Notes under the pieces: generated by a model | Seen by the model: the letters and a program-made list of their open reading frames with translations, nothing else | Database searches by the model: none | What the model was told of the DNA's origin: nothing | DNA from: an uncultured Ruminococcus sp. | GTDB lineage: Bacteria > Bacillota > Clostridia > Oscillospirales > Acutalibacteraceae | DNA: 36,365 bases | Assembly: GCA_902793125.1 (NCBI GenBank) | Contig: CADBCC010000033.1 | Location: 1 to 36,365, forward strand | Direction: 5' to 3' | Part shown: piece after piece, positions 1-36,365 of the stretch | How the letters are laid out: every line of letters starts with the position of its first letter | How positions within the stretch are numbered: position 1 is the stretch's first letter | Made by a program: the position numbers and the translations under genes

Positions 1-834
1 TCCGCCATCTAATGCATACGCAATATAATCTCCTGACTTCATATCAACGCCGACTTTATATTGTCCTTCTTCATAGATAGTTGGTTTCTTTTCTGAGCCG
101 AGTTTTTTAAACAGCGACTTATCGGTCTTAACTTTTTTATCCGCGTAAACTGTAATAGTTAATTCGTCATCGTCTTCATCTTCGTTGTATTCAAGCTTTC
201 CTTGAACGGTTAAATAACTACCTTTAACTATTTTTCCTTTTGACGGATTAACATTTTTAAATTTTATTGTTATTTTATCATATTTTTTATTTTCATAAGC
301 AGTATAAGAATATTCATCCTTTTTAGAATTGCATTTAGTAACTTTAATAGTAGTTTTTATGTATTTGTTAACTTCATCATCCTCATAATCATCTTCGTAA
401 TCGTCGTAATCTGAATCAGAGGAAGAATTGGAACATTTTTTCAGCAATTGTTTTAAGTTTAATTTTTCATAAACAATTTTAGGCTCCGTTGCCAGTTCTT
501 CGGTTTCAATGTCGTTCTCTTCGTTATCGGTGTCGTTATTATCATTGACATAATCATCATTTTCATTATCATCTATTTCATATGAATAATTTGAATCTGA
601 TTGTTTTTTTAAATAATCGTATGAATTATAGTAAGAAGTAATCAATAGAATAGCTACAATGCCCAATATCACCAATAGTGTAATGATTTTTTTCTTTCTT
701 TCACGTGATACTGGATTACTGCTTTCTTTTTCTTTCGGTTCTTCTCCTATATTGGTTTTAACTATTTCCAATTTTGCGCCGCAATTCGGGCAAAAGTTAT
801 TATCGCTTTCAAATCCGCATTTAGGACATTTCAT
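1..834 (-). CDS. Zinc-ribbon membrane-anchored protein, 3' end cut by window edge
   Basis: The first 278 residues are visible and the stop codon lies beyond the window edge. Residues 3-18 form a zinc ribbon (CPKC, then CPNC). A lysine/arginine-rich stretch precedes one membrane segment (IITLLVILGIVAILLI, about residues 48-65). The outer part is very rich in Asp, Glu and Asn, followed by a beta-rich region, and it ends with YKVGVDMKSGDYIA, resembling the motif of small surface-protein repeats in Bacillota. A Shine-Dalgarno-like AGGCGGTG precedes the ATG. It lies third in the leftward operon led by the repressor, so it is probably made in the lysogen at the cell membrane. Its function is unknown; an envelope role such as superinfection exclusion is inference from position. 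Confidence 0.75.
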   Translation of the reverse strand, partial: MKCPKCGFESDNNFCPNCGAKLEIVKTNIGEEPKEKESSNPVSRERKKKIITLLVILGIVAILLITSYYNSYDYLKKQSDSNYSYEIDDNENDDYVNDNNDTDNEENDIETEELATEPKIVYEKLNLKQLLKKCSNSSSDSDYDDYEDDYEDDEVNKYIKTTIKVTKCNSKKDEYSYTAYENKKYDKITIKFKNVNPSKGKIVKGSYLTVQGKLEYNEDEDDDELTITVYADKKVKTDKSLFKKLGSEKKPTIYEEGQYKVGVDMKSGDYIAYALDGG

Positions 835-850
835 AAAAACACCGCCTTTA

Positions 851-1270
851 TTATTCTTCATCTAAATCCGTAAATAAACTTTTGTCTACAGTATCTGAAA
901 CTGAGTTATTGTCAAGTGCAACTATATCGACGTAGAAATTTTCATCTTCGTCTGAGGAATAAGCAACACATCCTGTTATAGTTATATAATTATTCTCAAC
1001 CTTGTGGCAATTAAATCCGCAAGAATTAAAACTCACACTCGCAGAGTCAAAGCCTTTTTTATCAAAGTAATAAGTAAGAGCGTTTTTAAAAACATTATTA
1101 ACATATATTGTTGTGGTAATTATTTTATTTTCATAGCTTAAAGTGTCTTCGCATAGATCTTTAATGTTTATTTTTTTAGGTTTTGAGCTATAAGAAATCT
1201 CAACGGGTTTTAAATCTAAATATGTAGTTGCTAAATCGTTACGTTCAATGCAATGAGGAGTTTTCTTGTT
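851..1270 (-). pseudogene. C-terminal part of the frameshifted lipoprotein
   Basis: This frame is open from just after a TAA at about 1271 to the stop at 851-853 and has no plausible start of its own. Read upstream it joins the end of the lipoprotein reading frame if one A is added to the AAAA run at 1261-1264. The repaired gene would span 851-1605 and encode about 251 residues. The segment is acidic with several cysteines (for example CGFNCHK) and no recognised domain. Either it is a genuine one-base deletion that inactivates the gene or a homopolymer sequencing error; the run of A supports the second as a serious possibility. Confidence 0.65.
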
Positions 1271-1605
1271 TTAATTGTTGAATTATCTTCATCTTTAAGA
1301 ACTGAACTATAGGAATCTTCTTCGGGATTATCTATTTCATTAATACAATCGATGAATTGATCTATTGTAAATTTTACATGGAAATCATCATTAGTTTTTT
1401 CAGGACAGCGGTTATATATTTTTTTTAATTGTTTTTGAGCGTTTTCTCCATCGATTTCATAGTCTAAATATTTATCAACAATGCCTATTGTTTTTACTCC
1501 AGCTTTTTTTACATTTTCAGAAACATCATAGGTTGCTTCATTAGAAGAACACGAGCATAAAAAAGCGCATAATGTAGATAAAATGATTATTAATATTCTT
1601 TTCAT
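1231..1605 (-). CDS. Lipoprotein, N-terminal part of a frameshifted gene
   Basis: The protein starts with a lipoprotein signal peptide (positive MKR, hydrophobic core, cysteines at 13, 17 and 19; the best lipobox is LCSC with Cys19), so it should be anchored to the outer face of the membrane. The mature part is acidic and matches no family I recognise. The start codon follows AAGGTG, which overlaps the repressor stop codon, so the two genes are translationally close and transcribed together. The frame ends early at 1231 while an adjacent frame carries a matching continuation. Lipoproteins placed next to the repressor in Gram-positive temperate phages are often superinfection-exclusion proteins (for example Ltp of TP-J34); that role here is inference. 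Confidence 0.7.
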   Translation of the reverse strand: MKRILIIILSTLCAFLCSCSSNEATYDVSENVKKAGVKTIGIVDKYLDYEIDGENAQKQLKKIYNRCPEKTNDDFHVKFTIDQFIDCINEIDNPEEDSYSSVLKDEDNSTIKTRKLLIALNVTI

Positions 1606-1617
1606 ATCTACAACACC

Positions 1618-2259
1618 TTATTGCAATTCCTTACTTACTGATTTAACCAGCCCGAGTATTTTAACCCGGTTCATATCGCCGTTTTCAAATCGCCGCGGGG
1701 GATAGTAGGGATTTGTAGAAATGAGCTCAAGCCAGTTATCGCCGTATCTTACCTTCTTTACAACAGCTTCTTCACCATCAATCAGTGCAACGGCAATTTG
1801 ACCGTTATCGACGCTCTCCTGTTTTTTAACAAGAATTCTCGCACCGTCATCTATGAGAGGAGACATACTGTCGCCAACTACGTTTACCCAAATGTATTTA
1901 TCTTGTTCCGAAGCAGAGGTAATGTAGGTCGGAGCGTATCCGATAATAGTATTTTGAGCTAAAACATTAAATCCCGCCGCCGCGCTGTCATAGATAGGAC
2001 GCATATAAATATTTGCTTCAGGGAGTGGACGTACTGTATTCTCTTCAGTAATATTATCAGACCAACCCATTAAGTATTGAGGCGTGCATTTTAAAATTTT
2101 TGCAAGCTCAACAATAGTTTCATGTTTTATATTCTTTATTTCTCCGCTTTCATAGCGTTGAACGGTTGCTTCTTTTACGTTAAGCGCTTCAGATAATTGA
2201 AGTAAAGTGAATCCTAAAGCTAATCGGCGTTCTTTTATTCTTCTTTGTAAATCTGTCAT
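1618..2259 (-). CDS. CI/LexA-type phage repressor (HTH-XRE plus S24 peptidase)
   Basis: A 213-residue repressor. Residues 1-65 form an XRE helix-turn-helix (TLLQLSEALNVKEATVQRYE). The C-terminal half is a LexA/S24-like domain with a probable Ala95-Gly96 cleavage site (SAAAGF), Ser131 in GDSMSP and Lys168 in AVVKKV as the catalytic dyad. This predicts RecA-stimulated self-cleavage and SOS induction, as for lambda CI. An in-frame ATG exists at 2292, but AGAGG lies just before the ATG at 2259, and the HTH begins there, so 2259 is preferred. It heads a leftward operon with the lipoprotein and zinc-ribbon genes. Its promoter overlaps a 17-bp operator, which implies autoregulation. Confidence 0.93.
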   Translation of the reverse strand: MTDLQRRIKERRLALGFTLLQLSEALNVKEATVQRYESGEIKNIKHETIVELAKILKCTPQYLMGWSDNITEENTVRPLPEANIYMRPIYDSAAAGFNVLAQNTIIGYAPTYITSASEQDKYIWVNVVGDSMSPLIDDGARILVKKQESVDNGQIAVALIDGEEAVVKKVRYGDNWLELISTNPYYPPRRFENGDMNRVKILGLVKSVSKELQ

Positions 2260-2290
2260 AGAGCATATTCCTCTCATATCTATTAATTGC

Positions 2291-2319
2291 ATTATAACAA
2301 TTAGTTACGCAAAATGCAA
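2291..2319 (-). promoter_or_regulatory. Leftward lysogeny promoter (PRM-like)
   Basis: On the minus strand TTGCAT (2319-2314) and TATAAT (2296-2291) are separated by exactly 17 bases, upstream of the repressor. Operator O1 covers the -35 box and part of the spacer, so repressor bound there would shut its own gene. Confidence 0.8.
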
Positions 2320-2320
2320 G
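2304..2320. promoter_or_regulatory. Operator O1 (imperfect)
   Basis: GTTACG-CAAAA-TGCAAG is an imperfect copy of the 17-bp palindrome CTTACG-N5-CGTAAG seen perfectly at O3 and O4. It overlaps the -35 region of the leftward promoter. Confidence 0.7.
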
Positions 2321-2344
2321 ATATTTTTAAAAAAAGTTTAAAAA

Positions 2345-2361
2345 CTTACGCAAAAAGTATT
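2345..2361. promoter_or_regulatory. Operator O2 (half-site strong)
   Basis: CTTACG-CAAAA-AGTATT keeps the left half-site and spacer of the operator. It abuts and overlaps the -35 box of the rightward promoter, the classic place for repression of early transcription. Confidence 0.6.
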
Positions 2362-2388
2362 GACAAATAAAAATAGATAGTGTATATT
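2360..2388 (+). promoter_or_regulatory. Rightward early promoter (PR-like)
   Basis: TTGACA (2360-2365) and TATATT (2383-2388) are spaced by 17 bases. Transcription would start near 2395, within reach of O3, and read into the Cro-like gene and the early operon. Confidence 0.82.
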
Positions 2389-2402
2389 ATCATTGTAATA
2401 AG

Positions 2403-2419
2403 CTTACGCGATACGTAAG
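2403..2419. promoter_or_regulatory. Operator O3 (perfect palindrome)
   Basis: CTTACG-CGATA-CGTAAG is a perfect inverted repeat with a 5-base spacer, just downstream of the predicted start of the rightward transcript and upstream of the Cro-like gene's ribosome-binding site. Confidence 0.8.
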
Positions 2420-2441
2420 TCGAGAAAGGAGTATATTATGA

Positions 2442-2690
2442 ATGGCAGACTCTTTGTCGTTTTTTATAACGGATGTTATTGCCTTAAAAAAGCTTATGGT
2501 AGAACAAAATATTAAAACTAATACTGAGTTAGCTGAAAAAAGTAAAGTGAGTCGCGTTACGATAGGGAATATTTTAAATGGGAAAGAACAACCTTCCGCA
2601 AATGCAATGTATAGTTTAGCAAGTACTTTAAAAATGACTCCTACACAAGCTGGACTTATTTTTTTTAAGCCTAACTTACGTATTACGTAA
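2442..2690 (+). CDS. Cro-like XRE-family regulator
   Basis: An 82-residue protein that is almost entirely one helix-turn-helix domain (NTELAEKSKVSRVTIGNIL at about residues 27-45). It lies divergent from the repressor across the operator region, the position of Cro in lambdoid-type switches, and would compete for the same operators. AAAGGAG at 2425-2431 is 10 bases before this ATG. A second ATG at 2438, 6 bases from the same site, opens a different, short frame, so initiation here may be inefficient. Operator O4 overlaps the end of the gene. It could alternatively be an antirepressor-like accessory factor. Confidence 0.85.
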   Translation: MADSLSFFITDVIALKKLMVEQNIKTNTELAEKSKVSRVTIGNILNGKEQPSANAMYSLASTLKMTPTQAGLIFFKPNLRIT

Positions 2691-2691
2691 G
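2675..2691. promoter_or_regulatory. Operator O4 (perfect, inside the 3' end of the Cro-like gene)
   Basis: CTTACG-TATTA-CGTAAG is the second perfect copy of the operator and lies about 256 bp downstream of O3, across the stop codon of the Cro-like gene. A distant operator could act as a roadblock or support DNA looping between repressor oligomers. Confidence 0.72.
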
Positions 2692-2706
2692 AAAGAGGGT
2701 GTGGTT

Positions 2707-2892
2707 ATGAATATTGTGATTACTGCCGTTATCATAGGAGTTTTATCTTCGGTAATAACCGCAAAAATAATAACCGCCCGGTATTTAAAACTACTGAGCG
2801 ATTATACAGAAAACAATTTAAAACAAACTAAAGACTTATTTAAGTGGTTTGTGTCTTTGTTCCAGGGAGAGGAGAAAGACAAACATCGGTAA
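2707..2892 (+). CDS. Small membrane protein, 61 residues
   Basis: The start is placed at ATG 2707 rather than GTG 2701 because AGAGGG ends about 7 bases upstream of 2707. One N-terminal membrane segment (IVITAVIIGVLSSVITAKII) is followed by a short charged cytoplasmic tail. It follows the Cro-like gene after operator O4. Its last 53 bases overlap the 3' end of the convergent Abi-alpha gene, so the two mRNAs would be complementary there. I do not recognise a family; small membrane proteins here are often superinfection-related, which is inference. Confidence 0.6.
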   Translation: MNIVITAVIIGVLSSVITAKIITARYLKLLSDYTENNLKQTKDLFKWFVSLFQGEEKDKHR

Positions 2893-3658
2893 AAGCTAAG
2901 CCTAACGGCGTGATAAAAGCAACACCTTTTTGAATTTTAATTATTTGGTCTAAGGTTTTATATCTGTTTACTAACGAAAGGTAAAAATCATTATTTTCAA
3001 AAATCTTATACATTGCGTCATTGGTAATGTATTTTTCATAATTAATTGATATTAACTCTAATCTTGATAGTGAAGAAATAGAAATCCCTTGCAAATCAAT
3101 ATCAGTACAGTTTAAATTTGACAAAAAAACATTTGATTTGATTACGTTATATTTTGTTTCTGAGTCATTTTGCGCCCTATATTCGCATAAAGGCAAATGA
3201 TTATTATTGCGAAATAGAGTAAGGTTTTGTGCATCAAGCGGAGATAACTGTTTAATTATCTCGGTGAAAGAGGGATGAACGTTAGAAATTTTTCTGCTAT
3301 CCATAGAATTAACTATTAATCTTTCAAACATTTTTCTAAGCTCATCTTCTTCATAATAAAACTTTGATGCTTCGAGCGCAGGTCCAACTACAGAAAGCTT
3401 AGGTTCTATGCGATTTTCTTCAGGAATGTTTTTTATATCATTATAAAGAGAAGCTTTAAAATCTTCTATATTCTTCTGATGCTTTATTCTGGATTTTTGG
3501 GCAGCTTCCCCCAATTTTCCGAAGCATAAATCGCAAATATCGCCTAATGCGTTTCCAATTGATTTTGTTGGTGGATTAGTTAAATTTTTTACTTGTTCAG
3601 ATTCGAGAACAGCTTTTACAGCGCCTTCTGTAGCGTCAACAGATTCTTGATTACTCAT
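2840..3658 (-). CDS. Abi-alpha (DUF4393) abortive-infection protein
   Basis: A 272-residue protein with the hallmarks of the DUF4393/Abi-alpha family: the N-terminal IGNALGDICDLCFG segment, the FKASLYNDIKNIPEENRIEP region, VVGPALEASKFYYEE, and HPSFTEIIKQLSPLDAQNL at about residues 125-145. In lactococci the family is linked to abortive infection, where an infected cell stops growth or dies before phage release. It lies opposite to its neighbours, between the switch and the early operon, with its own promoter at 3683-3711, the layout of a lysogenic conversion gene that defends the host against other phages. AGAAAGG precedes the ATG. The family call is strong; the mechanism is not known to me. 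Confidence 0.85.
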   Translation of the reverse strand: MSNQESVDATEGAVKAVLESEQVKNLTNPPTKSIGNALGDICDLCFGKLGEAAQKSRIKHQKNIEDFKASLYNDIKNIPEENRIEPKLSVVGPALEASKFYYEEDELRKMFERLIVNSMDSRKISNVHPSFTEIIKQLSPLDAQNLTLFRNNNHLPLCEYRAQNDSETKYNVIKSNVFLSNLNCTDIDLQGISISSLSRLELISINYEKYITNDAMYKIFENNDFYLSLVNRYKTLDQIIKIQKGVAFITPLGLAFTDVCLSPLPGTKTQTT

Positions 3659-3682
3659 ATAATCACAACCTTTCTAAAAGTG

Positions 3683-3711
3683 ATTATAACAGAAAAAATT
3701 ACATTATTCAA
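3683..3711 (-). promoter_or_regulatory. Promoter of the Abi-alpha gene
   Basis: On the minus strand TTGAAT (3711-3706) and TATAAT (3688-3683) are 17 bases apart, 25 bases upstream of the gene's ATG. It carries no copy of the 17-bp operator, so expression should continue in the lysogen. Confidence 0.72.
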
Positions 3712-3730
3712 CAAAAAACGAGGTGAGATT

Positions 3731-4003
3731 ATGAACATTTTAATTAATCCAAATACTGGTCAGGAATATGAAAACGTACCGGTAAGGATAGCGGCGGAGT
3801 ATCTTGATGTTGCGCCCGGACTTATACGGCACGGGCTAATAGAAAAACGCTTACCGATTGGTACCGCTTTCCCGCCTCAGAGCGAGGGCGGTAAGTGGAA
3901 GTTTAATATTCCGGTAGAAAGATTAAAAGCATACGCTAACGCAGCGGATCTAAAGCTTTCCGCAGCGGTTGAGCTGCTTAAAAATTTCAATAAGATTGCG
4001 TAG
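3731..4003 (+). CDS. Small helix-turn-helix-like protein
   Basis: A 90-residue protein starting at ATG 3731 after GAGGTGAG. The segment VPVRIAAEYLDVAPGLIRHGLI looks like a winged-helix/MerR-excisionase type DNA-binding unit, and GGKWKFNIPVERLKAYANA resembles the end of such a domain. It is the first gene of the rightward early operon after the Abi-alpha gene. Candidate roles are excisionase or early regulator; without the integrase in view this cannot be decided. Confidence 0.7.
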   Translation: MNILINPNTGQEYENVPVRIAAEYLDVAPGLIRHGLIEKRLPIGTAFPPQSEGGKWKFNIPVERLKAYANAADLKLSAAVELLKNFNKIA

Positions 4004-4012
4004 GTAAGGCGT

Positions 4013-4195
4013 ATGGATAAACCAATATGTAAAAACTTAAATTCTAAGAACTGCTTCGCGATCTGCTACGGTCGTTGTGCAATTCTTACGAATACAGAAT
4101 TCAAAGACAATATCTGTCCGTTTAGAAAAACAAGAGAACAGATTGATATTGAGAATGATAAGAGTGACATCCGCCGCGGAAATCTGAGAGGATAG
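4013..4195 (+). CDS. Cysteine-rich small protein, 60 residues
   Basis: Six cysteines in the first 36 residues (CKNLNSKNC, CYGRC, CPF) suggest a small metal-binding fold. The C-terminus is highly charged. Nine bases separate it from the previous gene, and the next gene begins 3 bases after its stop, so it is part of the early operon. Similar short Cys proteins are common in Bacillota phages; no function is known to me. Confidence 0.65.
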   Translation: MDKPICKNLNSKNCFAICYGRCAILTNTEFKDNICPFRKTREQIDIENDKSDIRRGNLRG

Positions 4196-4198
4196 TAA

Positions 4199-4354
4199 AT
4201 GATTATACCACTGAAAATAATCACTATAATACTAATCATTTTATACTTAATACTTGAAACGCGTAAGTTTATCGAGAATTACCGAGGCTGGAAATATGCA
4301 AAGGAGCACCATGTTATGATCCGGAGTTGCAAAGAAGAAAAGGAAAATAAATGA
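4199..4354 (+). CDS. Small membrane protein, 51 residues
   Basis: A short gene between its neighbours: ATG at 4199 is preceded by GAGAGGAT, and the frame runs to TGA at 4352-4354. The product has one hydrophobic segment (IIPLKIITIILIILYLIL, residues 2-19) followed by a basic and acidic cytoplasmic tail. It begins 3 bases after the previous stop. No family recognised. Confidence 0.55.
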   Translation: MIIPLKIITIILIILYLILETRKFIENYRGWKYAKEHHVMIRSCKEEKENK

Positions 4355-4387
4355 TAGTTGAAGCCAAACAGGCGTTGCGAGAGCGTA

Positions 4388-4636
4388 ATGAAGAATAACA
4401 TAATTGATTTTCAAAAGACAGTGTTTTCTTGTGAAAAATGCTCCCACAATTATAGAAGCGGAGCGATGAAAATGAAAAAGACTAAGGAAGCAGAAAGTGC
4501 AGATAGTTGCAGACTTCCCGAAATAGACACCAACGCTTGTAAAGGTTGTCGTTGTGAAGCATATTGTTTTAGGCAAATGACTTTATTTGAATTTAATAAA
4601 AAGAAAGAAGGTATTCAAAATGAAAATCAAAATTAA
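4388..4636 (+). CDS. Cysteine-rich protein, 82 residues
   Basis: The start is set at ATG 4388; a TTG at 4358 would add ten residues but has no better ribosome-binding site, and neither start is strongly marked. Cysteines occur as CEKC near the N-terminus and as a dense CKGCRCEAYC group near residues 58-67, so a zinc-binding fold is likely. It overlaps the next gene by 17 bases. No function recognised. Confidence 0.55.
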   Translation: MKNNIIDFQKTVFSCEKCSHNYRSGAMKMKKTKEAESADSCRLPEIDTNACKGCRCEAYCFRQMTLFEFNKKKEGIQNENQN

Positions 4637-4898
4637 AGTAAACAAAGACGGTAAAGTAAAAACAATCAAATCGGACATTCCGATTGATTTAGCGCGATTC
4701 TCAATTGAACGCATTACGAGTAAGCCTAACCGGTACAAAATCGAACGGTCTATTCGTTCAAAGCTTGTACGCTGTATAAAGGCAGCGGTTTACAAAATTG
4801 GCTACATATTCATATCAACGGTTAAAGCGTTCGCGTATGCCTGTAAAACCGCAAGCTCAAATGAGGATGTGCCCAGACATCAGAACAGCGAGGCGTGA
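4620..4898 (+). CDS. Basic hypothetical phage protein, 92 residues
   Basis: ATG 4620 follows AGAAGG at a normal distance, and the earlier ATG at 4587 is not needed. The protein is strongly basic (MKIKIKVNKDGKVKTIKS) and has no motif I recognise. The stop is one base before the next start. Early-operon context only. Confidence 0.55.
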   Translation: MKIKIKVNKDGKVKTIKSDIPIDLARFSIERITSKPNRYKIERSIRSKLVRCIKAAVYKIGYIFISTVKAFAYACKTASSNEDVPRHQNSEA

Positions 4899-4899
4899 A

Positions 4900-5172
4900 A
4901 TGAAAATCAAAGCAAAAAGAAAAGCTCGCCGCAAAGCCGGAGCTTCACAAACGAGCTATTCAAAAAACTGTAACTTTATTATAAATCATTCAATCTCAAT
5001 TGTCAAATACAGGCGTAAGCCGCGGACTTCACCGATGACGAATTATGAGTTTATTAAATCACTCGATTTAGATCAGATGGCGCACTTTTTAGTAAACTTC
5101 CGCAGGGTGTTCGGTCGTGTTTATACAATCGAGCTGGCTGAGAAGATTTTGAAAGATGAGGCGATTATATGA
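4900..5172 (+). CDS. Hypothetical phage protein with basic N-terminus
   Basis: Translation probably starts at ATG 4900 (90 residues). A later in-frame ATG at 5035 gives a 45-residue core, TNYEFIKSLDLDQMAHFLV, that resembles short phage proteins starting with MTN-x-E-x-I-x-S-L. The first 30 residues are very rich in Lys and Arg. It ends 3 bases inside the next gene. The role is unknown, and the true start is uncertain. Confidence 0.5.
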   Translation: MKIKAKRKARRKAGASQTSYSKNCNFIINHSISIVKYRRKPRTSPMTNYEFIKSLDLDQMAHFLVNFRRVFGRVYTIELAEKILKDEAII

Positions 5173-5738
5173 CGGTCAAGCAACTTTCAATCGCTTTTAT
5201 ACACCGACTGCCGGTTATCCTTGCTATGCCGAACAAACCGCGCGTTAAATACAAAGAAATATTATTTATCGAATACTCCCGCCAGAAAGCGGGAAATAAA
5301 CGAGTTAACGCCGGTCTGATTGACGACAAATCACCGAGGTCTATTACGATTGCACGATTAAAATATCTCGAGCCTTGCCTCAATGAATACGCCGATGACG
5401 ACGGCGAAACGTATTCTTTTAACACTGATTGCGAAGACTACGCGAACACGCAGCCGCTTATTATTAATTCAGAATATAAAGAGGCGTTTGACAATATCAG
5501 CCCCGTAGAAGTCACGATAGAAGCGAAGAAGCTTAGTAACGAAGTGCAGCAGCGGCTTATAGGCTGCGTTATGAACGGTAAAACGCTGAAGCTTAAATTC
5601 CCTTATATACAGCGGCTTAAAATCTATCTTGACCAGAACCGCGAGCCGATATTATTTGCGGATTTTGACTTAGGTGTGGATGTTCCTGTTAAAAATGTTC
5701 AAGTGATCACAAGAGAGAAATATTATCAACGAAATTAA
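5169..5738 (+). CDS. Hypothetical early phage protein, 189 residues
   Basis: A soluble protein with no membrane segment. The ATG overlaps the previous stop by four bases. A basic N-terminal half (NKPRVKYKEILFIEYSRQKA) is followed by a mixed alpha/beta C-terminal part ending in a hydrophobic strand pattern. It lies in the early operon between small genes and the HNH/Rep region. I do not recognise any domain. Confidence 0.7.
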   Translation: MTVKQLSIAFIHRLPVILAMPNKPRVKYKEILFIEYSRQKAGNKRVNAGLIDDKSPRSITIARLKYLEPCLNEYADDDGETYSFNTDCEDYANTQPLIINSEYKEAFDNISPVEVTIEAKKLSNEVQQRLIGCVMNGKTLKLKFPYIQRLKIYLDQNREPILFADFDLGVDVPVKNVQVITREKYYQRN

Positions 5739-5752
5739 AAAGGAGAATAGAG

Positions 5753-6328
5753 ATGAGAATAAAACCCATCATATCACTTTGTAAAAGCCGAAACATAATG
5801 GAGTTGTTCTATGATCCTGATCGTGATTCACAATGGCTATCAAATGATATAGGATTATATCTTGTTGACGAATTTCCAAGAACAACAACAGATCAGATTT
5901 GCAATATTAATGACATATCGCAAAAACAAAAAGATAATATGGAGTTAATTGATAGAAATGAGTTGCCCGATATTCTTAATTATGACGATATTTCGGATGA
6001 AGAGAGTCCCGCTTATCCGTATGAGTTGAGATTGAATATGAACGGAGAATCTCTCGTTTTGTTTAAAACTGTAGACGGCGTTTTCTATATTAATTCTGAT
6101 TATCTAAAGCCTTTATCAAATATACCGGATGAAGAACTTTTTTATATGCTTAGGAAGTATCAAGATGGATATTATTTAGCCGTAAAGGTTGGTATGTTTC
6201 TTAAAGCAATTATTTTTCTTAATGTTCTTAATACGCGGGGGATAAATATGCTTAACGAAATTCATTCCTTATCAACTTTAGCTATTAAAAAAATGGAAAG
6301 TATAAAAGAGCCTATAGATATTGACTAA
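5753..6328 (+). CDS. Hypothetical early phage protein, 191 residues
   Basis: AAAGGAGAATAGAG upstream of ATG 5753 is a strong ribosome-binding site. The protein is acidic and soluble, with Asp/Glu-rich stretches around residues 60-90 (LPDILNYDDISDEESPAYPY) and a more hydrophobic helical C-terminal part. Its stop overlaps the start of the HNH gene by one base, so the two are translationally coupled. No domain recognised. Confidence 0.7.
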   Translation: MRIKPIISLCKSRNIMELFYDPDRDSQWLSNDIGLYLVDEFPRTTTDQICNINDISQKQKDNMELIDRNELPDILNYDDISDEESPAYPYELRLNMNGESLVLFKTVDGVFYINSDYLKPLSNIPDEELFYMLRKYQDGYYLAVKVGMFLKAIIFLNVLNTRGINMLNEIHSLSTLAIKKMESIKEPIDID

Positions 6329-6816
6329 TGGAAACCCGATATATAAGAATAGCGGTCGGGCAAGTGTACGAATACTACATAGGAACTGACGGGCTTATTC
6401 ATAGACTCACGCGTAAAAGCGGCAAGGAATCTATAATGCGCGGCACGCTTAAGCGGGGCACTGTAGTTATTAGAATTAACGGAAAGCACGAATCAATAAA
6501 AAAAATAGTCGCTCATGCGTTTATTCCGCGATCAAGAGTCGGGCGCTGGGTGATTAAGCATATAGATGGTGATCCGTGGAATAACGCGGTTGAAAATTTA
6601 CAGCTAATTCCGCAGCGCGAGTACAGTCGTATTACAGGTCCGATGTCAGGTAGTCAGAGAATAGAAGTCATTACGCCTGAAGGTGAACGAAAAGACTATT
6701 CCAGTATACGTAAAGCCGCTAAAGATTTATTTGTATCTTATCAAACTATTCTTGATTATATGAGTGGAAGTTATAAGTCCAGCGTTTTGGACGGATATAT
6801 TATAAGGAGAATTTAA
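6328..6816 (+). CDS. HNH/NUMOD-type endonuclease
   Basis: A 162-residue protein. The middle has the signature of HNH_3 homing-type nucleases (VAHAFIP, then KHIDGDPWNNAVENLQLIP at about residues 79-97), with His and the two Asn positions intact. The C-terminal third (ITPEGERKDYSSIRKAAKDL) looks like a NUMOD1-type DNA-binding segment ending in a helix-turn-helix. Such proteins cleave specific DNA sites and usually move themselves. It sits directly upstream of the candidate origin and Rep gene, and no intron is evident around it. It could be a free-standing homing endonuclease or could have been recruited for phage DNA processing. Confidence 0.82.
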   Translation: METRYIRIAVGQVYEYYIGTDGLIHRLTRKSGKESIMRGTLKRGTVVIRINGKHESIKKIVAHAFIPRSRVGRWVIKHIDGDPWNNAVENLQLIPQREYSRITGPMSGSQRIEVITPEGERKDYSSIRKAAKDLFVSYQTILDYMSGSYKSSVLDGYIIRRI

Positions 6817-6824
6817 AACGGTAT

Positions 6825-6950
6825 CAAGCGCCGCGCCGCTTATACATAAAATAATTATTCACATTCACACAATTTCTTTTGCAATTCGTTTATTTCAACA
6901 CTGCCACAAGGGGACAAGCCGCTGTGCTGGCGCGGGAGCGCGGCGGCTAA
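6825..6950. other. Candidate replication origin upstream of Rep
   Basis: Two GC-rich inverted-repeat blocks flank about 60 bp of AT-rich DNA. The left block has AAGCG-N6-CGCTT (about 6826-6841). The right block is a nested hairpin, AGCCGC (6917-6922) pairing with GCGGCT near 6943-6948, with GCGC-GGGA-GCGC inside. It lies immediately before a gene for an HUH replication protein, which is where double-strand origins of rolling-circle replicons commonly lie. The exact nick site cannot be read from sequence alone. Confidence 0.45.
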
Positions 6951-6955
6951 AAAAT

Positions 6956-6975
6956 AGAAGCCGAGAGGCTTCTTT
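6956..6975 (+). terminator. Rho-independent terminator before Rep
   Basis: AGAAGCC-GAGA-GGCTTCT is a perfect 7-bp stem with a four-base loop ending in TTT. It closes the first part of the early operon, so Rep is probably transcribed by readthrough or from its own promoter. Confidence 0.7.
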
Positions 6976-7030
6976 AAAACTTGTAATTTAATCTTAAAGT
7001 TATGACGTAGTAGTTAATAAGAGGTAAAAA

Positions 7031-7846
7031 ATGCGTTTATATAAATTCAATGAATACTATTGTGGAGAGAACTATCTCGATGTTCAAATCTATCCTGAGT
7101 ATTTAAAGCCGAGAAAAGGAAATAGAAAAAGAAAAGCTAAACCTACCTCAGAAGTTCAGAACGCTCTGAATCAGAATAACCGCGATCGTTATGTTTGCCG
7201 ACTTCTTAATCATAACTTCTCACCAAAAGATTATTGGGTAACCCTGACTTATGACGATGCACATTTACCCTACAGCTTTGATGCAGCGGAAAAAGAAGTT
7301 AATAACTACATCCGCAGAATTAAGAGCCTGGCTAAAAAGAAAAATCTACCCGCACCGAAAATAGTTAAGGTGACAGGTTACGGTGAGCGCCGGAAGAGAA
7401 TACATAGTCATTTAGTTATAAGCGGCGAACTTGCCGCGGTTGAGTTAAAAAACAAGTGGCGCGATAAGAACGGAGAGCTCCGCGGAAGAATAACAGTTGA
7501 TGCGCTTGAGTTCGATAAGTTTGGAGTGGAGAAGCTTGCAAACTACATAATTAAACATATTAACGAAAACAAACGCCGCAGCGGAAAATCCACTTATTAT
7601 CGCTCACGCAATTTAGAAGAACCGATGAAAAAACTCGCGGTCCGCCGTATAACTAACCGCGAAGTTGAGGATATAAGAACTTGTACTGATTACTCAGTAT
7701 TCGAGAAGATTTATCCCGAGTACGAATTTATCCGCCCGGAATATTACAAAGACGAATCTACACAGGAACGCGCAGTTTACTTTAACGAGCATAACGGCGG
7801 TTACTTTTTTCTGTTAAGGTTTTATAAGCCTGGGTACTGGAAATAA
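7031..7846 (+). CDS. HUH rolling-circle replication initiator (ORF2/G2P-like Rep)
   Basis: A 271-residue protein with the three motifs of HUH endonucleases in order: motif 1 WVTLTYDD (69-76), motif 2 with His125-Ser-His127 (RIHSHLVIS) that binds the metal, and motif 3 with Tyr172 and Lys175 (NYIIKHI), the nicking tyrosine. A single tyrosine fits Rep/ORF2-G2P proteins of inovirus, microvirus and ICE type. It would nick the origin and start rolling-circle replication. AGAGG precedes the ATG by 6 bases. No helicase, primase, polymerase or SSB gene occurs elsewhere in the visible prophage, so host enzymes must supply them. The C-terminal third has no clear motif. Confidence 0.87.
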   Translation: MRLYKFNEYYCGENYLDVQIYPEYLKPRKGNRKRKAKPTSEVQNALNQNNRDRYVCRLLNHNFSPKDYWVTLTYDDAHLPYSFDAAEKEVNNYIRRIKSLAKKKNLPAPKIVKVTGYGERRKRIHSHLVISGELAAVELKNKWRDKNGELRGRITVDALEFDKFGVEKLANYIIKHINENKRRSGKSTYYRSRNLEEPMKKLAVRRITNREVEDIRTCTDYSVFEKIYPEYEFIRPEYYKDESTQERAVYFNEHNGGYFFLLRFYKPGYWK

Positions 7847-7863
7847 AATGGGGGAGTGAGGTT

Positions 7864-8229
7864 TTGAAAAAAAGTAACGTTCGTAATTATGTTGTCTCAG
7901 CCTTCCGATACTACTCTCGAATGGGCGAGCCAAGTATAAGCGAAATAGCAAAACTAAAACACCTAACCGAGGCGGAACGGCTTGACCTGTCCGCTGTTGC
8001 CGCTATGCTCGATAAGCTTTCGTCCCAAGGCGATATTACAACCATCGCAGCGGTTAGAGAGGTTTATTTCATAGACGCTCACGAAAAATACAAACGTGAC
8101 GACATATCTAAGAAGGTTATTAGATATTCTCTTAATAACTATATTAGTGACAGAACTGTGTGGAATTACCTCGACAAGGCACAGAAGATATTTATTAACA
8201 TCCGGTGTTTACGGTTTGAAAGCATATAA
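7864..8229 (+). CDS. ArpU/RinA-like late transcription regulator
   Basis: A 121-residue protein starting at TTG 7864 after GGGGGAGTGAGG. Most of it is helical, and the C-terminal part (SDRTVWNYLDKAQKIF, about residues 93-108) looks like a sigma region-4-type helix-turn-helix. Length and position, last early gene directly before a terminator and the packaging genes, match the ArpU/RinA family that switches on late transcription in Gram-positive phages. The family call is by context and pattern, not a strong motif. Confidence 0.65.
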   Translation: MKKSNVRNYVVSAFRYYSRMGEPSISEIAKLKHLTEAERLDLSAVAAMLDKLSSQGDITTIAAVREVYFIDAHEKYKRDDISKKVIRYSLNNYISDRTVWNYLDKAQKIFINIRCLRFESI

Positions 8230-8251
8230 AATTAAATAATTTTAAAAATAT

Positions 8252-8289
8252 AAGCTTCCCGCAACTTTGCAGTAGTGGAAGCTTTTTTT
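8252..8289 (+). terminator. Terminator between early and late operons
   Basis: AAGCTTCC (8252-8259) pairs with GGAAGCTT (8277-8284) and runs into T7. It ends the early operon. The next start codon is only 17 bases beyond the T-run, leaving little room for a separate late promoter. Confidence 0.85.
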
Positions 8290-8305
8290 GTCGTAGAATT
8301 AAGAT

Positions 8306-8620
8306 ATGATTAATAAACGTGTAACTCTATTCTGGTTAAGAGAACTGATAGAGCAAGGAGATTTATCTCCGTTTTACAACACAAAAGAATGGGCGCGACT
8401 TCGTGAGTATAAGCGTCGGCTTGAACATTATGAGTGTGAGAGATGTAGATCTAAAGGAAGATATCGACGTGGTAAATCCGTGCATCATAAAAAATATGTA
8501 AGATTACATCCTGAGCTTGCACTTACTCTCAGCAATCTCGAAAATTTATGTGATGAGTGCCATTATGAAGAACATCACAAACAGGAAGAAAAAGAGTCCA
8601 TAATTCCCGAACGCTGGTAA
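8306..8620 (+). CDS. HNH endonuclease of the packaging module
   Basis: A 104-residue protein with two Cys pairs (CERC near residue 45 and CDEC near residue 88) around an HNH core (SVHHKKYVRL and LSNLENLCDECHYEEH). Such HNH proteins next to the terminase genes in cos phages (HK97 gp74 and staphylococcal relatives) are needed by terminase for cutting at cos. The gene is followed after one base by the candidate cos site. No Shine-Dalgarno sequence is visible before ATG 8306, which is unusual here. Confidence 0.9.
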   Translation: MINKRVTLFWLRELIEQGDLSPFYNTKEWARLREYKRRLEHYECERCRSKGRYRRGKSVHHKKYVRLHPELALTLSNLENLCDECHYEEHHKQEEKESIIPERW

Positions 8621-8640
8621 TCCCCCCCGGGTAAAAAATT
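8621..8640. other. Candidate cos site
   Basis: A run of seven C followed by GGG (8622-8631) lies one base after the HNH stop codon and before the small terminase gene, followed by AT-rich DNA. In many Gram-positive cos phages a C-rich cohesive end is found between HNH and terS. The 120-bp gap holds no gene; a GC-alternating stretch (CTCGCGCGCG, about 8693-8702) may be part of the terminase binding region. Confidence 0.45.
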
Positions 8641-8744
8641 GATTTTTTTATTCTTAACAAGATACCGACGCCCACAATAGACAATGGAACTTCCTCGCGC
8701 GCGTGAAGAATTTTTGGCGTATTTTAGCCAGGAAGGAGAAGAAA

Positions 8745-9068
8745 ATGGCAGTAATTTCACAAAAGAAAATTCGTGAATCTTTGATAAATCAACTCAAAGC
8801 GAAAGACGCTAAAGTTGACTGTTTTCTTGACCTGGTTGAATCTTATATTTTTTATACAAAAAAAGAACGCGAAATGCAGGCAGATATTAACAAGCGCGGT
8901 TTGAGTTTTAAAGCCGTTTCTTCTACCGGGAAGGAATACGAGAAAGATAATCCGAGTATAAAAAACGCTGTGCTTTATAACAAGCAGCGGTTAGCTATTC
9001 TTGAAAAGCTTGGTTTAACTATAGACAAAGTCGAATCAGGTGAGACTGACGATGACGATAAGCTCTAA
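8745..9068 (+). CDS. Terminase small subunit (P27 family)
   Basis: A 107-residue protein starting at ATG 8745 after GGAAGGAG. The pattern matches P27-type small terminases: a first helical part, then ESYIFYTKKEREMQADIN, a GLSFKAV...GKEYEKDNPSIKNA stretch, and a terminal LAILEKLGLT helix. It recognises the packaging start site and recruits the large subunit, whose gene overlaps its 3' end by 17 bases. Confidence 0.88.
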   Translation: MAVISQKKIRESLINQLKAKDAKVDCFLDLVESYIFYTKKEREMQADINKRGLSFKAVSSTGKEYEKDNPSIKNAVLYNKQRLAILEKLGLTIDKVESGETDDDDKL

Positions 9069-10698
9069 AATACAAGATTACATAGATATTGTAAAAAACA
9101 GCGAATTTTTAGTCTGTAAAGAGCAAATCTTACTGATTAAACACGTTGAAAAATGCTTTAAAAAAGAGAATTTATACGTTGACGAAAAACAGCTTGATGA
9201 TTATTTAAGCTTACAAAAGTATTTTGATTATGATCTTTTTCCTTGGGAGATATTTGTATTTACTTTACATAATTGTACCTATTCCGCGCCTGGTATTTTA
9301 CGGTGGCCAAAGCTTGTTTTAATTCTCGGACGCGGCAGCGGAAAAAACGGTTATTTGGCTTTCGAAGATTTTGCTTTAATAACACCGATTAACGGTATAA
9401 AAAACTACGACATTGACATATGCGCGACGTCCGAAGACCAGGCAAAGTGTTCATTTATGGATATTCACGATATGCTTGACGCGCATGAAAATAAAATGAA
9501 GAAGAAATTCCATTGGAATTTAACTGAAATTACTAACTTGAAGACAAATTCAACTATAAGATATAGAACGTCTAATCCGAAAACTAAGGACGGCGGGCGT
9601 CCTGGAAAAGTTGATTTTGACGAATATCACGCTTACGAAAATTACAGTCTTATTGATGTAATAACAACAGGATTAGGCAAAGTCGCGATGCCGAGAATGA
9701 CTATAGCGACGACGATGGGCGATGTTCGCGATGGCCCTCTGGATCATCTTCTCGAGGACATGCTTGCAATACTCAACGGAATAATCCCAGATAACGGGCA
9801 ACTTCCGTTCATATGTCGGCTTGATGATGATAAAGAAATCGACGATGAGAAAAACTGGCATAAAGCGAATCCTTCATTAAGATATTTCCCTTATCTTTTT
9901 CAGGAATTACGAAGTGAATACATCAATTATAAACGCGATCATCTTGGTAATTCCGCATTTAAGACTAAGAGGATGAACAGAATTAGCAGCGGTGTAGCGG
10001 AACCGGTTGCTAAGTGGGAAGATATAAAACTTACAAATCGTCCGATTATAGATTTAACCGGAAAGCCATGTGTTTTTGGCCTTGATTATGCAAAAACAAC
10101 AGACTTTATATCAGCCGGATTACTCTTTTATGTTGAGGGAGTATATTATTGGATTTCTCATTCTTGGATATGCTCAGAGTGTCATGATTTATCAAGAATC
10201 AAAATTCCGATAAAAGACTTTGAAGAGCGGGGGCTTTTAACAGTAGTTAATGATGTGGAAATTGATCCAGATATTCCTCTACATTGGATATCTGAGATGA
10301 TGAAAAAATACAAGGTGCATGGCGGCGCTTTAGATAGCTATCGCTATTCACTATTAAAAAGCGGATTATTGAATTTAGGTTTTGACAGTGATAAAAAAGG
10401 CAAAAACAATCTAAAACTATGCCGGCCGTCAGATTTAATGCAAGTTGCGCCGACGATAACGAGAGCATTTGCGACACATAAAGTAATTTGGGGCGATAAC
10501 GCTCTTATGCGGTGGTATACAAACAATGTTGCTGTAAAGTATGACAAAAAGAGCAATATGCTTTTTGAAAAGATAGAACAAAAGTCAAGGAAAACAGATG
10601 GTTTTTTTGCGTTTGCTCACGCTATGACGCAACAAGAACTTTTGATTAAACATTCAAAAACCGCGGCAGCGGATTTGCCGCCTGTTTATACGTTTTAA
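9052..10698 (+). CDS. terL: Terminase large subunit
   Basis: A 548-residue DNA packaging motor. The ATPase domain shows Walker A GRGSGKN (93-99), Walker B KVDFDEYH (about 187-193) and a coupling motif IATTMGD (about 218-224). The nuclease domain has the expected acidic residues: Asp345 in FGLDYAKTTD, Asp428 in GALDSY and Asp516 in KTDGFF. ATG 9052 is chosen over GTG 9040 because AGGTGAG lies 8 bases upstream. All key residues are present, so the protein should be active. It belongs to the Terminase_1 (HK97/P27-associated) group. Confidence 0.96.
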   Translation: MTISSKIQDYIDIVKNSEFLVCKEQILLIKHVEKCFKKENLYVDEKQLDDYLSLQKYFDYDLFPWEIFVFTLHNCTYSAPGILRWPKLVLILGRGSGKNGYLAFEDFALITPINGIKNYDIDICATSEDQAKCSFMDIHDMLDAHENKMKKKFHWNLTEITNLKTNSTIRYRTSNPKTKDGGRPGKVDFDEYHAYENYSLIDVITTGLGKVAMPRMTIATTMGDVRDGPLDHLLEDMLAILNGIIPDNGQLPFICRLDDDKEIDDEKNWHKANPSLRYFPYLFQELRSEYINYKRDHLGNSAFKTKRMNRISSGVAEPVAKWEDIKLTNRPIIDLTGKPCVFGLDYAKTTDFISAGLLFYVEGVYYWISHSWICSECHDLSRIKIPIKDFEERGLLTVVNDVEIDPDIPLHWISEMMKKYKVHGGALDSYRYSLLKSGLLNLGFDSDKKGKNNLKLCRPSDLMQVAPTITRAFATHKVIWGDNALMRWYTNNVAVKYDKKSNMLFEKIEQKSRKTDGFFAFAHAMTQQELLIKHSKTAAADLPPVYTF

Positions 10699-10701
10699 GA
10701 G

Positions 10702-11901
10702 GTGAGAAAAATAAGCTCATTTATAAATTTTTTTAAAAAATTTTTTGCTTCCGGTGAGAAAGAAGTATCTCTATCAGAAAAGGATATTGAAGCTTATTTT
10801 GACCGAACTAAATGTAACTCATTTTATATAGCGGAACTTGCATTATTTACTGCTGTTGATTTGATTGCGCGAACAATCTCAAAATGTGAATTTGTAACAG
10901 TTAAGAATAACAAAGAATACATAGGCGAGGAGTACTATTCCTGGAATATTGCTCCAAATAAACATCAGACTAAAGCCGAGTTCATCCGTAAATTAATATC
11001 AACATTAATTCTCAAAAATGAAGTATTGATAATTCAGACTTCGGATGGCCAGCGCTTTGTCGCTGACGGTTTCAGTAAGAAAGAGAATGTTTTATCGGAC
11101 GACGAGTTTTCAAATATTTCTATTGGCAATTTTTCACTGAACAAAACACTTTTAAGCAGAGATGTTATTTATCTTAAGCATAATAATTTTGCGGTAGAAG
11201 GATTAATAAAATCAATGTGCCGAAGTTACGAAAGCTTAATTAGCTCAGCAGAAAAGCGTTATAGAAAATCTACAGGGCATAAAGGTATTCTTAAAATTGA
11301 CGGCTATGCAAGCGGCTCGGAAGACTATGAAAAGAAATTAAACGAGTTAATGCAGAACCATTTCAAAAGATACTTTGAAGCTGAAAATGCGGTATTACCA
11401 TTGACAGAAGGTTACGATTATTCCGAGCCGAATGTTGACGCTAATAAAACTACGAATAATGAGATTAACGATATTCAAAAGTTAAAAACAGAAGCCTTTA
11501 ACTCAACCGGTAATGCCTTTCATATTCCGCCGGCTCTGATGCGTGGCGAAGCTTCTCAGTTAAAAGATGTGGTTGATACATTCATTTCAGATGCAATTGA
11601 TATAATTACCGTACCCTTACAGCAAGCCATAACTGATAAATGTTACGGCAAAGATCAGGTTATCAAAGGAAACTATGTCCTTATTGATACAACTTACGCA
11701 AAACATATTGACGTTATAACTTCCGCGAATAATATTGATAAAGCTATAGCTTGTGGTGTATTAACACCTGCTAAAGCTCAGAAATACGCGGGAATGGTTC
11801 CGTCAAACGAAAAATTTGCGACACAGCATTATTTAACTAAAAACTACCAAACAGCAGCGCTTGCGGTAGCAGAGGAAGGTGGTGATAATAATGCTGAATA
11901 A
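10702..11901 (+). CDS. Portal protein (HK97 type)
   Basis: A 399-residue portal, the dodecameric channel at the capsid vertex. Recognisable segments are ELALFTAVDLIARTISKCEF (about 46-65), the PNKHQTKAEFIRKLI region, and LKTEAFNSTGNAFHIPPAL (about 260-280), typical of phage_portal/HK97. The annotated start is GTG 10702, but that GTG lies inside the only good Shine-Dalgarno sequence (GAGGTGAG). An ATA three codons on, at 10711, is placed at a normal distance from it, so a rare AUA start is possible. Confidence 0.92.
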   Translation: MRKISSFINFFKKFFASGEKEVSLSEKDIEAYFDRTKCNSFYIAELALFTAVDLIARTISKCEFVTVKNNKEYIGEEYYSWNIAPNKHQTKAEFIRKLISTLILKNEVLIIQTSDGQRFVADGFSKKENVLSDDEFSNISIGNFSLNKTLLSRDVIYLKHNNFAVEGLIKSMCRSYESLISSAEKRYRKSTGHKGILKIDGYASGSEDYEKKLNELMQNHFKRYFEAENAVLPLTEGYDYSEPNVDANKTTNNEINDIQKLKTEAFNSTGNAFHIPPALMRGEASQLKDVVDTFISDAIDIITVPLQQAITDKCYGKDQVIKGNYVLIDTTYAKHIDVITSANNIDKAIACGVLTPAKAQKYAGMVPSNEKFATQHYLTKNYQTAALAVAEEGGDNNAE

Positions 11902-12667
11902 AAACTTTAACATAAAGCAGCTTGGAGAAAAGAAAGTTCTTGATTTATATCTATATGGTGATATTCAGGGAGACTGTTTTGATTTCTGGACATGGGAAAA
12001 AGTTGAAAGCACTACATCCGCGGCATATGTACAAAAGGCGATTGACGAAGCCGGCAGTGTTGCCGAAATCAATGTATTTATCAACTCCTGCGGTGGTTCA
12101 GTTATGGAAGGCGTTGCTATTTATAACATACTTAAGCGAAGCAGTGCTTTTATTACCGTGTATATTGATGCGTTCGCTTATAGCGTAGCTTCAGTTATTG
12201 CTATGGCCGGAGACAAAGTTGTTATGCCAAGTAATACAACGATGTTTATTCATAACGCTTGGCTTATCGCCTCAGGAAATTCAAAAGAACTTAGGAAAAC
12301 GGCAGATGATCTCGATGTCATAAATGAGAGCACAAAAGCCTCATATCTTGCTAAAGCCGGTGAAAAGCTAAGCAGTGATGTCTTAAGCGAGCTTATGGAT
12401 AAAGAAACATTCCTAACCGCTACAGACGCTTATGAGTACGGCTTATGCGATGAGATTGCTAATCCTGTTGAAATGACTTCCGAAAGTAAAGAAGTTGCGG
12501 AACAATCACTCCGCAGCGGAAATTCAAAAGGCGCAAAACAGGCGATGGAACAAATTGCCAAGCAGCTGAAATCACCACCCGCGCCGCCTTCCGGCTCAGA
12601 TCCGAATAATAAAAAGCATGGAAAAGACTTTTATGAAAAAGTCATTGAATTATTAAATAACAAATAA
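11891..12667 (+). CDS. ClpP-like prohead protease
   Basis: A 258-residue S14-family serine protease. INSCGGSVMEGVAIYN (65-80) is the ClpP strand, AYSVASVIAMAG holds the probable nucleophile Ser101, MFIHNAW holds His121, and MDKETFLTA near residue 170 supplies the acidic residue. It is expected to cleave scaffold and capsid precursors during prohead maturation. ATG 11891 overlaps the portal stop by 11 bases. The C-terminal 50 residues are Ser/Lys/Pro-rich and may act as linked scaffold, since no separate scaffold gene is seen. Confidence 0.93.
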   Translation: MLNKNFNIKQLGEKKVLDLYLYGDIQGDCFDFWTWEKVESTTSAAYVQKAIDEAGSVAEINVFINSCGGSVMEGVAIYNILKRSSAFITVYIDAFAYSVASVIAMAGDKVVMPSNTTMFIHNAWLIASGNSKELRKTADDLDVINESTKASYLAKAGEKLSSDVLSELMDKETFLTATDAYEYGLCDEIANPVEMTSESKEVAEQSLRSGNSKGAKQAMEQIAKQLKSPPAPPSGSDPNNKKHGKDFYEKVIELLNNK

Positions 12668-12678
12668 AGGAGAAAAAT

Positions 12679-13320
12679 ATGGTAAACTTAGACTTTTTAA
12701 AAGAAACAAAGCTTGAGTTTGGTGAAAAATTTCGCCAGGCTCTTGAATCAAAAGATGATGTCCAGGTCGCAGAGGCTTTCGATAAGTTTGGTGAAGCTTT
12801 AGAGCAGAAGATTATCGAAAGATACTCAGAATTACAGCAGTCGAATGATAAAGTGATTCTTACATCTCGCGGACAGCGTCAGCTCACATCTGTCGAGCAG
12901 AGTTTTTACGATGGAGTAATCGATGCTTTAAAAGCTCCGGATCCGAAAGCAGCGCTTACAGGTGTTGAGACAACATTTCCTGTTACTATCATTGATGAAG
13001 TTATCAATGATATTCAGGCAAATCATCCTATGCTCGCGGCTATTGATTTCCAGAATACAACCGGAACTACAAGATGGCTGTATAGCGACGGTTCAACGCC
13101 GCTTGCAACATGGGGCGCCTTGACTGCCGCAATAACCGAGGAAATGTCTGCAACGATTAAGCCTGTAGATTTTAACCTTACAAAACTTACAGCGTTTATT
13201 CCGGTTCCCAAGGATCTTCTTGATCTTGGCGCGGTATACCTCGATGCTTATGTCAGAGCTATTCTTTCAGAAGCATCAGCTAACGGTTTAGAGTATGGCT
13301 TTATCAGCGGAACCGGTTGA
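12679..13320 (+). CDS. Major capsid protein, N-terminal part (frameshifted gene)
   Basis: HK97-fold capsid protein. Residues 1-60 are a helical delta domain, then come the linker, VETTFPVTIIDEVINDI, IDFQNTTGTTRWLYSDG, WGALTAAITEE and FNLTKLTAFIPVPKDLLD, all typical of the HK97 family. The frame stops at TGA 13318-13320 directly after GLEYGFISGTG, where members of this family continue with the P-domain. The continuation is present in the +1 frame (see next entry). The repaired gene would encode about 432 residues, a normal length. Delta-domain presence fits the lack of a scaffold gene. Confidence 0.88.
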   Translation: MVNLDFLKETKLEFGEKFRQALESKDDVQVAEAFDKFGEALEQKIIERYSELQQSNDKVILTSRGQRQLTSVEQSFYDGVIDALKAPDPKAALTGVETTFPVTIIDEVINDIQANHPMLAAIDFQNTTGTTRWLYSDGSTPLATWGALTAAITEEMSATIKPVDFNLTKLTAFIPVPKDLLDLGAVYLDAYVRAILSEASANGLEYGFISGTG

Positions 13321-13975
13321 GTACTGCGGCTTAATTGCTAATTTAGCAGAACGTGAAAACGGCTCTTACAGAAATATTACCGAGGTAGCGCTTATAGTTA
13401 ACCCTAAAGACTATATAACTAAAATCATTCCTGGTACAACTGTATTAGCTACAGATGGTACATATAAGAGCGAAATTTTCCCATTTCCGACGAAGGTTTA
13501 TCCCTCATCACAGGTCAGCAGCGGCGATGCAATTATCGGTATCTCTGTTAACGGTAAAATTTTTTACAAAGCCTTCTATGCAGGCTCGCTTTCGAAGATT
13601 GATTATTCCGATGAAGCACGCTGGCTTGACGATGAGAGGGTTTATATTACAAAACTCTATGCTTACGGCAGACCTGTAGATAATACTTCGTTTATCTATC
13701 TTGATATATCTGCGCTTGTAGCAGCGGTTCTAAAAGTCAAAGTTGTATCAGATGACGCGGAATCTTCCGGCGGTGAAGGCGGAGAATCTTCCGGCGGTGA
13801 AGGCGGAGAATCTTCCGGCAATGCAGATGACACAGAGCTTACATATGTAGCGGTTCAGAACCCTACGGGTAATCCGTCAACATCTGGTTACTATGAATTG
13901 ATCGGAGATAATTACGTTCTTTCTGAGGACACTGAGGTCGATTCGGAGAAGACTTACTACACGTTATCCGAGTAA
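13295..13975 (+). CDS. Major capsid protein, C-terminal part with appended surface domain
   Basis: This frame carries the rest of the HK97 capsid fold (CGLIANLAE, ALIVNPKDY, FPFPTKVYPSS, GDAIIGI, ERVYITKLYAYGRPVDNTSF). Its own ATG at 13295 has no ribosome-binding site and its first residues are out of register with the family, so real coding probably begins where the frames meet near 13316. Removing one T from GGTTGAG joins the two parts as GTG-EYCGLIAN. After the capsid fold come a Gly/Ser/Glu linker encoded by tandem repeats and a ~45-residue domain ending GYYELIGDNYVLSEDTEV, of a type often displayed on phage structural proteins. Confidence 0.8.
   Translation: MALSAEPVEYCGLIANLAERENGSYRNITEVALIVNPKDYITKIIPGTTVLATDGTYKSEIFPFPTKVYPSSQVSSGDAIIGISVNGKIFYKAFYAGSLSKIDYSDEARWLDDERVYITKLYAYGRPVDNTSFIYLDISALVAAVLKVKVVSDDAESSGGEGGESSGGEGGESSGNADDTELTYVAVQNPTGNPSTSGYYELIGDNYVLSEDTEVDSEKTYYTLSE
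13760..13819 (+). repeat. 24-bp tandem repeat in the capsid linker
   Basis: Two perfect 24-bp copies (13760-13783, 13784-13807) and a half copy (13808-13819) encode ESSGGEGG-type repeats. Length can vary by slippage, changing the tether to the C-terminal domain in steps of eight residues. Confidence 0.9.
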
Positions 13976-13994
13976 GGCGAAAAGGAGATAGTTT

Positions 13995-14297
13995 ATGGCA
14001 CTGTTAGACGATGTAAAGCGACATTTAGATATTTTAAGCTCCGATGAGCACACGAACAAAAAAATAATGCTTATCATCGCGAGAGCTAAAAACTATCTCC
14101 GCCGTTTTGATCCAACATTATCAGATAGTGATTTTGAAAATAAAAATGACTTTGTAAATTCAATGTTGCTGGATTATTGTAGATACGATTTCAGTAACGC
14201 GTCAGAAGATTTTAGCGAGAATTATAAGGATGAAATTCTTTTTTTGCGTAATCAATATAAGGTGAAGATGTATGAGCTTGAAAAACAGGAAGAATGA
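13995..14297 (+). CDS. Head-tail connector (gp6-like)
   Basis: A 100-residue, helix-rich protein starting after AAAGGAG. LLDDVKRHLDI, IMLIIARAKNYLRRF and FVNSMLLDYCRYDFSNA fit the phage_connect_1/gp6-like family that forms the ring below the portal. It lies directly after the capsid gene, as expected. Confidence 0.82.
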   Translation: MALLDDVKRHLDILSSDEHTNKKIMLIIARAKNYLRRFDPTLSDSDFENKNDFVNSMLLDYCRYDFSNASEDFSENYKDEILFLRNQYKVKMYELEKQEE

Positions 14298-14625
14298 GTT
14301 CCTCACTTTTAACGATGGAATCGTTAATGTTTTTGACACCGATGATGACGATGAAATTATAAAAGAATCTCGCAGAGTTTACGCTTACGGAGAACGTTCT
14401 GTAGGAATTAAGCGCTTTTACGCCGCTTATCAGAATGACATCGAGCTTGAAAAAGTAATTCATATCCATTATTTGCCTGAAATGACTACTCAAAAAGCGG
14501 TTGTTATTAATAATACTCGTTATAAAGTCGAACAGGTTCAGCATTACATAAAAACAAAGCCGCGTTGTACAGTTCTAAGCTTATCTCAGCGCGGTTTATA
14601 TGAAGGTGATATTGATGATATATGA
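14272..14625 (+). CDS. Head-tail adaptor / head-closure protein
   Basis: A 117-residue beta-rich protein that overlaps the connector gene by 26 bases, after AAGGTGAAG. Position between connector and tail-completion genes, size, and the ending strand pattern (VVINNTRYKVEQVQHYI) suggest a head-closure or stopper protein of the SPP1 gp16/HK97 gp7 kind. No single decisive motif. Confidence 0.68.
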   Translation: MSLKNRKNEFLTFNDGIVNVFDTDDDDEIIKESRRVYAYGERSVGIKRFYAAYQNDIELEKVIHIHYLPEMTTQKAVVINNTRYKVEQVQHYIKTKPRCTVLSLSQRGLYEGDIDDI

Positions 14626-14932
14626 AGACTTTATCGAAAAAGTAAAGGGGCTCAGTTTTTCTACATATGAAGCCGATTTCCCTAAGTCGAAAAATCCGCC
14701 TGTAGTTGTATATCAAAAAGGTGTTGATAAAAGCGCTTATGCCGACGGTAAAAATGTTTTTCAGCAAAAGGAAGTTGTTTTACATTTGATTACCGAACGT
14801 AAAGATATTAAATCTCAAGCGACCTTAGAAAAATGGCTAAAGGATAATAATTTTTCGGCAAAAATGTCTGACAGGTTTTGGGATCCGGATAACAATTTCT
14901 ATATCACTGAGTATAGGTTTTATATATTATGA
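14615..14932 (+). CDS. Tail terminator / neck protein
   Basis: A 105-residue protein. ATG 14615 is preferred to ATG 14600 because AAGGTGAT lies between them at the right distance. Its alpha/beta pattern (VVLHLITERKDIKSQATLE, then NFYITEYRFYIL) is like small tail-terminator or neck proteins. It lies between the head adaptor and the HK97 gp10-like gene. Function is by position and size. Confidence 0.6.
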   Translation: MIYEDFIEKVKGLSFSTYEADFPKSKNPPVVVYQKGVDKSAYADGKNVFQQKEVVLHLITERKDIKSQATLEKWLKDNNFSAKMSDRFWDPDNNFYITEYRFYIL

Positions 14933-15348
14933 GCGAATACGATTTAACGGCAAAAGTCCGAGCAAATCTAACTCAATATACAAAAGAAATACAAGACGGA
15001 ATTAAGAAGATAACCGATTCGGTTTCCGATGAACTGAAAACGGATTTAAGGCGAGATAGTCCACGTCGCAAAGGTGATAAACTTCGCGGCAGAAAAGGCG
15101 GTAAACGATATGCTCCGGGCAGTTATGCCAAAAGCTGGAACACTAAGGTTACATCTGAAAGCTTCTCAATCTATACAAAAACCGCCTACAATAGAACACA
15201 CTATAGACTTACACATTTACTCGAAAAAGGCCACAAAGCCAGAAACGGTTCACACGTTGAACCGATTAAGCATATTGCTCCGCTTGAACGAAAAGCGGCA
15301 AAAAGCTATGAATCTAAAATAATTAAATTAATTAAATCAATAGAATAA
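14929..15348 (+). CDS. HK97 gp10-like tail completion protein
   Basis: A 139-residue basic protein. The segment YRLTHLLEKGHKARNGSHV followed by HIAPLERKA is the hallmark of the HK97-gp10-like family, which acts at the head-tail joint. The first four bases overlap the previous stop. Start ATG 14929 matches the family N-terminus. Confidence 0.87.
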   Translation: MSEYDLTAKVRANLTQYTKEIQDGIKKITDSVSDELKTDLRRDSPRRKGDKLRGRKGGKRYAPGSYAKSWNTKVTSESFSIYTKTAYNRTHYRLTHLLEKGHKARNGSHVEPIKHIAPLERKAAKSYESKIIKLIKSIE

Positions 15349-15361
15349 AGGAGAAAAACAT

Positions 15362-15949
15362 ATGGAAAAAACATTAGCTCATATCGGCTATGCGATGATT
15401 ACTGATTCAACTCCGTCAGCTGTTACATATGGAAATGTAACATGGCTTGATTCTGACAAAGCAGGGGGACGTGAGATTAGTTCCGAGCCTCAGGGCGAAT
15501 TACAGGAAGAGCATGCCGACGGTAAAATAGTTCTTTCTTACGATACCAACGGTGGTTATAATCACAATCTTACGCTGTTAGATATTCTTGACAGTGTAGA
15601 TGAAGATTGGCTCAATAAAAGAGTTCTTGAAGATGGTACTGTTGTTGAGGTTGCAGATAATAAAGTTCCGTCTCGATTTGCTTTGCTTGTTGCTAAAGAA
15701 ACTTTAAACGGCGACAAAACATATATGGTGGATATTTATCCAAATACCGTTGCGAGTAGATATTCAAAGAATTCAAAATCACAAAAACCCGGCGAACCGA
15801 TTGACTTTGAATTTCCGCAGTATTCACTAAAGTCGCGACCGCTCGAAACAAACAAAATAGTTACATGGAAAGTATATTGTGATGAGTTGCCTTCAACGGT
15901 TGTTATGCCTACACTTCCCGCAGATGATGTCGATGATGACAATGACTAA
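15362..15949 (+). CDS. Major tail (tube) protein
   Basis: A 195-residue protein directly upstream of the tail chaperone genes, with strong AAAGGAGAAA upstream. MEKTLAHIGYAMITDS, NVTWLDSDKAGGREIS, the AKETLNGDKTYMVDIYPN region and EFPQYSLKSRP fit the phi13-type major tail protein group. It polymerises into the tail tube. The acidic tail DDVDDDND overlaps the next start. Confidence 0.88.
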   Translation: MEKTLAHIGYAMITDSTPSAVTYGNVTWLDSDKAGGREISSEPQGELQEEHADGKIVLSYDTNGGYNHNLTLLDILDSVDEDWLNKRVLEDGTVVEVADNKVPSRFALLVAKETLNGDKTYMVDIYPNTVASRYSKNSKSQKPGEPIDFEFPQYSLKSRPLETNKIVTWKVYCDELPSTVVMPTLPADDVDDDND

Positions 15950-16322
15950 AACAATAAAGTTCGGTAATAGAAAAATAAGATTAGAGAGTAACGCTTACTC
16001 TCTAATCTTATACGAGAATACATTTTCGCGTAAGTTTCTTAAAGATTATGATAATGTCTGCGGTGAAGGCGAGTTGGATATAGTTAATTATTTAAGATTC
16101 CTTTGGACTTTAGCAAAAACCGCTGATTGTGATATAGAAGACTTCGAGGAATTTACAAATAATATTATGCTTGGTGATATTTTTAAAGTCTTACCGGATA
16201 TTGTTGAGCTTATAACTGCAAATATAAGAGTAAACACTGCAAAAAAACATCAAGCGAGAATTACGCGCGTTTTCACTTTTCTTCACTCGAAATTCTCGCA
16301 TACGCAGCACGCCGAGGTTTAA
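15942..16322 (+). CDS. Tail assembly chaperone, short form (gpG-like)
   Basis: A 126-residue product if started at ATG 15942, which overlaps the tail tube stop (ATGACTAA); ATG 15936 is an alternative. It has the helical character and position of the first tail chaperone between tube and tape-measure genes. The AAAAAAA run at 16241-16247 lies in the codon phase for a -1 shift (A AAA AAA), and the -1 frame continues without a stop to 16564, giving the longer gpGT form. After the run the zero frame turns unusually basic, as is common past a slippery site. Confidence 0.83.
   Translation: MTKTIKFGNRKIRLESNAYSLILYENTFSRKFLKDYDNVCGEGELDIVNYLRFLWTLAKTADCDIEDFEEFTNNIMLGDIFKVLPDIVELITANIRVNTAKKHQARITRVFTFLHSKFSHTQHAEV
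16241..16247 (+). other. Programmed -1 frameshift site for gpG/gpGT
   Basis: Seven A in the phase A AAA AAA relative to the chaperone frame. Slippage by -1 at this point continues as TSSENYARFHFSSLEILAYA and leads straight into the next frame. Tail chaperones of long-tailed phages usually make a fixed ratio of the two products this way. Confidence 0.82.
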
Positions 16323-16564
16323 CAATTTTGGATTTTAAAAATCTATCAATCGGCGCCGTTTTTGATTTTCTTGAAATTCAGGTAAAAATTGATAACGACG
16401 AAGATATTCATGAAGAAGAAAAGCGATATTTCCAAATGCTTAACGCTTTACCGACTATTGAAGAAAGACATAACACTTTCGTTAATGGAGAAAGGATTAT
16501 ATCTGATAAGCGTTATAACAATTGGATGAGAATGTTTAAAGAACTGGAAGAGAAATATGGCTAA
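16247..16564 (+). CDS. Tail assembly chaperone extension (gpT-like), made by -1 frameshift
   Basis: This frame is open from the slippery site to 16564. The part from a TTG at 16328 to the stop could be called as a separate 78-residue gene, but that TTG has no ribosome-binding site. The fused product would read through AYAARRGLTILDFKNLSIGAVFDFL, the pattern of gpT-type extensions (a short helix then "LTIGEhhD"-like). It binds the tape measure, whose gene overlaps the end by 8 bases. Confidence 0.8.
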   Translation, partial: TSSENYARFHFSSLEILAYAARRGLTILDFKNLSIGAVFDFLEIQVKIDNDEDIHEEEKRYFQMLNALPTIEERHNTFVNGERIISDKRYNNWMRMFKELEEKYG

Positions 16565-19500
16565 AACAATTAAGGGAATTACAATTGAAATTGGCGGAAA
16601 CACAGTCAATCTCGGTAAATCACTCGATAGTGTTGATAAAAAATCCAAAAGTCTTAATACCGAATTAAATCAGATTAATCGCCAGTTAAAATTCAATCCT
16701 AACAGCACTACTCTTTTAGCGCAAAAACAAGAGGTTCTAAAAGAAAATATTTCAGCGTCCAGAGAAAAATTAAAAGAACTTGAAGCTGTTCAGCAGGATA
16801 TTGAGCGTGCCTATAAAAACGGCGATATTGATAACGGTCAATATCGTGCTTATCAGCGTGAAGTTGAACAAACAAAAAACAAGCTTGAAGGATATGAACG
16901 TGAGCTTAAATCCGCTAAGAACAATCAGGCGGAGTTTGATCGCAAAGTTGAAAAGGCGCGTCAGACGCTCGAAAGCAATAAAACAAGTTTGAAAGCAGGA
17001 ATCAAAACCGTAGGGAAATACGGCGCAGCGGTAGTTGGAGCTTTAGGAGCTGCTACTGGCGCGGCAATAAAATACGCAGCAGAATTTGAAACCGCTTTTG
17101 CAAAAGTTACAACGTTACTTGACGAAAACGAAGTAGATTTTGGAAAGTATAAAGAAGAAATATTAAAAGCATCAAATGAAACCGGTGTTGAAGCATCTAA
17201 AATAGCAACATCGGTTTATGACGCTATATCTGCAAGCGTAGATCCGAAATATGCGGTTAAATTTGTTGAAAATGCGGAAAAACTTTCAAAAGGCGGATTC
17301 ACCGAAATTGAAAACTCTGTTGATATTTTAACCACTATTTTAAACGCCTATCAGATGAAAGCAAATCAGACTAAGCACATTTCTGATGTTCTTTTACAGA
17401 CACAGAATAAAGGTAAAGTTTTGGTTGGCGATCTTGCTCAATATATGGGTAAAGTGATTCCTATAGCAAGTTCCTACGGAGTTTCACTCGAAAATGTTGC
17501 TTCGGGTTATGCTATCCTTACAGCGCGCGGAATTAAAGCTGCTCAGTCTACTACATATCTTAAATCCTTATTTGACGAATTAGCAAAAGTTAAGTATGAC
17601 AAAAACGGTGCTCCGCAAAGTTTAGGCGCACAGCTTAAAGAGTTAACCGGAAAGACATTTGAGCAGCTTATGAAAAGCGGCAAAAGCGTTGGTGATGTAC
17701 TTGAAATGCTTTATAAGTCAGTTGGAAAAAACAATACAGCCTTTGGTGCTCTGTTCAGTAAGTCAAACGCCAGAGCTGCGGCCTTTTCGCTAATGAAAGC
17801 AGGAGCAGAAAAATTCAATTCTACATTAAAGGAAATGAAAAACTCTACAGGCGCGGCGGACGCGGCTTACGACAAAATGGCAAATACAGCAGCTCATAAA
17901 ACCGAGGTTCTTAAAACTAATATACAGAATTCCGCAATTGCTATCGGCGACGGTATGCTTCCTGTTGTAAACGAGTTGCTCGAGTATATTGAAAAGAATC
18001 TTCCCGAGATTCAGAAAATGGCTCAGGATTTAGGCGTTGAGATTGGAAAAGATTTAAAGTGGATATTGGAAAATGGCGATCAAATTATTGCTGATATAAA
18101 AGCTATTATTACAATCGGCGGCAGTATATATGCTGCGTTTAAATTGAAACAGTTTATATCAACTATCGGCGAAACAGTTGCGGCTATAAGAATTCTGAAA
18201 TCGGCTACGACCGCAGCGGAAGCAGCACAAATTGCTTTGAATACAGCACAGGCGGCTAATGTTATCGGCGCGGTTTGCGCGGGATTAGTAGTATTAACAG
18301 GGCTTGTATGGGCGGCGAAGGACGCTAACGAAGCTTATACAAAAGCGACTTCAATCTGGACAGCTGAAGATAAAAAGCTGTTTGAACAAATAGACAGTGA
18401 AGCTAAGGTTTTAAAAGAAGCTAAAGAAGCCCGTCAGGAAAATATCGCTGGAATTGAAAACGAGTATCAGTATTATCAGGATTTATATAAAGAACTTGAT
18501 AAGATCGTCGATAAAAACGGAAAAATAAAGGACGGCTACAAAGAACGGGCAAAATTCATAGCAACCACTTTGTCTGATAAGCTTGGGCTTGAAATAACTC
18601 TTAATAAAGATGTTGTTAAAGGATATAAGAAGATCCGTGAACAGATTAAGAAAACTATAGAAGCTAAAAAAGAAGAAGCTAAACTAAATGCTTATAAGGG
18701 TGATTATGAAAAGGCGATAAAATCATCTTCTTCTGATTTAAAGAAATATAACGATTTAGTACTTAAAAGAAAAGAAGCAGAGAAAAAATTAGCAGAAGCA
18801 GAAGAAATTAGGGCTAATACTATCCGCTATCCAGGGCGCGATAAAGGTTATCAGAACCCAGCTTGGACTAAAGCAGATAATGCAGTTAAACAGGCGGAGC
18901 GAGATTTAAAGAATGTTGCGGATAAAACCAATAAAGCTTGGAATACTTACGCAACTAATTATACTTTAATTCAAAATTACGAAAGAGCTTCCGCTGCGAT
19001 TATATCGGGCAAACACAAAGTCGCAAAGACAGCATTGGAAGCTTTAACGGAAGAAATAATTCTCGCAGGAGAAGCCACGAACGAACAGGCGGGAATCCTG
19101 CTTCAAAAACAATATAATAAAGCTTACAAAAGTTATAACGAATTAAACGCCGCGTATAAAAACGGCGAAAAAGGTATAACCAAAACTATGGTTAGTCAGG
19201 CTAAGAAACGTCTTAACGCAGCGGAAGAACAGCTGAATATTTATTCTCATAATGTAGGCGAAGAAGCTAAAAAAGCGGCAAACAATGTTGGTAATAATTT
19301 AAGTAAAACAAACTCGAAAGAGAATAAAGAGAAAGCTAAAAAAAGTGGCAAAAGCTTAACTGATTCTACTGTAAGCGGAACAACTCCAACGGACGAACAA
19401 AAAGAAAAAGTCAAAAATAACGCTAAAAACCTTTTAAATAAAACAGGGGATAAGGAAGTAAGACAAAAAGCAAAATCAAAAGCTAAAGGACTTGGAAATA

Positions 19501-20042
19501 GTTTTGTTGAAGGTTTTATAAATGTTTTAACAATCTCAGGTGCTTCAGTTTTTCGAGCAGCTTGGAATTTTATTAAAGCAGCTTTGAGTGGTGCGAAAAA
19601 AGCTCAAAAGTCAAATTCTCCATCCAAAGAAACAGCTAAATTAGCAAAGGATAATGCTGACGGTTATATTTTTGAACTTAATAATCGTCAAAAAGACGCG
19701 TATGCGGCCGGACATAATTTTGTAAAAAAAGCTGTTGCCGGGGCTAAAAGTATTAAAAACGTGCACTCTGTTATAGATTTAACGCAGCGGCAAAATCAAA
19801 AAGTATCTACAGACCTTTCATATAATCTCAACTCAAATGTGACAAGTCAGCTTTTAGGATTCTCAAATCAATTAAAAGGTAAATCCAATACTCCAAAAGT
19901 ATATACAAGTTCTCCAGTTATAACGCTTCAGTTTGGAGATGTAAAGGTGGAGAATGAGCAGGATATTAGAACGCTTTCGGAAGCAATTTCATATCAAATT
20001 GCTGATGAAATAAAGTCAACTAATCGTGCGAGAGGTGGATAA
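16557..20042 (+). CDS. Tail tape measure protein
   Basis: A 1161-residue protein that sets tail length and passes through the tube at infection. Residues 10-145 are coiled coil, a Gly/Ala-rich membrane-like stretch follows (GAAVVGALGAATGAAI, about 154-169), then the PhageMin_Tail core with ETGVEASKIATSVYDAIS and GKVLVGDLAQYMGKVIPIA. Further hydrophobic stretches lie around 510-590, with long Lys/Glu/Ala coiled coil after. The C-terminal part (NSPSKETAKLAKD) is typical of this family. At roughly 1.5 angstrom per residue this predicts a tail near 170 nm. Confidence 0.95.
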   Translation: MAKTIKGITIEIGGNTVNLGKSLDSVDKKSKSLNTELNQINRQLKFNPNSTTLLAQKQEVLKENISASREKLKELEAVQQDIERAYKNGDIDNGQYRAYQREVEQTKNKLEGYERELKSAKNNQAEFDRKVEKARQTLESNKTSLKAGIKTVGKYGAAVVGALGAATGAAIKYAAEFETAFAKVTTLLDENEVDFGKYKEEILKASNETGVEASKIATSVYDAISASVDPKYAVKFVENAEKLSKGGFTEIENSVDILTTILNAYQMKANQTKHISDVLLQTQNKGKVLVGDLAQYMGKVIPIASSYGVSLENVASGYAILTARGIKAAQSTTYLKSLFDELAKVKYDKNGAPQSLGAQLKELTGKTFEQLMKSGKSVGDVLEMLYKSVGKNNTAFGALFSKSNARAAAFSLMKAGAEKFNSTLKEMKNSTGAADAAYDKMANTAAHKTEVLKTNIQNSAIAIGDGMLPVVNELLEYIEKNLPEIQKMAQDLGVEIGKDLKWILENGDQIIADIKAIITIGGSIYAAFKLKQFISTIGETVAAIRILKSATTAAEAAQIALNTAQAANVIGAVCAGLVVLTGLVWAAKDANEAYTKATSIWTAEDKKLFEQIDSEAKVLKEAKEARQENIAGIENEYQYYQDLYKELDKIVDKNGKIKDGYKERAKFIATTLSDKLGLEITLNKDVVKGYKKIREQIKKTIEAKKEEAKLNAYKGDYEKAIKSSSSDLKKYNDLVLKRKEAEKKLAEAEEIRANTIRYPGRDKGYQNPAWTKADNAVKQAERDLKNVADKTNKAWNTYATNYTLIQNYERASAAIISGKHKVAKTALEALTEEIILAGEATNEQAGILLQKQYNKAYKSYNELNAAYKNGEKGITKTMVSQAKKRLNAAEEQLNIYSHNVGEEAKKAANNVGNNLSKTNSKENKEKAKKSGKSLTDSTVSGTTPTDEQKEKVKNNAKNLLNKTGDKEVRQKAKSKAKGLGNSFVEGFINVLTISGASVFRAAWNFIKAALSGAKKAQKSNSPSKETAKLAKDNADGYIFELNNRQKDAYAAGHNFVKKAVAGAKSIKNVHSVIDLTQRQNQKVSTDLSYNLNSNVTSQLLGFSNQLKGKSNTPKVYTSSPVITLQFGDVKVENEQDIRTLSEAISYQIADEIKSTNRARGG

Positions 20043-20813
20043 ATGAATGATTTAATCTATAACGGAAAAAGTCTTAATTCATATGGATTCACTATAAAAA
20101 AAGATCCGGGTAAAGAAATAGCTGAACGCGATATTGAATTAATTGATATTATCGGCGGCGAAGGTTCGGAGATAAACGATTCTGAAGGTTATAGGAATGT
20201 AGATAGAGTATATGAGATTAATTCTTTTCCTTATTGGAATGAAAATAAATCCGATAATCAGATTACAAAGGATCTTACCAGTTGGCTTTATAGTCAATAC
20301 GGCGATTATAAAATTTTAAGAGATACTTATAATCCCGGTTATTTTTGCTATGCAATTCCCAAAATACCAAACTTAATAGCGTTTAATGCAAAACACCTAT
20401 ATGATACGACACTCACTTTTACACGAAAGCCGTTTTGGTATTCCGATAAAGGTCAAGAAGAAATAATAAAAGAGTTTAATGATCCTGTTTCATCGACTAC
20501 AATCGAATTATTAAACCCGGAAAGCATAGAAAGCTTACCTCTTATTATTGTTGATTTTTCGTCAAATACAGGGACCTTTACTTTGACTGAAGACGGGACA
20601 AAATGGTCTCCGCTTGTAGTTGATTTAAATGTATCAGAAATTGAAATAGATTCTGCTGAAGAAAATATATCCGGTGGAGAAATAGACATAAATGATATGT
20701 CAAGTTGTGAGTATTTTCCAAAGTTGATACCTGGACATAATTTATTAAATTTTTCTACTGAGAATGTTTTGATCACTAAAATAAGAATAATACCAAGATG
20801 GAGAAGATTATAA
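20043..20813 (+). CDS. Distal tail protein (Dit)
   Basis: A 256-residue protein of the Sipho_tail/Dit family, starting right after the tape measure. The N-terminal part (LIYNGKSLNSYGFTIK), the NVDRVYEINSFPYW segment and LTFTRKPFWYSDKG are typical. Dit forms the hexameric ring linking tube to baseplate. The C-terminal part has an extra beta domain (IIVDFSSNTGTFTLTEDG). Confidence 0.9.
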   Translation: MNDLIYNGKSLNSYGFTIKKDPGKEIAERDIELIDIIGGEGSEINDSEGYRNVDRVYEINSFPYWNENKSDNQITKDLTSWLYSQYGDYKILRDTYNPGYFCYAIPKIPNLIAFNAKHLYDTTLTFTRKPFWYSDKGQEEIIKEFNDPVSSTTIELLNPESIESLPLIIVDFSSNTGTFTLTEDGTKWSPLVVDLNVSEIEIDSAEENISGGEIDINDMSSCEYFPKLIPGHNLLNFSTENVLITKIRIIPRWRRL

Positions 20814-21968
20814 ATGAAGCCAAGATTGTACAGTAAATCACACGACTGGAAACATAATGGCTTTGGATTTTTAAGTAAGTGTATTAAGTGCGAAGTCACC
20901 GAAGAACTTGAAAGCACTGATTATTCTTTAGAAATGGAAATCCCGCGCTCCGATAGATTGTATAATCTGCTTGAAACCGGATTGTTGGTCAGAGCAAAGC
21001 CAAATCATTTAGATCCTACACAGTTTTTTGAAATTGACAAAATAAAAGTTAATAAACAGGGAATTGCGACGGTCAGCGCGCAACATATTAAAAGTGATTT
21101 TTTAAATAACATTGTAAGAGGAAATGAGTTTGGAGTACCGACTGATTGGATGATTCAAGGAAACGCGCAGCAAGTTGTTAATAAAATTCTCGATTGTTCA
21201 ATTATACATAGGAATTGGAAAAGCGCCGATGACGTTGAACATTCTTTCTCGGATGTGGTTCAACTCAATGGTTTTTCAAATTCAGATATACAACGAATTA
21301 TTTTAACACCACCGTTTACATTTGAAGAAGCTTTTTTAGGTGATAGCGGATTTATAAAAAAATTTGGCGGAGAGTTTCGATTTGATAACGAAAAAATTAA
21401 AATATATAAAAATCGCGGCGAACTAAAACCTGTTACTTTAAGGTTTGGCAGCGGTTTAAGTGAATTTGATCAGGAAATGAGTAATGATGATGTTTATGAT
21501 TGTGTTATAGCATACGCAACAGTAAAAACTACTGAGGGTAATGAATATACCGTTTTTTATGGTTATCCGGAAACTGTATATCATCCCATAACTGACGCTG
21601 TTTTTGGCTCGGATTACGAAATTCGAGTTTATTATCATAATATGACTTCAGAATTATCAGGTCAGACATATGCGGAAACTCCCGAAGCAAAGTCACATAT
21701 TGAGGAAGCACTTTTTATAAGTGCCCGAGATCAATTTATACGGCAAAAATTTGACCAGCCTAAAATTAATGTCAAAATAACGGCAGCATCACATTTAAGA
21801 AGATTACAGAATGTCGGACTTGCAGATAGCGTTAATATAGTTTGTGGTAGTGGAACGATTGTTTCTGAAAAAGCAACTAAAGTTATATACGATAGTCTTA
21901 AAGAAAGATATATCCAGCATGAATTTGGAGAGCGAAAAGTTTCTCTTAAAGATTACTTAAATACATAA
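20814..21968 (+). CDS. Tail hub / tail-associated protein (Tal, Prophage_tail)
   Basis: A 384-residue protein of the phage minor structural (Prophage_tail) family. The start matches the family (LYSKSHDWKHNGFGFL, then a YSLEMEIPRSDR segment), and the domain continues through FGGEFRFDNEKIKIYKNRG. It stops after the hub, so no peptidoglycan-degrading domain is attached; cell-wall cutting must be done by another protein or is lacking. Confidence 0.9.
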   Translation: MKPRLYSKSHDWKHNGFGFLSKCIKCEVTEELESTDYSLEMEIPRSDRLYNLLETGLLVRAKPNHLDPTQFFEIDKIKVNKQGIATVSAQHIKSDFLNNIVRGNEFGVPTDWMIQGNAQQVVNKILDCSIIHRNWKSADDVEHSFSDVVQLNGFSNSDIQRIILTPPFTFEEAFLGDSGFIKKFGGEFRFDNEKIKIYKNRGELKPVTLRFGSGLSEFDQEMSNDDVYDCVIAYATVKTTEGNEYTVFYGYPETVYHPITDAVFGSDYEIRVYYHNMTSELSGQTYAETPEAKSHIEEALFISARDQFIRQKFDQPKINVKITAASHLRRLQNVGLADSVNIVCGSGTIVSEKATKVIYDSLKERYIQHEFGERKVSLKDYLNT

Positions 21969-21980
21969 GGAAGGAAAACT

Positions 21981-23966
21981 ATGATAAATATTAACGTCAA
22001 CAGTTCTTATCCGTCAACTGATGAGGTTTATTCTCATGAATTAAATTGTGGTGGTAGTCGGAAAATAGCTATAGCTTTTTGGGAAGATTCAAACCCGATT
22101 GATTTGTCGGGCAAAGACTTAACTGCAACATTTGTAACAAATAAAAGATTAATCGCGGAAAGTGTTAGTTTAACTAATATTGATGGTAATACAGCGGAAT
22201 TGAATATTTCTTCAACAAATAATTACACAATAATCCCCGGGAAAATGCTGGTAGAGATTGAAATAAAAGAGGGGGATAAAAAACTCTATCCATCAACCGC
22301 CTTAGTTGTTAAAGTTCGCGGATCAATCTTGGATGATGCCGAAGTTGATTCTGATAGTTACGGAAATGTAGCTGATATTGTTCGGGAAGTTGCCGCTGCG
22401 AGGGGCAGTTATCAAACCCTCGGAGCAAGATTAAATGCATACGCTACAGATATAGCGACTTTAAAATCAAAGTTTCCTATTACTTATAACGAACTTGCAG
22501 CAAGCTTACAAAACACAATAAACTCCATTTTAAGCAATATTGACACATTAAATGAAAAATTTCCTATTGCTTATACTGATTTAGCGACAAGCTTACAAAA
22601 CACAATAAACGGCAAATTTGATTTTGTTGACGTTAGTTTACAAAGCTCAACGATATTTGACTCGACGGTTGTATTAGGAAAAATATACCACGGCACAATA
22701 AGCGGTGTTGAATATTTATGGTGGAATGTTGAGGGAAACTCATCTACCGATAAAACACAATTCCGCTGGTCAAAGAACGGTATAGAATGGCGTAAGAAAG
22801 GAAACGGTACGTGGAGCAGTTGGTCTTATGCAATTGCAGATAACTCGGTTACATATAATGCACTTTCAATTGCTTTACAAGAAATTATTAACGGTAAAGT
22901 AAATGTAAGTGATATTGAAGATTGTATATATTATACGTCAGTCACAATATCGTCAGTATCTGCGCTGAACGTCAACGCCTATACAAGTGAGTTTATTAAA
23001 TACGGACTTATTCTAACAAGCTCAGCTGCTACAGCGTTCGGAGTTCCGAGCGGCACAAAAGCAGAAATGACAGTCACGGCGGTCGGTACAGTAAGTTCAA
23101 ATAATCCTGCAATAAGATGTATAACATTTCCGGGTATTTCAGGATTGAAATGGTACCAGGAAGTTACATCAATCGGACAGACATTTACAGCCGGAAGCTG
23201 GACAAGGGTTAACGTGAGAGATGAAGTGGTGCTCAAGCCAGATACAACTATCGGTTTTGATTCAAACGGCTGTATTGCTCAGATAATTAAAGTTCTTGGA
23301 ACAACGTTAAGTGCCGGATATGGAAGTAATATTAGGGCTATTTATATTAATAGCAGTATAACAACTGTAAGCGATGATGTTTTTACAACGGCACCAAATT
23401 TAAATAGCCTGTATATTGATAATGTTCCTGGCGCTGTAACGTTTGGAGAAACAATTCAAACTAAAATAGCTAACCGTGAATTTAGCGTAATATATCGAGA
23501 TAGCATAAATTTAGTAAGAAGTTTAGCAATTTCACAAAAGGGCACTTATGAACGCTTGATCGGTCTGTTGCCTAATTATTCTATAGGCTTTAATTCTAAT
23601 GGAATTGTTATCACTCGTGCAAATGTTACAGATATAGGGGCTGGCGGTATTGGTAATTCTAATGTTCGCAGTATCTATGTTGCTCCAAAGGTCACATCAA
23701 TTTCATCAAGTATAATATCGGCAACAATAGGTTTAACAACCGACACTTTAGATTTATATGTTGATAACTCACAGAACAATATTAATATTGCAAGTGCAGT
23801 TCTTAGCGACAGCCGTATCACAATTCATTACAAAGGCAGTTTTAGCGTAATTGATTTATTGTTAAACTCGCAGTTGCAACTGAACGATAGGTTAACTACT
23901 CTTGAAAACACAGTAGGCACAGTTAATACAGCTTTAGAAAACGCAATAAATGGGGTGAGCAGTTAA
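21981..23966 (+). CDS. Baseplate/receptor-binding protein with BppU-like N-terminus, knob and LRR-like end
   Basis: A 661-residue modular protein. Residues 1-120 resemble the BppU N-terminal beta domain that docks on the baseplate. Three related linker units follow around residues 150-295 (SLQNTIN, SLQNTIN, ALQEIIN). Between the second and third is a pyocin-knob-like module ending GTWSSWSYA. The C-terminal 250 residues have strand repeats of BspA/LRR_5 type (IRAIYINSSITTVSDDVF; VRSIYVAPKVTSISSSII) and a final coiled helix. It is likely a trimeric host-recognition protein. ATG follows AAGGAAGG. Confidence 0.75.
   Translation: MININVNSSYPSTDEVYSHELNCGGSRKIAIAFWEDSNPIDLSGKDLTATFVTNKRLIAESVSLTNIDGNTAELNISSTNNYTIIPGKMLVEIEIKEGDKKLYPSTALVVKVRGSILDDAEVDSDSYGNVADIVREVAAARGSYQTLGARLNAYATDIATLKSKFPITYNELAASLQNTINSILSNIDTLNEKFPIAYTDLATSLQNTINGKFDFVDVSLQSSTIFDSTVVLGKIYHGTISGVEYLWWNVEGNSSTDKTQFRWSKNGIEWRKKGNGTWSSWSYAIADNSVTYNALSIALQEIINGKVNVSDIEDCIYYTSVTISSVSALNVNAYTSEFIKYGLILTSSAATAFGVPSGTKAEMTVTAVGTVSSNNPAIRCITFPGISGLKWYQEVTSIGQTFTAGSWTRVNVRDEVVLKPDTTIGFDSNGCIAQIIKVLGTTLSAGYGSNIRAIYINSSITTVSDDVFTTAPNLNSLYIDNVPGAVTFGETIQTKIANREFSVIYRDSINLVRSLAISQKGTYERLIGLLPNYSIGFNSNGIVITRANVTDIGAGGIGNSNVRSIYVAPKVTSISSSIISATIGLTTDTLDLYVDNSQNNINIASAVLSDSRITIHYKGSFSVIDLLLNSQLQLNDRLTTLENTVGTVNTALENAINGVSS
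22501..22610 (+). repeat. Duplicated linker repeat in the baseplate protein gene
   Basis: A 23-bp sequence containing AGCTTACAAAACACAATA occurs identically at 22501-22523 and 22588-22610, giving two SLQNTIN units 29 codons apart. A third unit near residue 290 is diverged. Confidence 0.85.
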
Positions 23967-24667
23967 TGGCAACTTTGGTAGAGAATGTAACAACAGCAAT
24001 TGTGCTCATTAATCAGGAACGTGACAGAATAGAGGGAGATGTAACCGATTATATCATCCCAGACGGAACGACAGAGATAAATCAGTACGCTTTCTATGGG
24101 CAACAGAATATGTTAACTGTTTATATCCCAAACAGTGTGTCGGTAATAGGTATGTATGCTTTTGCTAATTCAGCCTTAACAGGAGAGTTGAAAATCAATG
24201 GAAGCGTGAAACAGATTGCGTCTTTTGCTTTTGCGTATTGCGGTTTAATAGGAAAATTTGTATGTGAAAGCGGAGTTGAAGAAATAGGGTATGGCGCGTT
24301 TAATTCTTGCAATAGTATTACAGAGATTGTATTGCCGAACACTATTACAACGTTAAGCCAATGTTTTGGTTCTTGTTCTGCTTTACATACTATTAACTTT
24401 CCTGCTTCATTAATTCATATTAGCGGACCTTGTGCGGGATGCGGAAACCTTGAAAACGTCACTTTAGGTAGCGGCTTTAATTGTAACAGTTTAGATTTAT
24501 CATCGTCTACAAAATATTCAGTTAATACCTTAGTCGCTATGTTTAATGCTTTAGCTGATAGAACAGGATTTTCAGCTTATACGTTATATATCGGTTCAGA
24601 TAATATTACAAAGCTCACCCCCGAGCAAATAGCTATTGCAACTAATAAGAATTGGAATTTAGCGTAG
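23966..24667 (+). CDS. BspA-like leucine-rich-repeat tail protein
   Basis: A 233-residue protein translated from TAATG overlap with the previous gene. Almost the whole chain is LRR_5 repeats (EINQYAFYGQQNMLTVYIP; IASFAFAYCGLIGKFV; IGYGAFNSCNSITEIVLP), the BspA-type fold used by gut bacteria to bind surfaces. The last ~57 residues (LDLSSSTKYSVNTLVAMF to NKNWNLA) form a cassette also found at the end of the next protein. It probably is a receptor-binding or fibre-tip subunit. Confidence 0.78.
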   Translation: MATLVENVTTAIVLINQERDRIEGDVTDYIIPDGTTEINQYAFYGQQNMLTVYIPNSVSVIGMYAFANSALTGELKINGSVKQIASFAFAYCGLIGKFVCESGVEEIGYGAFNSCNSITEIVLPNTITTLSQCFGSCSALHTINFPASLIHISGPCAGCGNLENVTLGSGFNCNSLDLSSSTKYSVNTLVAMFNALADRTGFSAYTLYIGSDNITKLTPEQIAIATNKNWNLA

Positions 24668-24674
24668 GTGAGAT

Positions 24675-26198
24675 ATGGACACTTTATTCTTATGCAATAC
24701 AAAAACATTAAAAGAAAAAATTAATACAAAGATTTTTGCGGGCGATAACCTTATAACCAAAATCAACGTACAATTACCCGATAATATCGGCGGTTATCCT
24801 AAAAGTGAATGTGAATATAATCTTAGAGCGATTATTCCAGAGGGGAACTTGTCTTATATTATAAACCCTTCACAGCCTTATTTTTATATCACAAATGACG
24901 TTACCGAAAAGGCTCAAACTGTAAAACTGATGATGATTATTACTCACGCTGGGAATGTTATCGGTAGGACTAACACCGTTGATTTAGTTGTTAATGAGCC
25001 TGCCGAAGCTCCCGACCCACCGTTAACGCCTAGAGAGCAGTTTGACGAAGTTATTGCTGAACAACAAGCTGAAATAGCGGAGCAAGCGGAAACTATCTCA
25101 ACTCAAAGCGAAACTATTACTCAACAAGGTGAACAGATAACTGAATTAAGCGGTGAAGTTACAGAGCTTGAAGCGGATAATACAAGGCTTGAAACTCAGC
25201 ACGAAACCGACCAGCGATATATTGATTATTTAATTGAAAATCCTCCCGAAGTTCGTTTGCAGTCAAAATCTGTCAATCCCACATCTCAAATGCAGACGGT
25301 TGAACCCGATTCAGGATATGGCGGTCTATCGTCTGTTACGGTCGGTGTAGTTACGCCTCCACGTTTACAAGGCAAAGCAGTCAGCCCTACTAATTTAATG
25401 CAGAATGTTCAGCCTGATTCAGACTTTGACGGTTTATCGAATGTATCTGTTGCGGCGGTTACAGCACAGGAACTCGGTTTTGACTACGCAAACTTAAAAG
25501 AGGGCGTTCAATTCTTAGGTGGAACAGGAACTTATAATCCATTCCCCGAACAGAGCTATGGTGGTATTTACGCCACAGCAATTAACAACGGCTTAATAAC
25601 TGAGCTTTTATGCTGTAACCTAAATGGCAATGGACAAAACATATATCTTCCAATTTCAACAACATCGAGTATAAATAAATTAATTTTTAGAAATTGCGAA
25701 AATATCGCAAAAATTTCAACGCAAACAGCAACAAACGCGACGTTCAATAGCACAAATATTGGAGAAATTAAGTTTGACGGGCTTAAAACCCTCGCAACAG
25801 AAATGTTTGCCAACTGTTACAACTTAAAGAAAGCAAATTTATTAAACAGCGAAATTGTTGAATTGAAATATCGTCAATTTGCAAATTGCACAAATTTAAA
25901 AACTGTTAGTTTATCAAACACAATAACGGTTATGGGCGAAAACAACACCTATTATAACCCGTTTTATCAATGTTCGGGGCTTGAGTTTATTACATTAGAA
26001 GAAAATTTTAATGCCAATTATATTAACTTCTCGTCCTCAACCCTCTACTCAGTAGAAACAATCGTAAGTTGGCTCGAAGCCCTTGCAGATAGAACAGGAT
26101 TGACAGCGTATACGCTCACAATGGGAACTACCAACCTAAACAAACTCACAGCAGAGCAGAAAGCGATAGCAACTAACAAAAACTGGAATTTAAATTAA
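24675..26198 (+). CDS. Tail fibre: BppU-like domain, coiled coil, beta repeats and LRR tip
   Basis: A 507-residue protein. Residues 1-115 look BppU-like. An acidic/glutamine coiled coil follows (EVIAEQQAEIAEQAETIS, about 120-190). Two phage-type beta repeats come next (LQSKSVNPTSQMQTV and LQGKAVSPTNLMQNV, each ending PDS...GLS.V.V). The C-terminal half has LRR_5 repeats (LATEMFANCYNLKKANL; LKTVSLSNTITVMG), and the last 57 residues match those of the neighbour gene (ALADRTG-AYTL, then LTAEQKAIATNKNWNLN). Architecture fits an elongated trimeric fibre with a swappable tip. Confidence 0.8.
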   Translation: MDTLFLCNTKTLKEKINTKIFAGDNLITKINVQLPDNIGGYPKSECEYNLRAIIPEGNLSYIINPSQPYFYITNDVTEKAQTVKLMMIITHAGNVIGRTNTVDLVVNEPAEAPDPPLTPREQFDEVIAEQQAEIAEQAETISTQSETITQQGEQITELSGEVTELEADNTRLETQHETDQRYIDYLIENPPEVRLQSKSVNPTSQMQTVEPDSGYGGLSSVTVGVVTPPRLQGKAVSPTNLMQNVQPDSDFDGLSNVSVAAVTAQELGFDYANLKEGVQFLGGTGTYNPFPEQSYGGIYATAINNGLITELLCCNLNGNGQNIYLPISTTSSINKLIFRNCENIAKISTQTATNATFNSTNIGEIKFDGLKTLATEMFANCYNLKKANLLNSEIVELKYRQFANCTNLKTVSLSNTITVMGENNTYYNPFYQCSGLEFITLEENFNANYINFSSSTLYSVETIVSWLEALADRTGLTAYTLTMGTTNLNKLTAEQKAIATNKNWNLN

Positions 26199-26210
26199 AA
26201 GGAGATATTT

Positions 26211-26444
26211 ATGGACGTTATTACAACAACAGTAATTTTGAGGGAAATACACGTTCCCGAAGGAAAAGCTTTAAAAAACAAAGTAACCGAAGAGTATTTT
26301 ACTGGAAAAATCGATCCCGAAAAAGGATACTGGATTTTTTATTTAGGAAAAGCCGAAAATGAAAACAACTACATTTTTGTAGATGAATCTGATGTTCCTC
26401 AGCCCGAACCGCCTGAAAACGACGAAAGCGAGGAAGAGGAGTAA
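26211..26444 (+). CDS. Small acidic protein after the tail fibres
   Basis: A 77-residue protein after AAAGGAG. The last 20 residues are Pro/Glu/Asp-rich (QPEPPENDESEEEE). The N-terminal part is beta-like. Position between fibres and lysis genes is where XkdX-like or fibre-assembly proteins lie, but no motif proves it. Overlaps the next start by one base. Confidence 0.65.
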   Translation: MDVITTTVILREIHVPEGKALKNKVTEEYFTGKIDPEKGYWIFYLGKAENENNYIFVDESDVPQPEPPENDESEEEE

Positions 26445-26734
26445 TGATAAATACAATACTTCTTATCGGCAGTATTGCCGCCGCGCTTATTGCCATAGGA
26501 ACATTTTTAGGTAAACTTTTTGAAAAAGTAAAAAAAGTAGCCGACACAGTAAACGAAATTAAAGAGCATACTGAAGAAAACTATATGAACAACCTCCGGT
26601 TGATAATTATGTCAAACGAAATGCCGATTGGTGAACGCCTTGTCGCGGGAGAAAAATACATAGCTAACGGCGGTAATGGTGAAATTAAAACCTTTGTAAA
26701 GAAACTCGAAAAGGAGTATCTGAGCCAAAAATGA
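26444..26734 (+). CDS. Membrane-anchored lysis-module protein, 96 residues
   Basis: GAGGAG precedes the ATG. One N-terminal membrane segment (ILLIGSIAAALIAIGTFLG) is followed by a Lys/Glu-rich helical cytoplasmic part. It resembles holin-associated small proteins; it may be an antiholin or holin component. Stop overlaps the next start (ATGA). Confidence 0.62.
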   Translation: MINTILLIGSIAAALIAIGTFLGKLFEKVKKVADTVNEIKEHTEENYMNNLRLIIMSNEMPIGERLVAGEKYIANGGNGEIKTFVKKLEKEYLSQK

Positions 26735-27003
26735 AACTGTTAAAAAGATTCTGGAAATGGTTGTGTAAAACAAAAACAAGAACAGTTGCTTTATTATTCG
26801 CTATAATTTATAGCATCGTTTTTACTGTTGCGGTAATGATTATGTCAGCTTTTAATATTCAGATACCCGCTGAGTTAATAGTCTGTGTTTTTACCGAAGT
26901 CGGTATAATCGGAGTGACCTCGGGCGCTATAACAATCAGTCGAATCAAATTAGGCGAAGCCGAACTTGAAATGAATAGCGGGGATGATACCGATGATAGT
27001 TAG
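26731..27003 (+). CDS. Putative holin, 90 residues, two membrane segments
   Basis: A basic N-terminus (LLKRFWKWLCKTKTR) precedes two membrane segments (LLFAIIYSIVFTVAVMIM and ELIVCVFTEVGIIGVTSGAI), with an acidic end. The size and position just upstream of the endolysin fit a holin. Two further candidates are adjacent, so which forms the lethal pore is open. Confidence 0.68.
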   Translation: MKLLKRFWKWLCKTKTRTVALLFAIIYSIVFTVAVMIMSAFNIQIPAELIVCVFTEVGIIGVTSGAITISRIKLGEAELEMNSGDDTDDS

Positions 27004-27154
27004 AAACAGAAATTGTTATAATTCAATGATTAAAATCGGACTTGTTAAGAAGGGAAAAGATTGTTGCGGTGAATTCGACCGCCCCGATAAGGTTTATAAA
27101 AAATGCTTACAATGTGTTTATTTCAAGAGAGAAAGGAAAAGTAATGGGATTTAA
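26993..27154 (+). CDS. Small cysteine-rich (Com-like) protein overlapping holin genes
   Basis: A 53-residue frame from ATG 26993 to TAA 27152-27154. It overlaps the stop of the previous gene and runs past the start of the next, so it fills the otherwise noncoding gap. It is basic with Cys8, Cys24-Cys25, Cys38 and Cys41; the KKCLQCVYFKRERK end is like a zinc knuckle, as in the Com family of phage translational regulators. No strong ribosome-binding site is visible; translation would be coupled. Gap-filling and cysteine spacing are the only support. Confidence 0.5.
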   Translation: MIVRNRNCYNSMIKIGLVKKGKDCCGEFDRPDKVYKKCLQCVYFKRERKSNGI

Positions 27155-27467
27155 TTTTGTATTTATTGTTTTATTCGTTGTGAGCGTACTCACGACATTA
27201 ACTGTGCAGGGTATTAAGTATATACTTGATACGCAGAACGCAAACTACAGCTCGAATATCTTAGCTGTAATAGTTTCTGTAGTTCTTTCGGTGTTTATAG
27301 TTTTCTTATATTGCTTATACTTTAATAAATCTCTCACTACTCAGATAATTGTTGAAACGGTAGTGCTGATGTATCTAAGCTTCCTTGTAGCAACAAATGG
27401 CTATGATAAAGTTATTCAGACTATTAAGCAGATACAGGGAAAGGTAGGCGATAAAAATGACAGCTAA
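27144..27467 (+). CDS. Putative holin, 107 residues, three membrane segments
   Basis: GAAAGGAAAAG precedes ATG 27144. Three hydrophobic segments (FVFIVLFVVSVLTTLTV; ILAVIVSVVLSVFIVFLYCL; IIVETVVLMYLSFLVA) and a charged tail. Overlaps the endolysin start by 11 bases. Size and placement support a holin. Confidence 0.72.
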   Translation: MGFNFVFIVLFVVSVLTTLTVQGIKYILDTQNANYSSNILAVIVSVVLSVFIVFLYCLYFNKSLTTQIIVETVVLMYLSFLVATNGYDKVIQTIKQIQGKVGDKNDS

Positions 27468-28329
27468 TGAATATATAAAAAAAGCCCGTTCCTACATTGG
27501 TACAAAGGACAACGGCAATAATAAGGTGAAATTCAACACCGAGTTTTACGGGCGTGAAGTCAGCGGCGACTCTTATCCGTGGTGTGTTGTATTCATTTGG
27601 TATGTATTTAAAAAGCTTGGCGCTTCAAATCTGTTTTGCGGCGGTAAGAAAGTAGCGAGTTGCGGGGTAGTAATATCCGAAATGGCGGCTCAGAAACACA
27701 GCTATAAAGAAACCCCGAAAAAAGGCGACCTTGTAATCTTCGATTTCAGCGGGAACCACACCGCGCATACGCACATCGGAGTTGTAAGCGAGGTAATTAA
27801 CTCAACCTCGTTTAAAACAATCGAAGGCAATACAAGCAACACTAACTACACAAACGGCGGTTACGTTCTCGAACAGACTCGTTACAACCGACAGGTAAAC
27901 TGCTTTATCCGCCCGAAATACGAAGCCGAAAAGAAAATAACCGCTGTCCTTAAAGACAACGGCGTGATTTATAAGTTTGCATATAAAGATATTATCGGCA
28001 AAAGCTCAAAGAAGCTCAAAGACTTGAAAAAAGGCGCGAAGGTTGAGCTGATACCAAATTCTGACGACGGCTACGGCTGGTCGAAAGTAAAAAGCGGAGA
28101 TGTAACGGGCTGGATTATGAACAGTCATCTCGAAGCTAAAGGCTTATCAAGCTTTAAAACCTACACGCTGAAAGCCGATAAAAAAGCGAAACCGATTAAA
28201 GATAAAAAGCTCGGCACCGAAGTTACTCTTAAAAAGGGTACGAAATACAAATCGATTTGCGAAATCGAAAACGGAGCTTACAAAGGCAAGTCTTACATCG
28301 GCGTAGGTAGTAAGCGATATTACATATAA
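27457..28329 (+). CDS. Endolysin: CHAP amidase/endopeptidase with SH3-like wall-binding end
   Basis: A 290-residue lysin. Residues 1-150 form a CHAP domain with Cys43 (YPWCVVFIWYVF), His106 (HTHIGVV) and Glu123/Asn125 (TIEGN), the usual catalytic set for cleaving peptidoglycan peptide bonds. Two SH3-like modules follow (about 157-210 ending SGDVTGWIM, and 225-290 starting YTLKADKK), which bind the cell wall. No signal peptide, so a holin is needed for export. Last protein-coding gene of the late operon. Confidence 0.93.
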   Translation: MTANEYIKKARSYIGTKDNGNNKVKFNTEFYGREVSGDSYPWCVVFIWYVFKKLGASNLFCGGKKVASCGVVISEMAAQKHSYKETPKKGDLVIFDFSGNHTAHTHIGVVSEVINSTSFKTIEGNTSNTNYTNGGYVLEQTRYNRQVNCFIRPKYEAEKKITAVLKDNGVIYKFAYKDIIGKSSKKLKDLKKGAKVELIPNSDDGYGWSKVKSGDVTGWIMNSHLEAKGLSSFKTYTLKADKKAKPIKDKKLGTEVTLKKGTKYKSICEIENGAYKGKSYIGVGSKRYYI

Positions 28330-28376
28330 GTAATATTTTGGATGTTTAAAAACGTACTTTTTTATCAATTACTCCC

Positions 28377-28406
28377 TTGATTTTATGCAGCTATTAACAA
28401 TTTAAT
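28377..28406 (+). promoter_or_regulatory. Candidate promoter of the structured RNA
   Basis: TTGATT (28377-28382) and TTTAAT (28401-28406) with an 18-base spacer, about 50 bases after the endolysin stop. Transcription would start near 28413, at the first hairpin. Match is moderate. Confidence 0.45.
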
Positions 28407-28410
28407 AGGA

Positions 28411-28625
28411 CTCCGCGCACCTCTCGGAGAAGTGGCACAGTCGGAGACGTTATATTGTCTTTATACACACCGTTCCCTCATTATCCAAGGAGTAACGGAG
28501 TATAAGGATAACTGAGCCGTTTAGCGGCAGCGCCCATCGGCGCAGTTAGTGATCGCGCTACAGATACTCGCGAGCCTGTAGCCCATAAAATGCCCCTCGG
28601 GGAATGAACTCCGAAGGGCATTTTT
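28411..28625 (+). ncRNA. Undescribed multi-hairpin RNA downstream of the endolysin
   Basis: About 215 bases, GC-richer than the flanks, with no reading frame. Helices in order: CTCCG/CGGAG (28411-28429); CCGTT/AACGG (28470-28498); a junction closed by AACT/AGTT (28510-28547) holding GCCG/CGGC (28516-28528) and GCGCC-CATC-GGCGC (28530-28543); GCTACAG/CTGTAGC (28557-28582); and a strong terminator (28587-28625). Three CGGAG copies allow alternative pairing with ACTCCG. I do not recognise a known family. Its location, late-operon end inside the prophage, suggests a lysogeny-expressed or late phage RNA. Confidence 0.55.
28587..28625 (+). terminator. Terminator of the structured RNA / late operon
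   Basis: AAAATGCCC (28587-28595) pairs with GGGCATTTT, extended inward by TCGG/CCGA, and ends in T5. One of the strongest terminators in the window. Confidence 0.9.
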
Positions 28626-28654
28626 GCGATTAAATTTTAATAATATATAGTAGT

Positions 28655-28680
28655 CCCCTCACAGCGTCGACTGTGAGGGG
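28655..28680. repeat. Perfect 10-bp inverted repeat with 6-base loop
   Basis: CCCCTCACAG and CTGTGAGGGG around CGTCGA. It is followed on the plus strand by A-rich, not T-rich, DNA, so it is not a standard terminator for rightward transcripts; on the minus strand the T-run precedes it. It may be a protein-binding site or an RNA element. Confidence 0.75.
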
Positions 28681-28797
28681 AAATAAAAAAATAAAAAAAC
28701 TTAAATATTCACTTGAAATATTAGTTCTATTATGTTATTCTTTATAATAAGATTGAGCAGGGGAACTAAGTGCCCCCCCGCTTCGGTTAACACATTT

Positions 28798-29004
28798 TTA
28801 ATCTCGCCAAGTGTTAGGATCGGCGATGATATTAATAATTAGTGTGTTAACAAAGTTTTGCACAGAATCGTAAATAAAAGACATGGTGTTCTGTGCCTCA
28901 CCAGCTGCCGTCAAGTAAATAAATAAAAGTAAAAGCGCCATGGCTAATACTATTATTTTTCTATTTGGCGGCGAGGTGAATCCAAAATTGAAAAATTTTT
29001 TCAT
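28798..29004 (-). CDS. Small membrane protein, 68 residues
   Basis: A leftward frame with one membrane segment (IIVLAMALLLLFIYLTAA, about residues 18-35) and an outside-type C-terminal part. The ATG follows ATGGGG at 9 bases, a weak ribosome-binding site. It is in the right arm of the prophage, opposite to the late operon, a place where lysogenic conversion genes are common. Not recognised; could be spurious. Confidence 0.45.
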   Translation of the reverse strand: MKKFFNFGFTSPPNRKIIVLAMALLLLFIYLTAAGEAQNTMSFIYDSVQNFVNTLIINIIADPNTWRD

Positions 29005-29051
29005 AGCAATACCCCATCTGTTGCCAAAATGTTTTACAAGCCGACTATATA

Positions 29052-29085
29052 AAAAGTCTCCGCTATTAAATAAACAGAGACTTTT
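29052..29085 (-). terminator. Terminator of the micro-ORF unit (bidirectional stem)
   Basis: AAAAGTCTC and GAGACTTTT form a 9-bp stem with a 16-base loop. On the minus strand it ends in TTTTTATAT, so it should stop leftward transcripts from 29208. Confidence 0.7.
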
Positions 29086-29127
29086 AATCCATTATTTATT
29101 ATGTAGTTAAGCGTGTTTATTTTTTTC

Positions 29128-29160
29128 TTATTCTATTTTCATAATCAAAAAATTAATCAT
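29128..29160 (-). CDS. Ten-residue micro-ORF (MINFLIMKIE)
   Basis: The ATG at 29160 has an ideal AGGAGT 7 bases upstream and a consensus-like promoter at 29208-29236, and a terminator follows at 29052. The unit is thus a complete small gene although the frame has only ten codons. It may be a leader peptide, a truncated small toxin, or the start of a frame lost by mutation. Confidence 0.4.
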   Translation of the reverse strand: MINFLIMKIE

Positions 29161-29207
29161 CGTTAATACTCCTATCGCGATCAACGCAAATATCTTAATA
29201 CTTTAAT

Positions 29208-29236
29208 ATTTTACATAACTTTTCTCAATTTATCAA
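29208..29236 (-). promoter_or_regulatory. Promoter of the micro-ORF unit
   Basis: On the minus strand TTGATA (29236-29231), a 17-base spacer and TAAAAT (29213-29208). Start near 29201. Confidence 0.65.
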
Positions 29237-29571
29237 GTGATTAAAATCGTTTTGTGCATTATTTTTTCATTTCGTTAATATGAACTAAAATTTGTAAAAA
29301 AATTTGGTTAAAAATACTATTGAAATAATGCCAAAATTGCGTTCTTTTATATTTTTTAAAATTTTATTTATGCAAAATGACTTTTTTTATTTATTAGAAT
29401 TAAATAAAGTGTATTAGTAATTTTTGTGGGTTTTTTTTATGAAAAGTCTTTTTTAGAGTTCAAAGGACAAAAAGCCTCTTTTTTTTTGTGCAAAATGACA
29501 TAATTTGACACCTAAGCAACAATCTATGAGTAGACTCATTATTATCTTAAAGAATATTTATAAATCTTTAT
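29237..29571. other. AT-rich stretch without a recognisable gene
   Basis: Very AT-rich right-arm DNA with several T-runs (for example near 29431 and 29481). No frame with a ribosome-binding site, no clear hairpin of note. The frame from a TTG at 29505 runs through promoter and attachment DNA and is not credible. Confidence 0.6.
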
Positions 29572-29599
29572 TTGACATATTGATGAAATTCTATATAAT
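29572..29599 (+). promoter_or_regulatory. Strong promoter reading toward attR
   Basis: TTGACA (29572-29577) and TATAAT (29594-29599), both consensus, 16-base spacer. It points out of the prophage across the tRNA fragment. In the excised circle it would read through attP into the other phage end. Confidence 0.7.
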
Positions 29600-29652
29600 C
29601 GCAGAACAAATCATGGAAATATATAGTGTATATGAACGAGTGACTTTTAGAA

Positions 29653-29672
29653 TTGCTACGGCGTTGCTACGG
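29653..29672 (+). repeat. Direct repeat TTGCTACGG x2, candidate integrase arm sites
   Basis: Two identical 9-mers at 29653-29661 and 29664-29672, an 11-bp period (about one helical turn), 58 bp left of the tRNA core. Tyrosine integrases of Gram-positive phages bind such short direct repeats in the arms of attP. Confidence 0.5.
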
Positions 29673-29729
29673 ATTATATTAATTTGTAATGTAAATATCA
29701 GTAAATAAGCCAAGGTTAAATAATGGAAT

Positions 29730-29779
29730 TATGACTGTTAATCATGATGTCACTGGTTCGAGCCCAGTTGGGGGAGCCA
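29730..29779 (+). other. attR: 3' fragment of a tRNA-Asn gene
   Basis: From 29730 the sequence follows a tRNA-Asn from the anticodon arm to the 3' end: stem ATGA/TCAT around the loop CTGTTAA with anticodon GTT, variable loop, T-arm ACTGG-TTCGAGC-CCAGT, the acceptor strand TGGGGGA, and GCCA. No matching D-arm or 5' acceptor (expected TCCCCCA) occurs upstream, so it is not a functional tRNA. Such 3' fragments arise when a phage integrates in a tRNA gene and restores it at the other end. Confidence 0.85.
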
Positions 29780-29783
29780 AAAC

Positions 29784-29812
29784 AAAAGCAGACTTAGGTC
29801 TGCTTTTTGTTT
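29784..29812 (+). terminator. Terminator after the tRNA fragment
   Basis: AAAAGCAGAC-TTAG-GTCTGCTTTT, a perfect 10-bp stem with T-runs on both strands, so it can work in both directions. It is probably the original terminator of the host tRNA-Asn gene. Confidence 0.88.
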
Positions 29813-29825
29813 TGCTCTATAAAAT

Positions 29826-29962
29826 CTCCTCGAAGGTCCGCGTCTCGGAAAAAGCTCCGGTGTGAGCTTTTTCAGCGGACTGGATTTAGTCCGAGGATAA
29901 GCTCTTAACCGATTTTCCAAGCGAGCACTAAGTTCTCGTATAGCTGAACATAAGTTGGGGAG
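29826..29962. ncRNA. Structured intergenic stretch, possible RNA
   Basis: An outer helix CTCCTCGA/TTGGGGAG (29826-29833 with 29955-29962, two wobble pairs) encloses GTCCGC/GCGGAC (29836-29880) capped by AAAAAGCTC/GAGCTTTTT (29849-29872). No credible frame covers it. On the minus strand it would be ended by the stem at 29784-29812. No known family recognised; it may just be paired terminators. Confidence 0.35.
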
Positions 29963-30063
29963 CTGTTTCAATCAGTAATTCGTAATTCGCAATTGTTTTA
30001 TTTTCATTGTATTTAGAAAAGCAGGTTTCGAAAGTCCACGCGAAAAAATAAATTGACTGAATA

Positions 30064-30099
30064 TTTACAATAGACAAGTGTAAATTTTTGTGTTATTAT
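30064..30099 (+). promoter_or_regulatory. Promoter with overlapping palindrome
   Basis: TAGACA (30071-30076), 17-base spacer, TATTAT (30094-30099). The palindrome TTTACA-N9-TGTAAA (30064-30084) covers the -35 box and could bind a repressor of the downstream membrane protein gene. Confidence 0.5.
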
Positions 30100-30167
30100 T
30101 ATAAAGTGAAGGTTTTTAATTAAAGAAAATTATGTAATATTATATAAAACCGGAGCGAGGTGTTTAT

Positions 30168-31025
30168 ATGAGTAAGAAAGACATTGGTAAAACCGTAGGA
30201 AAGGGAGTAAGCGCGTTTACCATTATTATGGAAAGTAAACTCGTCAGTATCGGATTTTTATTGTTTACAGGTGTAATGCACATTATTGATCCGAGCGGTG
30301 GTCTGAATGTTACCGCCAAATTGCTTGCGGGATTCGTTGCGCTCTACGCTATACTCTCATTTTTCTATGTCATTTCGAACAACAATTCGAATCTCGAAAA
30401 AGGAAAAGACTTTGCGAGCAATTTTGTCAGAGGTGTTATTGAGGACAACAAAGATCCTATTGCTCAGGGACAGGAGCTTAATTCAAAGTATGAAGAAATA
30501 AACGAACTGCAAAGAGAATCGAACACTAAGTGGGATAAAAGAATTAATGCTCTTTTTGAAAAGCCGAAGGAAGAGCCTAAAGCGGGCAAAATCGCAAGGT
30601 GTATTTTATATGCTATACTTTTTGTCAGTGCGGTGATTCTCTTCTTCTGTTCAGATATTACCATAGTAGCGATTCATATTATTGTCGGAATTTTTCTTAT
30701 TACCGATGGTTATTCCAGCGTCTCGACAATCATTACGGCAAAAAGAAACGGTGTGCCGATGAAAGGTAAAAGAATTTCCTTGGTTGCTAATATATTTTCA
30801 ATTGTACTCGGTATAGCTTTTATTTTAATGGCGCGCAGTATGGCTGAAATTACAATGGTAATCGGCGGTATAACGCTTCTTATCAAAGGCTTGACGGATT
30901 TGTTCGTTATGATTCAAAACAGAGAAATACTCACCTCTGCGAAAGGTACTATTAACCAGATAAAACAGCAGGGAAACGAAGAATCGTCTGATGAGTTATT
31001 AAACTCCAATGAAAAAACTGAATAA
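30168..31025 (+). CDS. DUF308/HdeD-like membrane protein
   Basis: A 285-residue membrane protein of the host. Two N-terminal membrane segments (about 20-36 and 48-68), a charged cytoplasmic stretch of about 65 residues (EEINELQRESNTKWDKR), then four more segments (CILYAILFVSAVILFFC; ITIVAIHIIVGIFLIT; ISLVANIFSIVLGIAFILMA; MVIGGITLLIKGLTDLF). The paired segment pattern and Gly positions are like DUF308 (HdeD) proteins. GGAGCGAGG precedes the ATG. Role unknown; likely co-expressed with the next gene 36 bases on. Confidence 0.75.
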   Translation: MSKKDIGKTVGKGVSAFTIIMESKLVSIGFLLFTGVMHIIDPSGGLNVTAKLLAGFVALYAILSFFYVISNNNSNLEKGKDFASNFVRGVIEDNKDPIAQGQELNSKYEEINELQRESNTKWDKRINALFEKPKEEPKAGKIARCILYAILFVSAVILFFCSDITIVAIHIIVGIFLITDGYSSVSTIITAKRNGVPMKGKRISLVANIFSIVLGIAFILMARSMAEITMVIGGITLLIKGLTDLFVMIQNREILTSAKGTINQIKQQGNEESSDELLNSNEKTE

Positions 31026-31061
31026 ACATCAAAATAAAAATTCTATTTCAGGAGGTAAATT

Positions 31062-31739
31062 ATGAAATATGAAATTATGGGAGGAAATCTTCCCGCGGTA
31101 ATCTGTAAGCTTACAAAGGGCGAGAAAATTATCTGTGAAGGCGGCGGAATGTCATGGATGGATGACGCCTTTACAATGGAAACAAGCGGCGGCGGACTAA
31201 AGAAAATGTTCGGCAAAGCTTTTTCCGGCGAGTCAATGTTTACTAACACCTATACAGCGAACGCTGACGCCGAAATAGCATTCGCGTCATCATTCCCCGG
31301 TGAAATTCTTGCTGTTGAAGTAGGAGCGGGTAAGAGCATTATCGCCCAGAAAAAAGCTTTCCTCGCAAGCGAAAGCGGGGTTGATATGTCAGTATTTTTC
31401 CATAAAAAGGGTATGACCGGCTTTTTCGGCGGTGAAGGTTTCATTATGGAAAAATTCTCGGGTAACGGAATTGTTTTCCTTGAGGTTGACGGTTCAATCA
31501 AAGAGTATACTTTAGCTCCCGGCGAGAAAAAAATTATGGAAACGGGCCACCTCGTTATGATGGACGATACCTGTTCCTTGAATGTCGAGAGAATCAAAGG
31601 CGCTAAAAATATACTGTTAGGCGGCGAAGGCCTGTTCAATACTGTAGTTACAGGCCCCGGTAAAATTGTTATTCAGACAATGCCCATTTCCAAAACAGCC
31701 GAGCTTATTTCAAGTTTTATTCCAAAATCAAGCAACTGA
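31062..31739 (+). CDS. AIM24/TIGR00266 family protein
   Basis: A 225-residue beta-rich protein. VICKLTKGEKIICEGGGMSWMD, GGLKKMFGKAFSGES, ANADAEIAFASSFPGEI and NGIVFLEVDGSIKEY are diagnostic of the TIGR00266 family, homologous to yeast AIM24. The family forms trimers of double beta-barrels; its bacterial function is unclear. A good ribosome-binding site (AGGAGG) is present. A terminator follows. Confidence 0.93.
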   Translation: MKYEIMGGNLPAVICKLTKGEKIICEGGGMSWMDDAFTMETSGGGLKKMFGKAFSGESMFTNTYTANADAEIAFASSFPGEILAVEVGAGKSIIAQKKAFLASESGVDMSVFFHKKGMTGFFGGEGFIMEKFSGNGIVFLEVDGSIKEYTLAPGEKKIMETGHLVMMDDTCSLNVERIKGAKNILLGGEGLFNTVVTGPGKIVIQTMPISKTAELISSFIPKSSN

Positions 31740-31759
31740 TATATTTGAATACAAAAAGT

Positions 31760-31789
31760 CTCCCTCGTGTATTACGCGAGGGAGGTTTT
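31760..31789 (+). terminator. Terminator after the AIM24-like gene
   Basis: CTCCCTCG and CGAGGGAG, extended by two inner pairs, then GTTTTC. On the minus strand the same stem ends in TTTTTGT, so it also suits the convergent ECF gene. Confidence 0.88.
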
Positions 31790-31822
31790 CTTTGAATTAT
31801 TCATCGCTGAATAAAATAGTAT

Positions 31823-32350
31823 TTACTTATATATTTTTTCTTTAAAACCTATAGAGTCAAGGCTGAACCCGAGTATTATAAAAATAACTGCGCTTGCTGT
31901 TGCCTGGAAAAAATTCGGTAATAGTTCCGCAGTAGCCGCGCCGAAATCATAAAGCAGGGTGTTGGCTATAAAATATCCGCCGAGAGTAACGAGCGTAGTC
32001 GGGATAAGCATTATGAGAGTCGGAAGATTAATTATCTTATTTAGTTTCCCGCTGTCTTTTATCGCGAATTTTATCAGGAAAAACGGCAGTACATTCAAAG
32101 CTTTTATTATAGCCGTCGGGAAAGCCCATTGAGGATAGCCCGCTAATAAATCCGCTAACGCTCCGCCTAATGCCGCCGCGATAAATCCGAACGGTCCGGG
32201 TAAAATACTTGCCGCTAAATAGACCATTGAATCTCCTATATGTACATATCCTAAGGGCGCGGGGATTTTGAGATACGCCGTAGTTACTATTATCAGCGCG
32301 GCAAACATTGCCGTTAAAGCCGCCAATAAAGTTTTTGTTTTTGTTTCCAT
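31823..32350 (-). CDS. ECF transporter S component (TIGR04002-like)
   Basis: A 175-residue membrane protein with about five to six helices. The N-terminal AALTAMFAALIIVTTAYLKIP, then GYVHIGDSMVYLAASILPGPFG and GGALADLLAGYPQWAFPTAII are typical for substrate-binding S components of energy-coupling factor vitamin transporters and match the TIGR04002 group. It needs the shared EcfA/T module encoded elsewhere. The substrate is not evident and no riboswitch precedes it; a palindromic operator lies at the start site. Confidence 0.88.
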   Translation of the reverse strand: METKTKTLLAALTAMFAALIIVTTAYLKIPAPLGYVHIGDSMVYLAASILPGPFGFIAAALGGALADLLAGYPQWAFPTAIIKALNVLPFFLIKFAIKDSGKLNKIINLPTLIMLIPTTLVTLGGYFIANTLLYDFGAATAELLPNFFQATASAVIFIILGFSLDSIGFKEKIYK

Positions 32351-32383
32351 AAAATCACCTTTTAGTATAAAGTTTTTTCATAT

Positions 32384-32395
32384 TATTACGTAATA
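32384..32395. promoter_or_regulatory. Palindrome in the leader of the ECF gene
   Basis: TATTACGTAATA is a perfect 12-bp palindrome 34 bases before the start codon. It may be a second regulator site; AT-richness makes chance possible. Confidence 0.3.
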
Positions 32396-32426
32396 GTATT
32401 TCTTTTAATCTGAAGTAATTACTATA

Positions 32427-32447
32427 AACCTACTAATATGGTAGGTT
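32427..32447. promoter_or_regulatory. Operator overlapping the ECF gene start site
   Basis: AACCTAC-N7-GTAGGTT is a perfect palindrome that begins directly after the -10 box, across the predicted start of transcription. A bound repressor would block the promoter. Confidence 0.65.
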
Positions 32448-32448
32448 A

Positions 32449-32477
32449 ATTATATAATAATTCTTTAGTTTTGTCAA
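32449..32477 (-). promoter_or_regulatory. Promoter of the ECF S component gene
   Basis: On the minus strand TTGACA (32477-32472), 17 bases, TATAAT (32454-32449). Full consensus in both boxes, so strong unless repressed. Confidence 0.85.
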
Positions 32478-32487
32478 TAGTAGTGTA

Positions 32488-32516
32488 TTTACAGATGAAG
32501 TAAATGAATGTATAAT
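32488..32516 (+). promoter_or_regulatory. Divergent promoter of the lipoprotein gene
   Basis: TTTACA (32488-32493), 17 bases, TATAAT (32511-32516), 47 bases before the ATG at 32563. Confidence 0.8.
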
Positions 32517-32562
32517 ACTAACAGAGCTATTTGTAATACGGTATATTTTTAACGGAGTTAAT

Positions 32563-32994
32563 ATGAAAAAGACTTTATTAATTATCTTAAGTTTACTGAT
32601 GCTGATAGTTTTATACAGCTGCGCTTCTAAGGAGCAGAACAATATGGAAAATAATACGGTTACTTTTATAAACGAAGTCAAAGACGCGGACGTATGGATT
32701 CTGTCCGATACAAAAGAAAATAAAAAGACTACCGTTTGGGGTAAAGCTACCGTTTCAAAAGTTAAAACAGGCGAAAGCCGTAAGGCTGAGCTTTGTGAAG
32801 TGGGAGATAACGGGCAGTATATCTTTAGAATGATTGATGCCGACAGCTTTTTCTATTCCGCCGACGGTATTAGTCTTGAACCTGATAATATATTAAAGAT
32901 AAAAGAAAACGATTCCCAATCCGTTATACTTGAAGTTACGGACGAAAACGGCGCTTTAAAAAACACATATAAAGTGTTTAAAGCAAGACTGTAA
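32563..32994 (+). CDS. Lipoprotein of unknown function
   Basis: A 143-residue host protein with a lipoprotein signal peptide (MKKTLLIILSLLMLIVLYSC, Cys20, then ASKEQ). The mature part is beta-rich (NTVTFINEVKDADVWILSD) with no recognised domain. It is transcribed divergently from the ECF gene from its own promoter. A surface-anchored role is likely; nothing more specific is supported. Confidence 0.8.
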   Translation: MKKTLLIILSLLMLIVLYSCASKEQNNMENNTVTFINEVKDADVWILSDTKENKKTTVWGKATVSKVKTGESRKAELCEVGDNGQYIFRMIDADSFFYSADGISLEPDNILKIKENDSQSVILEVTDENGALKNTYKVFKARL

Positions 32995-33147
32995 ACAAAT
33001 CTATATTTCATAGCCGAATATAGTGAAAGAATTATTACAATTTATAAAATGACAGAGTATAGTATTGTTTTTAGATTGTACTTGTGTTAATATGAAACAT
33101 AATTAAATAGTTAAGAATATTTTGAACAATAAAAAGGAGCTATGATT

Positions 33148-33444
33148 ATGACAATCAACAAGACAAAAAACGGAAACATTTTAAATGTCAGCGTGGACGG
33201 CAGAGTGGATACTTCTACCGCGCCTGAATTTGAGACCGCGGTTAAATCCGATATTGAGGGTGTAACTGAGCTTAATATCGACTTTTCAAAACTAAGTTAC
33301 ATTTCTTCAGCAGGTCTTCGCTGTCTTCTGTCTTTACAGAAAATAATGAACAATCAGGGAACGTTAATTATAACCGGAGCCAATGAAACAGTTGTTGAGA
33401 TTTTTGAGGTTACCGGCTTTTCCGAGATATTGACAATAAAGTAA
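33148..33444 (+). CDS. STAS anti-sigma factor antagonist
   Basis: A 98-residue STAS-domain protein (RsbV/SpoIIAA type). Ser53 or Ser54 in YISSAGLRCLLSL is the phosphorylation site; ELNIDFSKLSYI is the preceding core strand. In partner switching the unphosphorylated form binds the kinase and frees the sigma factor or other target. ATG 33148 is chosen since AAGGAG is 8 bases upstream, while ATG 33142 is too close to it. Confidence 0.93.
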   Translation: MTINKTKNGNILNVSVDGRVDTSTAPEFETAVKSDIEGVTELNIDFSKLSYISSAGLRCLLSLQKIMNNQGTLIITGANETVVEIFEVTGFSEILTIK

Positions 33445-33472
33445 AAAATGTCTGAAAAAAAGGAGTGATACT

Positions 33473-33883
33473 TTGAAAGAGTTAACTGTTGATGCCGCTA
33501 TAAATAATATAGAAAAGGTTACAGATTTTATAAATGCCGAGCTCGAGGCGCTAAACTGCCCGTTTAAAGCTCAAACACAAATTGATATCGCGATAGATGA
33601 ACTGTTTGGAAATATAGCTCATTACGCGTACAATCCCGAAACAGGCAAAGCTACAGTCAGAATTGAGGTTGAAAAAGAACCTCTTGCAGTAATAATAACA
33701 TTCATCGACAACGGCAAACCGTTCAATCCGCTTGAAATCGACGATCCCGATGTTACTAAATCGGCAGAGGAGAGAAGTATCGGAGGGCTTGGAATATTCC
33801 TTGTTAAAAAGACAATGGATATGATTGATTACGAGTATAAAGACGGACAGAATATCCTTATGATTAAGAAGAGTTTGGTGTAG
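33473..33883 (+). CDS. Anti-sigma factor / serine kinase (RsbW-like)
   Basis: A 136-residue HATPase_c_2 kinase. N box IDELFGNIAHYAY (Glu43, Asn47), G1 box FIDNGKPFNP (Asp79), and GGLGIFLVKKTMD (104-116) bind ATP. It would phosphorylate the STAS protein encoded just upstream. Start is TTG after AAAGGAG. No sigma factor gene lies in the window, so the final target is unknown. Confidence 0.93.
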   Translation: MKELTVDAAINNIEKVTDFINAELEALNCPFKAQTQIDIAIDELFGNIAHYAYNPETGKATVRIEVEKEPLAVIITFIDNGKPFNPLEIDDPDVTKSAEERSIGGLGIFLVKKTMDMIDYEYKDGQNILMIKKSLV

Positions 33884-33885
33884 TC

Positions 33886-35358
33886 ATGGGGAAAATAAAA
33901 GAATATTTTAAAATATACGAATCCGAAGAGACAAAAGCGGTTTTTGAACAGAACGAATATGAGTCCAACCGCTTATCTCTTATGGTTATAGTTTTTTGCG
34001 CTGTAATACTTCTGGTTTCGTGGATTTTAAATTTAGCCGGCATTTTTAAAGTTCAGCAGTACAGAATGAACGTGCTTGCTATACAAGGGATTATTGAATT
34101 ATTAATACCGATAGTTTTATATCTTGTATTCAAAGGCAGAAAACGCTGGCTGAAATATGTTATGATTCTTTCTCTGCTTTTGGTTTGCACGCGGTTATTC
34201 AGTATACTGAACCATAACGTAATCCTTATTATGGTTTTGCCGGTGCTTATGTCAAGCAGATATTTTTCAAAAGGTTTTACCGTTATTATCTCTATTCTAT
34301 CGCTTTTATCGCTGGCTGTCGCAAGTATATCGAGCGTATTTTTCGGAATAATCGACTTAAACTTTTATCCGCCTTTAGACAACGGAACAATAATTGTATT
34401 TAATGAAAATCTTCGTAATTCCGTTACTGCGCTGGGAATAGATACTACAAAAGCGATGTTATGGATTATGATTAACGGATTTTTGCCGAGACTTTTTGTT
34501 TTCGCGGTAGTAAGCACTATAGCTGTGTATATAGCTAAGCATGGCCACGATATGGTGCTTACACAGAATGAAATTGCCCGCGATTCCGCGAACGTTAAGG
34601 CGGAGCTTAATACCGCTACACAGATTCAGCACGGTATGGTGCCGAGTATTTTCCCAGCTTACCCCGAAAGAAAAGAGTTCGATATCCACGCCGCTATGTA
34701 TACAGCTAAAGAAGTCGGCGGAGATTTTTACGACTTTTTCCTGATTGATGAAAACCATCTTGCTATGGTTATCGCCGATGTTTCCGGAAAAGGTGTTCCC
34801 GCGGCGCTGTTTATGATGGCGTCAAAAATTCTAATAGGCGACAGAACGCTTATGGGAGGTACGCCGTCGGAAGTTCTTGATTTTGTTAATAAACGTATAT
34901 GCTCTAATAACCAGGCGGAAATGTTCGTTACCGTATGGCTTGGAATTCTCGATATAAAAACAGGTAAAGTAATTGCCGCGAACGCGGGACACGAATATCC
35001 CGTGATCCGAAAAAAAGGCGGTGAATTTGAAATCCTTAAGGATAAACACGGCTTCGTTGTCGGCGGAATGGATTTTGTAAAGTATACCGATTATGAGTTT
35101 ACCCTGAACGAAGGCGATTCTCTTTTTGTATATACCGACGGAATTCCCGAAGCGAATAACATCGACGAGGAGCTGTTCGGCAGCGAAAGAATGCTTGACG
35201 CTCTGAATATGAATCCCGACGCTCCCTCAAAGGATATTATCGCTAATATAAAAAACGAGGTAGATAAGTTTGTAGGAGATGCTGAAAAATTTGACGACCT
35301 TACAATGCTTTGCATAAAATATAAAGGTCCGCGCTCCACGTCAAAAACGGAAGAATAA
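33886..35358 (+). CDS. Membrane PP2C-type phosphatase (SpoIIE/RsbU family)
   Basis: A 490-residue protein two bases after the kinase stop. The N-terminal half has about six membrane segments (for example LMVIVFCAVILLVSWIL and IIELLIPIVLYLVF), a likely sensor. The C-terminal SpoIIE phosphatase begins with the linker TATQIQHGMVPSIFP and has the metal-binding acids in EVGGDFYDFF, IADVSGKGVPAALF, NAGHEYPVI, YTDGIPEA and KFDDLTML. It dephosphorylates the STAS protein upon an envelope signal. Complete, stop at 35356-35358, directly at the compositional junction. Confidence 0.94.
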   Translation: MGKIKEYFKIYESEETKAVFEQNEYESNRLSLMVIVFCAVILLVSWILNLAGIFKVQQYRMNVLAIQGIIELLIPIVLYLVFKGRKRWLKYVMILSLLLVCTRLFSILNHNVILIMVLPVLMSSRYFSKGFTVIISILSLLSLAVASISSVFFGIIDLNFYPPLDNGTIIVFNENLRNSVTALGIDTTKAMLWIMINGFLPRLFVFAVVSTIAVYIAKHGHDMVLTQNEIARDSANVKAELNTATQIQHGMVPSIFPAYPERKEFDIHAAMYTAKEVGGDFYDFFLIDENHLAMVIADVSGKGVPAALFMMASKILIGDRTLMGGTPSEVLDFVNKRICSNNQAEMFVTVWLGILDIKTGKVIAANAGHEYPVIRKKGGEFEILKDKHGFVVGGMDFVKYTDYEFTLNEGDSLFVYTDGIPEANNIDEELFGSERMLDALNMNPDAPSKDIIANIKNEVDKFVGDAEKFDDLTMLCIKYKGPRSTSKTEE

Positions 35359-35359
35359 G

Positions 35360-35872
35360 ACTTATATAAAAATTGAAGAGTTTTTTGATGATCCAATAGT
35401 AGAAGAACAAGATGTACAAGAAACAATTGAAGAAAAAAATAATGAGGTAAAAACTAAGAAAGCTAATAATGAAAAATATTTGGCTGTTTTAGAAATACCT
35501 AAAATTAAATTGAAAAGAGGAATATATGCAAAAAATTCTAAATTAAATAATGTAAATAAAAATGTTTATTTAATAAAAGAATCAGATATGCCAGATAGAG
35601 AAAAAGGAAATTTTATTCTAGCTGGACATTCAGGTACTGCATATTTTTCATATTTTAAAAATTTACCAAAATTGTCTATAGGCGATAAAGCTTACATTTA
35701 TTATGATGGAGCAAGATTCGAATACAAGTTAGTAAATAATTATGAAATTGAAAAGAATGGCAAAGCAAACATTATTAGAAATGGAGAAAAAACAGTAATG
35801 ACTTTAATAACTTGTAAACACGGAACTGAAAAACAATTGGTTTATATTTTTGAACGTCTGGAGGAAGTATAA
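35360..35872 (+). CDS. Sortase, 5' end missing
   Basis: The frame is open from the end of the phosphatase gene and has no in-frame ATG or GTG; a TTG at 35480 would remove part of the domain start. Sortase motifs are complete: VLEIPKIKLKRGIY at the domain start, catalytic His in LAGHSG, Cys in TLITCKHG and Arg in FERLEE. The usual N-terminal membrane anchor is absent because the sequence upstream belongs to another gene. Arg is almost always AGA and third positions are A/T, unlike the genes before. Sortases attach proteins to the cell wall or build pili; near ssb they often belong to conjugative elements. Confidence 0.8.
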   Translation, partial: TYIKIEEFFDDPIVEEQDVQETIEEKNNEVKTKKANNEKYLAVLEIPKIKLKRGIYAKNSKLNNVNKNVYLIKESDMPDREKGNFILAGHSGTAYFSYFKNLPKLSIGDKAYIYYDGARFEYKLVNNYEIEKNGKANIIRNGEKTVMTLITCKHGTEKQLVYIFERLEEV

Positions 35873-35874
35873 AG

Positions 35875-36126
35875 ATGAATTCAAAGTATAATTTAGCTCA
35901 AGTAACTAAATTATTAGAAAAGTTATTTGAAGCAGGTTTTAATACCGAAAAGAAGATTTTAATGATGAAGATGGAAGATTTAGGAAGAATAAATAATCTT
36001 CAATCTAACGAAACATTAATAATAATTGAACTAAAGAAAGCAATTAAAGATAAAGAATTAATTGCTTTTTTAAGTGGAACAAAAACTAAAAATGATAAAC
36101 AAAGAAAGGGAGATGAAGTATGTTGA
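35875..36126 (+). CDS. Small hypothetical protein between sortase and ssb
   Basis: An 83-residue helical, lysine-rich protein after GGAGG. Its TGA at 36124-36126 overlaps the ssb start, implying coupled translation, and shows that TGA is a stop here. NLAQVTKLLEKLFEAGF and LQSNETLIIIELKKAIKD are helical. Not recognised. Confidence 0.72.
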   Translation: MNSKYNLAQVTKLLEKLFEAGFNTEKKILMMKMEDLGRINNLQSNETLIIIELKKAIKDKELIAFLSGTKTKNDKQRKGDEVC

Positions 36127-36365
36127 ATCAAGTAGTTTTAGTTGGAAGATTAACAAAGGATGTTGAAACAAAAGAATTAGAGGATGGAAAGAAAGTAAGC
36201 AATGTTACTTTAGCAATACCTAGAGCTTATAAGAATGCTGATGGTGTTTATGAAACTGATTTTGTAGAATGTGTTTTATGGAATGCTATTGCAGAAAATA
36301 CAGCAGAGTATTGTAAAAAGGGAGACATTGTAGGAATCAAAGGAAGACTTCAAACTGATTCTTTT
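36120..36365 (+). CDS. ssb: Single-stranded DNA-binding protein, 3' end cut by window edge
   Basis: The first 82 residues of an OB-fold SSB: NQVVLVGRLTKDVETKE, VSNVTLAIPRAY, DFVECVLWNAIAENTAEYC and GDIVGIKGRLQT are diagnostic. It binds single-stranded DNA in replication and repair. AAAGGGAGATG precedes the start. It shares the AT-rich codon use of the sortase segment, and its neighbours are not those of the chromosomal ssb (rpsF/rpsR), pointing to a mobile element or plasmid copy. Confidence 0.92.
   Translation, partial: MLNQVVLVGRLTKDVETKELEDGKKVSNVTLAIPRAYKNADGVYETDFVECVLWNAIAENTAEYCKKGDIVGIKGRLQTDSF

Follow-up and report, generated by a model that had tools for sequence, protein, structure and literature searches.

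Between the endolysin gene and the right attachment site of a prophage in an uncultured Ruminococcus sp. lies a hairpin-rich element (28377-28625) that raises the question of whether it is a functional RNA, and if so, of what kind and from which strand. The window, meaning the whole stretch of 36,365 nucleotides analysed here, is one entire contig (C33) of a 2.0-Mb genome. A sequence-only reading had taken the element for an undescribed structured RNA standing in place of a gene where the late operon ends, with a junction, a candidate promoter of its own, a strong terminator and a suggested conformational switch. The outline of this description is right, while its account of structure, promoter and switch is overly detailed. 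The explanation that we favour, at about an even chance, is that the element forms the untranslated 3' end of the prophage late (head-tail-lysis) transcript, possibly with an accessory prophage RNA within it. As a functional RNA it is a weak and unproven candidate, the transcription of which is plausible.

Profile scans of the ORFs indicate that the window carries most of one prophage, from the repressor through the CHAP endolysin, and host-like genes begin at 30168 (Table 1). The element lies 3' of the endolysin gene, which is the last of the late operon, as had been described. It falls inside the prophage because attR is located further downstream; at a distance of 1.1 kb this rules out a host origin. 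Among the loci compared, those from four other genomes of the genus (L089/G059, L044/G080:C10, L068/G071:C3 and L087/G015:C38), whose late ends are related, contain the 47 nucleotides of attR unchanged. The tRNA they belong to is presumably tRNA-Asn, going by the anticodon. ARAGORN reported no tRNA or tmRNA gene in the whole window, which leaves the element without such an identity; its silence at attR is to be expected, the tRNA gene there being partial. Upstream of attR, short motifs (GTTGCTAC-like and AATAAGCCAA-like) recur in most of the four loci and may be integrase arm sites. A direct-repeat comparison of the first 1250 bases with 28330-30200 returned nothing beyond matches of at most 18 nt that could mark attL, and no integrase was found among the 35 distinct ORFs scanned (of 86 ORFs of at least 60 aa) in 1-29732. 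Another contig probably carries the left end. Next to the repressor, a gene of the Abi_alpha family (2840-3658, minus; Pfam PF14337, E 1.4e-49) is a possible superinfection-exclusion gene.

Table 1. Features of the prophage and of the element (window positions)
Feature	Position	Strand	Details
cI-like repressor	1618-2292	minus	
Replication initiator	7031		
Large terminase	9040		
Portal, protease, tape measure and tail genes			
CHAP-domain endolysin, final late-operon gene	27457-28329	+	Pfam CHAP E 8e-12; PHROGs endolysin E 3.6e-28
Perfect 7-bp AT-rich hairpin (CTATTAA/TTAATAG)	28391-28408	+	from the fold; forms on both strands
5' hairpin region	28409-28442		CTCCG/CGGAG hairpin on + (28411-28429), or longer 34-nt hairpin, better paired on minus
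Proposed junction-closing helix, weakly predicted	28434-28583 (28434-28446 with 28567-28583)	+	pairs at 0.26 with upstream sequence and terminator included
Long hairpin P2: stem of 12 bp, two of them G-U, continued by CCGTT/AACGG	28455-28511	+	two tested pairs, 0.94 and 1.0
Short hairpin GCCGT-TTA-GCGGC	28516-28528	+	tested pair 0.87
Short GC hairpin GCGCC-CATC-GGCGC	28530-28543	+	tested pair 0.96
Terminator-like hairpin, then TTTTT	28587-28625	+	-22.1 kcal/mol on +, -23.1 on minus; inverted repeat I2
attR, 47-nt 3' part of tRNA gene, prophage right end	29733-29779	+	identical in four other genomes

The element is noncoding, as the sequence-only reading had it. When ORFs of at least 20 aa are considered, 28369-28640 contains none of gene size, the longest (46 aa) being on the minus strand with its start inside the terminator hairpin. 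The strong terminator that had been described is likewise present as a terminator-like hairpin followed by a T-run, although a simple terminator scan omits it. The same scan detected no plus-strand terminator from the endolysin stop to 28587, which is weak evidence of read-through since the scan also misses the hairpin at 28587.

Membership of a known family is not apparent. Infernal searches with Rfam 15 gave no match at gathering score over the whole window, and with lax thresholds all matches in 28300-29000 (14) and 28380-28586 (one) fell below the gathering scores, in agreement with the earlier assignment to no known family. The profiles of ROOL and GOLLD, according to the available text of PMC12286853, were taken from Rfam, where the element has no match, and it measures at most about 295 nt. 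As that text describes them, ROOL and GOLLD resemble the element in their phage or prophage setting, in being structured RNAs and in having no known function, but are larger and often lie near tRNA islands (PMC12286853). Small RNAs carried by prophages, IpeX among them, limit other phages or target host mRNAs, as far as the accessible parts of two papers go (PMC12803456, PMC12197685). IpeX and DicF share with the element the proposed origin of a noncoding RNA from a prophage transcript, the supply of which would depend on a longer RNA; they are, however, E. coli RNAs in the portion available (PMC12197685), while the element is known from sequence and its relation to them was judged through Rfam alone. 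Similarly, svsR, which limits phage infection in E. coli, is a hairpin RNA of a prophage, as proposed for the element, but the available text places it at the 3' end of cI with 77 nt aligned with co293 (PMC12803456), whereas the element is at the late end and spans about 215-295 nt. A literature search for a structured noncoding RNA of a prophage located with an endolysin found no paper.

How unusual is the fold? Over its full length (249 nt) the element has a predicted energy of -85.2 kcal/mol (z -4.03), and none of 200 shuffles was as stable. Without the terminator, the core (28409-28586) gave z -2.52 on the plus strand (3 of 150 shuffles as stable) and z -3.16 on the minus strand (1 of 150). 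P2, the long hairpin, reached z -4.29 by itself (1 of 150); with P2 taken out, the core gave only z -0.47 (46 of 150). The excess stability is thus mainly that of the long hairpin and the terminator. As a yardstick, 240 windows of 178 nt from the contig (120 positions on both strands, one of which, 28400-28577, overlaps the element) were folded with 60 shuffles each. In this run the plus-strand core (z -2.2) was equalled or passed by 18 of the 240 windows and the minus-strand core (z -3.6) by six; a raw energy as low as that of the respective core was seen in one of the 18 and in none of the six. Taken with the z-scores of the parts, the yardstick indicates that the hairpins are real, yet that the plus-strand core is only mildly unusual. 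Of the multi-helix element described earlier, the well-folded hairpins hold up, and the core without P2 is ordinary.

The proposed junction fared less well. In the isolated core its closing helix is predicted with pair probabilities of up to 0.88, which drop to the value in Table 1 once the upstream sequence and the terminator are included, and a fold lacking the helix is equally stable (-63.0 vs -63.1). A third fold, in which CTCCG pairs with the second CGGAG, comes to -62.0; P2 and P4 are kept across the competing folds. Nor did a promoter scan bear out the suggested promoter: none of its 11 promoter-like sites lies on the plus strand between 28330 and 28450, and in TTGATT-18-TTTAAT, found by eye upstream of 28411, the second base of the -10 box does not match.

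The suggested switch relies on CGGAG (at 28425, 28442 and 28496) pairing alternatively with ACTCCG (at 28410 and 28608). At least three copies of CGGAG occurred in 0.3% of 20,000 shuffles, and together with at least two of ACTCCG in none. The words are over-represented, but were picked after the sequence had been read; some 5-mer with at least three copies and at least two reverse complements was present in 10.7% of 2000 shuffles. Further, for the CTCCG of the terminator to pair with a CGGAG copy, whichever of the three, the terminator must open at a cost of about 11 to 20 kcal/mol, so that a switch of the terminator in the form drawn is implausible. What survives of the claim is the richness in these words, not the specific switch. 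With regard to riboswitches and other switches, the alternative folds are within 1.1 kcal/mol of one another, and no plus-strand ORF of at least 70 aa occurs before attR.

Relatives of the element were sought at several levels. Neither 50,697 phage records nor 72,556 plasmid records contained anything similar. In 150 genomes of the genus, a DNA search returned, besides the window, only matches of at most 35 nt (best E 1.3e-4); weak matches at E up to 1 were spread over 93 of the 150, the source genome included. By eye, those at L002, L018 and L027 are one recurring coding-like stretch in different genomes, which we take to be rlmN-like, and that at L030 is another, presumably hflX-like; both were dismissed as chance. 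In a sample of 398 genomes from the family, five matches of at most 25 nt were found apart from the window (E up to 0.02). The endolysin itself has relatives in 37 of 161 genus genomes, source included (E up to 1e-20). The DNA downstream of 15 of these loci (13 with 950-1260 bases, two with about 60) showed no match on the plus strand, and a search of all 34 relative loci on both strands yielded one 22-nt match (L052, 91%, E 0.006 by blast) and three of 13 nt.

Covariance models built from the single sequence were no more productive. On either strand, they detected only the window in the 161 genus genomes, plus one chance match: the hit in G050 (25.7 bits, E 9.6e-5), the only one outside the source genome, lies inside an open frame that is presumably rpoC-like. 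The plus-strand model matched the window alone in the 398 family genomes. Among the collected loci (24, 15, 7 and 25 sources for the plus model, 34 and 30 for the minus model) nothing but the window exceeded 11.5 bits; the hit with that score, in L112 (E 0.089), sits in an open frame that spans 132 codons or more and was rejected, and the others all have E of at least 0.75 (L034 6.7 bits, L114 8.1, L121 5.0, L117 8.1, L047 7.4). In a viral collection, protein scans (0, 4, 0 and 7 loci) and pattern scans (0, 4 and 3 contigs) led to no credible match. As the genome searches used the stricter filters of Infernal and a single-sequence model reaches near relatives only, a diverged family could escape detection. 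As no homologue was found, nothing points to selection on the RNA.

The sole hint of a relative, an inverted one, comes from aligning the element with a hairpin-rich stretch of L089 on the opposite strand. With lenient gaps the score was 266 against a mean of 170, above all 200 mononucleotide shuffles, in one of ten comparisons; a slightly longer stretch gave 315 against 204 (maximum 287). Stricter gaps reduced this to 111 against 81 (maximum 125), and the strictest to 71 against 66 (maximum 94). Because the signal fades with the gap penalty and the shuffles do not preserve dinucleotides, homology is not demonstrated. An unfiltered model search of L089 1-900 scored 2.2 bits at best.

The 1.4-kb interval from endolysin to attR, in which all plus-strand ORFs are shorter than 70 aa, differs in content among relatives. 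In the second prophage of the source genome (84% endolysin), by eye, the gene is immediately followed by a terminator-like hairpin, and nothing comparable to the element is present. In L089, the nearest prophage by terminase (80%; endolysin 74%), the endolysin is followed by a 123-aa ORF (503-874, minus, G059:C14) that matches the Acb2/Tad1 hairpin domain (Pfam PF24729, E 3.8e-6; 27.4 bits, cut-off 27) and that we take to be a candidate anti-CBASS gene. After this ORF comes a hairpin-rich stretch of its own, unrelated to the element, and then the same attR. This stretch matched only itself in 161 genomes; on the reversed locus the 120-nt window at 7600 has z -3.4, with -3.8 and -3.5 where the terminator-like hairpin is reached and -2.2 or weaker elsewhere. 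L084, a 62% relative, contains at 3294-3515, by eye, TTGACA-17-TATACT, a noncoding stretch that is rich in hairpins and enclosed by AATGCTAT/ATAGCATT, and a strong terminator-like hairpin (z -7.3 in the terminator window), and is a better small-RNA candidate than the element. In L068, 3' of the endolysin (2488-2663, minus, G071:C3), a short ORF, a promoter-like TATAAT and a hairpin with a terminal T-run were noticed by eye, possibly a cargo RNA or a type I pair in the slot. Since relatives carry differing cargo in the same place, the endolysin-attR interval looks like an accessory slot.

If the element is the 3' end of the late transcript, RNA polymerase starting from the late promoter would continue beyond the endolysin stop (28329) through about 295 noncoding, hairpin-rich nucleotides and halt at the terminator-like hairpin. 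The hairpins would shield the 3' end of this transcript, and cleavage may release them as a small RNA at the time of lysis. As relatives have other content in the slot, the element would be accessory cargo and not a core phage function. We counted for this reading the missing gene-sized ORF, the stable hairpins, the plus-strand terminator-like hairpin, the placement by attR and the variable slot, and against it the better minus-strand fold, the lack of a homologue, a stability that stems from one hairpin and the terminator, and the 18 of 240 windows. A bolder extension, which we consider quite improbable, is that in this group of Clostridia prophages the slot accommodates, as an accessory locus, structured RNAs that evolve fast and also anti-defence proteins, the element being one such RNA directed against host defence or rival phages, and the class being recognisable by position and layout and not by sequence.

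The late-transcript reading has to be weighed against the absence of any functional RNA, the locus being a fast-changing spacer of palindromes and terminators by the attachment site, a residue of cargo-gene turnover. This is somewhat unlikely. It would fit the failure to find a homologue in the genus or the family sample and the ordinary core without P2, and unusually folded windows extend on both strands to about 29170, so that the element is not distinct from its surroundings. However, P2 alone is strongly stable with near-certain pairing, and the GC content (150-nt windows) is 0.38-0.53 in 28300-28689 vs 0.15-0.37 in 28600-29769. Very unlikely, in our view, is a prophage small-RNA gene that is independent, driven by a promoter of its own near 28377 and acting in trans on transcripts of the host or of superinfecting phages. 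The by-eye promoter, the clearer unit in the same slot of L084 and, in the text available, the precedents svsR (PMC12803456) and IpeX and others (PMC12197685) speak for it, but the scan gave no plus-strand promoter-like site, and matches of the host genome within 28377-28625 are limited to 23 and 17 nt (both E 4.87), with no extended target match.

Finally, the RNA could come from the minus strand as a linear series of well-defined hairpins, read leftwards in the direction of the endolysin gene from a start at about 28630 and perhaps antisense to the late transcript where it ends. The minus fold is more stable (-68.2 vs -59.5), its centroid equals the minimum-energy fold save for one pair, and its yardstick rank is the better one. 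The 34-nt hairpin 28409-28442 has G-U pairs on the minus strand where the plus strand has A-C mismatches, and a promoter-like site (9/12) lies at 28670-28642 on the minus strand. Against these points, the G-U pairs of the outer P2 stem on the plus strand become mismatches on the minus strand, leftwards of the element the scan listed no minus-strand terminator before 27963-27940, which is within the endolysin gene, and the minus covariance model is also without a homologue. The terminator-like hairpin is followed by five T on the plus strand and four on the minus strand. A minus-strand RNA is unlikely overall; the strand is uncertain, with plus the more likely, and is preferred because of the terminator and the upstream late operon, not because of the fold.

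To our knowledge, few prophage-carried noncoding RNAs are known in Clostridia, and the element, if transcribed, would add one. The practical gain is the locus, in that the interval between endolysin and tRNA-borne attR is where, in this group of prophages, anti-defence genes and cargo RNAs can be sought.

The slot of the window holds two further structures. A perfect 11-bp hairpin (28654-28681, TCCCCTCACAG/CTGTGAGGGGA) is followed on the plus strand by A-runs and not T-runs, and hence is no ordinary terminator in either direction. Beyond it, 28756-29236 on the minus strand is a possible small-gene unit, with a promoter-like TTGATA-17-TAAAAT (10/12), a 68-aa ORF (28798-29004) that includes a hydrophobic stretch and a terminator-like hairpin (28782-28756), and without a family match above cut-off. 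A plus-strand promoter-like site with TG (28713-28741) aims into this unit, a layout that we take to be like that of type I toxin-antitoxin loci.
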